Below, one piece after another: positions 1 through 56,714 of a DNA stretch of 56,714 bases. Position numbers and translations under genes: made by a program. The stretch is taken from contig JAFVQX010000133.1 in assembly GCA_017504585.1 (NCBI GenBank), positions 1-56,714 of the forward strand, given 5' to 3'. The notes below the pieces were generated by a model, which worked only from the letters and a program-made list of their open reading frames with translations, did no database searches and was not told the DNA's origin. This DNA comes from Lentisphaeria bacterium (GTDB lineage: Bacteria; Verrucomicrobiota; Lentisphaeria; Victivallales; Victivallaceae). Position 1 is the first letter of the stretch; each line of letters begins with the position of its first letter.

Positions 1-304
1 ATATCCTCAGGAGCATACTCGGTCAACATCATCGGATATCCGTCACTTGACAACGCAAGGTACTGGTAGGGATTCGATGCATTTGCCATACGGTTATAAC
101 CGTCACCCCCTGGGGATAGAGTTTATCTTTGGGCAGATCGCTGAATACATCATTTTTAAAAAAATCAGCCGCCGACAAACTGCCGGCGGTCAAAAGAAAT
201 GCAAAAGCCAATACAGCGAGGCTTTTTGCCCCGGAAAATGCACTCAAAGTCGCATAAAATGCATTATGTGAAGTGCTTGAGCTTGAAAGTTTGGACAAAC
301 TCAT
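1..304 (-). CDS. Secreted protein, partial, apparent frameshift
   Basis: I do not recognise this gene. It starts with ATG at 304 behind a strong GGAGGGAG ribosome site and has a long signal peptide, with a hydrophobic core (LAVLAFAFLL) and likely cleavage after SLSA near residue 45. The mature part begins ADFFKNDVF. The reading frame then stops at 29, but the sequence beyond about 118 makes coding sense in another frame (DGYNRMANASNPY, then ALSSDGYPMM) and stays open to the window edge. Adding one G to the run of five (plus-strand CCCCC at 106-110) restores one continuous frame through PQGGDGYNR. Either a base was lost in sequencing or assembly, or the gene is broken. The regulator at 571-1635 lies just upstream on the same strand. 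Confidence 0.6.
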
Positions 305-458
305 TTTCTCCCTCCGTTTTTTTATTTATAAAAAATAATAACTTGTTGCACGATAAAATGTTGCAGCTGTTCTGCCGCTTAACATAATGCATATTATGCG
401 GCGTAATCTGTGGAAATATACCTTATTGCAGGCGCAACATTTTTTTCTGACACCATAC

Positions 459-487
459 ATTATACTATATAAATCAGTAAAAATCAA
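459..487 (-). promoter_or_regulatory. Promoter of the left-edge secreted gene
   Basis: On the minus strand there is a -35 TTGATT (482-487), a 17-nt spacer and a perfect -10 TATAAT (459-464). It lies in the 266-nt gap upstream of the secreted gene. A near-palindrome, TGTTG-aaa-CAACA (489-501), sits directly upstream of the -35. Copies of TGTTGCA at 344-350 and 359-365 and of GCAACAT at 434-440 flank the promoter, so it is probably under repressor or activator control. Confidence 0.6.
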
Positions 488-570
488 GTGTTGAAACAAC
501 ATTTTTTTGTGATTTTAACTCCATAAGTATACAAACATATTTGTAATTGTCTTATTTTTATCTATTTAAA

Positions 571-1635
571 TCATGTTTTTCTTATGGAAACAGTGGAGTT
601 TATTGCCACGTTTTTTTGGGGAGTTCCTGACTGGATTATGGCATTTATACTCATTTTGCACAACTCCCGGGCAGCGGCGGCAAAATCGGTTTGGATAACG
701 GTCAAAGGCGGCGTGGTGCGGGCGCTTTCCGGCAGATCGCTTTCGCCGATAACAAAAATATCTTTCCGGAGGCGCATATTCAGGCTTTTTGCCGCATCCA
801 CCGCCTGATATGCCAGCAAATCGCCGTTGGTGATAACTGCCACCGGGCCGAACTTGCGCAGCTTTTTCAGAGAACGGGTCACTTCGCCGGTGATCTCTGC
901 AAAAAAACTTTCGGGCGCAAGCAATTTTACCGCTTCCGGCACCATGCCTTTGCTGAACTGCTCTTCAAAGGCGATACGACAGGTCAAATTTTGCCAGCAG
1001 TATGGGGTCTTTCCCGCCATTATCAGCAACACGGCTTTGACATTGTTTGCCGCAAAACGGGTCGCCAGCTGCCGGTATGCCAGGCGGCTGCTGAAATATA
1101 CTGCGTCGTTTTTCGGCAAGGGCAATCTGCTGCCGTAATACAGGTAACAATGGGGTACTTCCAACGGGTAGGGCAAGCTTGCCGGGTGGGTGAGTGTTAT
1201 CGCGCCGTCCACATTTTGCAGCATCTTGCGGTAATCGAATTTGCATGACTGCAATATCGCGGCGTGGCCGTGGGCCTGCAAGCAGTTGACCGTGTGGTTC
1301 TGAAAGAGCCAACTGCACGGCCCGCTGGCGTAATCAAAGGCGCAATCTTCCCGGAGACCCGACTGCAAAATGGCTATGCGCAGATTTTTGACTTTGCCGC
1401 CGCGGTAACGATGCCATTCCCTGACTATGGAGCATCTGCCCTGACGGGTGGTGATCAAACCGCAATCACTCGCCAGCTTCAGTGCCTGACGGACGACGAT
1501 ATTGCTGCATTGGTATTTTTCTGCCAGCAGATCCATAGAGGGCAGTTGGGTGTGCGCCGGCAGTTCGCCACCGGTTATGCGGCGCGCCAGATCACGGCAG
1601 ATTTGCTGATAGAGTGGTATACTTGGATTATTCAT
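571..1635 (-). CDS. GntR-type regulator with LacI-like ligand domain
   Basis: 354 aa transcription regulator. Residues 1-75 are a GntR winged helix (IPLYQQICRDLARRI, then LPSMDLLAEKYQCS and VVRQALKLASDCGLI). The remaining 280 residues resemble a periplasmic-binding-protein-like sugar sensor of the LacI/GalR type, the hybrid architecture seen in AraR-like regulators. It should bind DNA as a dimer and respond to a small ligand, probably a sugar; the ligand cannot be read from the sequence. The gene is 155 nt downstream of the Stn-like operon and 266 nt upstream of a secreted protein on the same strand, whose promoter carries candidate operators. The decamer TGTTGCAGCT occurs both upstream of this gene (1679-1688) and upstream of that target (359-368), which suggests autoregulation plus local control. 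Confidence 0.85.
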   Translation of the reverse strand: MNNPSIPLYQQICRDLARRITGGELPAHTQLPSMDLLAEKYQCSNIVVRQALKLASDCGLITTRQGRCSIVREWHRYRGGKVKNLRIAILQSGLREDCAFDYASGPCSWLFQNHTVNCLQAHGHAAILQSCKFDYRKMLQNVDGAITLTHPASLPYPLEVPHCYLYYGSRLPLPKNDAVYFSSRLAYRQLATRFAANNVKAVLLIMAGKTPYCWQNLTCRIAFEEQFSKGMVPEAVKLLAPESFFAEITGEVTRSLKKLRKFGPVAVITNGDLLAYQAVDAAKSLNMRLRKDIFVIGESDLPESARTTPPLTVIQTDFAAAARELCKMSINAIIQSGTPQKNVAINSTVSIRKT

Positions 1636-1718
1636 AAATTCAACATCCCCCTTTCAACCGGCGCTCCTTGCTGTATATTGTTGCAGCTCGCTGACCCGGA
1701 CTTGCAGAAATACATCAA

Positions 1719-1752
1719 GCGGCAACAAACCGCCATCAGCGGTTTGTGCCGC
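1719..1752 (-). terminator. Hairpin after the Stn-like operon
   Basis: An inverted repeat of about 14 bp with one bulged base and a 5-nt loop lies about 40 nt past the stop of the last Stn-like gene. In the transcript the arms read GCGGCACAAACCGC and GCGGTTTGTTGCCGC. No clear U-tract follows, so it may be a 3'-end stabiliser or a Rho-related end rather than a classical intrinsic terminator. Confidence 0.45.
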
Positions 1753-1790
1753 GTATGCTGTCGGCAAACAACAGCAGCTGTTTTGCCAAA

Positions 1791-3848
1791 TTATATTTTC
1801 CGGCGGCTCTTGTCTTTCCAATCCAATGCTCCGGTGGGGCATGCGTTGATACATGCTCCGCACTCGGCGCAGCTGGTGGGCAGTCCGGCGTTGAATGCGG
1901 TTCCGATGGTGGTCAGGAAACCACGGTTCTGGGCACTCAACAATGTTTTGCCGATGATCTCTTTGCAAGTCTTTACGCAAATACCGCACTTGATGCATTT
2001 GCCGGTATCCTGCAAGATTTCCGGGTGCCGGGTGTCGATGCGTTTGGCATTTTTTGCTCCGCAGATGGCGGTGGGGCAGGCTCCGCAAAGTTCAGCACTC
2101 TTTTTCAGGCGGCAATCGTGCTTGTCGGTACAGGAGCACTCAATGCAGCGTTTGCCTTCGGCTTGCAGTGTTTCGGCGCTCATGGTGCCGGCCACTTCTT
2201 TGAAGGTGGTTTTGCGTTCTTCCAAACTTATCAGGGGAAGTTGGGCGCGTTCGGAATCGGAAACGCTGTCGCTGATTTTGACCACATCGTCAGTGCTCAT
2301 ACTGCGCCATGCCCCGCGGGATACATTGATCTTGTATTCTTCGGCATAGGGTTTGCCTTCGAACAAAGCTTGCATACCCAAAGCCATGATCCTGCCGCCG
2401 GCGACCGCTTCCACCACGGTTGCGGCTCCGGAAACGCAATCCCCGGCACTGAATACATTATCTTCCACCAGATTACCGGCAGAAACTTCGGCGTAACCGT
2501 ATTTGTTGACCTTGACTCCGGCGGGCATGATCGTACTCTGCCCCACGGCGGCGATCACGGTATCGGCCACGGTATCGAATTCGCTGCCTGCTTGGGGCAC
2601 CGGACGGCGGCGGCCGGAAGCATCCGGTTCGCCCAGAACCATACGCTGGCAGGTCAGAACCAGTTTGCCGTTTTCTTTGCGCAGTTTGACCGGCGCAACC
2701 AGAAATTCAAAGTTTACGCCTTCTTCTTTGGCTTCGTGGATCTCGATTTTTTCTGCGGGCATCTCATTTTCGGTACGGCGGTAGAAACAGCTCACCTCTT
2801 CCGCGCCCAGCCGCACTGCTGTACGCACGCAGTCCATGGCGGTATTACCTCCGCCGATAACGATGGTTTTGCCGGGGTTGGCTGCTTTGCAATCTTTGAG
2901 GATATTATCCCGCAAAAAGTCGATACCGGCGGTGGCAAGTTCTTCGCCTTCGCAGCGGATGCCGGATGATTTCCAGCAGCCCACGGCAATACCCACGGCA
3001 TCAAATTCTTTTTTCAGAGTTTCGATATCCAGATTTTCGCCCAGTTTGGCGTTGAATTCAAATTCCACACCCAGCTTTTTGAAGTGTGCCAATTCCACAT
3101 CCAGCACATCGCGTTTGGGCAGACGGTATTCGGGTATGCCGTAACGGATCATGCCGCCAGCCTCGGGCATCTGGTCAAAAACTTTGACCGCCACACCCAT
3201 TCGGCGGAGGAAGTATGCCGCACTCAACCCGGCGGGACCGGCACCGACGATAGCGACCTTTTTGCCGGTTTCCGGCGGCAGCGTTTCCACATATTCCCGA
3301 TAATACAAATCCGCAGCGTAACGCTTGAAATCGTTGATGGAAACCGCTTTGCCGTAAAGATTTTTGCGGCACTCTTTTTCGCAGAACCGGGGACAGACCC
3401 GACCGATACTCATGGGCAACGGAATGCGTTCTTTGATGATTTTCAACGCTTCCAGCCAGTTGCCTTCTTTACCGGCACGCACATATTCTTCTACGGCGGC
3501 GTGGGCGGGGCAAGCCATGGTGCAAGGTGCTTCGCAGTCGCCGGAGTGTTCGCTCAACAACAGTTCCAGAGCGGTCTTACGCATGGATTTGACTTCTTCG
3601 CCGGAAGCGTCGATTTCCTGACCCGGCGCCGGACGGGCGGCACAGGAGGGCAGGAATTTGCCGGTCTTGCAATCTTTGACCACGCAGACAAAACAGCTGG
3701 TGGTGTGGGATACTTTGCCGTTAAAGCACAAACTGGGTATGGTGATACCTTCCCGGCGCGCCACTTCAAGCACGGTTTCTCCAACCTTGGCTTGAACGGT
3801 CTTGCCGTCAAGGATAAACTCAAAAGTATTTTCAGCAGAATTGCTCAT
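1791..3848 (-). CDS. Stn-like GltD/NfnB-type flavoprotein with ferredoxin domains
   Basis: 685 aa multidomain redox subunit. In order: an N-terminal [2Fe-2S] domain (Cys 41, 52, 55, 69); a GltD-type double [4Fe-4S] region (CEAPCTMACP near 108-117, then CPRFCEKEC near 150); an FAD-binding Rossmann motif (GAGPAGLSAAYFLRR near 200) and an NAD(P) motif (GGGNTAMDC near 330), as in the NADPH-side subunits GltD and NfnB; then a Cys-rich segment and two [4Fe-4S] clusters (CIKCGICVKTC, CAECGACINACP). It is 16 nt downstream of the NuoF-like gene in one operon. This fusion beside HydB/C-like subunits, with no hydrogenase or formate dehydrogenase gene, matches the Sporomusa-type Nfn transhydrogenase: reversible NADPH oxidation coupled to NAD+ and ferredoxin. 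The domain calls are secure; the complex identity is inference. Confidence 0.85.
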   Translation of the reverse strand: MSNSAENTFEFILDGKTVQAKVGETVLEVARREGITIPSLCFNGKVSHTTSCFVCVVKDCKTGKFLPSCAARPAPGQEIDASGEEVKSMRKTALELLLSEHSGDCEAPCTMACPAHAAVEEYVRAGKEGNWLEALKIIKERIPLPMSIGRVCPRFCEKECRKNLYGKAVSINDFKRYAADLYYREYVETLPPETGKKVAIVGAGPAGLSAAYFLRRMGVAVKVFDQMPEAGGMIRYGIPEYRLPKRDVLDVELAHFKKLGVEFEFNAKLGENLDIETLKKEFDAVGIAVGCWKSSGIRCEGEELATAGIDFLRDNILKDCKAANPGKTIVIGGGNTAMDCVRTAVRLGAEEVSCFYRRTENEMPAEKIEIHEAKEEGVNFEFLVAPVKLRKENGKLVLTCQRMVLGEPDASGRRRPVPQAGSEFDTVADTVIAAVGQSTIMPAGVKVNKYGYAEVSAGNLVEDNVFSAGDCVSGAATVVEAVAGGRIMALGMQALFEGKPYAEEYKINVSRGAWRSMSTDDVVKISDSVSDSERAQLPLISLEERKTTFKEVAGTMSAETLQAEGKRCIECSCTDKHDCRLKKSAELCGACPTAICGAKNAKRIDTRHPEILQDTGKCIKCGICVKTCKEIIGKTLLSAQNRGFLTTIGTAFNAGLPTSCAECGACINACPTGALDWKDKSRRKI

Positions 3849-3864
3849 ATTTTTACCTTAACTT

Positions 3865-5580
3865 TCAATCGTTGGGGTGGCGGCTGATCGCCTTTTTGGG
3901 GCAGATTTCTATACAGCTGTTGCAGCGGGTGCATTTTGCCGGATCAATAACAAAATCCTCGCCGATAGCTCCGGTGGGACAGGTCTTGATGCAGAGTTTG
4001 CACTTTACGCACTTGCTCTGATCCAGCTTGACCTTGACCAATGCGTTACATTCCAAAGCTGTGCAGGTGTGTTTTTCCACATGGTCAAGGTATTCGTTTT
4101 TGAAATACCGCAATGTAGCCAGCACCGGGTTGGGGGCAGTTTGACCCAATCCGCAGAGGGAACCTTTGCGTACCTGATTGCCCAGCGTTTCCAGAAAATC
4201 GATATCTTCCAGCGTTCCTTCGCCCTGGGTGATGCGTTCCAATGTTTCAAACATACGGGCTGTACCTACCCGGCAGAAGGTGCATTTGCCGCAGGATTCC
4301 CGACGGGTGAAGTCCAGGAAGTAACGGGCGGTTTCCACCATACAGCGGTTTTTGCCGATAACGATCATACCGCCGGAACCCATAATGGCACCCAGACTGC
4401 GCAAGCTGTCGTAATCTACGGGAGTATCGAAAAGTTCCACGGGTATACAGCCGCCGGAAGGCCCGCCGGTCTGCACGGCTTTAACATGTTCCGGATCAGC
4501 TCCGCCGATCTCAAAAACGATTTCCCGCAAAGTTATCCCCATAGGTACTTCCACCAGGCCGGGGTATTTCAAATCCCCTGCCAGAGCAAAAATCTTGGTG
4601 CCTTTGCTGTTAGCAGTACCGATGGAAGCGTAGGCTTCGGCACCTTCGGCAATGATGCAAGGTACATTGCCGAAAGTTTCCACATTGTTGATCATGGTGG
4701 GCAATTCATGGTAACCGCTGTCGGTGGGGAAGGGCGGGCGGAAGCGGGGAGTGCCACGTTTGCCTTCCAGCGAGGCGATAAGGGCGGTTTCTTCGCCGCA
4801 GACAAAAGCTCCGGCACCCTCTTTGATGATGATTTCCAACTCTCTGCCGTGAACGATATTGAGCTGGTTGGCTTTGATCTGTTCAATAGCGATCTTGAGA
4901 TTTTTGATCGCCATGGGGTATTCGGCTCGGCAGTAGATAAAGAGCTTGGTGGCTCCGGTGGCCGCTGCGGCAATAAGCATACCTTCCAAAACCTGATGGG
5001 GCACGCTTTCCATCAGCGAGCGGTCCATGAATGCCCCGGGGTCGCCTTCGTCGGCGTTGCAGATAATGATTTTTTCCGCCGAATCTTTGGCAGCCAGAAA
5101 TCCCCACTTCATGCCGGTAGGAAAGCCGCCGCCCCCGCGACCGCGCAAGCCGGAGGCTTTGATGGCGTTGACAATGGCTTCGGGGCTCATGGCTTGAGCT
5201 TTGGCAAGTGCTTCGTAGCCGCCCACAGCTTTATATGCTTCGATACTCACGGGATTGATGCGTCCGGCAAGTTTCAGCACTTTGGGCAGAGTTTTCTGCT
5301 TGCGGGCTTCGGGTTCGACAAATCTGCCTTCTTCGCTCAAGGCAAAGATGTTGGCAAGGCATTTTTCATCGGCAGTCAGATTGCCGTAAAATATCGACTG
5401 ACCGTCTTTGGTGATGACTTCAGCAAGGGGTTCGGCGTAACAGCAGCCTACGCAGCCCACTTCGGTAATGGCAAAATCACCAGCCATGGCTTGCATTTTT
5501 TCCAACACCGCTCCGGCACCGGAGGCTATACCGCAGCTGGCAGTACCCAGCCGGATCTCTGCAATATTTTCGTTGATCAT
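3865..5580 (-). CDS. NuoF/HydB-like NADH-binding flavoprotein
   Basis: 571 aa. An N-terminal thioredoxin-like [2Fe-2S] domain (Cys16, and the GCVGCC motif near 42-47) is followed by the NuoF core: an FMN/NADH-binding glycine-rich loop (GRGGGGFPTGMKW near 150), CNADEGDPGAFMDR, and a cluster motif ESCGKCTFCRVG with GSLCGLGQTAPNP. The C-terminus adds two ferredoxin-type [4Fe-4S] motifs (CVKCKLCIKTCP, CTRCNSCIEICP). This is the HydB/StnB architecture of electron-bifurcating complexes: it oxidises or reduces NAD(H) at FMN and passes electrons along the clusters. The ATG overlaps the stop of the NuoE-like gene (ATGA at 5577-5580), so the two are translationally coupled. The family is certain; the partner complex is inferred from the neighbours. 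Confidence 0.92.
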   Translation of the reverse strand: MINENIAEIRLGTASCGIASGAGAVLEKMQAMAGDFAITEVGCVGCCYAEPLAEVITKDGQSIFYGNLTADEKCLANIFALSEEGRFVEPEARKQKTLPKVLKLAGRINPVSIEAYKAVGGYEALAKAQAMSPEAIVNAIKASGLRGRGGGGFPTGMKWGFLAAKDSAEKIIICNADEGDPGAFMDRSLMESVPHQVLEGMLIAAAATGATKLFIYCRAEYPMAIKNLKIAIEQIKANQLNIVHGRELEIIIKEGAGAFVCGEETALIASLEGKRGTPRFRPPFPTDSGYHELPTMINNVETFGNVPCIIAEGAEAYASIGTANSKGTKIFALAGDLKYPGLVEVPMGITLREIVFEIGGADPEHVKAVQTGGPSGGCIPVELFDTPVDYDSLRSLGAIMGSGGMIVIGKNRCMVETARYFLDFTRRESCGKCTFCRVGTARMFETLERITQGEGTLEDIDFLETLGNQVRKGSLCGLGQTAPNPVLATLRYFKNEYLDHVEKHTCTALECNALVKVKLDQSKCVKCKLCIKTCPTGAIGEDFVIDPAKCTRCNSCIEICPKKAISRHPND

Positions 5581-6029
5581 TTGTTCTGATACTCCTTGAG
5601 GATGCGGATGACCTTTTTGCGGTCAAGTTTACCGTAAACTGTGCCGTTGACCGCCATTACCGGTGCCAGACTGCAGCACCCCAGGCAGGATACTTTTTCG
5701 ATAGTAAAATTGCCTTCGGCATCGGTTTCGCCGGGGCGGATCTTCAGAGCATCGCTCAACCACTCCATAATAAGCGGCGAACCTTTGATATGACATGCCG
5801 TTCCGTCGCAGACTGCAACTGTATATTTGCCGGGTTTGACTCTTTTGAACTGGGCGTAAAAACTCAACACCCCTTCGATTTCCACCGGAGCTACCTTAAA
5901 GTAGTCTGCCGCAACTTTGATCGCTTCGTCAGAAACATATCCGGCACTGGTTTGAATAGCTTGCAGTCCGCGGATAAGATTGCCCGGTTCCGGGGCGATC
6001 TTATCCAGACATGCTTTGATTTTTTCCAT
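5577..6029 (-). CDS. NuoE/HydC-like [2Fe-2S] subunit
   Basis: 150 aa thioredoxin-fold [2Fe-2S] protein of the NuoE (24 kDa) family. The four ligands are visible as CDGTAC and SCLGCC, with typical flanking motifs (SFYAQF, GTACHIKGS). It is the first gene of the three-gene electron-transfer operon. An in-frame ATG lies further upstream at 6125, but the chosen ATG has a GAGGAG ribosome site about 10 nt upstream and matches the usual NuoE/HydC length. In Hyd and Stn complexes this small subunit forms a module with the NuoF-like protein. Confidence 0.92.
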   Translation of the reverse strand: MEKIKACLDKIAPEPGNLIRGLQAIQTSAGYVSDEAIKVAADYFKVAPVEIEGVLSFYAQFKRVKPGKYTVAVCDGTACHIKGSPLIMEWLSDALKIRPGETDAEGNFTIEKVSCLGCCSLAPVMAVNGTVYGKLDRKKVIRILKEYQNK

Positions 6030-6075
6030 AGGGTTGGCTCTCCTCAAGTTAAGTGTATGTGTAAATACATAATTT

Positions 6076-6104
6076 AATATAATTCTTTTATGTGTTTTTT
6101 GCAA
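6076..6104 (-). promoter_or_regulatory. Promoter of the Stn-like operon
   Basis: Minus-strand -35 TTGCAA (6099-6104), exactly 17 nt, then -10 TATATT (6076-6081), about 47 nt upstream of the NuoE-like start. The same TTGCAA/TATATT pair recurs before other genes in this window. Confidence 0.65.
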
Positions 6105-6187
6105 GTGTTCAATCTTTGCCGCCATCCTTTTTTATCTGGTTTTTCACGGATTTTCAATCGTAAACTTATTGCTGGAGCAGAAAAAAT

Positions 6188-6216
6188 TTGACAAGCCGGC
6201 AACTGGGGGTTAAATT
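6188..6216 (+). promoter_or_regulatory. Possible promoter of the PstS-like gene
   Basis: A consensus -35 TTGACA (6188-6193) is followed after 17 nt by TAAATT (6211-6216). It lies about 50 nt upstream of the PstS-like ATG. The -10 is weak, so this is tentative. Confidence 0.35.
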
Positions 6217-6268
6217 TATATTATCGGTTGGTGATTTTTTTTTAAATCCGGGAGAAATATGCAAATTT

Positions 6269-7090
6269 ATGGATAAATTATTTTTGATGCTTTTTTTGCT
6301 GCTGACCCTCTGGACAGGCAGGGCAGATGAGGTCTTGTATATAGCCGACCTCTCCGGCGGCAATATGGAGCTGCAGAAGTTTTTCGGCATCGGCCATGTT
6401 GAAAAACTTTTGCAGCTGGCGGGAAATCGTGATGCTGTCATAGAAAATATGCTGCCCGGCGAGTGGAGCAGTAAATCATCCGGCGTTCCGGCTGTTGCCG
6501 AAAGCTTCTGCCCGGTGGATGAAAAAAGCGTAAATGCGGACGTTTTTGCCTTGCTGCCGGTGGTGGTCCTGGTCAGCAAAGATAATCCATTGGAGGATAT
6601 TTCAGTAAGTGATCTGCAGCGTATTTACAGCGGCAAGGTCGGCAACTGGCAGCGGCTGGGCGGCGCAAATGCCAAACTTTATTACGCCGGATGCGCCGGG
6701 GAGCAGGGCGTGTTGCGGGCATTCAAAACGCTGGTCATGAAGCAAAATCTTTTTGCCGCAGAAAAACAAGTGCTGAATGAGATCGCTCCCGGTTTTATCG
6801 ATTGCGGAGGAAAAAACGGTGCTGCCGCGCTGTTGAAAATGCAGAAAGGTGTGATCGTTTTCGGTTCATATGAGCTTGCCTCCGGAAATGCCGGCGATCA
6901 TAAAGTTTTGAAAATCAACGGCGTTTATCCCGATAAAAAAAGCATCTTATCCGGGCGCTATCCGCTGGTTGTAAAATATTTGCTTTTGCACCGGAAAAAC
7001 AGTTCCTGTGCATATAAAAAAGCGATACTTGATTTTTTGATTTCCAGATCTGTTGTCAGCAAAAAATTGCTTTCGCCCGCTGCTCAATGA
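6269..7090 (+). CDS. PstS-like phosphate-binding protein, orphan
   Basis: 273 aa, exported. The start is the ATG at 6269, which opens directly into a signal peptide (MDKLFLMLFLLLTLWTGRA, cleavage near residue 20). The body has the PstS-like PBP signature: LPVVVLVSKDNPL, then ISVSDLQRIYSGKVGNW, the loop that precedes the ligand-binding segment in PstS-type proteins. The family binds phosphate or related oxyanions in the periplasm. No pstC, pstA, pstB or phoU is nearby, so it may be a stand-alone sensor or scavenging protein. A GGGAGA site lies at 6250-6255, and a five-codon mini-ORF (ATG at 6259) overlaps the start codon (ATGGATAA), which might couple translation. Confidence 0.75.
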   Translation: MDKLFLMLFLLLTLWTGRADEVLYIADLSGGNMELQKFFGIGHVEKLLQLAGNRDAVIENMLPGEWSSKSSGVPAVAESFCPVDEKSVNADVFALLPVVVLVSKDNPLEDISVSDLQRIYSGKVGNWQRLGGANAKLYYAGCAGEQGVLRAFKTLVMKQNLFAAEKQVLNEIAPGFIDCGGKNGAAALLKMQKGVIVFGSYELASGNAGDHKVLKINGVYPDKKSILSGRYPLVVKYLLLHRKNSSCAYKKAILDFLISRSVVSKKLLSPAAQ

Positions 7091-7161
7091 TTTTTAACTG
7101 GAGTTTTTTTCAGAAAAAATGTTCAATCCGGTAAAAAACTGCTTTAATTTGGGTTGTTGAC

Positions 7162-7190
7162 TTGTAATAGTTGCCGGGACGCTGTATATT
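7162..7190 (+). promoter_or_regulatory. Promoter of the GT2 gene
   Basis: TTGTAA (7162-7167), a 17-nt spacer, then TATATT (7185-7190). It lies 36 nt before an ATG at 7227 and 79 nt before the TTG at 7270. Confidence 0.5.
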
Positions 7191-7269
7191 AATGGACGAT
7201 TTTATTTATTAAATAACAGAAACCCTATGTTACGCTTTTTTCAAACACCCGAGAAGACGGGATGCTATT

Positions 7270-8628
7270 TTGTGGGGATTGCTGGTGGTCTATCTGGCAA
7301 TCCTCGGCTTGTTGGCAGCCAGGGATCCGCAGTTGCTGGTTTTTTACCGCAATTCGCTGCAGCCTGAATTGTCGGCAGGGGCGGTTTGTGTAATGGGGGT
7401 GACCTATCTGTACTTGCTGGCTACCGGCATACTCTGCTGTTTCTACCGCCCGGTCAAAATCGAAGAAGATGATGAAAAACTGCCGGTCTGCACCGTGATC
7501 GTGCCGGCTTATAACGAAGGAGCCTACGTCGAGCGGACCATCAAAAGTCTGCTTTACAGCGATTATCCGGCAGATAAGCTGGAAATCATCGCCATCAATG
7601 ACGGCTCCCAGGACAATACCTGGGATTACATCTGCCGCGGCGCCAATTACTCACCCAGTCAGGTCGTGACCATAAATTTACCGGAAAACAAAGGTAAAAA
7701 ACATGCTATTTATATTGGCGTGAAAGCCGCCCGGGGCGAAGTGATCGTTACGGTGGACAGCGATTCTTCGGTGAAAACCAATACTCTGCGGGCGCTGGTG
7801 ACACCGATGGCAAATCCGGCTATCGGTGCGGTTGCCGGAGCCATACGGGTAAAGACTCCGGAGCAGAGTTTTATTACGTCACTGTTGGATGTGTTGCTGG
7901 TATTCGGCTGCGAATTTCTGCGGGCGGCACAAAGCGTTACTTCGCTGGTGCTTTGCACCCCCGGGGCGTTGAGCGCCTACCGCAAAAGTGCTTTGCTGCC
8001 GGTCATTGATGAGTGGCTCAATCAGACCTTTATGGGCAGACCCGCCAGAATTGGCGAAGACCGGGCGCTTGCCACATTGATCTTGCGCAGTAATTACAAG
8101 ATCGTTCACCAGAGTACAGCCCAGGCGACTACCTGTGTGCCGCGTACTGTTGTGGGGGCATGCAAGATGTTGCTGCGCTGGACCCGCGGGGATATCCGGG
8201 AAAATTTGATGATGACTAAATTTGCGTTCAAAAACTTTCCGCCCCGCAACGTGCGCAGCTGGGTTTTGATCGCCTACTGGGTGGCGCTTACCCAGAATTT
8301 GATACTGCCGTTTTTCTTTATTCCTTCATTTTTTTACATGCTTTTTTACGGTGCTAAAAATCCGGTCATTTTTCTGGCTGCCAACGCGCTGCTCTCTTTG
8401 AGCTGGGCATCTATCCCGGCAATCATTTATTCACGGCATACCAATATCCGTAAAGCGGTTTGGGCATTTATTTACGGGGCGTTCTGCCCCATGATGCTGG
8501 CGCTGCTTTATATTTACAGCTTCCTTACTCTGCGGGATTCCCGCTGGATGACCCGCGAATTGAAAAAACAGAAAAAAGCTGTTCAGGAGCCCGCTTTGCA
8601 GCCGGTGGAACAGCCCACTGTTGAATAA
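7270..8628 (+). CDS. Membrane glycosyltransferase family 2
   Basis: About 452 aa processive-type GT2 of the hyaluronan/chitin/cellulose synthase group. Two N-terminal membrane segments are followed by the GT-A domain (CTVIVPAYNEG; substrate DGSQDNT; metal-binding VDSDS; acceptor motif GEDR; RWTRG standing in for the QxxRW motif) and three or four C-terminal membrane segments. It should polymerise or transfer a sugar from a nucleotide donor at the inner membrane. The start is uncertain. The frame opens at a TTG (7270) without an obvious ribosome site, while an ATG at 7227 begins MLRFFQTPEKT in another frame. Removing one G from GGG at 7259-7261 would fuse the two as ...PEKT-DAILWGLL, so the true protein may start at 7227. 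The charged tail (after LKKQKK) is cytoplasmic. Confidence 0.85.
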   Translation: MWGLLVVYLAILGLLAARDPQLLVFYRNSLQPELSAGAVCVMGVTYLYLLATGILCCFYRPVKIEEDDEKLPVCTVIVPAYNEGAYVERTIKSLLYSDYPADKLEIIAINDGSQDNTWDYICRGANYSPSQVVTINLPENKGKKHAIYIGVKAARGEVIVTVDSDSSVKTNTLRALVTPMANPAIGAVAGAIRVKTPEQSFITSLLDVLLVFGCEFLRAAQSVTSLVLCTPGALSAYRKSALLPVIDEWLNQTFMGRPARIGEDRALATLILRSNYKIVHQSTAQATTCVPRTVVGACKMLLRWTRGDIRENLMMTKFAFKNFPPRNVRSWVLIAYWVALTQNLILPFFFIPSFFYMLFYGAKNPVIFLAANALLSLSWASIPAIIYSRHTNIRKAVWAFIYGAFCPMMLALLYIYSFLTLRDSRWMTRELKKQKKAVQEPALQPVEQPTVE

Positions 8629-8680
8629 ACCTTATCAACTCTTTGATATTAAATAATTTATCTTGTTTGCCGTTGACAAA

Positions 8681-8747
8681 ATCCTCCTATCGTGATCATG
8701 CTTTTCAGCAGCATGCACAAGCAACACTCATCGTGTCAAAGGAGGAT
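8681..8747 (+). promoter_or_regulatory. SD-sequestering leader hairpin
   Basis: ATCCTCCT (8681-8688) is the exact reverse complement of AGGAGGAT (8740-8747), which contains the ribosome binding site of the gene starting at 8753. A second small hairpin (CATGC at 8697-8701 with GCATG at 8711-8715) lies inside the loop. A TTGACA sits at 8673-8678. The fold would hide the Shine-Dalgarno sequence, so expression of the four-gene cassette may be controlled at translation. Confidence 0.5.
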
Positions 8748-8752
8748 GAAGA

Positions 8753-9490
8753 ATGTATTTTATTGATCTTGCCGCCGGCGAAACTGTAACTCCCGCCGGA
8801 CGAAAATCCCAACAGCTCCTTCATTTGGTGGAGGCGCAAAAACAGGAGTTTGAATTTGCATTTATCCGGGATAAAGAGCTTTATACGCTGCCGGAAAATG
8901 CGGAATTTGTTATTACCGGAGATGTTTGCGAAAAAAATCCGGTAGTCATGTTTATCGCTTACGGTACTTTGGCAGAAAACCGGCAGTCAGTCAAATTTGT
9001 TATCGATACTTACACCCGGGAGTATTGCCAGCGGGTCACTGCCAGCAATACACCTTGTCTGATCGATATATCTTTCAAGCTGCCGGGTGATGAATATTAT
9101 ACCCGGCTGGTCCGCTTTACTGCGCTGGCTGACGCCCGCTTGAATATCGAAGGCAATCCGCCGCAGCCTCTGCAGAGTTATTACACCAGAAAAGAGATCG
9201 ATCAGCTGCTGGAAGCTTATCAGCAATCTTTTTCTTTTGCTCCGCCGCAAGTAGAGATCACTACGCTGCCCGCCGGAACTCCTGCCGCTGCCGAAGTCAG
9301 CATTACTACTGAAAAAAACGTTTCCACCATGCATTTTGTTTTTGATCTGCCCACCGGACCGCAGGGGGCTCCTGGTGAACCGGGAGAGCCGGGCGCTTCG
9401 CCGGTACGCGGAGTGGATTATTGGACCGATGAAGATGTAGCCGGATTGAAAGATTACATCGATAATGCCATAATCAACGGGGAGTGGTGA
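8753..9490 (+). CDS. Tail-fibre-like protein with collagen-like segment
   Basis: 245 aa, no signal peptide. The N-terminal 150 residues are a predicted beta-rich domain reminiscent of phage baseplate upper proteins (BppU type). Next comes a fibre-type helix motif (YYTRKEIDQLLEAY), a short beta segment, and a collagen-like Gly-X-Y run (GPQGAPGEPGEPGASP, about residues 200-215). It ends in GVDYWTDEDVAGLKDYIDNAI, a motif type common before the tips of phage tail fibres. It has an ideal ribosome site (AGGAGG, 7 nt before ATG) that can be hidden by an upstream hairpin. First gene of a four-gene cassette. A structural or receptor-binding role is inference; homology was not tested. Confidence 0.65.
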   Translation: MYFIDLAAGETVTPAGRKSQQLLHLVEAQKQEFEFAFIRDKELYTLPENAEFVITGDVCEKNPVVMFIAYGTLAENRQSVKFVIDTYTREYCQRVTASNTPCLIDISFKLPGDEYYTRLVRFTALADARLNIEGNPPQPLQSYYTRKEIDQLLEAYQQSFSFAPPQVEITTLPAGTPAAAEVSITTEKNVSTMHFVFDLPTGPQGAPGEPGEPGASPVRGVDYWTDEDVAGLKDYIDNAIINGEW

Positions 9491-9492
9491 TC

Positions 9493-10743
9493 ATGAGCGT
9501 AAAATCTGTACTTGCCGCGCTTTCGGCTGCCGTTCAGAATAAAACCGGAGTCGCCGGACCTTTGACGCTCGCCGAAATGACCGATGCGGTCAATGATCTC
9601 AAGCTGGGTGCCGACATAACAGTTGAGCATGGTTATATAAATACTGACGGCATGTATCAGGCAATGGATCTTACCGGCAGCAGTCCGGTGGATAAGGGCG
9701 AGCCGGAAGCGGTGGATGAATTGACCATTGTCCGCAGTTGTATGATCGAACCGGAATATGGCGCTTTGAGGCTTTACGAATGTGCAGCAGTTGTTCCACC
9801 GGCTGCCGGAGCTGCTCTGGAAGATCATGTCATCACGCTTTTGCAAATGGATGTAGCTGATCCGGCATGTTGCGGTATTTACCACCTTGCCGATTCCGCG
9901 GCAGCTGATGCGGATAAAGTTTATCAAAAAAACGATCTTCAGCATAAACTGCGGGTAAAAGTTTCCGAAACCGACCCTACCAAGGGGAATATTGTACTTT
10001 GCGACAGCGGCGAGAGTGTTTTGTTCAGTACGCCCACCATGGAGCTGGATAATATCTGGACAAATTGGTTTGATGAATTCTGGGGCGTGGTCTACGGCAC
10101 CAATCCCGACGAGGATTACGAATATGGCAATATGCCTTCTTTTTATGCTTATAAAGCACGTTATGGCGTCCGCGACAGTTACTATGGCGTTGCCGAAATT
10201 ATCCGGCTTGCCGATTGCGGCGAAACTGCACTCAACGGTACTTATGCCATGTGCGGCAACACCATTGAACTTGTAGCCGCCGATTGCGGTTTTGCCTGGA
10301 TCAATGAAGAAGGCAATGTACTTGTCAGTCACAGCGAATTTGCCGCAGATGTCGATGCGGATGATGACGGCATGGCACATTCCATTTATATAAACAAGCA
10401 CGGCAGCAGTCATACTTGTTATTTTTATATGCAAATGACCAAAGATGGTGTGGATACACCTGCACCATTTTCGGAAAGCGACTTCAATTCTTACAGCTGG
10501 GTCACCGGTCCCTGCGGACTGGTGCCAGCCCCGGTATTTTCCGCCGCCGCAGCACCCGCCGGCGAAGCTTCTGCCGGCAGCTGGAGCGGGCGTTTGCTTA
10601 TTCAGAATAAAGATACTTCTGCGTGGGAAACCAGCGCAACACTCTTTGAAAATATGCCGATTTCCGGCGTTACTCCCGAAGTCGGCAAAGTCTATTCTCA
10701 AGATACTACTTTGCAAGTAACCATTGCCGGTGGGCTTGAGTGA
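9493..10743 (+). CDS. Hypothetical phage-tail-associated protein
   Basis: 416 aa, function unknown. The first 40 residues (LAALSAAVQNKTGVAGPLTLAEMTDAV) resemble the short motif that opens many phage tail and fibre proteins (ADAIRxKTG...LTxxEM). The rest is acidic, Cys-containing and beta-rich with no domain I can name, ending in a segment of Ala/Gly linkers (FSAAAAPAGEASAGSW) and a terminal beta repeat. The start is the ATG at 9493, which has GGGGAG 8 nt upstream and follows the previous stop by 2 nt; in-frame GTG codons at 9484 and 9487 are less likely. It is translationally close-coupled to the collagen-like protein. Confidence 0.6.
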   Translation: MSVKSVLAALSAAVQNKTGVAGPLTLAEMTDAVNDLKLGADITVEHGYINTDGMYQAMDLTGSSPVDKGEPEAVDELTIVRSCMIEPEYGALRLYECAAVVPPAAGAALEDHVITLLQMDVADPACCGIYHLADSAAADADKVYQKNDLQHKLRVKVSETDPTKGNIVLCDSGESVLFSTPTMELDNIWTNWFDEFWGVVYGTNPDEDYEYGNMPSFYAYKARYGVRDSYYGVAEIIRLADCGETALNGTYAMCGNTIELVAADCGFAWINEEGNVLVSHSEFAADVDADDDGMAHSIYINKHGSSHTCYFYMQMTKDGVDTPAPFSESDFNSYSWVTGPCGLVPAPVFSAAAAPAGEASAGSWSGRLLIQNKDTSAWETSATLFENMPISGVTPEVGKVYSQDTTLQVTIAGGLE

Positions 10744-10771
10744 AATTGCATTTTAGAAAGGATGAAACATT

Positions 10772-11269
10772 ATGAGCGACATCAATTTATCAAATAAGAT
10801 CACGATCCCGGTAACCGAAGTTGCCGCCGGGCAGCGGGTAATAAAAATTGTCAAAGACGACAAAGCAACTTTTTTCTCCGAAGGTCTGGGCGGCAGAAAT
10901 GGCGGCAGCACCATTTCCACTATTCAGGCTTATACGCCGGTGGTCGATCATGTTTATTATCATGATGTTTATGATACGGTCTGCTATCTGGATGCAGATA
11001 ATTCCATTACATCTGCCGGTTATACTGCCGTGAATATTTCGCTGGTGGATTTGTGGATTTGTCAGCTCGATGCCGAAGAAACTCCCGGCAATATCGTTCT
11101 GCAATGCGGCGACAATACTTTTGTCTTGCCGGTAACACCGGAATTGGTAAAGCGTTCGCTGAAATTGACTAAAACCGTTTCCGGAACTGTTTCTATCGTA
11201 CGGAAAGTCGATGATGCCCGCGATACTTTTGCCGGAACCGTAATTGCAGCTGATTGGCAGGTGGCGTAA
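10772..11269 (+). CDS. Hypothetical protein of the tail-like cassette
   Basis: 165 aa, no signal peptide, not recognised. It is beta-rich with a low-complexity Gly patch (GLGGRNGGS near 38-46) and a His/Tyr-rich stretch (VVDHVYYHDVYDTV). A good ribosome site (AAAGGATG) precedes the ATG, and the stop is directly followed by the next ATG. Its place between a fibre-like and a lectin-like protein suggests a structural adaptor, which is inference. Confidence 0.6.
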   Translation: MSDINLSNKITIPVTEVAAGQRVIKIVKDDKATFFSEGLGGRNGGSTISTIQAYTPVVDHVYYHDVYDTVCYLDADNSITSAGYTAVNISLVDLWICQLDAEETPGNIVLQCGDNTFVLPVTPELVKRSLKLTKTVSGTVSIVRKVDDARDTFAGTVIAADWQVA

Positions 11270-12175
11270 ATGGCTATGATCTCTCTGGAAATGCAAAAAA
11301 TCACAGCTGCCGCAAGACGTTCTGACTGTGCTTTTGCCGTTGTGCCATGGGGCGGCGGCTCCATGATAAATCCCATAAAAAGTAATTCGCAGATACATCC
11401 TGTCCCCGGCTCCAGCTCAAGCGGCAGTTGGGCAAAACAAAATGGCATATTGGTTTTTGAAAATGTCAAACGTACTCCGCAAGGTTTTACTATTGACGAA
11501 GATGAAAAATTATCCGGCATTTTCACCCAGCTGGATTATCGCAACACTCCGGGCACCGGAGGCAAAACTTTTATTGCCAAAGCTTATTGCCCGCTGCAAT
11601 ATGCGCCGGATATAACCAGTACATCGTACCGGGATATGGCTGGTTTCGGTTATGACATTATTGCCCAGGGGGTGGCATCTTACTGGAAAAACGGCTATGT
11701 GTATCAGAGTACTTCGCCGACTCACCCCGGAGTCAAGTACCAATGCTTCCATCTTGCAGTATGGGATTATTCCTTAAAGAAATATTATCCGTATATAACG
11801 TGCAATGTTATATTGTATTATGGTTCATCACCACGCTCATTCAGTGTATATGTAAAAAACATACCGCGGAGCGAGTTATTTGACCGCTTCAATGTTTTTG
11901 CCATGCAGTTCATTCCTGCCGCCGAAACAGAAAATGATATAAGCCAGCTTAAATTATTTTTCAACGGCAACCTGGTCGGTTCATCGAACTGGGTAACATC
12001 GGGAACCGCCCCCAAATGGTACTCTGCTGCGGATGATCAGTGCGGTTTGCACCCGACGATGAGTGTGTGCGCCAATACAACACTTGAACGGACTGCCCGG
12101 CATACTGTCAGCTGGGCGATGGGATTTGACTCGGTTCTGACCGAAGATGAAATCATGGATTTGAGTACTGTTTGA
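11270..12175 (+). CDS. LamG/concanavalin-like protein of the tail-like cassette
   Basis: 301 aa, no signal peptide. After an N-terminal stretch (about 60 residues, with a Ser/Gly linker SSSSGSW), the protein reads as a beta-sandwich. The C-terminus (VSWAMGFDSVLTEDEIMDL) matches the usual end of LamG/concanavalin-A-like domains, where a closing strand is followed by an LTxxEI helix. Such domains bind glycans and form tips of phage fibres. The ATG follows the previous stop without a gap (TAAATG). It is the last gene of the cassette and is followed by a structured repeat. The lectin role is a guess from fold. Confidence 0.6.
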   Translation: MAMISLEMQKITAAARRSDCAFAVVPWGGGSMINPIKSNSQIHPVPGSSSSGSWAKQNGILVFENVKRTPQGFTIDEDEKLSGIFTQLDYRNTPGTGGKTFIAKAYCPLQYAPDITSTSYRDMAGFGYDIIAQGVASYWKNGYVYQSTSPTHPGVKYQCFHLAVWDYSLKKYYPYITCNVILYYGSSPRSFSVYVKNIPRSELFDRFNVFAMQFIPAAETENDISQLKLFFNGNLVGSSNWVTSGTAPKWYSAADDQCGLHPTMSVCANTTLERTARHTVSWAMGFDSVLTEDEIMDLSTV

Positions 12176-12514
12176 CTTAAACCAAAAAGCCGCTGTGGCA
12201 AAAACTCGTAAAAGGTTGCAACGACCCTGTTTTTTGCATAAATTTTTATTTGCTGTCGAAAAAATCAGCAAGTTTGAATTTATACAACAATGTAAAATTT
12301 ATCGCAGGTAAAACGTTGTATATCTTTTATATAAAAGATATTGGGAATGCTTTTGTCGCTTGTGATAAAAGCATTCCCGGTGAAAGTTTTTAGGATAATA
12401 GGAGGCCGTCGCCCCCCAAGGCTATGGCTGGATATTGTGGGGGAGAGGACCTTTTTTCAAAAAGTTTTCTTCCCCGCAAAACAGTTTTGCAACAGCGGCT
12501 TTTTCTGTTGCGCT
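12176..12514. other. Gene-free stretch holding structured repeat copy A
   Basis: A 339-nt gap between convergent genes. Most of it is copy A of a structured element (12272-12496) that recurs at 44086-44376. I see no coding signal here. Confidence 0.7.
12272..12496. repeat. Structured intergenic repeat, copy A
   Basis: About 225 nt, related to 44086-44376. The conserved head (GTTTGaATTTATACAACAA...ATCGCAGGTAAAAC) is followed by a perfect 20-nt palindrome (12321-12340), then a hairpin with 12-bp arms (12343-12354 and 12367-12378) and a 12-nt loop. After a variable middle comes a conserved tail with a small hairpin (GCAAAA-CAG-TTTTGC). Both copies sit between convergent genes. Stem bases differ between copies but stay paired. 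Confidence 0.75.
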
Positions 12515-12871
12515 TTACTTCAATCCTTCAATGGCAGGGCGTTCGTATTGCTTTTTCAGCAATTTTTCCTGCTTGTAATAATCGTTGCCCCAACCGGCAA
12601 GTTTGCCTTTTTTGAACACCACGGGCATACATTCATCAATAGTTTCCTGCCCGTCGTGCCAGCGGGTTTCTATATAATAATACCAGACATCCGGCTTGGC
12701 AAATACTGCATCCAGCGGCTCGCCCATGATTTCACGGACCTGGGCTTTGGTCATGCCCACACGCAATTTTGCAGAATTTTCGAAGTTATCGAACTGGCTT
12801 GTCAGGCCGCAGCCGCCGGCGGCGAGTATGACAGAAATTGCAGCGGCAAGTGTAAAAATCGATTTTTTCAT
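12515..12871 (-). CDS. SmpA/BamE-like lipoprotein
   Basis: 118 aa. The signal peptide ends in a lipobox (ILAAGGCGL, Cys near residue 21), so the protein is lipidated. The mature part matches the SmpA/OmlA (BamE-like) fold: LRVGMTKAQVREIMGEP, followed by a beta strand with Trp/Tyr (VWYYYIETRW) and a final basic segment. Such small lipoproteins often support outer-membrane assembly, but many paralogues have unknown roles. The start was set at the ATG with AGGAGA just upstream; a longer frame begins 21 nt earlier inside the previous gene. It follows the AI-2E-family gene by 8 nt in one operon. Confidence 0.8.
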   Translation of the reverse strand: MKKSIFTLAAAISVILAAGGCGLTSQFDNFENSAKLRVGMTKAQVREIMGEPLDAVFAKPDVWYYYIETRWHDGQETIDECMPVVFKKGKLAGWGNDYYKQEKLLKKQYERPAIEGLK

Positions 12872-12879
12872 AATTTCTC

Positions 12880-14871
12880 CTATTTCCAGCAACGGTAGAT
12901 TTGCGGCACCAGATATTTTATTACCGAGGCTGCCGGCAGAGCAAAGATCATGCCCGGTATGCCGGCGAGAATCCCCCCCAGCAGTACGACGATGATCGTT
13001 TCCAGCGTGGTCAGCCCCAGGGATTCTCCGATGACCATGGGGTATATAAAGAATTGTTCGATAATGCCGTTGTGCAAAAGGTATATGCCGATGATCCCCG
13101 CGATCTGCACGACCGATACATTCGCTCCGCCCACCGCCAGAGTCACCAGAACCGTCAGCAATGCGCTGGATACCGGCCCGATGTAGGGCAGCAGTATGCC
13201 GACAGCCGCCACGGCACCAAGAATGGGGGCGTAAGGTACTTTAAGCAGCGTAAATACTGTAGTATAAACGCAGTAGTCGATCGCCACCATAGTCATATAG
13301 CCCCGCAGCCAGATCCGCAGTTTATTGATTACTTCGTTGACAATGCGGTCGCCTTCCTGCAAATTTTCTTCGGACATCTTGGGCAGCCATTTGCCGTTGA
13401 AGATCGTCCTGACCAGATAACTGGTAGGCTGGGGATTGCGATTATTTTTTTCGTCATTATCCCGGGATTTTACAAAGCCCGCCAGTTTGCCCAGCAGCAG
13501 CGAAAAGAAGAAGAACGTCAGCAGGATATTCAGCAGAAATGTGGCAAACATCGTCACAAATTTGGTGAGAAATGCAAACACCCCTCCGGATTTTTTCAGT
13601 ACCAGATCGGTCAGCTGTTTTTCTGCCTTGCCTTCTGCCAGATAGTTGGAGAGTTCATTCAATATACCCTGTATCAGGGGCAGTTTCTGAAAACGCTGTT
13701 TCAAATTATCCAGCACTTTTATAAGTTTGTTGCTGATAGTTTCGCCCAGCGCACTCTGCTTTTTCGCCGGTTTAGCTTCAACCGCCGGTTTTTCCGGCCA
13801 CATGCGCTGCACCCAACCCCATTTGCGGACGCTTTGTTTTACGCCTGCCCACCACGATTGTCTGGCGGGGGCGGCTGCTGAAACTGCGGGCTTTTCTCCG
13901 GCAGGAGCTGTTATTGCCGTATAAGCGGTTTTGCCCGCTGTTGGCGATTGAGTTTGCTGAACTGTTTGAGTCGGAGTTGCCGGCGCATTCAGTTTGCTGC
14001 GCAGATTGCCCACATAGTTGTTCAACAGCAGTATCACCCCCAGCAGCAGCAGCAAACAGCCAAAGACCACGCAAGAGACAGTCAAAGTAGTTGCTTTGGT
14101 GGTCAGAGCCTGTTCTTCGCGCCGCTTGATCTCCTCGGCAGAAAGTTCAAATTTATCCTGACGCTGCAAGCTTTTGCGCCATCTGGCAAAGGGATTCAGG
14201 CATCCGAGAAAACGGGCGATTTTCCCCGGCGGACGGCGCAATCTGCGCTCAAAATACTGTTCCAGCGGCAAAAAGATGTATGCCAGTGCCAACCCGAAAA
14301 GCAGCGAACTCAACCAGGTGGCGATCAGCGCAAACACCCCGATCACGATCAACGCCAGTATGATGCCCGTACCGGAACGGATTATCTTGACCCGGCTGTT
14401 GTGAGTATCGCGCATGGCTTGCAGCATATTTTCAAACTCTTCGTCTGCAATATCGCTTTGCAGCGCTGTTGCGCGCACGATCTCCACTGCTTCGCTGCGG
14501 TATTCGCCTTGCTCCAGCGAAAGTGCCAGCAAATCATTTATAAAGCTTTTCCGGTGGACTTCGTCCATCCTGGCAAGCACTGCGGTTGCCGACTCCGGAG
14601 TACCGGGGGCCACCTGCCGCAGAAAGGTCTGCAAATTTTCGATCCGCCGATCACTGACCGAGCGTTTTTCCAGATGACTGCGTATCTTGGCAAAGGATTT
14701 TTCCATTGCCGCCGGTTCAGTGGGCAAGACCGCTTTGATAAGTGCCAGCAATATTTTATCGTCGTCGGTCAGTTGATCGGCATTGGCAAAAAGCCCGGCT
14801 ACCGTGTCAATAGCTTTATTGACCGGTTGTTCAAATATTTTCCGGACTTTTCTGGATGCCGATTTTAACAT
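12880..14871 (-). CDS. AI-2E-family (PerM-like) permease, extended
   Basis: 663 aa, nearly twice the usual 350 or so for this family. Residues 1-160 are a predicted soluble helical domain. Then come two or more membrane segments, a Pro/Ala/Gln-rich insertion (about 285-350), more loops and the conserved C-terminal AI-2E transporter core (LGAVAAVGILLPYIGP, then FFIYPMVIGESLGL and a last hydrophobic hairpin). Family members export small molecules (TqsA, autoinducer-2) or act as Na+/H+ antiporters, so the substrate is not known. It lies 19 nt downstream of purM and 8 nt upstream of the lipoprotein gene. The domain extension makes assignment to a specific subfamily uncertain. Confidence 0.82.
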   Translation of the reverse strand: MLKSASRKVRKIFEQPVNKAIDTVAGLFANADQLTDDDKILLALIKAVLPTEPAAMEKSFAKIRSHLEKRSVSDRRIENLQTFLRQVAPGTPESATAVLARMDEVHRKSFINDLLALSLEQGEYRSEAVEIVRATALQSDIADEEFENMLQAMRDTHNSRVKIIRSGTGIILALIVIGVFALIATWLSSLLFGLALAYIFLPLEQYFERRLRRPPGKIARFLGCLNPFARWRKSLQRQDKFELSAEEIKRREEQALTTKATTLTVSCVVFGCLLLLLGVILLLNNYVGNLRSKLNAPATPTQTVQQTQSPTAGKTAYTAITAPAGEKPAVSAAAPARQSWWAGVKQSVRKWGWVQRMWPEKPAVEAKPAKKQSALGETISNKLIKVLDNLKQRFQKLPLIQGILNELSNYLAEGKAEKQLTDLVLKKSGGVFAFLTKFVTMFATFLLNILLTFFFFSLLLGKLAGFVKSRDNDEKNNRNPQPTSYLVRTIFNGKWLPKMSEENLQEGDRIVNEVINKLRIWLRGYMTMVAIDYCVYTTVFTLLKVPYAPILGAVAAVGILLPYIGPVSSALLTVLVTLAVGGANVSVVQIAGIIGIYLLHNGIIEQFFIYPMVIGESLGLTTLETIIVVLLGGILAGIPGMIFALPAASVIKYLVPQIYRCWK

Positions 14872-14890
14872 TATCTCTGCTCCGATTGGA

Positions 14891-15943
14891 TCATTCCACG
14901 ACCGTTACCGGTACGTCGCTTGTTTCCACATAGCCCACGGTTTCGGCAATATAGCCGTTTTTGCGGGCGATCTCCAATGCCTTGGCTTCGTCAGCTTTGG
15001 GTACAAACCAGACCATACCCACGCCCATATTGAAGACACGGTAGGCTTCCTGATGGCTTACATTGCCTTTTTCCACCAGCAGCTTGAAGATCGGCGGCAT
15101 GGGCAGACTCTTGACTTTATCAAAGACCACACCGATACCTTCGGGCAGAATTCGCGGTACATTGTCGTAAAGTCCACCGCCGGTGATGTGGGCAATGCCG
15201 TCCAGCGCGATCTTGTTCTGCTGGGCTTCGCGGATCGCCGGATAGTAGCAAATGTGGGGCTTGAGCAATGCTTCGCCCACGCTTTCGCCATTGAGTTCGT
15301 CCAGCACGGTATCCACCGAATAATTGCAAATATCGAACACGATCTTGCGGGCAAGGCTGAAACCGTTGGTGTGCAAGCCGTTGGATGCCAGCCCGATCGC
15401 CACATGGCCGGGGGCGATCTTTTCGCCGGTGATGATTTCATCTTTTTCCACGATACCGGTGATCACGCCCACCAGGTCAAAGTCATCGCCGTACATACCG
15501 GGCATTTCGGCTGTTTCGCCGCCCAGAACGGCACAGTTGGCTGCTTTGCAAGCGTCGGCGATACCGCCGAGGACTTCTTCGTAAAGCGGGCTGCGGAGTT
15601 TGCCGATACCAATGTAGTCCATAAAGTAGACCGGTTCGGCGCCCTGTACGGAAATATCGTTGATACAATGGTTCACGATATCAAAACCCACAGTGTCATA
15701 TTTCTGCATCATCGCTGCGATCATCAGCTTGGTGCCTACACCGTCGATGCTCGACACCATCACCGGATGCTTGTATTTGGCCAGATCGATCTGGAACAGA
15801 CCGCCGAAACCGCCGATGGGCGAGAGCATTTCCGGCCGCCGGGTTGCCGAAATACGGCCTTTTACTTGGGCAAGAAGATTCTGGGCCAAGTCAATATCCA
15901 CACCTGCAGATTTATAAAGATCGCTTTTTACATTGCCACTCAC
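14891..15943 (-). CDS. purM: Phosphoribosylformylglycinamidine cyclo-ligase PurM
   Basis: 350 aa, usual length. AIR synthase (EC 6.3.3.1), the fifth step of purine biosynthesis: ATP-dependent cyclisation of FGAM to AIR in the cytosol. Typical motifs are present: the N-terminal GGFGGLF, SSIDGVGTK with the ATP-binding segment, CINDISVQGAEP, LGGETAEMPG, and GLASNGLHTNG. Two GTG starts are possible (15952 and 15943). The second has a GAGGTG ribosome site 6 nt upstream while the first overlaps that site, so 15943 is preferred. It is the first gene of a purM - AI-2E permease - lipoprotein operon. Confidence 0.95.
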   Translation of the reverse strand: MSGNVKSDLYKSAGVDIDLAQNLLAQVKGRISATRRPEMLSPIGGFGGLFQIDLAKYKHPVMVSSIDGVGTKLMIAAMMQKYDTVGFDIVNHCINDISVQGAEPVYFMDYIGIGKLRSPLYEEVLGGIADACKAANCAVLGGETAEMPGMYGDDFDLVGVITGIVEKDEIITGEKIAPGHVAIGLASNGLHTNGFSLARKIVFDICNYSVDTVLDELNGESVGEALLKPHICYYPAIREAQQNKIALDGIAHITGGGLYDNVPRILPEGIGVVFDKVKSLPMPPIFKLLVEKGNVSHQEAYRVFNMGVGMVWFVPKADEAKALEIARKNGYIAETVGYVETSDVPVTVVE

Positions 15944-16032
15944 GATAGTCACCTCGTTATTTTAAATTTTTACAAAAAAATGGTTTCCTGTTAATTTACC
16001 GCCGGAATGTGCATTTTGCAAGTCCGGAACCC

Positions 16033-16680
16033 TTATTTAAATACATCTATGATCGCTTTTTCTGATCCGATGACCACCAACCGGTCTTCGGACTGCAAAA
16101 CCATGTTGGGATCCCAAACCGTTGTCATCTCCTGTCCGGGCTTTTTTACCAGCAATATTGTTATGTTGTATTTATTGCGTATATCCAGCGAACGGATGGT
16201 CTTGTTGATCATTTTTTCCGGAATGCCAACTTCGGCAATAAAGGAGCCTTTGAACTCGAACATATCGCTTATTTTGCTCATGCTCAACTTGGCGCAGAGC
16301 CGTTCTGCCACATCCTGGTCGGGCTGGATGACATGATCGGCGCCCAACCGCAGCAGGATACGCTTCTGGATGGCGCTGTTGGATTTTACATAAATATTTT
16401 TGGCGCCTTCCTGTTTGATCAGGGTCAATGCCAGGATAAGATCTTCGAAATGTGAACTCATACCCATGATGATGGCGTCAAATTTCTTTACGTCAAGCTC
16501 CCGGATAACATCGGGATTGCTTACATCGGCTACCAATGCTTCGGTAACTTTTTCCCGGATAGCCATTACGGCTTCGCGGTCGCAATCGACCACCACTACC
16601 TGATGGCCGGCGTCGCTCAATTCTGAAGCTACTTTGCTGCCGAATGATCCGGCTCCGAAAACAGCGTATGCTCCTTTCAT
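16033..16680 (-). CDS. ktrA: KtrA-like RCK subunit of potassium uptake
   Basis: 215 aa, normal for KtrA. It has an N-terminal RCK/TrkA-N Rossmann fold (FGAGSFGSKVA, with the acidic VVDCD at the end of the second strand) that binds NAD(H)/ATP, and a C-terminal RCK_C domain. KtrA forms an octameric ring on the cytoplasmic face of the KtrB channel and gates K+ flow by nucleotide. The neighbouring gene upstream encodes KtrB, 21 nt away, which supports the pair. An AAAGGG site precedes the ATG. Confidence 0.92.
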   Translation of the reverse strand: MKGAYAVFGAGSFGSKVASELSDAGHQVVVVDCDREAVMAIREKVTEALVADVSNPDVIRELDVKKFDAIIMGMSSHFEDLILALTLIKQEGAKNIYVKSNSAIQKRILLRLGADHVIQPDQDVAERLCAKLSMSKISDMFEFKGSFIAEVGIPEKMINKTIRSLDIRNKYNITILLVKKPGQEMTTVWDPNMVLQSEDRLVVIGSEKAIIDVFK

Positions 16681-16701
16681 AAAAACCCTTTCCTTATATT
16701 T

Positions 16702-18006
16702 TCAACCGATTATTATGCGTTCTTCGGGGTAACTTATGCGGCTGATCTTTTCCCGGTCAAGCAAAAAGAGGAAGATCGTGAACGGACCGATCCTGCCGAT
16801 AAACATAAATGCCATGATAAGCATTTTTGCCGGAACAGGCAATACACCTGTTACATCCATACTCATACCAGTTGTGGACAATGCCGATGCCGCTTCGAAC
16901 CACACCGCCTGTTCTGTATTGGCAAGCATGGGCGACAGCACCGCCGCCCCCGCCGCCACCAGCAGCACAAAAGTTACGATTATAGTAAATGATTTGAGTA
17001 TATTATCCATCGCTATCTCCCGCCGGAAGAGCAGCACCCGCCGGTTGCCCAGAAAGGTGTTGATGATCGCCAGCACTGCTACGCCCACAACGGTAACTTT
17101 CATGCCGCCGCCGGTGGAACCGGGCGCCGCACCGACCATCATAAAGATTATGATCATGGATATGCTGTTGGGCGAAAGTTCGCTCAATGGCACCGTAACA
17201 TATCCTGCGGTACGGGACGATACCGACATAAAAAATGCATCGATCCACGCTATGGGTGCGTTGCCTTCCAGATGTTCAAAAAGCTTTATCAAAAGCGTAC
17301 CCAGCACGATCAATATAACGGAGCTTATCACCACCAGCCGGGTGTGGATCTTGAGCAGCGCCACTTTGCGCCCGCTCTGCATAAGGTCATATATTACATA
17401 AATACCGATACCGCCGGCGACGATCAAAAATGCCACAATAAGTTTGATCGCCGGACCGAAACTTTGCAGACTGTCATCAAAGGGGCTGAACCCGGCATTG
17501 CAAAAACCGGCGACTGCATGGAATATACCGTAGTACAAACATTGCCAGAAGCTGAATTTGCCTTCCCAGGCAAAAGCTCCCAGCAGCAGTATGGCTCCGA
17601 TCGCTTCGATATGCAAGGTGTAGCTGATGATCATCTTGAGCAAACCCTCGGTATTGCGCAGCGAAAAATTATCACTCAAGTTTGACATCATCATCGTATT
17701 GCCAAAACTCATGCCCCGGCCGAGAAATAATATGATGGAGGCTGTAAGCCCCATAATGCCGATCCCGCCGATCTGCACCAGCAAAAGTATGATGATCTGC
17801 CCGACAAGGGTAAATTGCGAAATCGGCACACTGGTCAAGCCGGTTATGCACGATGCGCTGGTCGCCATAAATACCGCATCGCTCCACGATAATGCTTCAT
17901 TACCACGGTAACAAACCGGCATTTTCAGCAGCAGTGTGCCGGCGATTATCAGCAATACAAAAGAGAATATGAAGTAAAGCTGACTTTGTTTTACCAGACT
18001 TTTCAT
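16702..18006 (-). CDS. ktrB: KtrB-like potassium channel subunit
   Basis: 434 aa membrane protein of the TrkH/KtrB family. The four pore-loop repeats are visible with their filter glycines: CITGLTSV, GFCNAGFSPF, SRTAGYVTV and STTGMSMDV, each between membrane helices. It conducts K+ under control of KtrA, usually Na+-stimulated. Its ATG overlaps the stop of the metallophosphoesterase gene (ATGA at 18003-18006), placing it in the kinase - phosphoesterase - KtrB - KtrA operon. Confidence 0.93.
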   Translation of the reverse strand: MKSLVKQSQLYFIFSFVLLIIAGTLLLKMPVCYRGNEALSWSDAVFMATSASCITGLTSVPISQFTLVGQIIILLLVQIGGIGIMGLTASIILFLGRGMSFGNTMMMSNLSDNFSLRNTEGLLKMIISYTLHIEAIGAILLLGAFAWEGKFSFWQCLYYGIFHAVAGFCNAGFSPFDDSLQSFGPAIKLIVAFLIVAGGIGIYVIYDLMQSGRKVALLKIHTRLVVISSVILIVLGTLLIKLFEHLEGNAPIAWIDAFFMSVSSRTAGYVTVPLSELSPNSISMIIIFMMVGAAPGSTGGGMKVTVVGVAVLAIINTFLGNRRVLLFRREIAMDNILKSFTIIVTFVLLVAAGAAVLSPMLANTEQAVWFEAASALSTTGMSMDVTGVLPVPAKMLIMAFMFIGRIGPFTIFLFLLDREKISRISYPEERIIIG

Positions 18007-18830
18007 GCTTTATGCCCATTCCACCCGGCAAGGTCGATGCTTTCAAAAGAAAAACTGTTTTTTTCCGGGTCGTAATCAATGGCGCTTATGACGCCGTTGC
18101 GGGTCACGCTGCCGGCACAATTTTCGCCCCTGCCGCTGGCATCGACCCGGCAATAGGGCTTATGCACATGGCCGCACAAGGCAAGATCGATTGCGCTTTG
18201 CTGCATAAGTTTTAGTATGTTTTTCTGACCGAAAAGCCGGTGCCGCACCCGCAGTACCGGATGATCTTCGAACATGGGGTAATGAGTTACCAGTATCCGG
18301 GGACGGGACTTGGCTTCCCGGCAAATATCCTGCAGCCATTGGTCATCGCTTTTGCTGACAAATCCCCATGAGCAGAGCAAGTTCGACGGCCGGCTGGTGT
18401 TGAGCATCAGAAAATCCAATCCGCCGATAGTTCGCACCGCCGGGAGTTTGTCAAATGCATACTCTCCGCCGTTGAGGTAACTTACGGCATGGTGCATTGC
18501 CTCAACGCATTTGCGCCGCCTGACATAGCAGTCATGGTTGCCCGGCAGGTAAATCAGCGGTATATCCGACTTGACCAGCGGTTCCAATATTGCCAGCGTA
18601 CGCTCAAATTCGCCCGGCTGACCGGTGGAGGTCAGATCCCCCGTGCAGACTGCCGCATCGGGACGGACTGCCAGAATATAGCTGACTGCTTTTTCCAGCA
18701 ATTTCAAATCGTGCCGGAACCGTCGGCGGAAGCGGTAGTTGAATACTCCCACCCAGCGTTTATCGAAATACGCCATCCAATCTTCGGCGCTGCCGCCGGC
18801 GTGGGGGTCAGAAAAATGAACTATTTTCAT
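18003..18830 (-). CDS. Calcineurin-like metallophosphoesterase
   Basis: 275 aa, soluble. All metal-binding motifs of the class are present: SDPHAGG (Asp8, His10), CTGDLTS, YLPGNHDCY, VTHYPMF and CGHVHKPY. The layout resembles CpdA-type class III phosphodiesterases. The substrate could be cAMP, a phosphoprotein or lipid A precursor; the sequence alone does not decide. It starts 9 nt after the Ser/Thr kinase stop and overlaps the KtrB start, so kinase, phosphoesterase and K+ uptake are cotranscribed. Confidence 0.88.
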   Translation of the reverse strand: MKIVHFSDPHAGGSAEDWMAYFDKRWVGVFNYRFRRRFRHDLKLLEKAVSYILAVRPDAAVCTGDLTSTGQPGEFERTLAILEPLVKSDIPLIYLPGNHDCYVRRRKCVEAMHHAVSYLNGGEYAFDKLPAVRTIGGLDFLMLNTSRPSNLLCSWGFVSKSDDQWLQDICREAKSRPRILVTHYPMFEDHPVLRVRHRLFGQKNILKLMQQSAIDLALCGHVHKPYCRVDASGRGENCAGSVTRNGVISAIDYDPEKNSFSFESIDLAGWNGHKA

Positions 18831-18839
18831 AAATGCAAA

Positions 18840-21821
18840 TCAATGTTTTTTCTCGAAATCTTCCAATGCTTCTTTGAATGCCGGCCATGAACCGTAACTC
18901 TTTTTCAGCTGCGGCAGCTGTTGGTCGGTTGCCAGGAACAGCACCCGGGCAAAATATCTTTTGGCCAGTTGATTGACCTGTTTCTGCCAGAACTTATCCG
19001 GCGCTATTTCCGAAAGGTCGTTCTGCAGATTACCGTTATAAAGCATATAATAGAAGTACTGGTCGCTGCGCCCGAGGGGTGTTTCCACGATTTTCATGAA
19101 ATCCCGGACTTTCTGCACGTTTTTATCAAACAAAGATATCTTGTGTGTTTTGGGTCTGGGGGTAACCATCTTGGGTTTTGCCTTTGCTTTAGCTTTGGCG
19201 GGGGCTTTCTTTTTAGCCGGAGCTTTGGCGGCAGCCTTGCCTTTAGCCGGAGCCTTACCTTTGGCTTTGGCTGTAGATACTGCCTTGGGTTTGACCGGAG
19301 CTTTGGCTTTGGGTTTGACTTCCTGCGGTTTGAATTTTTCCAGCAGAACGATCATCGAACGGTTGGTCGAGGTTACGGTAATGGTGGATTTTTCCTGCTC
19401 GATAACTTTGCCTTTAAGCTTATTTTTTATCAGCAGATCGCTGATAAACTTACCCTGTTCAGCCACAACTTCCAGCCGTTTGGCATACTTGGCAAGTTTT
19501 TCTGCAGCTTGGGCAAAACCAGTGCGGGCGGCGACCCGCTGGGGCTCCGCTTTTGCCAACTCCAGCGCTTTCTCGAAACGCTGCCAATCGGCAGAACGCC
19601 CGCTGCGTGCAGCAGTGATCATGGCATGATCCAGCAAGCCCATCTTGCGCGGCAAGTCCGCCGCGTAATTTTCTGCCGACGCTTCGGAGAACACCAACGC
19701 CTCTTTTTCGGCATTGGCTATGCGCTCGCGGTACTCTCTGGCGGCCTGCTGTCTGGCGATCAACGCCACTTGGGCTTCATAAGCTTTGATCAACGGCTGA
19801 CGCGAAGGCGTTACATACACCCGCTCGTCGGCGGTGATAAAGCTTTCTTCCAGCGAGTTATAGAATTTTTTCTCGGCAGCATTGGCGGGTTTGAGTTTGT
19901 TATAACGCTGTTTCCAGGTCTGCACAAAGCTTGCTTCGTTGGTCAGATAAAGATCTTCGAGCTTGCTGGCTTCCCGCATGAAAGGCGAAACTTTTTCCAC
20001 CTTGGCTTCCGGAGTTTTGTATATTGGCGTATTGGGTGTAGTCATTACCGGAGCAATGACCGGAGCCGGCTCCACTTCGACTTTTTTCACCGGTTTGGCT
20101 GCCGGTTTGGCCGGAGTTTTTACTTCCACAGCTGGCTTGACCGGAGCCTTTTTATCCTGTTGGGCAAAGAGGAAGTACCACGCAGCACCACCACCGGCGG
20201 CAAGCACCAGCACGATGATAGTGAGTATCAACCACAACTTGGAAGATTTTTTCCTGACTTCCGGCGTGTCGGTTTCGCTGTTTTCTGCTTCGGCATTATC
20301 AGCCGTATCAACTGCAACTTCTTCTGTCGGAACTTCAGCTGCTGCGACGGCTTCTGCCGGAGTTTGATCTGCGGCGGCATTTTCTGCAGCATCAGCTGTT
20401 TCAACCGTTTCTGCCGGTGGCTCTTGAACGGCTGCTTCCGGTGCGGCGGCTTCTTCCGCAACTTCCGGTTCCGGAGCGGGTTCCGGAGCTGCCGCCGGGG
20501 CGACTTTCAGTTTTATGGGCGCCGGTTTTTCCGGTTCAGCTTCGCTTCGCTTCTGGTTCATAGCCAAATTGAGTGTGGACTCATTTTCGCTTACTGCGGG
20601 TTTTGCTCCAAGTTTGATCGTGGGCTTGACTGCCGGAGCAGGCGCTTCGGCAGCGGGGGCTTCGGCTGCTGGAGCTTCGGCCGCTGGTTTTTCGCTTTTT
20701 TCTTCCGGGGTTGGTTCGGTTTTTTGCCCGGCGATTTTCAGCGAAAGCTTATTGCCGCTGGCAGGCACTATGATCTTGGGTTGTGCTCCGGCGCCGGAAA
20801 GTCCGCCGCCCAGTTTGGGCTGAACGCCGGCTGCCGGGGCAGAACCCAGTTTGCTGCCGCTCAAACCGGCGGCTGGCTGATTGCTGTTGTCAAGAAAACT
20901 CTTCAAGTCTTTGGCAAGATCGGCGCAGTTCTGATAACGCTCTTCCGGCTTTTTTGCCATCATTTTTACGATTATATCGTTGAGTTTTTGCGGTATATTG
21001 CCATCTACGCTTTTTGGGGGAGTCAAAGTGCCGTAAACATGCTGCCGGGCGATCTCATCGGTATTTTCGCCGTTGTAAGGGAATTGACCGGTGATCAGGT
21101 GATAGAACGTGGCTCCCAAGCTGTAAATATCGCTGCGGGTATCAGTTACCACCCCGGTCAGCTGTTCAGGGCTTATATATTGCGGAGTGCCGACCACTTC
21201 TTCGCTTTCATCGTTGGCATCGTCGCCAAAAACTCCCGAGAGCCCCAAGTCTGCCAGTTTTATGCGGTCGTTCTTGCATTGCATGATGTTATCGGGCTTT
21301 ATGTCCCGATGGATGATCTTCTGTTCGCGCCATGCGCAATCCAGAGCGTTTGCCGCGTGCATGATGACTGTTGCCGCACGCCGGGGCTCGAGTTTCTTTT
21401 CTTCCTGCAATACTTCTTTCATGGTTTTGCCATCAATGAACTCCATGGCAAAGTAAAAGATCCCGTCTTCTTCGCCTACTGCGTAGGCCTGCACGATATT
21501 CGGGTGGTTGAGCTTGGCGGCAGAACGTGCTTCGCGGATAAACGCTTTTACCGATTCGGTATCTTTGGCAAATTCGGCGTTCAACACCTTGATTGCGGCG
21601 GGGCGGTCAAGGGAGAGCTGGTGGGCAAAGTAAACTATCCCCATGCCTCCTGCACCATGCTTGCGTATAATTAAAAAATCCCCCAGCATCATGCCGGGTG
21701 CCAATCGTTCGGAAGGCATGTTGACCGGTTTGGAGCAATAGGCACACTCGGTGGCGGCTCCCGGCTCCCAGGTCTCCGACGCAATAATGCCGCTACAGTG
21801 CGGGCATTGAAAACGGATCAT
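18840..21821 (-). CDS. Hanks-type Ser/Thr kinase with transmembrane segment
   Basis: 993 aa. A Cys4 zinc-ribbon-like head (Cys6, 9, 26, 29) is followed by a Pkn2-type kinase domain (about 46-312): glycine loop GAGGMG, Lys78, Glu97, HRDIKPDN with catalytic Asp173, a DLG variant of DFG at 191-193, and GTPQYISPEQ. Then come an Ala/Pro/Glu-rich linker (about 315-525, with AEAPAAEAPAAEAP), one membrane helix (529-552), and an outside region of coiled-coil character. That region carries a Lys/Ala/Pro-rich stretch (about 835-892) and a helical C-terminus. It is a membrane-anchored signalling kinase; the ligand is unknown. It leads an operon with a phosphoesterase and KtrB/KtrA. An SD-like CGGAG lies before the ATG. 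Confidence 0.92.
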   Translation of the reverse strand: MIRFQCPHCSGIIASETWEPGAATECAYCSKPVNMPSERLAPGMMLGDFLIIRKHGAGGMGIVYFAHQLSLDRPAAIKVLNAEFAKDTESVKAFIREARSAAKLNHPNIVQAYAVGEEDGIFYFAMEFIDGKTMKEVLQEEKKLEPRRAATVIMHAANALDCAWREQKIIHRDIKPDNIMQCKNDRIKLADLGLSGVFGDDANDESEEVVGTPQYISPEQLTGVVTDTRSDIYSLGATFYHLITGQFPYNGENTDEIARQHVYGTLTPPKSVDGNIPQKLNDIIVKMMAKKPEERYQNCADLAKDLKSFLDNSNQPAAGLSGSKLGSAPAAGVQPKLGGGLSGAGAQPKIIVPASGNKLSLKIAGQKTEPTPEEKSEKPAAEAPAAEAPAAEAPAPAVKPTIKLGAKPAVSENESTLNLAMNQKRSEAEPEKPAPIKLKVAPAAAPEPAPEPEVAEEAAAPEAAVQEPPAETVETADAAENAAADQTPAEAVAAAEVPTEEVAVDTADNAEAENSETDTPEVRKKSSKLWLILTIIVLVLAAGGGAAWYFLFAQQDKKAPVKPAVEVKTPAKPAAKPVKKVEVEPAPVIAPVMTTPNTPIYKTPEAKVEKVSPFMREASKLEDLYLTNEASFVQTWKQRYNKLKPANAAEKKFYNSLEESFITADERVYVTPSRQPLIKAYEAQVALIARQQAAREYRERIANAEKEALVFSEASAENYAADLPRKMGLLDHAMITAARSGRSADWQRFEKALELAKAEPQRVAARTGFAQAAEKLAKYAKRLEVVAEQGKFISDLLIKNKLKGKVIEQEKSTITVTSTNRSMIVLLEKFKPQEVKPKAKAPVKPKAVSTAKAKGKAPAKGKAAAKAPAKKKAPAKAKAKAKPKMVTPRPKTHKISLFDKNVQKVRDFMKIVETPLGRSDQYFYYMLYNGNLQNDLSEIAPDKFWQKQVNQLAKRYFARVLFLATDQQLPQLKKSYGSWPAFKEALEDFEKKH

Positions 21822-22065
21822 AGATCACACTCCGGTTTTAGAATTTAAACAAATATAATACATAGCGTAATATAGCCCCGGAAAATGCTAATGACTAATT
21901 TTCAACGGTATAAATATCTGTTTTTTTACAATTTAATTGCAAAATTGTATGATTTTGCGGGGTTTTTCAGCAATTTTGCCGGAAAAATGTACCTTTATGA
22001 GTCAAAATAATGCGATCTTATTGCCGGAAGATGGGTCAAAAACAGTTCTGCGATGGCTTTGCCGT

Positions 22066-23124
22066 TCAGTTTTTAAATCCCCATTCCAGCAATTTAGCTG
22101 TAAAGGCAAAGCAGTTCTGCCGCTTGCTGAATCCGGTAACCACCCCCGCCAGACGCCGGTTGCCCCGGCGGCAGCTGAATGCCAGGCAATGTCCGGCAGC
22201 GTTGGTGTAGCCGGTTTTCAAACCTTCCATGCCTTTGACTTTGCCCAGCAGTTGATTGCCGTTGCGCAAATTGCCGTGCCGGGAATTTTTCTCTCTGCAG
22301 GAAGTGTAGCGCAGGATCATGGGGTAATCATAGATGCGCTCAATAAGTTTAACCATGTCATGACAGCTGGCAATATTCATACGCGCATCGGTCGTTTTTT
22401 TCTCGTAGATGGGCAATCCGTTGGCGTTGTGGAATTTTGCTGAAGTCATATTTATTGCGGCAGCTTTCCGGTTCATCAGTTTGATGAATTCGTTGCTGTC
22501 GCCGTTGCCGAAATATTCGGCGATCAGGTGCGCCGCATCGTTGGCACTTTTGAGCATGGAGTAGAGAAAAAGCTCGTGCAGACGGACTTTTTCGCCGGGG
22601 CGGAGTTTGATTTTTACCGGAGCAGTGAGGGTGCATTCGGTGGAAACAGTTACCCGGGTATTAAGGTCGATATCGTTTTTGCGCTCCAATTCTTCAAACG
22701 CTGTGTAGATGGTCAAAAGTTTGGTCAGCGAGGCAATAGGTACGCCTTGATTGCTGTTTTTCTCCCAAATGACCTGCCGGGTATCCAGATCCACCAGTAT
22801 ACCGGCTTTCAGCGGGGTTTTAGCCAGCGCTGCCGGAAGAAGTTTGCGCTTTGAAAAATCAAAGTCCGCAGTATAAGACGGGTGATCGGTGCTTTTGAAC
22901 CGGTGTTTTTTTACGGGCGCGGGCGGCAATGCCGGAAGCGGCTCCGGTTGCGGTATAGGTTCGGCGGTGGGTTGTTCTGCCGGAGTCGGGATTTTTTCGG
23001 CTGCCGCCGGAGTTTTATCTGCCGCCGGACGGGTGGAACTTCTTACTGCGGTGGAGATGGCAAAACTTAATACGACCGCAAAAATTATCAAACATACGAT
23101 CAGCGCAACGATCTTCTCGCGCAT
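22066..23124 (-). CDS. D-alanyl-D-alanine carboxypeptidase (S11)
   Basis: 352 aa penicillin-binding protein of peptidase family S11. An N-terminal membrane anchor is followed by a Pro/Ala-rich linker (about 30-75) and the catalytic domain with SxxK (SLTK, Ser132), SxN (SAN, 193-195) and KTG (303-305). It trims the terminal D-Ala from peptidoglycan stem peptides in the periplasm. There is no obvious C-terminal amphipathic helix beyond KLLEWGFKN. The ATG at 23124 is preferred (AAGGGTG upstream); an in-frame ATG at 23181 would add 19 residues. Confidence 0.92.
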   Translation of the reverse strand: MREKIVALIVCLIIFAVVLSFAISTAVRSSTRPAADKTPAAAEKIPTPAEQPTAEPIPQPEPLPALPPAPVKKHRFKSTDHPSYTADFDFSKRKLLPAALAKTPLKAGILVDLDTRQVIWEKNSNQGVPIASLTKLLTIYTAFEELERKNDIDLNTRVTVSTECTLTAPVKIKLRPGEKVRLHELFLYSMLKSANDAAHLIAEYFGNGDSNEFIKLMNRKAAAINMTSAKFHNANGLPIYEKKTTDARMNIASCHDMVKLIERIYDYPMILRYTSCREKNSRHGNLRNGNQLLGKVKGMEGLKTGYTNAAGHCLAFSCRRGNRRLAGVVTGFSKRQNCFAFTAKLLEWGFKN

Positions 23125-23373
23125 GGCAACACCCTTGTTTTGTACAGTTGATTTGTATATTATACTTAAGTAATATAACACCGGGTAATCAAGTTTGCTC
23201 CATTCTGACGCATTTTTTTATGTTTTTTCGTTTGTATTTATCAAATCAAAGGATTATATTTTGCTTTGAGGACTTTTGAAAACAGCTTTTCAGATAAACC
23301 GGCGCTCTGCGGTGGGGATCAGACTGCATCGTTTTTTTGATGGCGCAACCCAACAAGTTCACGATCGAAGCAT

Positions 23374-24627
23374 ATGAAAGTATTGTTTGTACTTGCGGAG
23401 TTCAACCGCAGAAAATGGAATTCGGTAAGCGATCAGGCATGGAATATTGCCCGGCGCCTGACTGCCGATAAGCAGATACAATGCGTTATAGCTGCCGGAC
23501 GGAACGCTCATGAAGCGGCGCTGGAAGAGGTCTGTTCTGTGCCCATACGACGTTTTTCGCCCAAAATATCGTGGCTGGATAAACTCTCCGGCAAGGCTCC
23601 TGCTGATTTGCTGAAAAACAATGCAGAGCTGCCGGGTCTGGAAATATATTTGCATAAAAATAACTTTGATCTTGTGCACATAATGTGCCACGGTAAACTC
23701 GCGGCGCAAGCGGCGGCGGCAGCCCGGAAAAAGAATGTGCCATATATGCAAACTTTGCGCAGCGGAGATATGGAATGTCCCGGTTTTTTTGCCCGGCGCG
23801 GCAGCAACGCTGCAGAGTCTGCCGTAAAATATCTTAAAGAGCACCGCCTCTGGCTGGAAAATGCCTCCATGATCTTTTGTACCGACCACCGGTTGCGCCG
23901 GTGGCTGGCTGCCGGGTCGGGGGATCGGCGTTTGACGTATTGGCAATACGGAGTGGGGAAGGAGTTTTTTGCCGCAAACAGCAAAGTGGATTTCCGGCAG
24001 GAGTTTCAACTGCCGGCGGCAACGCCGCTTTTGCTGACTGTGGGGGAAATATCAGAAAGTAAAAATCAGAAGATGCTTCTGGAAGTGGCAAGTCTGCTGA
24101 AGGTCCGGGGCATGAATTGCAAGCTTGTGGTGATCGGCTGGGCGGAAAATAATAAAGTCATGCAGGATTTTCAGTATGCCATTGCCCGGAACAAACTTGA
24201 ACAGTCAGTAGTATTGATACCCGGTTTGCCGCCGGGTGATGAACGGTTCCGGGCGGCATTTCATGCAGCATCGCTGGTTCTGCTGCCGGCGAGATACGAT
24301 GTTTCGGCATCGGCAGTGCTGGAGGCATGGGCTGCCGGGGTGCCGGTGATCGCTTCGCCGGCAGGTTCCGGCGGCGATTTGATCGTGGATAAGGAAAATG
24401 GCAGAATTGCAGATCCGCAGGATTTCCGGCAATGGGTAAAGTGCTGCGAAGAACTTTTAAGCGAGCGCCAGCGGTCAACCAACGAAAAGATGCGTTCGGC
24501 CGGGCGCAGTAAGGCTCTGGAACTGCTTTGGGAAAAACGCATCGACGAACTTGTTGAAATTTATCAAATAAGTGGTATATTAAATAAACGGGGCAATTTG
24601 AAAACAGCAAAGAATTACGGTGAATAA
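23374..24627 (+). CDS. Glycosyltransferase family 4
   Basis: 417 aa GT-B fold. N-terminal domain: MKVLFVLAEFNRR and the acceptor-side VHIMCHGKLAAQA. C-terminal domain: the donor-binding region with LLTVGEISESKNQKMLLEVA and the GT4 EX7E-like segment (RYDVSASAVLEAWAAGVPVIASPAGSGG). It should transfer a sugar from a nucleotide donor to a polysaccharide or lipid acceptor in the cytoplasm. It is followed by pyrC with only 24 nt between, but no partner glycan genes are near, so the product is unknown. Confidence 0.85.
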   Translation: MKVLFVLAEFNRRKWNSVSDQAWNIARRLTADKQIQCVIAAGRNAHEAALEEVCSVPIRRFSPKISWLDKLSGKAPADLLKNNAELPGLEIYLHKNNFDLVHIMCHGKLAAQAAAAARKKNVPYMQTLRSGDMECPGFFARRGSNAAESAVKYLKEHRLWLENASMIFCTDHRLRRWLAAGSGDRRLTYWQYGVGKEFFAANSKVDFRQEFQLPAATPLLLTVGEISESKNQKMLLEVASLLKVRGMNCKLVVIGWAENNKVMQDFQYAIARNKLEQSVVLIPGLPPGDERFRAAFHAASLVLLPARYDVSASAVLEAWAAGVPVIASPAGSGGDLIVDKENGRIADPQDFRQWVKCCEELLSERQRSTNEKMRSAGRSKALELLWEKRIDELVEIYQISGILNKRGNLKTAKNYGE

Positions 24628-24651
24628 CCTTATAAATACAGGAAGAATTTT

Positions 24652-25923
24652 ATGAAAGAGTATCTGTTGAAGAACGTCCGGTTGATCGATCCGGCACGCA
24701 AGATCGATCAGGTGTGCGACTTGGGTGTTGCCGATGGCAAGATGTGCGATCCGGCGGATTTGAGCGCTCCCGAAGTCATTGACCTTACCGGCAAGGTTGC
24801 CGCTCCCGGTTTTATTGATCTGCATGTGCATTTGCGTCAGCCGGGCAATAATGCTGCTGAAACTATTGCCAGCGGTACGGCAGCAGCGGCGGCTGGCGGT
24901 TTTACGGCAGTCGTGGCAATGCCCAACACCAGTCCGGCAGCGGATACCCCCGGAGCCATTGAGTATTTGCGCAGTATTGCCAACAGCAAAGGCGTGGTAC
25001 GGGTGCTGGCATCCGGCTGTATGACCAAAAATCTGGCGGGCGAAGAGATGGCACCCATCGGCGGACTTAAAAGTGCCGGAGTTGTGGCTCTTACCGACGA
25101 TGGCAAATGTATCCAGAACAGCGCACTTATGCGCCATGTTATGGAATATGCCAAGAGCTTTGAACTGCCCATTATGGATCACTGCGAAGAAAAGAACATG
25201 GCTGCCGGCGGCGTTATGCACGAAGGTCAGTGGTCAGTTCTGCTGGGCTTCAAAGGCATGTCTGCTTTGGCAGAAGAGTTGATCGTTGCCCGTGATATCA
25301 TGCTTGCCCGTGCCATCGACTGGCATGTGCATTTGCAGCACTTGAGCACCGCCGAAAGTGTGCGCATGGTGCGTGATGCCCGCAAACGCAACATCAAAGT
25401 TACCGCCGAAGCTACTCCGCATCATATAGCTTTGACCGATGAGTGCATCAAGAGCTTTGATACCAACTACAAGATGAATCCGCCGCTGCGTTCGGAAGCC
25501 GACCGTCAGGCGTTGCTGAAAGGTCTTGCTGATGATACTATTACAGTCATCGCCACCGACCACGCACCCCATACGGCCACCAGCAAGACTGTGGAATTTG
25601 ACTACGCACCTTTCGGCATCATCGGTTTGGAAACGGCTGTACCGGTAACGCTTACAGAATTGGTGCATACCGGAGTATTGACTCTGCCCCAGTGGGTAGC
25701 CAAATTCACCACCGGTCCGGCGGATGTGCTGTTGATGAAAGATTACGATTTAGCCAACGGCAAAGCAGCCGATATAACGGTCATCGACCCCGAACTTGAA
25801 TTTACTGTGGATAAAAACACCTTCCGCTCCCAGAGCCGCAACACCCCCTTTGACGGCAAAAAATGCAAGGGCAAAGCCGTGGGGACCATGGTTGACGGAG
25901 CGTGGGTCTACCGCGAATTCTGA
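24652..25923 (+). CDS. pyrC: Dihydroorotase PyrC
   Basis: 423 aa, type I dihydroorotase (EC 3.5.2.3), converting carbamoyl-aspartate to dihydroorotate in pyrimidine synthesis. Metal and catalytic motifs: HVHLRQPG (near 60-67), LTDDGKC, MDHCEEK, HLQHLST and ATDHAPHT. A good AGGAAG site precedes the ATG. The next gene (hemW-like) starts 3 nt after its stop. All binuclear-centre ligands seem present, so it is probably catalytic and not a PyrC-like pseudo-dihydroorotase. Confidence 0.95.
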   Translation: MKEYLLKNVRLIDPARKIDQVCDLGVADGKMCDPADLSAPEVIDLTGKVAAPGFIDLHVHLRQPGNNAAETIASGTAAAAAGGFTAVVAMPNTSPAADTPGAIEYLRSIANSKGVVRVLASGCMTKNLAGEEMAPIGGLKSAGVVALTDDGKCIQNSALMRHVMEYAKSFELPIMDHCEEKNMAAGGVMHEGQWSVLLGFKGMSALAEELIVARDIMLARAIDWHVHLQHLSTAESVRMVRDARKRNIKVTAEATPHHIALTDECIKSFDTNYKMNPPLRSEADRQALLKGLADDTITVIATDHAPHTATSKTVEFDYAPFGIIGLETAVPVTLTELVHTGVLTLPQWVAKFTTGPADVLLMKDYDLANGKAADITVIDPELEFTVDKNTFRSQSRNTPFDGKKCKGKAVGTMVDGAWVYREF

Positions 25924-25926
25924 TCG

Positions 25927-27060
25927 ATGAAGCTTCCGGCGGAAAAGAGCTGGCACAATTTGTATATACACATACCATTTTGTGTCAGCAAGTGCGGCTA
26001 TTGTGCGTTTTATTCGGAAACACAATGCGGTTCGGCGATCCGGAAAAATTATCTTGCTGCGGTAAAGGATTTTTTGCTGCAGCAGGAGTTTTCTTCCCCG
26101 GTCAAAACCGTCTATATCGGCGGCGGCACACCAAATTTTCTGACGGCATCCGAAATGGCAGAACTCTTTGAGTTTGTGTATAAGATCGTACCGCTGGCCA
26201 AGGAGTGCGAAGTAAGTAGCGAACTCAATCCGGAGCTGCTGACTGCCGGTAAAATGTCGGTTTTGAATGAATACGCTACCCGTTTGAGTTTGGGCGTGCA
26301 GAGTTTTGACGAAAGCGTCCGGAATTTGCTCATGCGTAAATGCAGCAGCGAACACTTGCAAAAAGCCCTCAAACTTCTGGAAAAACGCCGTGCCCGGCAC
26401 TTCAATATAGATTTGATCTACGGTGTGGCTGGCGTTCCGGAAAAGGTTTTGGCAGAGGATCTGCGAGTGGCGGTGGAGCATGGAGCCGATCACTTATCGT
26501 GCTACTCGCTGACCGCCGAAGAAAACAGCCGTTTGGGGTTGAATTCGCCGGTGGCAGATAACAGCGAAGCGGCAGATCTCTGGTTGTTTATCGGCGAAAA
26601 ACTCTCTGAATACGGCATAAACCGCTACGAAATCTCCAACTACGCAAAGAGTGATGCTCATTGCCGACACAATGTAAATGTGTGGCGGGGCGATACTTTG
26701 CTGGGGGCAGGGGCGGCGGCAGCCGGATTCGACGGAATTGACCGATATAATTTTACTGAAAGTATAGATGATTTTATTACCGGAAGAACTCCGGAGTTTG
26801 ACCGCATAACACCAGAAGAACGCTTGTTGGAGATTTTTGCAGTCAACTTGCGGACTGTTGAAGGCTGGCAAAAAGCTGTTTGGGAGAAACTTTATCCCGC
26901 AACTTGGGATAAAATGTATAAAAAATGTGTAAACTGTGCCGCAGAAGATCCGGAGTGGTGGTGTTTGGAAAATGATCATATAGCATTGACCCAAGCCGGA
27001 TTGCTTTTCTGGGATGATGCGGCAATGGATGTATTGAGTTGGGATGAAGAGTTATTATGA
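25927..27060 (+). CDS. hemW: HemW-like radical SAM protein
   Basis: 377 aa. N-terminal radical SAM core with CVSKCGYCAFYS, GGGTPNFL, ELNPELL, SLGVQSFDE and DLIYGV, and the C-terminal HemN-type domain. HemW proteins bind heme and are heme chaperones rather than coproporphyrinogen oxidases; HemN usually shows CxxxCxxCxC, while here the fourth position is Phe, as in HemW. The MFS gene starts in an ATGA overlap with its stop. Confidence 0.88.
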   Translation: MKLPAEKSWHNLYIHIPFCVSKCGYCAFYSETQCGSAIRKNYLAAVKDFLLQQEFSSPVKTVYIGGGTPNFLTASEMAELFEFVYKIVPLAKECEVSSELNPELLTAGKMSVLNEYATRLSLGVQSFDESVRNLLMRKCSSEHLQKALKLLEKRRARHFNIDLIYGVAGVPEKVLAEDLRVAVEHGADHLSCYSLTAEENSRLGLNSPVADNSEAADLWLFIGEKLSEYGINRYEISNYAKSDAHCRHNVNVWRGDTLLGAGAAAAGFDGIDRYNFTESIDDFITGRTPEFDRITPEERLLEIFAVNLRTVEGWQKAVWEKLYPATWDKMYKKCVNCAAEDPEWWCLENDHIALTQAGLLFWDDAAMDVLSWDEELL

Positions 27061-28295
27061 AGTTCGGCAGATTTGATTATGCGGCGTTTTTGCTTTTTAT
27101 GGCATACGCTGTTTGTTCGTTGATCATACCCGTAGTGCTGGTGGAAGTGGCACAGGATCTGAATTTTGATCTGGATAAAGGCGGCATGTCCGCCGGCGGT
27201 ATATTGCAAGCGGGCCGCAGTGCGACCATGGTGGGGGCAATGTTTGTTTGCAGTATGCTTGCCTGCCGCTTCGGATTGCGTAAATCGCTGGCGATGGCGG
27301 CGATTTTTATGTCGGTGGGGATCTTGCTGGCGGCGTTCAGCCAATGGTACTGGATGCTGCTGGTGGTGCTGATTATTGCCGGTATCGGCGAAGGATTGGT
27401 GGAAGGGTTGGCCACACCATTTATCGGCGAACTGCACAAAGATAATGAGCCGGGCAGATATATGAATTTTTCTCACGGCTTCTGGTCGGTGGGGATTTTT
27501 GGCTGTATACCGCTGTTGGGCTGGCTTTTGAGCTGTAATGTATCGTGGCGGATACTTTGCGTGATCGTGGCGGCAGGGGCGTTGATCCCGGCAGTGATGC
27601 TCTTTATCCGGGGTAAGAAAAGGATCGGCCAACTGGAAGGTATCGGCAGATTTGATGCTCCCGGAGCGTTGAAGAAGGCGTGGAATATTGTAAAATGCAA
27701 ACAGTTCTGGCTCTTCTTCTTTGCTATGTTCGTAGCGGGGGGCGGTGAATTCGGAGCCACTTTCTGGTGTGCGTCGCTTTTGCGTTTGGAGTACAACGCT
27801 TCGCCGTTAGTGGGCGGCTTGGCAACGGCAGTATTTTCGGCGGGCATGATGATCGGCAGAACCGGCAGCGGTGTGCTGATAAGTCAGAAAAATCTTCCGC
27901 ACTTGATAATGATTTCGGCAGTAGCCGGAGCGATTTTATCCTGCTTATTTGTGGTCATGGGCAGCATGGCAGGAGTAATGGTGCTGCTGTTTTTTGTCGG
28001 GTTGGCAAGTGCGCCCTTCTGGCCCAGTGTGCAGAGTTACACCGTTGACCGGTTGGATCATCTGGACAGTACCACATTGTATATCCTGTTATCCTGTGCA
28101 GGGGTGCCCGGCTGCGGATTTTTAAGTATGGTAATGGGCAAAGCCGGGGATTTATGGGGATTAAGGATGGCATTTCTGGCGATCCCGGTATGTTATGTGA
28201 TCTTGGCTGGCTTGATAGCTTACGATTACTTTATCTGCAAAGGCAGAAAAAAGATGCAGTCAACTCACGTTGCCGCCGAAAAAACGGGTGCGTGA
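27057..28295 (+). CDS. MFS permease
   Basis: 412 aa with about 12 hydrophobic helices, major facilitator superfamily. Between helices 2 and 3 there is a CRFGLRKSLAMA loop in place of the classical motif A. The glycine-rich segments (ILQAGRSATMVGAM, GIGEGLVEGLATPFIGEL) resemble sugar/fucose permease-like transporters, but the substrate is not readable. It overlaps hemW by 4 nt and runs 31 nt into the convergent LD-carboxypeptidase gene. Confidence 0.85.
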   Translation: MKFGRFDYAAFLLFMAYAVCSLIIPVVLVEVAQDLNFDLDKGGMSAGGILQAGRSATMVGAMFVCSMLACRFGLRKSLAMAAIFMSVGILLAAFSQWYWMLLVVLIIAGIGEGLVEGLATPFIGELHKDNEPGRYMNFSHGFWSVGIFGCIPLLGWLLSCNVSWRILCVIVAAGALIPAVMLFIRGKKRIGQLEGIGRFDAPGALKKAWNIVKCKQFWLFFFAMFVAGGGEFGATFWCASLLRLEYNASPLVGGLATAVFSAGMMIGRTGSGVLISQKNLPHLIMISAVAGAILSCLFVVMGSMAGVMVLLFFVGLASAPFWPSVQSYTVDRLDHLDSTTLYILLSCAGVPGCGFLSMVMGKAGDLWGLRMAFLAIPVCYVILAGLIAYDYFICKGRKKMQSTHVAAEKTGA

Positions 28296-29188
28296 TTGTT
28301 TTGCAAGGTCAGCGTGTGATTTGAATTTACTGCGATCATAGGGAATTCGTGGCCGAACGCAAAGTCCTGGTAACAGGGGCAGGGGAGCTTGGCGGAAAAA
28401 CTTGCAAAGAGTTTGTCCAGAACTTCCGGAGAATTTTCTCCGCCGGTAAATCTGCCGAATACCAGTGCCTGCAAATCCTTCAATACCCCGCTTAAATAAA
28501 GCTGGTGCAAGAGGCGGTCGAGCTTGTAAATCGGTTCGTTCACATCTTCGATGATCAATATCCGGTTGCTGAAATCGGGCATAAACTCTGTACCGCACAA
28601 ACTGGCAAGCACCGTAAGATTTGCCGCACAGGCTTTGCCGGAAACTCTTTGAGCTGCCGCAAGCTCATTGACCGCTTTTATTGCCGGTGCCGCTAAAACG
28701 GTTTTACTTATATTCTTCTGCAACGCCAGTTTGTGACTGCTGAAACTCAAATCATCGGCAAAAACTTCTCCCAGCTGCATAAGATTGCTTCCGGCAATGG
28801 GCACACCGGCATTTTGGGCGAGCATGGCACAATGCAGACTGGTTATATCGCTGTAACCCATGACCGGCAAGTTCCGGCTGCGTAATGTGTTATAATCGAT
28901 CTCCTGCAATATATGCACAGAACCGAAACCGCCACGCAACGCTAAAATAAGATCCACTTCGCTATCATTAACTGCCCGGTTGAACAGTTCGGCGCGTTGT
29001 TCCGGCAAACCTGCCAGATATTGCGGCGTATCAGCAGTTGGTCGGGCAATGTAATTTTTGACCGTCAAATGCTGTTCAAGCGTTTTTATTGCCGGCGAAA
29101 CCGCTTCCGGTGCTGCCGTTCCGGCGGGGGCGGTTACAGCAACACACCGGATTTGTTCCGGAAATATGGTTTTTGAGCGATCGAACAT
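28265..29188 (-). CDS. LD-carboxypeptidase (S66, LdcA-like)
   Basis: 307 aa, peptidase family S66. Catalytic Ser in the GYSDITSLHCA motif, Glu in LIIEDVNEPIYKLDRLLHQL, and His in FGHEFPMIAVN, the usual triad. Such enzymes cut the LD bond to the terminal D-Ala of murein tetrapeptides during recycling, in the cytosol; MccF-type members act on peptide antibiotics. There is no signal peptide, and a cytoplasmic location fits. It overlaps the convergent MFS gene by 31 nt (28265-28295) and is divergent from the secretion operon. Confidence 0.9.
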   Translation of the reverse strand: MFDRSKTIFPEQIRCVAVTAPAGTAAPEAVSPAIKTLEQHLTVKNYIARPTADTPQYLAGLPEQRAELFNRAVNDSEVDLILALRGGFGSVHILQEIDYNTLRSRNLPVMGYSDITSLHCAMLAQNAGVPIAGSNLMQLGEVFADDLSFSSHKLALQKNISKTVLAAPAIKAVNELAAAQRVSGKACAANLTVLASLCGTEFMPDFSNRILIIEDVNEPIYKLDRLLHQLYLSGVLKDLQALVFGRFTGGENSPEVLDKLFASFSAKLPCPCYQDFAFGHEFPMIAVNSNHTLTLQNNHAPVFSAAT

Positions 29189-29238
29189 AAAAATATTCCA
29201 TGTTTTTTATATATTTTGAATAAAAATATAACTTTTAT

Positions 29239-29266
29239 TTGCAATAAATCAAGTCCGGCATACATT
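29239..29266 (+). promoter_or_regulatory. Promoter of the secretion operon
   Basis: TTGCAA (29239-29244), 16 nt, then TACATT (29261-29266), about 46 nt before the first ATG of the secretion operon. It is similar to the other TTGCAA promoters in this window. Confidence 0.45.
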
Positions 29267-29312
29267 ATCTTTAAATAAAAAATCAGTGCATTTTCTCAAT
29301 GGGAGATTTTCT

Positions 29313-30077
29313 ATGAAATATTTTTTGACTTTTTTGCTGGCGATCTCTTGCCTGGTTGCAACTTTGGCAGCCGAAAATTCCGGCGAAAATCGCGGTCGTG
29401 AGCGATCCCGCGGCGGTCGCGGTATGGGGCGGCGCGGCGGAAATTTTATGGAGCAATTCAAAAGTAAATACCCCAAAGAATATGCTGAAATGGAAAAACT
29501 CCGGGAAAGCGATCCGGAAAAAGCCCGGGAAAAAATGCGGGATCTGATGCGTAAAGCAATGGCTGACCGGGGGATGATGCCCCGTGGTCATCGCAATATT
29601 GAACCTACTGAAGAACAGCTCAAAGAGTTGAAAGCCAAATACCCCGTTGAATTTGCCGAATACGAAAAACTCCATGAGAGCGATCCGGAAAAGGCCAAAG
29701 CCAAATTGCAGGAGCTGATGAAAAAAACTTTCGGCGAAGCTGTCGGCAACGAAAAGTTTTTGCGCGACAGCAGCCGCCGTGCCACCAGCCATGTGATGCG
29801 GGAACTCAAAGAACGTTATCCGGAAAAAATGGCGGAGATCGAAAAACTGCAAAAGACCGATCCGGATACCGCCCGCGAAGAGTTGCGTAAGCTTTTCTCC
29901 GAAGCAAAAATCCGGATGCCCCGCGGTCATCGTGAACTTAATTACGAGTATATCCCGCCGCAGCAGATGCAGAATTTCCGCAACGGTATGGGGAACCGCA
30001 ACTATCCATTCGGCGGCGGCAGATTTGGCGGCATGGGCGGGCATATGTGGAACCGCAGCGGGGGTAGAGCGCGATGA
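29313..30077 (+). CDS. Charged periplasmic repeat protein, novel
   Basis: 254 aa, not recognised. Signal peptide (residues 1-20, cleaved near TLAA). Next is an Arg/Gly-rich stretch (RGRERSRGGRGMGRRGG), then three helical repeats of about 35 residues (near 48-82, 104-138, 172-198), each with a KYPxE..E.EKL..xDPEKA pattern. MPRGHR occurs twice (near 89 and 203). It ends in a Gly/Asn/Arg-rich tail (GGGRFGGMGGHMW). It is probably exported to the periplasm. Its stop overlaps the GspL-like start (ATGA), which ties it to the secretion cluster. The GGGAGA site supports the ATG at 29313. Confidence 0.75.
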   Translation: MKYFLTFLLAISCLVATLAAENSGENRGRERSRGGRGMGRRGGNFMEQFKSKYPKEYAEMEKLRESDPEKAREKMRDLMRKAMADRGMMPRGHRNIEPTEEQLKELKAKYPVEFAEYEKLHESDPEKAKAKLQELMKKTFGEAVGNEKFLRDSSRRATSHVMRELKERYPEKMAEIEKLQKTDPDTAREELRKLFSEAKIRMPRGHRELNYEYIPPQQMQNFRNGMGNRNYPFGGGRFGGMGGHMWNRSGGRAR

Positions 30078-31339
30078 GTTTGTTTGGTGCTCCCGAAATA
30101 GCGGCACTGGCATTCGATGCTTCGCAGCAGCGGGTCTGCGGCGTGCGGCTGCGCCAGAAAAACCGCGGCGAATATGAGGTCGTAAAATATGCATCAAGCG
30201 AACACGCCGAGTGGCAGCGTGCCGCTGATGTTGTGCTTAAAGAGTTGTCGGTAAATAATTCGGTTTATCTGGTGCTGGCTATGGCGCCGGATGCCAGCGA
30301 GGTCTTTGAGTGCGATTTGCCCAAAGCTTCTGCCGAAGTAATGCGCGAAACTCTGCGTTTTGAAGTTCCGCGGCAGCTTATGAGCATACCCGAAGATTTC
30401 CGCTTGCAGTTTGTGCCGGTGGGCGAACCCGGCACAAACGGTACCCAGCGGGTGCGTTGTGCGGTTTTTCCCGAAAGCAGTCTGCACAAAATTTGCAATC
30501 AAATCGCCCCTTTGCGCAATAAACCCGATGTTATGATCAATCCCTTGCTGACTCTGCCGGAAAATCTGCCGGCAGATGCCGCGGTAAAGCTGCCGTTTAT
30601 GGAAAAGGAGTTCTGCTGGCAAAATGGCAGTTGGCAGTTATCCGGCAGCAAAGAGTGTAATTCCACGCTGGATAAAATGATCTTCAATCATTGCTCCGGC
30701 GATTGTCCCCGGGAATACCGTACTGCGGTGATGGCGGCGGAATATGCTGCTAAATCGCTCTTTGTGCGCAATTCGGTGCTTGCGGGGGTAGTGGTGCTGC
30801 CGGACTTTCTGCGTCCGGCAAGATTCCGCACCCAGCTGCGGGTGATGGCGCTGCTGGCAATATTGCTTGTAGCGGTAAATGTTTTCCGTTATGCCGGAGA
30901 TATTACCGCAAGTTTCCGGGAACAGAATCGGTTGAATGCACAAGTCAGGAATATGCGCTCCAGGGTAGCGGATCTGCGCAAAAAGGTCAAAGCCGGCGAA
31001 AAACAGCTTAAAGAAACTCAAAGAACAGCCGAACTTAAGCTGGGCAGCCGGGAGTGTCTGGGGTATTTGGGATACCTGTCGGAAAAGCTGCCCGACGAAG
31101 TGCTGGTAAATAATTTCCGCTGGAACGAAGGCACGATCGATATGAATTTGCAAACCATGTCTGCTGAACTTGATCTGGTATCATTTTTCAACCGGCTGCC
31201 CGGTTTCAAGGTTTTGAGTGCATCGCAGCGCACCAATCCTGCTAATAATTTTACCAATGCCAACGTAAAACTTTCCATCATCGAGCCGCCGGCACTTCCG
31301 CTGCGCAAAAGCAAGAACAAAACAAAGGCAAAAAAATGA
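30074..31339 (+). CDS. GspL/PilM-PilN-like protein
   Basis: 421 aa. The N-terminal 240 residues resemble the cytoplasmic actin-like part of GspL/PilM (start PEIAALAFDAS, then VLAMAPDASEVFECDLP). One membrane segment (about 253-272) follows, then a periplasmic coiled coil and a PilN/GspL-like ferredoxin-fold domain (PDEVLVNNFRW...), with a basic C-terminus (RKSKNKTKAKK). It would connect the ATPase GspE to the inner-membrane assembly platform. It overlaps the repeat-protein gene and the next gene by 4 nt each. Confidence 0.75.
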   Translation: MSLFGAPEIAALAFDASQQRVCGVRLRQKNRGEYEVVKYASSEHAEWQRAADVVLKELSVNNSVYLVLAMAPDASEVFECDLPKASAEVMRETLRFEVPRQLMSIPEDFRLQFVPVGEPGTNGTQRVRCAVFPESSLHKICNQIAPLRNKPDVMINPLLTLPENLPADAAVKLPFMEKEFCWQNGSWQLSGSKECNSTLDKMIFNHCSGDCPREYRTAVMAAEYAAKSLFVRNSVLAGVVVLPDFLRPARFRTQLRVMALLAILLVAVNVFRYAGDITASFREQNRLNAQVRNMRSRVADLRKKVKAGEKQLKETQRTAELKLGSRECLGYLGYLSEKLPDEVLVNNFRWNEGTIDMNLQTMSAELDLVSFFNRLPGFKVLSASQRTNPANNFTNANVKLSIIEPPALPLRKSKNKTKAKK

Positions 31340-31977
31340 GCAGCGCAAATAATAATTTTTTCAGTAAAGAGTTCTGGAGATCCCGCCGCGGGCAGAGGAT
31401 ATTCTGTATTGCCGGATTGGCGGCAAGTGCGCTTTTTCTGCTGGTGCAGTTCGGCGGCAGTCTGGGCAGTGTTTTTCCCGGTTCCGGCGGGAAAGCTGCT
31501 CTGGCAAGGGAATTGAAAAAACTTGAACAGGATCAGGAAAAGCTCAAGCTGCAGCTGGCTGAACTGGATGTGGTGAAAAATATTGCCGAAAGCAAATTCA
31601 ACGGCGCTTGGAAGCAATCCCGCAATGGTGTACCGGAAGTTGAGCTGCGTTCACTTATAGAAAATGCCGCCAAAACTCTGGAGTTGAGGCTCAATAATAT
31701 AAGCACCGTGCGCAAAACCAATTTCAATAAAGATCTTTCGCTGCTGGAAGTGGATGTGTCGGTAATGACAGATATCGATACACTTATGAAATTTCTGCTG
31801 GCGGTGGATAAGTTGGAACCCAAACTTTACTGGCGGCGCTTCGAGTGCCGTACCTCTAATATGTTCGGCATGATGGGGGTGAATTTTAACGGTACATTGC
31901 GCTGTGCCAATGATGAAAGAGTTGATGTGCCGGTCACCGCTCCGGCGGCAAAACAGCAGAAAGGAGCGGCAAAATGA
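31336..31977 (+). CDS. GspM/PilO-like platform protein
   Basis: 213 aa. One N-terminal membrane helix (IFCIAGLAASALFLLVQFG), then a coiled coil (LARELKKLEQDQEKLKLQLAEL) and a small periplasmic domain with PilO/GspM-type alternation. It would pair with the GspL-like protein at the inner membrane. Both ends overlap neighbours by ATGA, so it is translationally coupled. The name is inferred mainly from position and topology. Confidence 0.65.
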   Translation: MSSANNNFFSKEFWRSRRGQRIFCIAGLAASALFLLVQFGGSLGSVFPGSGGKAALARELKKLEQDQEKLKLQLAELDVVKNIAESKFNGAWKQSRNGVPEVELRSLIENAAKTLELRLNNISTVRKTNFNKDLSLLEVDVSVMTDIDTLMKFLLAVDKLEPKLYWRRFECRTSNMFGMMGVNFNGTLRCANDERVDVPVTAPAAKQQKGAAK

Positions 31978-32642
31978 AGAAACTTCTGATTTGCGTCAAC
32001 ACCGTGCTTGCTTTTTTGCTGGCAATTTCGCTCTGGGGAGCTTTTTCCGGCAGCAATGGCGATAAGCTGGAAGTCGGCAAAAAGAAAAAACGTGCCAAAA
32101 GCGCCGCCGCTGCGGTTGTACCGACTCCGGCAAAATTCAACGTTCCGGCAAGCGAAGAAGCCGTTTCCTCCATTGTCCGGAAAAATATATTTGATACCCA
32201 ACGCACCGGCGGTGCCGCCTGGGGCAGGGGGGCAACCTACACATTAGTCGGCATTTACCGGGTCAACAAAACTCAAGGGGCGATCATCACCAGCAAAGGC
32301 GGTTTCCGCCGGGGCAATATGCCCGTGCAGCAGTTTTTCCGGGTGGGCGATACGCTGCCCAACGGTTATACATTAGCCGAAATAAGCAATAATCAGGCGG
32401 TCCTGATGCGGGGCGCCAGCCGCATGACGCTGGATATGGCGCAAGCTTCGGAAAATAACGGCTCCCGCAATACCACCCGCCGAACCAATACCAATCCCAT
32501 GCAGCAGATGCTTAATCTGATGCAGCAGTCTATCGGTATGCAGCAGCGTCAGCAGATGAATATGATGCGGATGATGCAAAATAACAACCGTTCAAGCAAC
32601 AGTAATTCGTCCCGCGGTTCCACCAACCGGCGCGGCCGTTAA
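31974..32642 (+). CDS. GspC-like inner-membrane protein
   Basis: 222 aa. An N-terminal signal anchor is followed by a basic linker and a GspC/PilP-type HR domain starting at the classical RKNIFDTQR motif, with TYTLVGIYRV, GDTLPNGYTLAEI and NQAVLMRG strands. The C-terminus is unusual: Asn/Met/Gln-rich low complexity (NPMQQMLNLMQQS, MNMMRMMQNNNRSSNSNSS). GspC links the platform to the secretin; the tail is species-specific. It is 42 nt upstream of gspD. Confidence 0.75.
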   Translation: MKKLLICVNTVLAFLLAISLWGAFSGSNGDKLEVGKKKKRAKSAAAAVVPTPAKFNVPASEEAVSSIVRKNIFDTQRTGGAAWGRGATYTLVGIYRVNKTQGAIITSKGGFRRGNMPVQQFFRVGDTLPNGYTLAEISNNQAVLMRGASRMTLDMAQASENNGSRNTTRRTNTNPMQQMLNLMQQSIGMQQRQQMNMMRMMQNNNRSSNSNSSRGSTNRRGR

Positions 32643-32684
32643 AGTTTAAGGTATATCAAATAATTTTATACAGGAATATAACCG

Positions 32685-35120
32685 ATGAAGAAAAAAAACT
32701 ACATTCAATCGAGTCTGGCAGTATTGTTTGCTGCACTGCTGCTGCCTTTGCTGACCTCCTGCGAAGCGCTGGAAGATCTGCAGAAAGAAAAAAGTACCGA
32801 TCCTGACGAAAAATTTGACTTCGTGGAGCGCAACAACACCGAGCGCTATAAAGAGCCGGATAAACTGCACCCCGACGAAGTGGATATAAATACTGATACG
32901 GAGAAAAAGAATGAATTAGCCCAAAAGGCAGAAAAACTCTCCAAATCCCCTTATGCCAACAAGTATAAAAATACTCCGGCAGAAAAGGCCGCCGCCGCCG
33001 ACCATAAAGGCAAGCCGGGGGCAAGACAGAGCCGTTTTTACGAAGATTTTATTTTGTTCAATGCCGATGACAAGGTGGAAGTTTCCATGAGTTTTGCCTC
33101 GGCACCCATACTGGATGTGTTGTCGGCCTTTGCTGATGTGCTGGAATTCAACTTTGTTGCCGGCAGCGACTTGCGCACTACGGTAACGTTGAACGTGAAC
33201 TCCACGCTGACCCGCCGGGAGTTGTGGGAAACCTTTGACCGCATGCTGCAGCTTGCCAATGCCGCTGCTTACAAAGATGGTCAGCTTTTAAGGATCGTTT
33301 CGGCAGCCCAAACCCCCAAACAGGGCAGCTTGCGGGTCGCCAACAAAGGCGTGGGCAACAGCGAAATCGTTTTCCACATGCTCAAAAATATCACCGCCCG
33401 GGAAGCGTTGACTCAATTACGACCCTTTTTGATGGTGGGCGGCACTATCGCCGAAGGCAGCCGTCCGGCAATGGTGGTGATTTGCGACTCCAGCGACAAT
33501 ATACCCAAACTGCAGAGCATACTTGAGATCATCGACAATCCCGGCCGCCGCAACTGGCCCCGTACAGTGATCCCATGCGAAAATGTGCAGCCGTCCAAAA
33601 TTGCCGCTGACCTTTCGCAAGTTTTGCCGGTGCTGGGTTTTACTGCGGCTACTGCCAATACCCGCGGCGAAACCCCGGGATCGGTCTACATTACCGGGAT
33701 CGACCGTTTGCAGCTGCTGGTGGCGTCGGCGGCAACGGACGAAGTGGTCAATATGGTGCGCGAATGGGTAATGACTCTGGATAACGCCGATAACGATGAA
33801 GAAGAACGGGTCTATGTATACAAAGTAGCCAACAGCAAAGCTCAACAGCTTGCCCAGGCGCTGTCGGTGATCTTTACCACCCAGGGCGCATCGCTTACGG
33901 TAGATACCTCCAGCGGCAACTCCCGTACCCAGCAGCTTACCACCCAGACCACCAAGGTAGCCAACACCGGCAATACCGGCAGTGCTCAATTCAGCCGCGC
34001 CGGAACCAATAACGATTTGAACACCACAACCACAGTCCGGAGCAATATATTCACTACACCGGTGCGTATTTTTGCTGACGGCATTTACAATCGGCTGGTC
34101 ATCCGCACTACGCCCCGGGTCTACCGGGTGATGAAAGCTTTGCTTTCACGGCTTGACTCGGTGCCGGCACAGGTGCTTTTGCAGGTGCTGATCGTGGAAG
34201 TATCGCTGAATGACGGCAATGAATTCGGTGTTGAATTCAACTTCAAAGGTTCCGGCGGTACAGCTATGACTTCGGTGGGAACCAATTACGACAAGCTCAA
34301 TCCCGGAGTGCGCAGCAACGACATCGGCGGCAATTTCTACATTGCCAACCCCAATAATCCCGACGAAAAGTTTGCCTATATCAAGGCTTTGGCGACCCGC
34401 AACAAAATCAAGATCATCTCCAGTCCGCAGCTTTTGGTGACCAGCAATACCGAAGCAAAGATCCAGATCGGTAACGATGTGCCGCTGATCACCGGATCGG
34501 TGAGCAGTTCCGAGTCAGTTTCCGGTCAGGTCACCAATACCTACAATTACCGCGAAACCGGTATCATCATGACCATGACTCCGCAGGTGACCAGCAGCGA
34601 CCTTATTTCGCTGGAAATCAAACAGGAGGTTTCTGAACCGGTGACCAATACCATTTCCACAGCTAAAGATACTCCGGTCATCCAGATGCGGGAAATCGAA
34701 ACTTCCATGACCATCGGCAACGGCAAAACCATGATCATGGGCGGTATGATCCAGGAAAAACACTCCGACGATCTCAACAGTATCCCGATCATTTCCGACA
34801 TACCATTCCTCGGGCGTTTGTTCGGTCATACCGATCAGGCTACTTCCCGTACCGAGATGCTGGTGCTGGTTACCGGTTATATCGTCGACGAAAAAGGCAA
34901 AGTCGAAGATATGATCAAGCGTTACAATCAGGCTGTAAAAGAGTTGAGCAAATTTGAAGGCGAAATCGCCGAAGCCCACAAGCTGGATATGGAACGCGAA
35001 GAACGCATCAAGCGGGAAAAAGAGGCCAGAAAGCTGCAGAAAGAAGCCGATGAACTCAAAAAGAAAGCCGCCGCCGCGGCAAATAAAGTACAATCGCCTG
35101 AAAGCAAAAAAAGTGAGTAA
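32685..35120 (+). CDS. gspD: Type II secretion secretin GspD
   Basis: 811 aa. It has a lipobox (LLPLLTSCEA, Cys near 26), so it is probably a lipoprotein secretin. N-domains follow (SFASAPILDVLSAFADVL, later N-type KH folds), with a Thr/Asn/Gln-rich linker near 410-450. The secretin core is present: VPAQVLLQVLIVEVSLNDGN, ISSPQLLVTSNTEAKIQIG, and the final IPFLGRLFG. A charged coiled-coil tail (about 750-811) is longer than usual. It forms the outer-membrane pore. It is followed 4 nt later by gspE. Confidence 0.93.
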   Translation: MKKKNYIQSSLAVLFAALLLPLLTSCEALEDLQKEKSTDPDEKFDFVERNNTERYKEPDKLHPDEVDINTDTEKKNELAQKAEKLSKSPYANKYKNTPAEKAAAADHKGKPGARQSRFYEDFILFNADDKVEVSMSFASAPILDVLSAFADVLEFNFVAGSDLRTTVTLNVNSTLTRRELWETFDRMLQLANAAAYKDGQLLRIVSAAQTPKQGSLRVANKGVGNSEIVFHMLKNITAREALTQLRPFLMVGGTIAEGSRPAMVVICDSSDNIPKLQSILEIIDNPGRRNWPRTVIPCENVQPSKIAADLSQVLPVLGFTAATANTRGETPGSVYITGIDRLQLLVASAATDEVVNMVREWVMTLDNADNDEEERVYVYKVANSKAQQLAQALSVIFTTQGASLTVDTSSGNSRTQQLTTQTTKVANTGNTGSAQFSRAGTNNDLNTTTTVRSNIFTTPVRIFADGIYNRLVIRTTPRVYRVMKALLSRLDSVPAQVLLQVLIVEVSLNDGNEFGVEFNFKGSGGTAMTSVGTNYDKLNPGVRSNDIGGNFYIANPNNPDEKFAYIKALATRNKIKIISSPQLLVTSNTEAKIQIGNDVPLITGSVSSSESVSGQVTNTYNYRETGIIMTMTPQVTSSDLISLEIKQEVSEPVTNTISTAKDTPVIQMREIETSMTIGNGKTMIMGGMIQEKHSDDLNSIPIISDIPFLGRLFGHTDQATSRTEMLVLVTGYIVDEKGKVEDMIKRYNQAVKELSKFEGEIAEAHKLDMEREERIKREKEARKLQKEADELKKKAAAAANKVQSPESKKSE

Positions 35121-35124
35121 TTTT

Positions 35125-36771
35125 ATGGCTTTGGATATTCAGCAGGAAAATTCTGAAAATATCGCTTTCATCAGCGTTCCGCAAGATACCGCAGATAAAT
35201 TGGAAGAGCTGCGGCAAAAGCTTTTGAGTACATACTGCGAGTATGATTCCATACTTTCTGCCGCCGATAACAACGCCGCTGCGGCGGATGCACTTATGGT
35301 GGAAAAAGGCTTGTGTACCGAAGTTGAGCTGCTGAAGATCTATACCGGAGTATTCGGTCTTGCCATGCCCGACGAAGATCTGATCGTATCGCCGGAACGT
35401 TTCGCAGGTGTTTCCGCCGAGTATTTGAGCGAAAACGGCATAGTGCCGGCGCAATGGGACGATGAAACATTGAAAGTCTATGCCAGCAACCCCTATAAAC
35501 TTGCTCAAAACAGCTACTTTACGCTTCGGCAGTACAAAAAGAATATGGAGTTTGTTCTGATCCGGCGCACATTGCTGGAGCGTTTAATCAACAGCGTTTA
35601 CAAAGATGCCGAAGAGGTGCAGACGCTTGATGCCGACAGCGAAGACGCTTTGCGCTCCATGGCTGGTGAAGCAAGGATCGTGCGGATGGTCAACGATATA
35701 TTTTCGAGGGCAGTGGAGCTTTCTGCCAGCGATATACATATGGAACCCGGCGAAGACCGGGTGGTGGTTCGCTGCCGGGTGGACGGAGTGCTTACAGAAA
35801 TATTGTCGGCACCCATCCGGGATTTTCCGGCGATAGCCAGCCGCATAAAACTTATATCCGGCTTGAATATTGCCGAAAGCCGCTTGCCGCAGGATGGCAG
35901 AACCACTTTTCAGCTGGGGCGTACCGAATTGGATATGCGTGTAAGCACTATACCTATATTGACCGGCGAAAGCATAGTTCTGCGTTTGCTCAACAAGGCT
36001 TCTGTGGCATACGATCTGCGGGCGCTGGGTATGTCACAAACCATGCTCAACGATTTTAATGAACTTATTCAAATACCCCACGGCATGATCCTGGTGGTGG
36101 GCCCCACCGGTTCGGGTAAGACCACCACCCTTTACAGCGTTATCAATCAACTTAACGATCAGAAACGCAAGATCATTACCGTGGAAGACCCGGTGGAATA
36201 TCAGATGCCCGGACTCTGCCAGATGCAGGTCAACAGCCAGATCGGTGTGGACTTTGCCTCCGGCTTGCGTTCCATTGTGCGTCAGGACCCGGATGTGATT
36301 TTAGTTGGGGAGATCCGCGACCGGGAAACTGCCGATATTGCCATCAACGCCGCCTTGACCGGTCACCTGGTGTTGAGCACTTTGCACACCAACGATGCCG
36401 TGGGGGCAGTTACCCGTTTGATCGATATGAATGTGGAAGGTTTTCTGGTGGCATCGGCACTTTTCGGCGTAATGAGTCAGCGGTTGGTGCGCAAAGTCTG
36501 TACTGTCTGCAACGGTTCGGGTAAAGACGGTTCCGGCAATCGCTGCCGCAACTGCAATGGTACCGGCTTCCGGGGCAGAACGGGGATTTACGAATTTTTG
36601 CGGGTCAATGATGAGTTGCGCGAAGCCATCAGCCACAATCAGCCCAGTTCGGTTCTGGAAAAAATCGCAGTGAAAAACGGCATGAAAACTCTGCTGGAAG
36701 ATGGCAAAGATAAGGTGGCAGCAGGCATAACCACTGCCGAAGAATTGCTGCGAAGCACTGCTGAAGGTTGA
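35125..36771 (+). CDS. gspE: Type II secretion ATPase GspE
   Basis: 548 aa. The N-domain is followed by the hexameric ATPase core: Walker A GPTGSGKTTT, Asp box VEDPVEYQ, Walker B VILVGEIRD with TADIAINAALTGH and STLHTNDA, and the zinc module (CTVCNGSG...CRNCNGTG). It drives pseudopilus assembly from the cytoplasm. The start is the ATG at 35125, 4 nt after the gspD stop; the frame is open further upstream but overlaps gspD. Confidence 0.95.
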   Translation: MALDIQQENSENIAFISVPQDTADKLEELRQKLLSTYCEYDSILSAADNNAAAADALMVEKGLCTEVELLKIYTGVFGLAMPDEDLIVSPERFAGVSAEYLSENGIVPAQWDDETLKVYASNPYKLAQNSYFTLRQYKKNMEFVLIRRTLLERLINSVYKDAEEVQTLDADSEDALRSMAGEARIVRMVNDIFSRAVELSASDIHMEPGEDRVVVRCRVDGVLTEILSAPIRDFPAIASRIKLISGLNIAESRLPQDGRTTFQLGRTELDMRVSTIPILTGESIVLRLLNKASVAYDLRALGMSQTMLNDFNELIQIPHGMILVVGPTGSGKTTTLYSVINQLNDQKRKIITVEDPVEYQMPGLCQMQVNSQIGVDFASGLRSIVRQDPDVILVGEIRDRETADIAINAALTGHLVLSTLHTNDAVGAVTRLIDMNVEGFLVASALFGVMSQRLVRKVCTVCNGSGKDGSGNRCRNCNGTGFRGRTGIYEFLRVNDELREAISHNQPSSVLEKIAVKNGMKTLLEDGKDKVAAGITTAEELLRSTAEG

Positions 36772-36779
36772 TAAATTTT

Positions 36780-37982
36780 ATGGCATTATATTTATACAAA
36801 GCCATCGCTCCGGGCGAAGCGGCAAAAGAGGTGACCGTCGAGGCGGAAAATCTGCGTGAAGCAGAACAGAAGCTCCGGCGGATGAACCTTTTGCCGGTAA
36901 GATTTATCCGGGAAGTGGACCCCGCCCAGAGCGAAAGAGGCTTTCTGCACCGCAGCAAAATAGATGTGCTGGATATGACCGAGCAGCTTTCGGCATTGCT
37001 CAATTCAGCTATTCCATTGGAGCGGGCACTGGCGATCATTGCCGAAGGTGCCGCCAACGATGAACAGCACGAATTCATCCAGACTTTGCGGCAGGGGTTG
37101 CACGAAGGCAGAAAATTTTCGGAACTCATCCGCAGTTACGGGGCGCTGTTTCCCGGCTATTACGCCAATTTGATCGAAACCGGCGAGGAAACCGGCCGCT
37201 TGCCGGAAGTGCTGGAAGAATTACGCAGATTTATGACAGAAAGCCGGGAGCTGAAGGATTTTATCGTCACCAGTTCCATTTATCCAGTTGTAGTATTGGC
37301 TGTGGCAATATTAGTAACGATATTGATGTTCGCTGTGTTCGTGCCCAGATTTGTTACGCAGTTTGAAAATATGGGGCGTGATTTGCCCGGCTCCATGGTT
37401 TTTCTGATGAATATGAGCAATGTTATAGTCTATGGCGGTATAGCATTGGTGATCGCGGTTATTGCCGGGGTTACAGCGTTGCCGCACCTGCTGGGGCGGG
37501 AAAAGTTAGCGGAGATCAAAGCAAAAATCATCTTGAGTCTGCCATTGTTCGGAGCGTTGCATACTTCAGTAGAAATGGGCAAATTTGTCCGCACATTGGC
37601 AATTCTTATCAGCAACCATGTGGATATAATCAAAACAGTACGCATTGCGGTAAAGGTCATTCAAAACCCGGTGATCCGTTACAGCTTTGCGGAGTTGGAA
37701 AATAAGCTCAAAAGCGGGCTGAAACTTTCGGCAGCTATGGAAGATAACCAATATCTGCCCAAAGGTCTTGCCAGCCGTTTGCGGGTAGGGGAGGAATCGG
37801 GTACATCCGGCTCTATGCTTATGAAAGCTGCCAGTCATGTGGAAGAAGATACCCGCCGCCAGATCAAACGGCTTTTGAGCATGTTTGAACCGCTGGTGAT
37901 CGTCGGTTTGGCATTGGTGGTAATGACCGTGGTGCTGGCGATCTTTATGGCGATCATGGAACTCAACAGTGTAGAAATGTAA
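36780..37982 (+). CDS. gspF: Type II secretion platform protein GspF
   Basis: 400 aa, usual length. Inner-membrane platform protein with an N-terminal cytoplasmic domain (LYLYKAIAPGEA, EAENLREAEQKLR) and two T2SSF domains with the LIETGEETGRLPEVLEEL motif and its second copy (RLRVGEESGTSGSML). There are three or more membrane helices. It cooperates with GspE and pseudopilins. The ATG at 36780 is preferred to a TTG at 36768. Confidence 0.93.
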   Translation: MALYLYKAIAPGEAAKEVTVEAENLREAEQKLRRMNLLPVRFIREVDPAQSERGFLHRSKIDVLDMTEQLSALLNSAIPLERALAIIAEGAANDEQHEFIQTLRQGLHEGRKFSELIRSYGALFPGYYANLIETGEETGRLPEVLEELRRFMTESRELKDFIVTSSIYPVVVLAVAILVTILMFAVFVPRFVTQFENMGRDLPGSMVFLMNMSNVIVYGGIALVIAVIAGVTALPHLLGREKLAEIKAKIILSLPLFGALHTSVEMGKFVRTLAILISNHVDIIKTVRIAVKVIQNPVIRYSFAELENKLKSGLKLSAAMEDNQYLPKGLASRLRVGEESGTSGSMLMKAASHVEEDTRRQIKRLLSMFEPLVIVGLALVVMTVVLAIFMAIMELNSVEM

Positions 37983-38012
37983 ACAATCTGATATAAAAGA
38001 GGAGAAAGATAA

Positions 38013-38456
38013 ATGAACTTCAAACGCAAACAAATCCGCCGCAGCAACTTTACTTTGACCGAACTTATGGTGGTGATCGTGATTCTGGTCATGCTCACAA
38101 GTTTTGCTGCACCTATGGTCTTCAAGCACATCAAGAGTGCCCGCATCACCACAGCCAAGACCCAGATCAAACTTCTGGAACAGGCGTTGACCGACTACAA
38201 GCTCGATACCGGCAAATTCCCGGAAACCGACGACGGTTTGCAGGTGCTGGTGGAAAACACCAACGATGTGGAAAAATGGGACGGCCCTTACATCAAGCCC
38301 GCCGTGCCCAAGGATCCCTGGGGCAACGATTATGTTTATGTCTGCCCCGGCGAACATGGCGAATTTGACCTTTCCAGCTACGGTGCCGACGGTGTGGAAG
38401 GCGGTGAAGGCGAAAATGCCGATATTACCAACTGGGTCAGTAAAGACGAGGAATAA
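38013..38456 (+). CDS. gspG: Major pseudopilin GspG
   Basis: 147 aa. Prepilin leader, then SN-FTLTELMVVIVILVML: the cleavage motif lacks Gly at -1 (Asn instead). The C-terminal domain is typical GspG (LEQALTDYKLDTGKFPETDDGLQVLV, then YIKPAVPKDPWGNDYVYVCPG, with the acidic calcium-type loop). It forms the pseudopilus. An AGGAGAAAG ribosome site is near. It is followed by gspH without a gap. Confidence 0.92.
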   Translation: MNFKRKQIRRSNFTLTELMVVIVILVMLTSFAAPMVFKHIKSARITTAKTQIKLLEQALTDYKLDTGKFPETDDGLQVLVENTNDVEKWDGPYIKPAVPKDPWGNDYVYVCPGEHGEFDLSSYGADGVEGGEGENADITNWVSKDEE

Positions 38457-39107
38457 TTGAGTAAGTTCCAGCGGAAAAATTTTACATTATTGGAACTGGC
38501 GGCAGTCATAGCCATACTTATATTGCTGACTGCCGTTTCCGGTGTTTATATCGGGCGGGAGCGAAAAATGCCGGTTTTTGAGCGGTCTTTGCGGGATTTT
38601 CAGGTATTCTGTGCCAAAGGCAGGAGTGACACCATGCGCGATGGCATCGTCCGCAAAGTGGTCTTTTACCCGGAAGAAAACCTTTTCCGCATGGAAAAAG
38701 TCGATCCCATGGGGGAAAGCGAAGCCGTGATCCCCGCCGAAGAGGTGGAAGAAGGCAACATGCCCTATGTGGTGTTGGATGCTATCGACGCCGATTGGGA
38801 AGCCGAGCAGAAGCTCAAAAACGCTTCCGATGAAGCTCCAATGCCGGAAGATGAATACGAAACGGTTCGGGAGTGGAAGTTCCCCGAAAAACTGGGCGTA
38901 ACTGTGGAGCTGCCCGATATGCAAGGCGTGGAGTTTACCGAAGAAAGTCTGGAAATGTGGCGGTTCACCCGCAACGGTGCGGCGCGGCTCACCCACGCCT
39001 TGACCGTACAGCTCAACAGCGACATCAGGACGATCACAGTATCTGACTTTACCGGCTTGGTGGAGATAGTCAAAACCGATACCGCAGAGGGGCAGATAGT
39101 GTTGTGA
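38457..39107 (+). CDS. Pseudopilin GspH-like
   Basis: 216 aa. Starts with TTG directly after the gspG stop (TAATTG), with GAGGAA 5 nt upstream. Prepilin motif KNFTLLELAAVIAIL: Asn at -1 and Glu at +5. The C-terminal domain is acidic. GspH is assigned by position. It overlaps the next gene by GTGA. Confidence 0.75.
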   Translation: MSKFQRKNFTLLELAAVIAILILLTAVSGVYIGRERKMPVFERSLRDFQVFCAKGRSDTMRDGIVRKVVFYPEENLFRMEKVDPMGESEAVIPAEEVEEGNMPYVVLDAIDADWEAEQKLKNASDEAPMPEDEYETVREWKFPEKLGVTVELPDMQGVEFTEESLEMWRFTRNGAARLTHALTVQLNSDIRTITVSDFTGLVEIVKTDTAEGQIVL

Positions 39108-39511
39108 AAAAGCATTTTACATTAGTAGAAGTCATTGTGGCAATGGCGATCATGGCATTGGCACTGACAGCATTTTTTGCATTGTCCCAATCGGCGGTGA
39201 ACCGGATAGACAAGGCGTATGCCAACTGGGAGCGGACTCATTTGTTAAGTCAGGCGGCGGAGTATTATTTACTGTTTGCCGAAGAAGAGCCGCCGGATGT
39301 ACCTCCGGAAGTTTTTGAAAGCAATGTATATGATGTGGAAATGCGGTACGAACCGGCTGAAAATCTCCCGGAAGAACTCAACGATTTATCCAATCAGGCT
39401 CCGTTGAGGACATTGATAATCGACCTGGTGACTCCCGGCAGCCGGGAGGTGGTTGATACATTGAAAATCGACCGTATCGACTGGGAAAATTCGGGAGATA
39501 TGGATCAATGA
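39104..39511 (+). CDS. Pseudopilin GspI-like
   Basis: 135 aa, GTG start overlapping the previous stop (GTGA). Motif KKHFTLVEVIVAMAIMA with His at -1 and Glu at +5, then MALALTAFFALSQ. Minor pseudopilin by position, size and the LVEV...MAIMALAL pattern of GspI. Confidence 0.78.
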   Translation: MKKHFTLVEVIVAMAIMALALTAFFALSQSAVNRIDKAYANWERTHLLSQAAEYYLLFAEEEPPDVPPEVFESNVYDVEMRYEPAENLPEELNDLSNQAPLRTLIIDLVTPGSREVVDTLKIDRIDWENSGDMDQ

Positions 39512-40146
39512 AAAAGCAGCTTTTTACATTAGTGGAGTTGATTGCCGCCATGGCGGTACTTGCCTTGATCGGGTCCGCATCGGCAGCGGCACTGGCGGGC
39601 TTTCAACGCAGCCACAACAAAGTTGCCATGTTATCTGAACGGCTGGAACGGAACCGCAAGCTGGATAAAGTTGCCGAACTTATGGGCAACACGATCCCCT
39701 TTTTCTGGAAAGACGAAACCGATGATGATCAGGAACATCTGGTGTTTGACGGTATGGAAGATGAGCTCTATTTTACCGCCATGCGGCTGCCCAATAATGA
39801 GGGCAAAGGAGCATTTATTTTTGTGAGATTATATGTAAACGACGACAATGCTCTGGCGTGCGATTACAAAGATACTCCGCTGCTGCCCTGGCTGGAATCG
39901 GAAGAGCAAAGCAATATAAAAACGGTGATTTTAGCCGAAAATGTGGCAAGTTTGACTTTTACCTACGCCGATTACGACGATGAAGACGAAATCGAGTGGC
40001 TGGAAGTCTGGGATCAGGACGATGATGAATATCTGGATCGCTTGCCGGCGGCAGTGGGCTTTACGGTTGAGTTTGAAAACGGCGAAAAACTCTCCTACCT
40101 GCGGCGGACAGCCGGACTTTCAGCATTTTCGGGGCTGGCGTTATGA
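39508..40146 (+). CDS. Pseudopilin GspJ-like
   Basis: 212 aa, ATGA overlap with the previous gene. Motif KKQLFTLVELIAAMAVLAL (Leu at -1). GspJ-type core (ALAGFQRSHNKVAMLSERLER, later PAAVGFTVEFENG), with very acidic loops (DETDDDQEH, DYDDEDEIEW). Minor pseudopilin of the tip complex. Confidence 0.78.
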   Translation: MKKQLFTLVELIAAMAVLALIGSASAAALAGFQRSHNKVAMLSERLERNRKLDKVAELMGNTIPFFWKDETDDDQEHLVFDGMEDELYFTAMRLPNNEGKGAFIFVRLYVNDDNALACDYKDTPLLPWLESEEQSNIKTVILAENVASLTFTYADYDDEDEIEWLEVWDQDDDEYLDRLPAAVGFTVEFENGEKLSYLRRTAGLSAFSGLAL

Positions 40147-41147
40147 ATATGTGCAGATTTAAGAAAAGTGAAGACGGTGTAGCCTTGGTGGCAGTACTGG
40201 CACTTTTGAGTTCAGTAAGTTTGCTGGTTATGAGCATGGTGGTTTACTCCCAGCTCTCAACTTACGGTATCCGCAACGATACGGATGCTTTGCGCAGCCG
40301 CTATGTAGCCGAAGGTGCAATGAACCGGATAATTTTTCTGCTGGCAGCTGACAACAACGAATACCGCACAACTTCGCTGGAAAACTTTGATTACAGCGAA
40401 TACGAAGAAGAGCGCTTTATCCCCGACGGCAGACTGCGTGAGCTGGATTATTACGGTACCACGGTAAAATACCGCATAGAAAACGGGGCAGGGGGCATCT
40501 CTGTAAGCCCCAGCAATATCAATACAGCGTTGAATAATCTGACCCGGATCCGCCAGACCAACGAAGAAGATTTGAGCGAAGCAGTAACGATCTACCGTAC
40601 CCGTTTTGCTGATTATGTGGACAGCAACGATTTAGTGGGCGAAGACGGCATGGAAGTTGAGGAATACGAGGAGTTGGAAGAAAACACTCCGCTGCCCCGG
40701 AATAAAGCATTGCAGTTCCGGGAAGAACTCTGGTATATACCCGACGGAGTGAAGTTCTTCCCGCCGGACCGCAACGGCAGAATGACCTTGATCAATCCGC
40801 TGACATTGTCGGGTAACCGCCGCAGTAAACCGGATTTGTTTCAGGCAAACTACGCACTGCTGACCAATTACGCCAATTTAAGCCACGAAGACGCTATGGA
40901 AACCTTGAAAACCATCAAGGCATATAAACAGGAGCCGACAGTACTGGCAGACGAGTTCGACCAGCTTTTGCTGGCAACCTTGAAAAATTACTTTTCCATA
41001 ACCAACTCCGGCTGCTACCGGGTAACGATAGAAAATGCCGCCGGGGGCAGCGCCGGAAGCATACGAATGGATGCGACTTTCAACAACCCGGGAATGACCG
41101 GCAGCGAAGGCAAGACTGTAACTTTCTACGACTGGCTTATTTACTGA
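40143..41147 (+). CDS. gspK: Minor pseudopilin GspK
   Basis: 334 aa, ATGA overlap. Prepilin-like EDG-VALVAVLALLSSVSLLVM, with canonical Gly at -1 and no Glu at +5, as is usual for GspK. The large insertion domain and the sequence ARYVAEGAMNRIIFLL-like helix fit GspK (here SRYVAEGAMNRIIFLL). It caps the pseudopilus. Last gene of the secretion operon. Confidence 0.85.
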   Translation: MNMCRFKKSEDGVALVAVLALLSSVSLLVMSMVVYSQLSTYGIRNDTDALRSRYVAEGAMNRIIFLLAADNNEYRTTSLENFDYSEYEEERFIPDGRLRELDYYGTTVKYRIENGAGGISVSPSNINTALNNLTRIRQTNEEDLSEAVTIYRTRFADYVDSNDLVGEDGMEVEEYEELEENTPLPRNKALQFREELWYIPDGVKFFPPDRNGRMTLINPLTLSGNRRSKPDLFQANYALLTNYANLSHEDAMETLKTIKAYKQEPTVLADEFDQLLLATLKNYFSITNSGCYRVTIENAAGGSAGSIRMDATFNNPGMTGSEGKTVTFYDWLIY

Positions 41148-41154
41148 ATAAAGC

Positions 41155-41182
41155 TTGCAATGCACTGTAATTGGTGTATATT
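41155..41182 (+). promoter_or_regulatory. Promoter upstream of the NodB-like gene
   Basis: TTGCAA (41155-41160), 16 nt, TATATT (41177-41182), 32 nt before the ATG at 41215. Placed right after gspK, it separates this unit from the secretion operon. Confidence 0.55.
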
Positions 41183-41214
41183 AAACGAGGTTTTTATATC
41201 AGGGAGAGATATTT

Positions 41215-42027
41215 ATGAGCAAGCGATATATTCCTATTGATTTGGGGTTTGAGCATTATTCTCATGTCAAACACGATCTTAATGCCAAAGAGTATGCCAA
41301 GATTTTAGCGGAGATCAGCAAAGCGCGTTACGCTCCGGTGAATGTTTCCGAAGCCTACGACCTTTATTTTAAAAACGAACTGGTTTTGCCCGACAAGGTG
41401 CGGGTGATCTGGCTGCACGATATTGAACGGCCCAGCGATAACTTTCTTGCCCGCCGCATGGCGGAAATGGAACACGAGTTCGGCTTTCACACCACCTACA
41501 ACATCCGTCTGGTATCTTTGATCGAACCCACCTGGCGGGACGATTTGTATAAAATCTGCGAGCTGGGCGGCGAAATACAGTATCAGCACGAAGATATGGT
41601 CATCTGCAACGGCGATCAGGCGGCAGCGATTGAAAGTTTCAAAGCAAATATGCAGTATGTCCGTGAGTTTTTCCCCAATGTGCGTTTTGCTTTCGGGCAC
41701 GGGGTATTCAAAGCGGGGATCGACTCGGCAGCTTTAGTAAAAAATCCTGATGGATCTTACAGCGAAGAACTTATCAAAAAGTGCGGCTTACCGGAATCCG
41801 GCGAACTTTACGCATTCTTTGACCGGTTGAAAAGAGAGCTGGGCGAACAGAACTGTTTTTATGTTATCGAAAGCCGTTTTATCGGCGGCGACGAATTTGC
41901 TGCCGGTTTGCGGGCGGCAAAACCCGGCGATGTAGTCATATTCTTACAGCACCCCACCTGGTGGAGCGATACTTATGACTTTGAAGAATTGAAATTTGTA
42001 ATGCGGAAAAGCAAGTTTTTTCATTGA
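41215..42027 (+). CDS. Possible polysaccharide-deacetylase-fold protein
   Basis: 270 aa, no signal peptide. Tentatively a NodB-fold (polysaccharide deacetylase-like) protein: VIWLHDIERPSDNFLARRMAEMEHEFGFHTTYNIRL resembles the first strand with an Asp/His motif, GGEIQYQHEDM the second, and VVIFLQHPTWW the late strand of such barrels. If right, it may hydrolyse acyl groups from a sugar, but the catalytic set is not fully typical. It has a GGGAGAG ribosome site. Confidence 0.5.
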   Translation: MSKRYIPIDLGFEHYSHVKHDLNAKEYAKILAEISKARYAPVNVSEAYDLYFKNELVLPDKVRVIWLHDIERPSDNFLARRMAEMEHEFGFHTTYNIRLVSLIEPTWRDDLYKICELGGEIQYQHEDMVICNGDQAAAIESFKANMQYVREFFPNVRFAFGHGVFKAGIDSAALVKNPDGSYSEELIKKCGLPESGELYAFFDRLKRELGEQNCFYVIESRFIGGDEFAAGLRAAKPGDVVIFLQHPTWWSDTYDFEELKFVMRKSKFFH

Positions 42028-42051
42028 TATGATCAAGAAAGGAAAATTAAA

Positions 42052-42726
42052 ATGAACTCAAGACTTTTGATCCTTGCTGCGGCAATCATTGCCGGCAGCA
42101 CCGTGTATGCCAAAAATATTTTCAACTGCGATTTTGAACCCGGCAAGTGGAACAAAGCTGATTTTATTGAAGTAAAAAGTTCCCGGTGGGAGAATGTGAA
42201 CACCTTTAAGCAGGAAAAATGTCACATTGTAAATGTCTGCCCCAAAGATGCCACCAAAATTGATATGTTGAGCAAGCGGGCTCCCGAAACTTATGCTGCC
42301 ATGATCTGGAAAAATCCCATTAAAGGCAATGTAATAATCAAGTCGACCATGAGTTTTGACTACCGCATGGCACCGAGTATTGTGATCGCTGAAAAGCCCG
42401 GTGTCAGCAAAAAAGGCTTTCCGGAATTCCGCACCCATTACGAAGTTGTGCTGTTCGATCAGGGGATCAATGTCTGGCGGCACTGGTTCGTCAACGGCAA
42501 GCAGATTTGGAAAAAGGCGGCGTACCTCAAAGCTGATTTTAAACCCAACACCAAATATGAGCTGAAAGTGCAGATCCAGTTTACCCATCGCGGCCCGGTG
42601 TGGACTGTAAGCTGCGGCGGGCACGAGTTCGGATTTATCGACGACCAATTCCCCAAAGAATTTTACGCCGGGATCGTTGCTTGCGAAGGTGTGAACCGAT
42701 TCTACGATTTTACAGTTGATAAATAA
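42052..42726 (+). CDS. Secreted beta-sandwich protein
   Basis: 224 aa. Signal peptide (MNSRLLILAAAIIAGSTVYA). The mature part reads as a jelly-roll sandwich with features of the 3-keto-disaccharide hydrolase/LamG-like fold (FNCDFEPGKWNKADF; FRTHYEVVLFD; TKYELKVQIQFTHRGPVWTVSCGG). No catalytic residues can be assigned. AAGGA precedes the ATG. Probably cotranscribed with its neighbours. Confidence 0.55.
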   Translation: MNSRLLILAAAIIAGSTVYAKNIFNCDFEPGKWNKADFIEVKSSRWENVNTFKQEKCHIVNVCPKDATKIDMLSKRAPETYAAMIWKNPIKGNVIIKSTMSFDYRMAPSIVIAEKPGVSKKGFPEFRTHYEVVLFDQGINVWRHWFVNGKQIWKKAAYLKADFKPNTKYELKVQIQFTHRGPVWTVSCGGHEFGFIDDQFPKEFYAGIVACEGVNRFYDFTVDK

Positions 42727-42746
42727 TATTTTTCAGGAGGAAAATC

Positions 42747-44027
42747 ATGAATACGAAATTTTTATTGGGTGCCGCCATTATTGCGGCTGCCGCCAGCGGT
42801 TTTGCCGCACCGGAAATCACCATCAAAAGTACGCCGGAACTGCCCGGTAAAAATCTCATCAGCACCAGTGATTTCAGCAAAGGTGTGCTGGGTTCCTGGA
42901 GTGTAAACACTCCTGCCAACCGCAAATTTGCCAGTATCGATAAAACTGAAGGCGTGGGCGACAAGATGTCTATGAAGCTGGCCGGCGATGTTGCCAGCAG
43001 CCCCAATCTCTATCACCGGCTGCGTCCGGCAGTACCTTTCAAAGCCGGTGAGCCTTACTATATCCGTTACTACGCCAAGCGGGTCGGCTCCAACCCCAAA
43101 TACCGCAGCGGCGGTTCGCTGGCTTTTACGATGAATAACGGCAAATACAGATATGCCCAGGTTCCGGAACACAACGCCGGTGACAGCGACTGGGCCGAAT
43201 ACGATTACAACGGCATTATACCGGCAGATTCCAAATACGGTACACTTTATATGTGCTACTACAAGCAGACCGGCTGCACTCTTTACGATAATGTAGAGTT
43301 CCGTCACGGCTGGGCAGAGCTGGATATTTCCGTAAAAGGCAAAGGGCTGCAAGCTATTGTGGTACGCAATTCCGTGACCGGTACCGTGCTTAAAGAAAAA
43401 ATCAATGGTTCGGAATACAACAAAACAATCAAAGTGCCCGCATTCGGCAGCAATTCGGTAGAAGTGCTTGACCGCACCGGCGAAGTGACCGGTAAACTCT
43501 ATCCGGAAAATGTGGACAGCAACGTTGCCGCCAGCGATAAAGTTATTCCGCTTACTCCGGTAAAGCGGGTGATCGTGCCTCCCAAAACCACCGAAAGTTT
43601 TACCGTAGCCATGCCGGCAATGGCGGGCAAAAAGGCTTATTTGTGTTTTACTGCCAGATTGAATAAAAAATCCGGTATTGCCGGATACACCAACGCCCTT
43701 AAAGTAAAAGTCAACGGCAAGGTGCTGAGTATGAACAATGTGGTCAAACCCGGCAAAGTCATTGTGCTGAAAGGTACTCCCAATAAAAAGGCGAATATCG
43801 CCAACGGCAGCAGCAATTTTATTGTCTTTTACAGCAATGTTTCAGCACCCATTCCCCAGCATAACAGATATTGCCCCACCAGTGTTGAAAACGGCAATCC
43901 CTTTGATTTCAAGCTGGATGTGACTAAACAACTCGAAGAAGGACTGAACACAGTAGATTTTCAGTCGGGTGTTTTCCTCAAAGAAACCAAACTCTATCTC
44001 GAAAATCTGCACATAGTTATCGAGTAA
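42747..44027 (+). CDS. Secreted carbohydrate-binding-like protein
   Basis: 426 aa. Signal peptide (MNTKFLLGAAIIAAAASGFA). The segment about 40-190 resembles a CBM-type sandwich (TSDFSKGVLGSWSV... YYIRYYAKRVG... TLYDNVEF), followed by a second beta domain and a third (LYLENLHIVIE end). It probably binds surface or host glycans; no catalytic motif was seen. The ribosome site AGGAGG is ideal. It ends before a strong terminator at 44047. Confidence 0.6.
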   Translation: MNTKFLLGAAIIAAAASGFAAPEITIKSTPELPGKNLISTSDFSKGVLGSWSVNTPANRKFASIDKTEGVGDKMSMKLAGDVASSPNLYHRLRPAVPFKAGEPYYIRYYAKRVGSNPKYRSGGSLAFTMNNGKYRYAQVPEHNAGDSDWAEYDYNGIIPADSKYGTLYMCYYKQTGCTLYDNVEFRHGWAELDISVKGKGLQAIVVRNSVTGTVLKEKINGSEYNKTIKVPAFGSNSVEVLDRTGEVTGKLYPENVDSNVAASDKVIPLTPVKRVIVPPKTTESFTVAMPAMAGKKAYLCFTARLNKKSGIAGYTNALKVKVNGKVLSMNNVVKPGKVIVLKGTPNKKANIANGSSNFIVFYSNVSAPIPQHNRYCPTSVENGNPFDFKLDVTKQLEEGLNTVDFQSGVFLKETKLYLENLHIVIE

Positions 44028-44046
44028 GAATTACCATAACATAGCA

Positions 44047-44072
44047 AGGGCGGAAAACTCCGCCCTTTTTTT
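44047..44072 (+). terminator. Intrinsic terminator
   Basis: AGGGCGG - AAAACT-like loop - CCGCCCT followed by a run of T (66-72). It sits 20 nt after the stop of the secreted protein gene. Confidence 0.85.
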
Positions 44073-44085
44073 GTGATTTTTTAAT

Positions 44086-44376
44086 GTTTGGATTTATACA
44101 ACAATAGTAAAAATTATCGCAGGTAAAACATGGTATCAATCTATATAAAATAAATTGGAATTGCTTTTATTACCTGTAATAAAAGCAATTCCGGTAAAAG
44201 GTTTGGAAAAAAGGGGTGGAGTTCCGTCTTCGCCGGAGGCTACGCCGTGACAAGTTGAGGAGGGGAAAAAGGACCGATCCAGCAAAAGGTCTTTTTCCCC
44301 TCCTCAAGTACCGCCCCTTGTTGGGAACATAGCGTTTTCAAAAAGGTTTCTTCACCACAAAACAATTTTGCAACAG
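44086..44376. repeat. Structured intergenic repeat, copy B
   Basis: About 291 nt, related to 12272-12496. Same head and tail; a hairpin with 16-bp arms and a CCTG loop at 44157-44192 (GGAATTGCTTTTATTA paired with its complement). The variable middle carries a further, near-perfect hairpin of about 18 bp (GAGGAGGGGAAAAAGGACC against GGTCTTTTTCCCCTCCTC, one bulge). Confidence 0.75.
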
Positions 44377-44387
44377 CTTTTTACCGG

Positions 44388-45290
44388 TCAAACGCCGGTT
44401 CCGTCGAAGGTGGGTATGAATTCTCCGGATGCGGAGCTTTCGTCCTGCACGAAGCCATCTTCTATGTTGGAGGCAAAGAGGGCATCTTCCACCAGCGCGT
44501 ACTCTTCGTCGGTTACTTTGCGGTTGATTTCCGGGTAATTGCTGTCGGATACTTTGCCGCAGGGTATATACTGCCGCATCAAGCTGAACATCACCTGTCC
44601 GGGGCGGAAAGTTTTGGAAACAAGCTCAATGACTTTGAGTGTATTTTCTATGGCATTGGGCAATATCAAGTGGCGGATTATCACGCCCTTTTGCATAATG
44701 CCATTGTCATCAATCACATAATCCCCGGTCTGGCGGTACATCTCTTTGATGGCAGCCAGGGCGGTTTCGGCGTAATCGCTGACTTGACTGTAACGCTTGC
44801 CCAATGTGTTGTCGGCATATTTATAGTCGGGCAGATAGATTTGCACTTTGTTTTCAAAGAGCTTCAAAGTTTCCACGCTGTCGTAGCCGTTGGAGTTGTA
44901 GACTACCGGCACACTCAAAGGGTCTTCCAGACTTGCCAAAATAGCTTTGCTGTAATGCGTTGGCGTTACCAGGTTTATGTTGTGTGCGCCAAGTTCAATA
45001 AGCTCCTGATAAATAGCTTTGAGCCGCTCAAGGGTAATTACTTTGCCTTCCACCTTGCTGCTGATATTGTAATTCTGGCAAAAAACACAATTCAAATTGC
45101 AGCCGGAAAAAAAGACCGTTCCGGAGCCCCGGCTGCCGCTGATGACCGGTTCTTCCCAATGGTGCAAACCGGCTCTTGCCACCATTGGTTGCCGGGGGGC
45201 ATGGCAAACCCCGGGCAGTTGTTTACCGGGAGTAAAAACACCCCGGCTTATATTGCAGCGGCGGGGGCAGATGTTACATAACTCGCTCAT
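44388..45290 (-). CDS. Radical SAM protein, PflX-type
   Basis: 300 aa. Radical SAM core CNLNCVFCQNY, preceded by a Cys-rich start (CNICPRRCNI, then PGVCHA), the arrangement of the uncharacterised PflX/COG1313 family of activase-like enzymes. The substrate is unknown; no glycyl-radical enzyme is adjacent. It is the last gene of a five-gene operon, after a 68-aa zinc-ribbon protein and a thioredoxin reductase. Confidence 0.82.
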   Translation of the reverse strand: MSELCNICPRRCNISRGVFTPGKQLPGVCHAPRQPMVARAGLHHWEEPVISGSRGSGTVFFSGCNLNCVFCQNYNISSKVEGKVITLERLKAIYQELIELGAHNINLVTPTHYSKAILASLEDPLSVPVVYNSNGYDSVETLKLFENKVQIYLPDYKYADNTLGKRYSQVSDYAETALAAIKEMYRQTGDYVIDDNGIMQKGVIIRHLILPNAIENTLKVIELVSKTFRPGQVMFSLMRQYIPCGKVSDSNYPEINRKVTDEEYALVEDALFASNIEDGFVQDESSASGEFIPTFDGTGV

Positions 45291-45296
45291 AAAAAA

Positions 45297-45503
45297 TTAC
45301 TTGTATCGCTCGATCCACTGTCTGACCATGGGGGCGATCACAAAGTCTTCCAGCTCTTCGCCATTTTCGATTTTTGCCTCACAATAGGGGCAGATGCAAA
45401 AAGTTTCCAGATCGGCCGGATACAAATACTCTTTGCAGCGCGGGCAGCGCAAGCGGCGGCCGGTATTGTCAGGATTATCGAATTCCAAAGGTTTTTTGCT
45501 CAT
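45297..45503 (-). CDS. Small zinc-ribbon protein
   Basis: 68 aa. Two Cys pairs: CPRC (near 20-23) and CICPYC (near 36-41). An acidic helix at the end (NGEELEDFVIAPMVRQWIERYK). No known function; a zinc-binding adaptor is likely. It sits 4 nt after trxB and 6 nt before the radical SAM gene. A GTG further upstream would lengthen it into trxB and is less likely. Confidence 0.65.
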   Translation of the reverse strand: MSKKPLEFDNPDNTGRRLRCPRCKEYLYPADLETFCICPYCEAKIENGEELEDFVIAPMVRQWIERYK

Positions 45504-45507
45504 GTTT

Positions 45508-46422
45508 TCACCCAAGATAGCGTTCAGCATCAATGGCGGCACGACAGCCGGCAGCGGCGGCGGTTATCGCCTGCCGGTAGCGGTGGTCGGCGCAATCTCC
45601 GGCGCCAAAGACCCCGGCAAGATTGGTCATGCTGGTGTTGTTCTCAAGTTTGATAAATCCGGCATCGTCCATGTCGATCTGCCCTTTAACGATTTCAGTT
45701 GCGGGAACATGGCCCAGAGCAACGAATACGCCCTGACACTCAATGACGCTTTCGCTGTTGTCAGCATTATTTTTGACCTTTATGCCGGTTACTTCGCTCT
45801 CGCCCAATATTTCCACGATCTGCGAATTCCAGACAAAGCGGATCTTTTCGTGGTTCATTGCCCGTTCTGCCATGATTTTGGAGGCACGCAGTTCGTTGCG
45901 GCGGTGTACCACAATAACTTCGCTGGCAAATTTGGTCAGGAAAAGGGCTTCTTCCATAGCCGAATCGCCGCCGCCGGCGACCACAACTTTCATATCTTCA
46001 AAAAAGGCTCCGTCGCAGGTGGCACAAGCTGAAACACCGCAGTTTTTCAGTCGTTCTTCAGATTCCAAACCAAGCCAGCGGGGGGTGGCTCCGGTAGCGA
46101 TGATGAGAGCTTTACTTTCTATAACATTGCCGTTATCCAGCGTGATTTTCTGCACACCGCCATCGGTCAACTCCAGTTTTTCCACATTGGCGATTTCCAG
46201 CCGGGCACCGAATTTTTCGGCTTGGGTCTGCATTTTCATTGTCAGCTCGTAACCGTTTACGCCTTCGGGGAAGCCGGGGAAATTTTCCACTTCGCTGGTT
46301 TGGGTGAGCAATCCGCCAATGGTGTTGCCGGAAATGACCAACGGTTCAAGATTGGCTCTGGCGGCATAAACTGCTGCGGTGTAACCAGCCGGACCGCTGC
46401 CGATAATAACGACTTTTTCCAT
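45508..46422 (-). CDS. trxB: Thioredoxin reductase TrxB
   Basis: 304 aa, usual for low-molecular-weight TrxB. FAD motif GSGPAGYTAAVYAAR, redox centre CATC (133-136), NADPH motif AGGGDSAMEEA, and C-terminal GAGDCADHRYRQAITAAAAG. It reduces thioredoxin with NADPH in the cytosol. Third gene of its operon; no trxA in the window. Confidence 0.94.
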   Translation of the reverse strand: MEKVVIIGSGPAGYTAAVYAARANLEPLVISGNTIGGLLTQTSEVENFPGFPEGVNGYELTMKMQTQAEKFGARLEIANVEKLELTDGGVQKITLDNGNVIESKALIIATGATPRWLGLESEERLKNCGVSACATCDGAFFEDMKVVVAGGGDSAMEEALFLTKFASEVIVVHRRNELRASKIMAERAMNHEKIRFVWNSQIVEILGESEVTGIKVKNNADNSESVIECQGVFVALGHVPATEIVKGQIDMDDAGFIKLENNTSMTNLAGVFGAGDCADHRYRQAITAAAAGCRAAIDAERYLG

Positions 46423-46440
46423 AAAACAGACTCCTTGATA

Positions 46441-47268
46441 TTAAATGTTTCTCTTTTCTGCAATATACTCTTCTATAATGCGGCGGGCAATACTGCCGTG
46501 ACCGGGCAAAGCAGGCAGAGCATCCACGCTGTAAAAATCTGCCTCCGCGATCTCTTCGCCATCGACTTTTATTTCGCCACCGGCATAGTCTGCTGTAAAC
46601 CCCAGCATCAATGAATCCGGGAAGGGCCAGCTCTGGCTGTATAAGTAGCGGATGTTTTTTATTTCCAAACCCACTTCTTCTTTTACTTCCCGCCGGACGG
46701 CATCTTCGGCACTTTCGCCGGCTTCCACAAATCCGGCGATCAGGCTGTAACACTTGTGTTTGAAATGCCGGTTGTACGCCAAAAGTATCTTGCCATCTTC
46801 CCGTTTGATCATCACAATTATCGCCGGACTGATTTTCGGGAAAAACAACATTCCGCAATTTGGACAAGTGCGGGCCTCTTCCTGTTCGTGGTCAATAAGT
46901 TCGGAGCCGCAAACACTGCAATATCTCCGCAGCGAGAGCCATTCCAGAATGGGTTTGCCCCGCAAAAGCAGATTTTTTACCGCATTATCCACTTGAGTCA
47001 TAGCTTCCCTGACATCTATGGCAATCAGGTTTTCGCAGGGGCTTTCTTCAATTTCCCAACGGCAGCCGTAACAGATCTGATTGCGGAACACGCCCAGTTC
47101 CGGCAGTTCCACCGCCAGAAGTTCCGGAAACTTGTCTGCCCGGGGGATAGCCAGTTTACCATTTTTCTCAACTTCCAGATAAACTCTGCCTTTCCGGTCA
47201 AGGATCAGCAGCTTTTCTCCGGATGATGGGATGGATCGCCGCAACTTATATAAAGGTACAAAACTCAT
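46441..47268 (-). CDS. nudC: NADH pyrophosphatase NudC
   Basis: 275 aa. Zinc-binding Cys4 (CSVCGSE...CPNCG), then the Nudix box GFVEAGESAEDAVRREVKEEVG and the family-specific SQSWPFPDS (usually SQPWPFPxS). Cleaves NADH and removes NAD caps from RNA. It overlaps the tatD gene by 4 nt (ATGA). Confidence 0.94.
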   Translation of the reverse strand: MSFVPLYKLRRSIPSSGEKLLILDRKGRVYLEVEKNGKLAIPRADKFPELLAVELPELGVFRNQICYGCRWEIEESPCENLIAIDVREAMTQVDNAVKNLLLRGKPILEWLSLRRYCSVCGSELIDHEQEEARTCPNCGMLFFPKISPAIIVMIKREDGKILLAYNRHFKHKCYSLIAGFVEAGESAEDAVRREVKEEVGLEIKNIRYLYSQSWPFPDSLMLGFTADYAGGEIKVDGEEIAEADFYSVDALPALPGHGSIARRIIEEYIAEKRNI

Positions 47269-48059
47269 GATATCAAATCCTCCAAACCAAACACCCGCAA
47301 AGCGTTTTCCGTAGTCTGCTTTGCCAACTGCGCCATGGGTATATCCAGAAAATGTGCTGCATACATTACCGTATGTGCCACCAGTGCCGGGTGATTGGTC
47401 TTGCCCCGGAAGGGTTCAGGAGCAAGGTAGGGTGCATCGGTTTCAAACAAAAGCCGGTGGCGTGGAATATGTTTCAAAATTTCCCGGATGTTGTCGCTTT
47501 TGCGGAAAGTCACCATGCCGGTCACGCCAAAGTAGGTGTCAAACTCCATAAACTTTTCCAGAAAATCCAAATTCCCGGCGTAGCAATGCAGGATGATCTT
47601 GCCGTTTCCGGCAGCTGCGGCAAACTCTTTGAGCATGCTGTAACAATCGCAATATGCGTCGGTACGCTCTTCCTGATCCCGGCAATGCACGCTTATAACT
47701 TTATTGTGTTCAACTGCAAGGTTCAGAAACTTTTCAAAGGTCTTGCGCTGGATCTCCCGGGGGGAGAGATCGTAAAAGTAATCCAGCCCGATCTCGCCCA
47801 CGGCACGGACTTTGCTGTCAGACAACATTTCTGCAAAAGGCTTTATATCGCCGGTGAACTCTTCAGCATCATGGGGGTGCACTCCGCAGGCACACCAGAC
47901 ATTGTCATGTTTGCGGGCAAACTCCAACGCCCTTACGCTGCCCGCAAGGGATCCCCCAAGTGCCAGCAGCCGGTAGGAGTGATCGCTGTAAAGCGCATCA
48001 AGGTAATTGCTCAAATCACCTTCTTCGGGCAAATGAAAATGTGTATCAAATAGTTCCAT
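47265..48059 (-). CDS. TatD-family metal-dependent DNase
   Basis: 264 aa. Starts MELFDTHFHLPEEGDL (the metal-binding DTHFH); GEIGLDYFYD, SVHCRDQ, HCYAGN and FETDAPYLAP complete the TatD set. Hydrolyses DNA 3' ends or deacylates D-aminoacyl groups, depending on the member. The ATG at 48059 is chosen because it starts right at the conserved motif; an ATG at 48092 is possible. First gene of a five-gene operon. Confidence 0.92.
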   Translation of the reverse strand: MELFDTHFHLPEEGDLSNYLDALYSDHSYRLLALGGSLAGSVRALEFARKHDNVWCACGVHPHDAEEFTGDIKPFAEMLSDSKVRAVGEIGLDYFYDLSPREIQRKTFEKFLNLAVEHNKVISVHCRDQEERTDAYCDCYSMLKEFAAAAGNGKIILHCYAGNLDFLEKFMEFDTYFGVTGMVTFRKSDNIREILKHIPRHRLLFETDAPYLAPEPFRGKTNHPALVAHTVMYAAHFLDIPMAQLAKQTTENALRVFGLEDLIS

Positions 48060-48155
48060 AAAAAAATATATGATCTGTATGTCAAAAATCAATCGGTGTA
48101 TATGTTTTAAAGTACTCGCTTTTTACTTTTTTTCAACATTAAAAACCAGTTTTTC

Positions 48156-48184
48156 TTGTAATATAGGCAAAATTATGCTATTTT
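48156..48184 (+). promoter_or_regulatory. Promoter of the acyl-CoA synthetase gene
   Basis: TTGTAA (48156-48161), 17 nt, TATTTT (48179-48184), 43 nt before the ATG at 48228. Confidence 0.4.
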
Positions 48185-48227
48185 ATTGTTACAAGATTTT
48201 TTATTCTCTAAAACAGGAAGGTTTTTT

Positions 48228-49916
48228 ATGGCAGTCGTCAATAAAAAATATGTGCTTGAAGCCCCTCCGCGTGATTTCACGGAACGTGTTAAAAATTTCA
48301 AAATAGAGTGCCCGGAATATTTCAACTTTGCCACCGACATTGTAGATGTGTGGGCAGAACGCGACCGCAACAAACTGGCGATGATCTGGGTCGATCAGCA
48401 CGGCAACGAAAAGAAGTATACTTTTTATGATATGAAACGCCTCTCTATTCAGGCGGCAAATCTTCTGCTTAAACACGGTATCACCAAAGGCGACCGGGTT
48501 ATTATGATGCTGCCCCGCTTGCCGGAGTGGTGGGTCTTTTCGCTGGCGTTGATCCGTTTGGGGGCAGTGCAGGGCCATGTGCCTACTTTGCTGACCCCCT
48601 CTGACCTCAAGCAGCGGATCAAGTTCGGCAAATTCAAGATGATCATTGCCGATACCACCAACGCCGATAAGATCGAAGAGATCTGCGACGAATGTCCCAG
48701 CTTGAGCGACAAAGTTCTGGTCGATGGTGTGCGTGAAGGCTGGATCAATTACCCCACTGATATACTCTACCCAGTCAAGCTCTCTTCGACTTCCATCAAC
48801 CGCGCCCGCAATCTGATCACCAAGGCAACCGACCCCCTGCTGCTGATCTTTACATCGGGTACCAGCAAGAATCCCAAACTGGTGCAGCACTCCTGCTGTT
48901 ACCCGCTGGCTCACCGGATCACCGCCGAATTGTGGCACGGACTTAACAGCGACGATTTGCACTACGCTGCTTCCGACACCGGATGGGCAAAGAACTTGTG
49001 GGGCAACTATTTCGGACAGTGGATCGTTGGTGCCTGCGTCTTTATTTTTGACATCCGCGGTAAATTCGACCCCGATCTGGTGCTGCCCATGCTGGAAAAA
49101 TATGCCATTACCAGTTTCTGCGCTCCGCCGACGGTTTACCGTATGCTGGTACTCAACGATTTGCGTAAGTTTGATTTGAGTGCGCTGCGGCAATGTACTT
49201 CTGCGGGCGAAGCGATCCATACCGAAACCATCCGGCTTTGGAAAGAAGGTACCGGCATAACCATCCGCGAAGGTTATGGTCAAACCGAAACGGTCTGTCT
49301 GATCAGCAACCATGCCGGATTTGAAGCCTGCCCCGGCTCTATGGGCAAAGCCTCCCCCGGCTGGGAAATTGAGCTTCATGATGACGACGGCAATATCGTG
49401 CCCGATGGCGAAGACGGCAGAGTGGCAGTCAAGATCAAGCCGGAACGCCCCATTGGGCTTTTCAACGGTTATCTGATGGGCAAAAAAGATAACGAAGAGT
49501 GCTTTATTGGCGACTATTACTACACCGGCGACAAAGCCCGCAGAGATGAAAACGGCTACTATTGGTACATGGGCCGCAGCGACGATATCATCAAGAGTTC
49601 CGGCTACCGCATCGGTCCGCTGGAAGTGGAAGAAGCCATGATGCAGCACGACGCTGTCCACGAAGTGGCAGTAGTTGGTGCTCCCGACCCCATGCGGGGA
49701 GCCAAAGTCAAAGCGTATATCGTTTTGCACGAAGGCTGGGAAGCTACCGAATCATTGGTCAAAGAGCTTCAGCAGCATTGCAAACGCATTACTGCACCCT
49801 ATAAATACCCCCGGGAAATCGAATTTGTGCACAGTCTGCCCAAAACCTTTTCCGGCAAAATCAAACGGGATATTCTGCGGAAGTACGCGGAAACCGGCGA
49901 AGGTTTCTGGGAATAA
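48228..49916 (+). CDS. AMP-forming acyl-CoA synthetase
   Basis: 562 aa adenylate-forming enzyme, medium-chain (ACSM) type. AMP motif IFTSGTSKNPKL, EGYGQTE, YTGDKARRDENGYYWYMGRSDD, and the C-terminal Lys motif TFSGKIKRD. It activates a carboxylic acid (acetate, medium-chain or aromatic; not decided) as acyl-CoA. CAGGAAG lies before the ATG. Ends before a bidirectional terminator. Confidence 0.9.
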   Translation: MAVVNKKYVLEAPPRDFTERVKNFKIECPEYFNFATDIVDVWAERDRNKLAMIWVDQHGNEKKYTFYDMKRLSIQAANLLLKHGITKGDRVIMMLPRLPEWWVFSLALIRLGAVQGHVPTLLTPSDLKQRIKFGKFKMIIADTTNADKIEEICDECPSLSDKVLVDGVREGWINYPTDILYPVKLSSTSINRARNLITKATDPLLLIFTSGTSKNPKLVQHSCCYPLAHRITAELWHGLNSDDLHYAASDTGWAKNLWGNYFGQWIVGACVFIFDIRGKFDPDLVLPMLEKYAITSFCAPPTVYRMLVLNDLRKFDLSALRQCTSAGEAIHTETIRLWKEGTGITIREGYGQTETVCLISNHAGFEACPGSMGKASPGWEIELHDDDGNIVPDGEDGRVAVKIKPERPIGLFNGYLMGKKDNEECFIGDYYYTGDKARRDENGYYWYMGRSDDIIKSSGYRIGPLEVEEAMMQHDAVHEVAVVGAPDPMRGAKVKAYIVLHEGWEATESLVKELQQHCKRITAPYKYPREIEFVHSLPKTFSGKIKRDILRKYAETGEGFWE

Positions 49917-49931
49917 TATTTCTTGACAATC

Positions 49932-49968
49932 AAAAGCTGCTGCAAAAGAAAATTTTGCAGCAGCTTTT
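49932..49968. terminator. Bidirectional intrinsic terminator
   Basis: A perfect 16-bp stem (AAAAGCTGCTGCAAAA and its complement) with a GAAAA loop and A/T tails on both sides, between the convergent acyl-CoA synthetase and xseB genes. Confidence 0.88.
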
Positions 49969-49991
49969 CTGTTTTCTGAACAAGTGCGATG

Positions 49992-50312
49992 TCAGAAGGG
50001 CAGATCGTCCTGTTGATCTTGCACTTTTGGCGTGTTTTTGGGAGCTGTTTTGCGACTGGCACCGGCGGCTTTGGCGCGTTCGCTGGATGTATCAAATTCC
50101 TCAAATTCTCCGGCGGCTCCGTCATCTTTGAAGAGCAATTCAACTTTACCGTTGAGGTTTTTGAGTTTTTGCTGGCAATATTTCACCAGTTCCGCGCCGA
50201 GGCTGATGCGCTCCACCATTTTTTCCAATGGCATGGAGCCGTTTTCCACTTCGTTCAGGAGGGCTTCAAGCTCGTTGACGGCTTCTTCAAAACTTTTACT
50301 TTGATCTATCAT
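49992..50312 (-). CDS. xseB: Exodeoxyribonuclease VII small subunit XseB
   Basis: 106 aa. XseB core (SFEEAVNELEALLNEVENGSMPLEKMVERISLGAELVKYC) in the first 60 residues, then a basic/acidic linker. The last six residues, QDDLPF, look like the acidic tip of single-strand binding protein. The large subunit xseA is not in the window. Its own TTGCAA/TATATT promoter lies upstream. Confidence 0.9.
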   Translation of the reverse strand: MIDQSKSFEEAVNELEALLNEVENGSMPLEKMVERISLGAELVKYCQQKLKNLNGKVELLFKDDGAAGEFEEFDTSSERAKAAGASRKTAPKNTPKVQDQQDDLPF

Positions 50313-50355
50313 AAATATTCATTCCTGCACAGATTTTCTTTTGACCATTGCTGGA

Positions 50356-50383
50356 AATATAGCACAACAGTACTTTTTTGCAA
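50356..50383 (-). promoter_or_regulatory. Promoter of xseB
   Basis: Minus-strand TTGCAA (50378-50383), 16 nt, TATATT (50356-50361), 44 nt before the ATG. Confidence 0.55.
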
Positions 50384-50394
50384 ATAAATACCTC

Positions 50395-50449
50395 TAAAAA
50401 CAAGAACCGGCCCGGTTTCCTGTGCAAGCTATGCAGAAACCGGACCGGC
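50395..50449 (-). terminator. Intrinsic terminator after pcnB
   Basis: Minus strand: an arm of about 15 bp (CCGGTCCGGTTTCTG against CAGGAAACCGGGCCGG, one bulge and a G-U pair), then TTGTTTTT. It is about 75 nt past the pcnB stop. Confidence 0.78.
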
Positions 50450-50521
50450 AGGGGATGGGGGATCTCCGGTGTATTAGACTGCCGGGTAGAGATTTTGTTC
50501 ACCTCGCATCCGGAAAAAATA

Positions 50522-51904
50522 TTATTCAGATATCGGCGCGTCGGACAATGGCATAGTCCCCGGTATATCCGACAGCATCTGGCGATCTTTACGGCGGCGG
50601 GAACGATTGCCCCGGCGACGGCGTTTGCGCCCGGCGTTTTCCGGTTCGGCAGTACCCTTTTCACTCAAACGGTTCACTCCGCCAATGGATTTGATCAAAT
50701 CACGGTACTGGGAAATCAATTCGCTGTCGCATTGCAGATATTCGCTGTCGCATTGGATCTTGAACAGTTCCATAGCGTGGGCAAAGCCCTTTGATTTGAC
50801 CAGCCGTTGCATATTGCTGCGGCCGTTGAGCATGGGCTGGATCGCCAGCATGCGGCATGCCGAACAGCTCAAACGTTTGATTATGGAAAGCGGCGCATAG
50901 ATCGTAAGCAGGGTCTGGCGCAGGATTTCTTCGTCCCATATTTCCGGCAGGATACGCTCATTTTTATTGCGATCAGCAATAAAATCTCTCCGGTAATTGC
51001 CGTCGAGCATGGCGTCGATAAAGGGCAGCGCCAATGTTGCCATGGCTACTGATGCGCTGTTGCGGTAATAACCGGCAGCCACCCGTTTGTCGCGGATCTT
51101 GAGCATGTGCAAAGCTTGCTGCAAATGATCTTTTTCCCAATCTTTGGCAAGGTAGGGCAGAAAATGTTTCAGCAAGCCGTAATCCGCAAAGGTCTGCATG
51201 ATGGAACCGGTATAATTGGAATTGAGGATCTTTTCCAGCTCCAGCGAAAGCCGCGATATGGACGCCAGCTCCAGCAGCGGCAGCGTGGTCAAAAGCGCAC
51301 TTTCGGTTTTGCGTTCCAGTTTGAACCCGTACTGCCCCACCAGTTTCAGCGCCCGCAGCATGCGTACCGGGTCTTCTTCAAACCGCAGTTTTGCATCGCC
51401 GATCGCCCGGACCAGACCGCTTTTTATATCGGCTATACCGCTGCCGGTGTAGTCGATGAGTTCTTCGGCAACAGGGTCATAAAAGAGAGCGTTTACCGTA
51501 AAATCCCGCCGCCATGCATCTTGCTCGGAAGTGCCGAAATCATTGTCGTTGAAGATCATATTTTCGGCTTCTTCCAGCGCGGCGATCTTGCGGGCCCCGG
51601 GCGTTTGCGGCTCGTGGCTGTTTTCGGAAGGAGCGCGGCGGAACGTGCTTACTTCAAAAAGATCCTTGCCGCAGCGGACATGCACCAGCTGGAAACGCCT
51701 TCCTATGATCCTTGCCCGGCGGCGGCCGAAGACTTCCCGTACCTGTTCCGGAGTGGCGGCCGTAGAGATGTCGTAATCCTTGGGCGTGCGGTCCAACAGC
51801 AGATCCCGGATGGCACCGCCCACAATATAGGTTTCGTAACCGGCTTCCTGAAGATCGGCTACAACATGGTATACATTTTCTTCTATATCAAAATTTTTCA
51901 GCAT
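50522..51904 (-). CDS. pcnB: Poly(A) polymerase/tRNA nucleotidyltransferase family
   Basis: 460 aa. Class II nucleotidyltransferase head (YIVGGAIRDLLLDRTPKDYDIST, RRDFTVNALFYD, GDAKLRFEEDPVRMLRALK) with a PcnB-like C-terminal region and a basic tail (GRKRRRRGNRSRRRKDR), typical of poly(A) polymerase I rather than CCA-adding enzyme. It adds A-tails to RNA. A 21-nt tandem duplication encodes IQCDSEYLQCDSEL. The start is the ATG at 51904, 28 nt after the nadB stop. Confidence 0.88.
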   Translation of the reverse strand: MLKNFDIEENVYHVVADLQEAGYETYIVGGAIRDLLLDRTPKDYDISTAATPEQVREVFGRRRARIIGRRFQLVHVRCGKDLFEVSTFRRAPSENSHEPQTPGARKIAALEEAENMIFNDNDFGTSEQDAWRRDFTVNALFYDPVAEELIDYTGSGIADIKSGLVRAIGDAKLRFEEDPVRMLRALKLVGQYGFKLERKTESALLTTLPLLELASISRLSLELEKILNSNYTGSIMQTFADYGLLKHFLPYLAKDWEKDHLQQALHMLKIRDKRVAAGYYRNSASVAMATLALPFIDAMLDGNYRRDFIADRNKNERILPEIWDEEILRQTLLTIYAPLSIIKRLSCSACRMLAIQPMLNGRSNMQRLVKSKGFAHAMELFKIQCDSEYLQCDSELISQYRDLIKSIGGVNRLSEKGTAEPENAGRKRRRRGNRSRRRKDRQMLSDIPGTMPLSDAPISE

Positions 51905-51932
51905 GTCTGGTTTTCCCACCCCTGCAAATCGC

Positions 51933-53582
51933 TTAAAGTTTCCGGCACAGGATCGTATCGACTTCCGCCAGCGCCGGATCGGTATTCGGATAGTCAGAGT
52001 TATAGTGCAAGCCCCGGCTTTCCCGCCGCGACAGCGATGAGTCAATGATCAATTCCGCCACCGTAGCTATATTGCGCAATTCAATAAGATCCGGGGTGAT
52101 AAGGAAATCCCAGTAGTATTTTTCGATCTCCTTGCGGATCAGTACGATCCGTGCTTTGGCGCGTTCCAGACGCTTGTTGGTCCGGAAAATCCCCACATAG
52201 TCCCACATAAAGCGGCGTATTTCTTCCCAGTTATGGGCGATAACCACCTGTTCGTCAGAATTTACCGCATTGCCGCAATGCCATGCCGGTACGAAGCCGT
52301 CGAACTGGTTTTTGCGCAGCTCTTCCAGGTTTTCGCGGATATGTTTTGCCGAAAAGAGCGCACACACCACAGCTTCCAGCAAACTGTTGCTGGCAAGGCG
52401 GTTGGCGCCGTGCAGCCCGGTACAGGCGCTTTCGCCCACCGCGTAAAGTCCGGCAATATTGGTTGCACCATTTACATCGGTTCTGACCCCGCCGCAGGAG
52501 TAATGCTCCGCAGGCACTACCGGAATGGGATCTTTTGCCATATTTACGCCGATTTCCAGACATTTTTCAAAAATATTGGGAAACCTTCTCCGCAGAGTTT
52601 CTTCGCTGTGGTGGGTTATATCCAGAAAAACGCACTCTTCGCCGGAGCGTTTCATTTCGTTGTCGATCGCCCGCGCCACTACATCCCGCGGGGCAAGGCT
52701 CTTCATGGGGTGATATTTATCCATAAACTCCACAAGTTCGCCGCTTTTGTTGCGGATCTTGAGGATTGCGCCTTCGCCGCGTACCGCTTCGGAGATAAGA
52801 AAACTGCGCTGCTGCGGGTGATAAAGGATCGTGGGGTGGAACTGGATGAATTCCATATTCGCTATTTCGGCGCCCGCCCGGTAGCACATTGCCACGCCGC
52901 CGCCGCACGCCACATCCGGATTGCTGGTATACAAATAAACTTTGCCCACGCCGCCACATGCAACAGTGGTGCTCAAACTGCGGAACGATTTGACCTTACC
53001 GCTTTTTACATCCAGCGCATAAAGCCCCAGACAGCGATTTTTACCCGGCAAGCCCAAACGGGCGGTAACGATCACATCTATTGCGATATGATACTCAAAA
53101 ATAGAGATGTTTTTATTGGCCTGACAAGCCTCCACCAAAGCCCGTTCGATTTCAGCTCCGGAAATATCTCCGGCATGGAGGATCCTTCTTTTATGATGAC
53201 CGCCTTCGCGGCCCAGATCCAGCTCGTTGGCATCGCCGTCTTTGCCCATTTCGCCCCGGGTGGTAAAATGCACACCCAGCTGGATAAGGTCGGCAACGGC
53301 TTCCGGACCGGCTTCCACAATGGCACGCACCACATTTTCCCGGCAAAGGCCGGCGCCTGCCTCCAGAGTATCGCGCACATGTTCGTCAAAAGTATCCAGC
53401 GAGTCTGTCACACAGGCGATCCCTCCCTGGGCATGAGGGGTGCTGCCTTCGTTGATTTGGCGTTTGGTCAGTACTGCCACGGTGCCACCGGCTTCAGCCA
53501 ATTTCAAAGCGGACATGAGTCCTGCCAAACCGCTGCCGACGACCAAATGATCGAATTCGATGATTTCAGAATTGCTTTTCAT
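51933..53582 (-). CDS. nadB: L-aspartate oxidase NadB
   Basis: 549 aa. FAD motif VVGSGLAGLMSALKLAEAGG, active-site region STPHAQGGIACV, then HKRRILHAGDISG, EFIQFHPT, YSCGGVRTDVNGAT and ESACTGLHGANRLASNSLLEA. Oxidises L-aspartate to iminoaspartate for NAD synthesis. The ATG at 53582 (AGGTGG 6 nt upstream) is preferred to a GTG three codons earlier. nadA and nadC are not in the window. It is followed by pcnB. Confidence 0.95.
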   Translation of the reverse strand: MKSNSEIIEFDHLVVGSGLAGLMSALKLAEAGGTVAVLTKRQINEGSTPHAQGGIACVTDSLDTFDEHVRDTLEAGAGLCRENVVRAIVEAGPEAVADLIQLGVHFTTRGEMGKDGDANELDLGREGGHHKRRILHAGDISGAEIERALVEACQANKNISIFEYHIAIDVIVTARLGLPGKNRCLGLYALDVKSGKVKSFRSLSTTVACGGVGKVYLYTSNPDVACGGGVAMCYRAGAEIANMEFIQFHPTILYHPQQRSFLISEAVRGEGAILKIRNKSGELVEFMDKYHPMKSLAPRDVVARAIDNEMKRSGEECVFLDITHHSEETLRRRFPNIFEKCLEIGVNMAKDPIPVVPAEHYSCGGVRTDVNGATNIAGLYAVGESACTGLHGANRLASNSLLEAVVCALFSAKHIRENLEELRKNQFDGFVPAWHCGNAVNSDEQVVIAHNWEEIRRFMWDYVGIFRTNKRLERAKARIVLIRKEIEKYYWDFLITPDLIELRNIATVAELIIDSSLSRRESRGLHYNSDYPNTDPALAEVDTILCRKL

Positions 53583-53718
53583 AAAATCCACCTGCCTGAA
53601 AATGTATGCAACAGATAAATTCCTTATTATTTACCCGCTGCGTGGCGCAACCGGTCATATTTGCCTTGAAGCAAACATAATAAAGGAGCGCCGGACTATT
53701 TTTTTCCGGAAAAAAACT

Positions 53719-53747
53719 TTGCCGGAGTGGAAAATAAATTTTATTAT
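53719..53747 (+). promoter_or_regulatory. Possible promoter of lnt
   Basis: TTGCCG (53719-53724), 17 nt, TATTAT (53742-53747), 49 nt before the ATG. The region is AT-rich, so it is tentative. Confidence 0.35.
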
Positions 53748-53796
53748 ATTAAATTACACTTAAAACGCTAATATTTCAAACTCAACACAGAGATTT

Positions 53797-55611
53797 ATGA
53801 AGATTTTTCATGCAATAAAGCGCTTTTTTGCGCCCCGATCGCCGGAGTTTGCCGCCACGGGCAATGTAAATCAGCATGGTTGCAGCGGCGGCAACGTATT
53901 TATTGAACACAGCGTCAAAGAGTATCTGTCGTGGCAGCGCGGTCTGCTGCGCTGGCTGGCTGCTGCGGCTGCCGGATGTTTTGCCGCAGCGGCTTTTCCG
54001 CCATTGAACTGGTCGATCGCGGCATTTTGTTCGCTGACGGTACTCTTTTTGCTTGCCCGCAACTTATCGGCGGTCAAAGCCGCTCTGGCGGGCTGGCTGT
54101 GGGGCATGGGCTACGCCCTGTGCAGCTTTTTCTGGCTGCGGGAGATCAATGTGGTCATACCGTGGCTGATGATGATCGTGCTGGGCGCTTACTATATACC
54201 AATGGGGTGGATGGCGGCACTTGCCAACCGTTATATACTTTTGCCGCCGCAAGTGCGTGCTGCCGGTTTTTCGGCGCAGAAAAGCTGCCGGGATTTTCCT
54301 TTATGGCGCCAGCTGGCATGGTGTCTGGTGATGGCGGGGATATTGGTGATAGTGGAGTTTTTGCGCAGCAATGTTCTGCCGTGGAACTATCTTGGGGTAG
54401 CATTTTACAAAAACACAGTTTTTATGCAGCTGGTGCGTATTACCGGGGTATCGGGGCTGTCCTTTCTGGCGGCGTTGGTCAATGGGGCGCTGGCGCTGGC
54501 GATATTGACCGTTGTACGGCAGGATCCGGAAAGTGGTGCGCGCAAATACCGTCGTCCGCTGCCGCTGCTGTTTTCCGTGGTGCTGCTGGCATTGGTGATG
54601 GCGTATGGTATTTCATCTTTGCAAGCCCGGCGCAAGGAGTATAAGCAATTCAAACACCAGGTCCGTTTGACCATGGTGCAGGGCAATTTGCATTCCGGGC
54701 GTTACGGCGGCATAAGTGCTGCGGAGCGGGCGCTGAAAGTTTATACGGATTTGACCCGTACCCAGATCGGGATCCCCACGGATGTGGTCATCTGGCCCGA
54801 AACGGCAGTTGCTTATCCATTGCGGGGCAGGGGCGATCTAGGACGGCTCTACCGGGCGACAGTGCGCACTTTATCTCACGAAATGAATGCGCCGATGCTG
54901 TTGGGTACTCTGGAGTTTGATGAAAGCACCGTCCCCCCCGGTTCGCTGAACAGCGCCGTACTTACCGACACAAGAGATATGCTTTACTATGGCTACAAAG
55001 CCATTTACAGCAAAGTCCACCCGGTACCCTTCGGCGAATTTGTGCCTATGCGGCGTTATCTGCCCGACTGGGTGATAAAAATTATTGACATGCAGCGGGA
55101 TCTGACTCCGGGTAAAAGTATGGACCCGATAGCGCTCAATGAAAATATCCGCTTGGGTATAAGCATATGTTTCGAGGATGTATTCGCCTATATATCCCGG
55201 GCGGAAGCCGGGCGCCGCGCCAATTTGCTGCTGGTCATTGCCGATGATGCATGGTACCCCACAAGTTCAGAACCGGAACAGCATTTGGCAAACTCCATAG
55301 CCCGGGCGATCGAAAACAACCTGCCCATGGTGCGTTGCGGCAACGACAGCGCTACCTGCCTGATTTCGCCGGGCGGAGAAATCATCTGGAGTCTTGCCGA
55401 GGCCGTGAAGTTGGGCGATGGCAAAGCCCACCGCCGGGGCGCCGGAGCAGCAACGATCACAGTATCGGTACCATCGCCGGAGCAGCAGAAGCAGACCTTT
55501 TACAGCCGTTTCGGCGAATGGGTGGCAGCGTTGTCAGCCATGATCGTGGTGCTGGCATTGGGGAGTATGCTTTTAAGTCGGCTGGAGTTTTTCCGCAAGC
55601 TTAAAAAGTAA
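53797..55611 (+). CDS. lnt: Apolipoprotein N-acyltransferase Lnt
   Basis: 604 aa. An N-terminal extension (about 45 residues) is followed by six or so membrane helices and the periplasmic nitrilase domain with Glu335 (IWPETAV), Lys406 (KAIYSKVHPVPFGEF) and Cys458 (ISICFEDV). Adds the third acyl chain to lipoproteins, so it marks a Gram-negative envelope. Longer than E. coli Lnt (512). Confidence 0.93.
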   Translation: MKIFHAIKRFFAPRSPEFAATGNVNQHGCSGGNVFIEHSVKEYLSWQRGLLRWLAAAAAGCFAAAAFPPLNWSIAAFCSLTVLFLLARNLSAVKAALAGWLWGMGYALCSFFWLREINVVIPWLMMIVLGAYYIPMGWMAALANRYILLPPQVRAAGFSAQKSCRDFPLWRQLAWCLVMAGILVIVEFLRSNVLPWNYLGVAFYKNTVFMQLVRITGVSGLSFLAALVNGALALAILTVVRQDPESGARKYRRPLPLLFSVVLLALVMAYGISSLQARRKEYKQFKHQVRLTMVQGNLHSGRYGGISAAERALKVYTDLTRTQIGIPTDVVIWPETAVAYPLRGRGDLGRLYRATVRTLSHEMNAPMLLGTLEFDESTVPPGSLNSAVLTDTRDMLYYGYKAIYSKVHPVPFGEFVPMRRYLPDWVIKIIDMQRDLTPGKSMDPIALNENIRLGISICFEDVFAYISRAEAGRRANLLLVIADDAWYPTSSEPEQHLANSIARAIENNLPMVRCGNDSATCLISPGGEIIWSLAEAVKLGDGKAHRRGAGAATITVSVPSPEQQKQTFYSRFGEWVAALSAMIVVLALGSMLLSRLEFFRKLKK

Positions 55612-55619
55612 ATCTGCGA

Positions 55620-56234
55620 TCAGATATCTTCCGGTTGATATGCCGGTTTTATGCTGTATGCTGCTGTCAGCATGCTGCATCCGGCAGCCCATAATATGAT
55701 CGCCAGCAGCCAGCATCCGGCAAGCAATCCAGCCAGCGGTGTGATTATCAAAAAAATGCCGCAAACTATGGAGCAAAGACTGGAAAAGAGTATTTTTATC
55801 CGGTGTCCCGGAGCTTTCAGCAGCCACATTTGCTGAAAACCGCCCACCAGCAGCCAGCATCCGGCAAGCAGTACAGCGTATTCGCCGGTCAACCACGGAA
55901 AAATTATCGCCCCCAGCCCGATCAGCAGCAGAAAAAATGCATTCAAATATCCCCAAAAGCGCCCTTTGCCGGAGAGCTGCAGCGAGCGGATAATAAAAAT
56001 CAACGCTTCGGAAATCATATATATACCCCAAATACCTATGCCGATAACGATCGCCGCCCCCGGGAAAAAGAGAAAGATCGTACCGATCCCCAGACAGATG
56101 ATCCCCCGCATCAGCAGGATCTTGCGCGAGGCACTCCATAACCCCGGCATAATATATTCCCAGGGCGTTTCGTTGAATGTTTCGCTGCAGTTTGCACAGT
56201 TTACGGGGTGGGTTTTGTCCGCTGATTTTTTCAT
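55620..56234 (-). CDS. DUF308 (HdeD-like) membrane protein
   Basis: 204 aa. A soluble start with a Cys pair (NCANCSETF), then about six membrane helices in two-helix repeats (GIICLGIGTIFLFFPG, LLLIGLGAIIFPW, VCGIFLIITPLAGLL), the DUF308/HdeD pattern. LLAGCWLL occurs twice from an identical 24-nt stretch (55703-55726 and 55847-55870). AAAGGAGTC precedes the ATG. Function unknown, often linked to acid stress in HdeD. Confidence 0.7.
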   Translation of the reverse strand: MKKSADKTHPVNCANCSETFNETPWEYIMPGLWSASRKILLMRGIICLGIGTIFLFFPGAAIVIGIGIWGIYMISEALIFIIRSLQLSGKGRFWGYLNAFFLLLIGLGAIIFPWLTGEYAVLLAGCWLLVGGFQQMWLLKAPGHRIKILFSSLCSIVCGIFLIITPLAGLLAGCWLLAIILWAAGCSMLTAAYSIKPAYQPEDI

Positions 56235-56505
56235 GATAACATGACTCCTTTGAAAAAAATAGAAAAAAATTCGTTGTGTCTAACTTGCAAATTTTAAAAT
56301 CAGTTGTAAAGTAATAGTGTGCCAGAAGCATAGACTCACACCGATATTGTTTTGTTTTTTGTAAAATGGCAGAAGAGTGCGAATTTGGATTTTTTTTATT
56401 TTGAGAGTTAGTTTGGTCTAATTTTTTAGACAGCTTTTTAATACGGATGGCGGCAATGGATTCTTGCTCGACCATTGAAGCCGTCCGTTTTTTACCGGAT
56501 ATTAT
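56235..56505. other. AT-rich stretch without genes
   Basis: AT-rich upstream region of the DUF308 gene with no ORF I trust; it leads into the palindromic repeat at 56506. Confidence 0.5.
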
Positions 56506-56714
56506 AAGAGGTAATTTCAAAACTCCTCAAAAGTCGTCAAAGGCACAACCTTCGCACAGAACAAGGAGTGTTTTCGGCGGTTACCTTACAGGTAGCCACC
56601 TCAAACTACCTTATCCTGTGCTGTGGTTTTGCTCTTTGCCTTTGTTTTGAATGACTTTTGAAATCACCTCTTGAGGTAGTTTCAAAACTCCTCAAAAGTC
56701 GTCAAAGGCACAAC
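56506..56714. repeat. Palindromic element with direct repeat at the right edge
   Basis: A 42-nt sequence at 56508-56549 recurs at 56673-56714 with one change (period 165 nt). Between them, the right part (about 56590-56672) is an imperfect reverse complement of the left part: AAGAGGTAATTTCAAAA at the left answers AAGAGGTGATTTCAAAA read backward from 56672. The unit is therefore a large imperfect palindrome of about 167 nt followed by the start of a second one, cut by the window end. MITE-like or another mobile/repetitive unit; no ORF. Confidence 0.7.

Follow-up and report, generated by a model that had tools for sequence, protein, structure and literature searches.

A stand-alone chromosomal cassette of phage-derived fibre genes, a probable adhesion module, in a Lentisphaeria bacterium

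Four adjacent genes in the chromosome of a Lentisphaeria bacterium are best explained as a phage-derived adhesion module (a tail fibre with a lectin head) that was captured as a stand-alone operon behind a host glycosyltransferase gene and is held there by selection, a reading to which we give a probability of about 0.66. The cassette was found in a 56,714-nucleotide stretch of DNA, here called the window. Its genes are of phage origin, stand alone, occupy a fixed position behind the glycosyltransferase gene, are intact and evolve under purifying selection; they probably encode a device that binds a surface glycan.

Results

Composition of the cassette

The cassette comprises four open reading frames on the plus strand at 8753-12175, termed P1 (8753-9490; 245 aa), P2 (9493-10743, with its ATG at 9493; 416 aa), P3 (10772-11269; 165 aa) and P4 (11270-12175; 301 aa), with intergenic gaps of 2, 28 and 0 nt, and a strong terminator-like hairpin is predicted 3' of P4 on the same strand (12339-12382). 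A preliminary description of this DNA, made from the letters alone, had given the same co-directional, tightly spaced arrangement; the motifs that it quoted for the first and second genes are found in P1 and P2, and, as it also held, no signal peptide is recognisable by eye in the four N-termini, nor was a membrane anchor seen by eye in any of the proteins. Scans of P1-P4 against Pfam, PHROG and NCBIfam returned almost no matches, and PADLOC returned none.

From its predicted fold and motifs, P1 is composed of a BppU-type N-terminal anchor domain (residues ~1-135), a collagen-like rod (~202-216) and a conserved C-terminal tag, DYWT...NGEW. The AlphaFold2 model of the N-terminal domain has a pLDDT of 83-95 over residues 1-130, and its best structure matches are phage baseplate or neck proteins: the TP901-1 baseplate (Z 9.7 over 121 residues), the 80alpha baseplate (Z 8.7) and TP901-1 ORF48 (BppU, 3uh8; Z 8.5), while matches in BFVD include BppU and baseplate proteins. 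These phage Z scores are moderate and unrelated Ig-like folds reach values just under them (up to 7.7); the domain is predicted to be a BppU-like beta-sandwich. P1 also has a weak minor-tail match in PHROG (E 6e-5), and the 80alpha fibre is matched by profile via the collagen-like part. The collagen-like run previously reported for the first gene is indeed present, but it is short and its Pfam Collagen support is just E 0.09.

P2 opens with the docking motif that in phage tails comes after a P1-type tag, and continues into a body without recognisable fold, for which the structure model (pLDDT 36) is unusable; P2 is a probable fibre tip. P3 is a fibre head domain, homologues of which are fused to the C-termini of collagen-like rods in the congener G002 and in prophages. 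P4 is a putative LamG/concanavalin-like lectin that adjoins P3 in the relatives read. The LamG character proposed for the fourth gene is not significant for P4 alone, but homologues match Laminin_G_3 (L038 relative: 35.3 bits, cut-off 27.6), and the P4-family profile matches lectin-type chains in the PDB. P3 and P4 form a head-lectin pair that is also found inside prophages of related genomes.

P1 is preceded by a 124-nt leader (8629-8752, plus strand) with a predicted hairpin, in which ATCCTCCT (~8682-8689) pairs with AGGAGGAT (~8741-8748) and so masks the Shine-Dalgarno sequence. The leaders of the congeners G003 and G002 have the same arrangement, and in G002 the pairing partners have changed together. 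The comparison comprises the three sequences in existence, for which MAFFT mis-aligned the anti-Shine-Dalgarno strand; in all three the site is masked, with a pairing of at least 0.99 against 0.002-0.014 in shuffles, and Shine-Dalgarno pairing as high as that of the P1 leader is reached by only 7 of 83 genes. The leader fits no known family in Rfam.

Position and conservation within the genus

The cassette forms a discrete insert, and its flanks are ordinary genes, as had been described: on one side a gene for a GT2-family membrane glycosyltransferase (7270-8628, plus strand; Pfam Glycos_transf_2, 8e-29) and on the other a lipoprotein gene. The GT2 gene is present in all five genomes of the genus, and a P1-led cassette lies directly 3' of it in three of them (G000, the assembly analysed here, G002 and G003), with differing outer flanks. 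In G004 the site is empty, the lipoprotein gene following the GT2 gene directly, and the series of genes downstream of the cassette is conserved. Of 120 related genomes, 68 have a GT2 relative; among the downstream contexts inspected, no cassette follows the GT2 gene outside G000, G002 and G003. No terminator is predicted between the GT2 gene and P1, and no convincing common promoter was found upstream of P1; the GT2 gene and the cassette are probably co-transcribed.

The cassettes are intact in all three congeners and differ mostly at third codon positions (P1 pN 0.35, against pS 0.68-0.74), a substitution pattern that indicates purifying selection. Their gene content differs, and P1 similarity among the congeners does not track GT2 similarity, so that exchange or repeated acquisition is possible. 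The cassette is also not fully ameliorated, since its GC3 (0.47-0.49) falls short of the value for the remaining genes of the window (0.59, sd 0.033); a low GC3 characterises G000 and, in part, G003.

Phage origin and absence of tail machinery

In three related genomes (G020, G032 and G036) relatives of P1, P3 and P4 are encoded at the distal end of the late operon of a prophage, where they adjoin tape-measure, protease or terminase genes. Because P1 has a predicted phage baseplate fold and a tag that in phage tails precedes the P2-type docking motif, and because the P3-P4 pair occurs within prophages, the origin of the cassette is phage. The preliminary description had added that finding the cassette inside a prophage of relatives would remove its special status: the module as a family is found there, which proves its origin, but the stand-alone state remains. 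A tblastn search of P1, P2 and P4 against 50,697 phage records gave no match; in viral contigs P1 matched by its C-terminal tag alone, in two contigs, and scans with P2, a P3 relative and a P1-type protein from a sister genus (g16) gave nothing.

Around the cassette, head, packaging and tail genes were sought and none was found, and with host genes on both flanks we rejected a prophage. Fifteen proteins (terminase, portal, tape measure, capsid and protease) taken from prophages of relatives were run against the window by tblastn and had no match, in agreement with the earlier statement that capsid and portal genes are lacking. A tailocin or an extracellular contractile injection system (eCIS) is likewise not supported: the sheath family PF04984 is absent from all 11 genomes searched, G000 included, and the tape measure PF10145 is absent from G003 and from the G000 assembly, which at 81% completeness and in 213 contigs could miss a tail locus elsewhere in the genome. 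The same limit applies to two terminase types, searched genome-wide, and to a distal-tail family, all absent from the G000 assembly; tape measure, terminase, sheath and distal-tail family were none of them found in G000 or G003.

Distal-tail loci in a sister genus

A related phage distal-tail gene family is carried by 31 genomes of g16, and in the 24 inspected it forms short loci without phage hallmark genes. In ten species the locus sits at one common position beside yidC, where it co-diverges with YidC (Mantel p 0.001-0.007); many species have intact loci, and P1 dN/dS is 0.08-0.17 in species pairs at orthologous positions. The anchor of the g16 P1-type protein is its conserved part and the tip its variable part. 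This module is thus vertically inherited and stand-alone, and makes a stronger case than the window cassette. The two resemble each other as phage distal-tail or fibre genes held alone in the chromosome, and share the P2-type docking motif and, in six g16 species, the P1 C-terminal tag, but the g16 loci have five or six genes rather than four, another position and a P1 N-terminal domain of another sequence family. Orthology of the two P1 proteins was considered and rejected: no profile link ties their N-terminal domains, and the g16 case is accordingly an analogue. The distal-tail family profile matched nothing in the PDB.

Discussion

The proposal that a phage-derived module was domesticated and stands alone is supported by homologues in the prophages of relatives, by three congeners in which it lies intact and unaccompanied behind the GT2 gene and by the vertically inherited distal-tail version in the sister genus. 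In the fibre that we envisage, P1 would supply anchor and rod, its C-terminal tag would dock the P2 tip, and P3-P4 would form a second, glycan-binding head; the assembly may be a trimer, and the leader may regulate translation.

That the cassette is a decaying prophage remnant, a late-operon fibre end without function and still intact by chance, is improbable. Genes of this kind are what prophages carry where their late operons end, gene content varies among congeners, and the low GC3 described above would suit a remnant; but in three species P1 is intact behind GT2, its leader is conserved and purifying selection is seen, and many g16 species have intact copies of the analogous loci, which co-diverge with YidC and have low P1 dN/dS. 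It is quite unlikely that the genes encode alternative receptor-binding fibres used in trans by a resident or incoming phage or tailocin encoded elsewhere, with the BppU anchor still docking on a real baseplate. In its favour, g16 combines a conserved anchor with a variable tip, as should be the case for an anchor that still has to fit a partner; a different contig of G002 carries a complete-looking prophage whose P1-type protein, at only 199 aa, lacks rod and tip; and a masked ribosome-binding site would suit conditional expression. Against this, the searches of G000 and G003 turned up none of the tape-measure, terminase, sheath and distal-tail genes sought, and the prophages of G001 and G004 have tail-end genes of their own.

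A narrower form of our preferred reading, in which a host surface adhesin is tied to the polysaccharide of GT2, so that the glycan made or decorated by this enzyme is bound by, or attached to, the lectin fibre, is unlikely: in three species GT2 and P1 are constant neighbours on one strand although the outer flanks differ, no terminator is predicted between them and the P4 family is lectin-like, all of which favours it, but GT2 relatives are far more widespread than the cassette, and P1-P4 show by eye neither signal peptide nor membrane anchor. More tentatively than in our preferred reading, members of the family may run phage adhesion devices without a tail, that is, complexes of distal-tail and fibre proteins lacking tube, tape measure, sheath and head, which would be a vertically inherited host apparatus for binding glycans or other cells, with the window cassette as its minimal, fibre-only, conditionally translated form.

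The captured adhesion module can be set beside several known systems. Like the BppU-type devices of siphophages (TP901-1 BppU/ORF48 and the 80alpha upper fibre gp68), P1 combines the predicted N-terminal fold with a subsequent collagen-like rod, and a putative receptor-binding part is encoded downstream; unlike them, the cassette follows a host GT2 gene and is unaccompanied by Dit, Tal, tape-measure, tube or head genes. In the fibre modules that prophages of this bacterial family carry (those of G020, G032 and G036) the P1-like rod, P3 head and P4 LamG genes come in consecutive order, as in the window, where phage neighbours of the kind seen in these prophages are missing. Tailocins, eCIS and gene transfer agents are likewise phage-derived parts held as chromosomal host genes, but they retain a tail tube or sheath plus assembly genes, in contrast to the absences of PF04984 and PF10145 noted above. 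PblA and PblB of streptococci belong to an SM1-type prophage whose lysis genes assist their release, whereas no prophage surrounds the window cassette. They are phage tail-type proteins that serve as host adhesins (PMC4508584, PMC2920869). Our literature search found no description of orphan or stand-alone tail-fibre loci.

To our knowledge, the domesticated phage tails described so far retain tube or injection machinery. In the present bacterial family only the adhesion end is retained, which seems to have happened at least twice, and in one genus many species have it at a single chromosomal position. If these loci are functional, phage receptor-binding devices can turn into host genes by themselves, and the loci are defined, some of them syntenic across ten species, and open to tests of their target and of their exit from the cell. 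These findings suggest that bacteria took over a phage attachment device for their own use.

Gene content of the cassette

The cassette comprises four genes within 8753-12175 on the + strand, called with a simple ORF script: P1 (245 aa), P2 (416 aa, counted from an ATG at 9493), P3 (165 aa) and P4 (301 aa), separated by 2, 28 and 0 nt, in agreement with the preliminary description of four co-directional, closely packed genes. Upstream of P1 lies the gene for a GT2-family membrane glycosyltransferase (GT2; 7270-8628, + strand; Pfam Glycos_transf_2, 8e-29). Because a strong terminator-like hairpin is predicted after P4 (12339-12382) and none in the GT2-P1 interval, GT2-P1-P2-P3-P4 may form a single transcription unit. 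The cassette is followed by a convergent lipoprotein gene and then by a permease gene, purM, trkA and trkH, as named from reading of the sequences. Past the cassette, at 12449-12475, is a short sequence, ACCTTTTTTCAAAAAGTTTTCTTCCCC, whose exact pattern was found in this single place; spurious ORFs in another fetched locus (L033) suggest a dispersed element similar to it.

Protein features and phage relatives

Protein library searches with P1-P4 gave few matches. AlphaFold2 models residues 1-130 of P1 well (pLDDT 83-95). Phage neck and baseplate proteins head the structural matches to this model, the leading rows all being phage; among them are the TP901-1 baseplate (Z 9.7 over 121 residues), the 80alpha baseplate (Z 8.7) and the BppU N-domain of TP901-1 ORF48 (Z 8.5). 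Matches in BFVD are likewise BppU-domain and baseplate proteins. The structural match to phage is only moderate, since unrelated Ig-like domains reach Z 7.7 against the same model.

In P1 the anchor domain gives way, after a short linker, to a collagen-like run, and the protein ends in a tag of 30 residues (RGvDYWT.eDi..ik.Yvd.aI.NGeW) that shows strong conservation among eight different fibre proteins. P2 opens with a motif of roughly MSxxxxLxALAxAIxxKxGxxGxLTLxxM, which comes after the tag in other loci too, including a phage-like operon on an Oscillospiraceae contig (L082); from these sequences we infer that tag and motif are a docking pair. The tag, as DYWT...NGxW, ends otherwise differing fibre proteins in L027 (9232-10017), L028, L030-L034, L086, L087, L002 and L082, on contigs of this order and of Clostridia type, and in those loci that were read, the following gene starts at or just past its end; it seems to be a docking tag in general use among phage fibres. 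In the congener G002 and in prophages, a collagen-like rod and the P3 domain are joined in one protein, the domain standing at the rod's end, and P4 relatives are the genes that follow a P3-type domain. These relatives match LamG, the type of closure earlier noted in the fourth gene.

In three related genomes (G020, G032 and G036), genes related to P1, P3 and P4 follow one another at the far end of prophage late operons, adjoining tape-measure, head-protease or terminase genes, which marks the module as phage in origin. Outside the genus, the nearest relatives of the P1 N-domain are in the prophages of G032 (blastp 3e-8) and G020 (4e-5), and fibre genes with a P1-type C-terminal tag also occur in prophages of G028 and G093.

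Stand-alone state in the genus

GT2 is present in all five genomes of the genus, and in G002 and G003 a P1 relative (44-50% identical) lies directly behind it, as in the window; the cassette is P1-P2 in G003, and P1 fused to P3, then P4, in G002. G001 has GT2 and no cassette, and in G004, which likewise has none, the window's lipoprotein-permease-purM-trkA-trkH series begins 208 nt behind GT2. As the outer flanks differ among the window's genome, G003 and G002, GT2 and cassette stayed, or came, together amid changing surroundings. No such cassette was found behind GT2 in the contexts inspected in other genera.

Searches by tblastn with 15 hallmark proteins of related prophages found no match in the window, nor in the regions flanking the G002 and G003 cassettes. 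The cassette had been described as lacking other phage genes and a prophage context; the former holds for these hallmark proteins, and the latter holds for these three genomes, but not for the P1, P3 and P4 relatives, which sit inside prophages.

At the end of the G002 prophage, a P1-type protein of 199 aa lacks the rod (L074, 1547-2146); small membrane-protein and lipoprotein genes come next, and the fibre seems to have no tip. A gene convergent with the cassette of G002 encodes a protein of 2538 aa that combines peptidase C10, AIDA stalk and CARDB domains (L026, 983-8599). Near the G004 prophage fibre genes lies a reverse transcriptase (L110, 9972-11051; RVT_1 1e-14), possibly of a diversity-generating retroelement. 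Two prophage tail operons (L036, 3587-6774; L110, 13639-16432) carry an AIDA-type repeat protein adjoining a TibC/heptosyltransferase-like gene (TibC_1st 1e-14, Glyco_transf_9); these may be glycosylated phage fibres.

Selection, leader and base composition

The cassette looks to be under selection. For P1, pN is about 0.35 against pS of 0.68-0.74; changes cluster at third codon positions, and every frame is open at only 48% amino-acid identity; no exact ratio is claimed, as dS is near saturation. The compared genomes are nearly all fragmentary and dS values are high.

The GT2-P1 leader measures 107-124 nt in the three congeners, and in all three the minimum-energy fold places the Shine-Dalgarno in a stem (pairing probabilities 0.999, 0.998 and 0.994); 0.3, 1.4 and 0.2% of shuffled leaders pair as strongly. 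Among 83 genes of the fetched loci whose Shine-Dalgarno site is clear, only 7 show pairing of at least 0.99. The partner strands have changed together in G002 (ATTACT/AGTAAT in place of ATCCTCCT/AGGAGGAT), and the three sequences are suggestive of a conserved hidden Shine-Dalgarno. One prophage fibre gene (L039) shows the same arrangement, which may therefore be an inherited phage feature. Cassette GC3 is low in the window's genome (0.47-0.49 against 0.59, sd 0.033); it is less low in G003, and in G002 it comes close to the GT2 value. This pattern fits acquisition followed by amelioration.

Distal-tail loci in a sister genus

Across 137 genomes of the order, the C-terminal tag gave ten strong matches, one per genome: two in prophages and eight outside, the latter in the window's genome, G003 and six genomes of the sister genus g16. 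The six g16 loci have the series postTMP (A9), NTG, X, P1, P2 and a DUF1353-like or IHD gene; in prophages the same distal-tail genes lie between tape measure and fibre. A postTMP search across the order matched 31 g16 genomes, mostly in single copy. Twenty places were fetched from 19 genomes: L117 is a prophage, 18 of the 20 have no hallmark gene nearby, and L132 was assigned to neither. Most of the 18 are postTMP-NTG-X-P1-P2, some then with a DUF1353-like gene, and several end at a contig edge.

Ten g16 species carry this locus, without tape measure, portal or terminase, in one position beside yidC-jag (L115, L116, L119, L120, L121, L123, L124, L126, L127 and L133), with a Sel1-repeat gene and/or an lpxD-like gene on the far side in at least six; elsewhere in g16, three loci lie beside gapA and one at a folC/568-aa position. 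Identity of postTMP, X and P1 across the ten yidC-linked species tracks that of YidC (Mantel rho 0.68-0.78, p 0.001-0.007, n 9-10), as expected of vertical inheritance. Orthologous species pairs are 81-88% identical in P1 (dN/dS 0.08-0.17), whereas P2 is only 47-58% identical; judged by sequence, the g16 fibre is a conserved anchor (P1) with a variable tip (P2). In G057, G061 and G135, postTMP is separated from the NTG-X-P1-P2 cassette and occupies a second place in the chromosome (L105, 18742-20000; L107, 594-1490; L108, 5085-6285), syntenic across species and under purifying selection (dN/dS 0.08-0.21), with one small gene preceding it in G057 and G135. Behind the fibre genes of several g16 loci lies a gene for a small protein whose N-terminus probably forms a single membrane helix (L121, 13435-13737; L123, 4101-4433; L086, 6425-6853); possibly a holin, spanin or membrane anchor, this protein is a lead for export or lysis.

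Discussion

Judged by homology, P1-P4 most likely form a glycan-binding fibre, in which P1 would trimerise via its collagen-like rod, its tag would dock P2, and P3-P4 would be a lectin head. In phages the BppU-type domain binds the baseplate, and if such an anchor has been conserved for a partner, this would be either a tail encoded elsewhere or a new host partner. Prophages with their own tail-end genes do occur elsewhere in G002, G001 and G004, while the whole assembly of the window's genome lacks the tape measure (PF10145), two terminase types, the sheath (PF04984) and the distal-tail family; at 81% completeness, this absence is not proof against a tail acting in trans. Signal peptides, previously reported absent, were again not seen by eye at the N-termini of P1-P4.

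The g16 P1 N-domain is related to prophage P1 N-domains (hhalign 99%), and profile comparison gave no link between it and that of the window. As their N-domain relatives differ, window and g16 represent parallel captures of a like module rather than one inherited locus, and orthology is not claimed.

BppU-type adhesion devices, PblA/PblB phage-tail adhesins, tailocins and eCIS are already known. Our literature search, with thin coverage of subscription journals, returned no description of stand-alone adhesion-device loci. The g16 loci are a second case in the same bacterial family, stronger than the window cassette, and among domesticated phage tail parts the novelty lies in the retention of the adhesion end alone.
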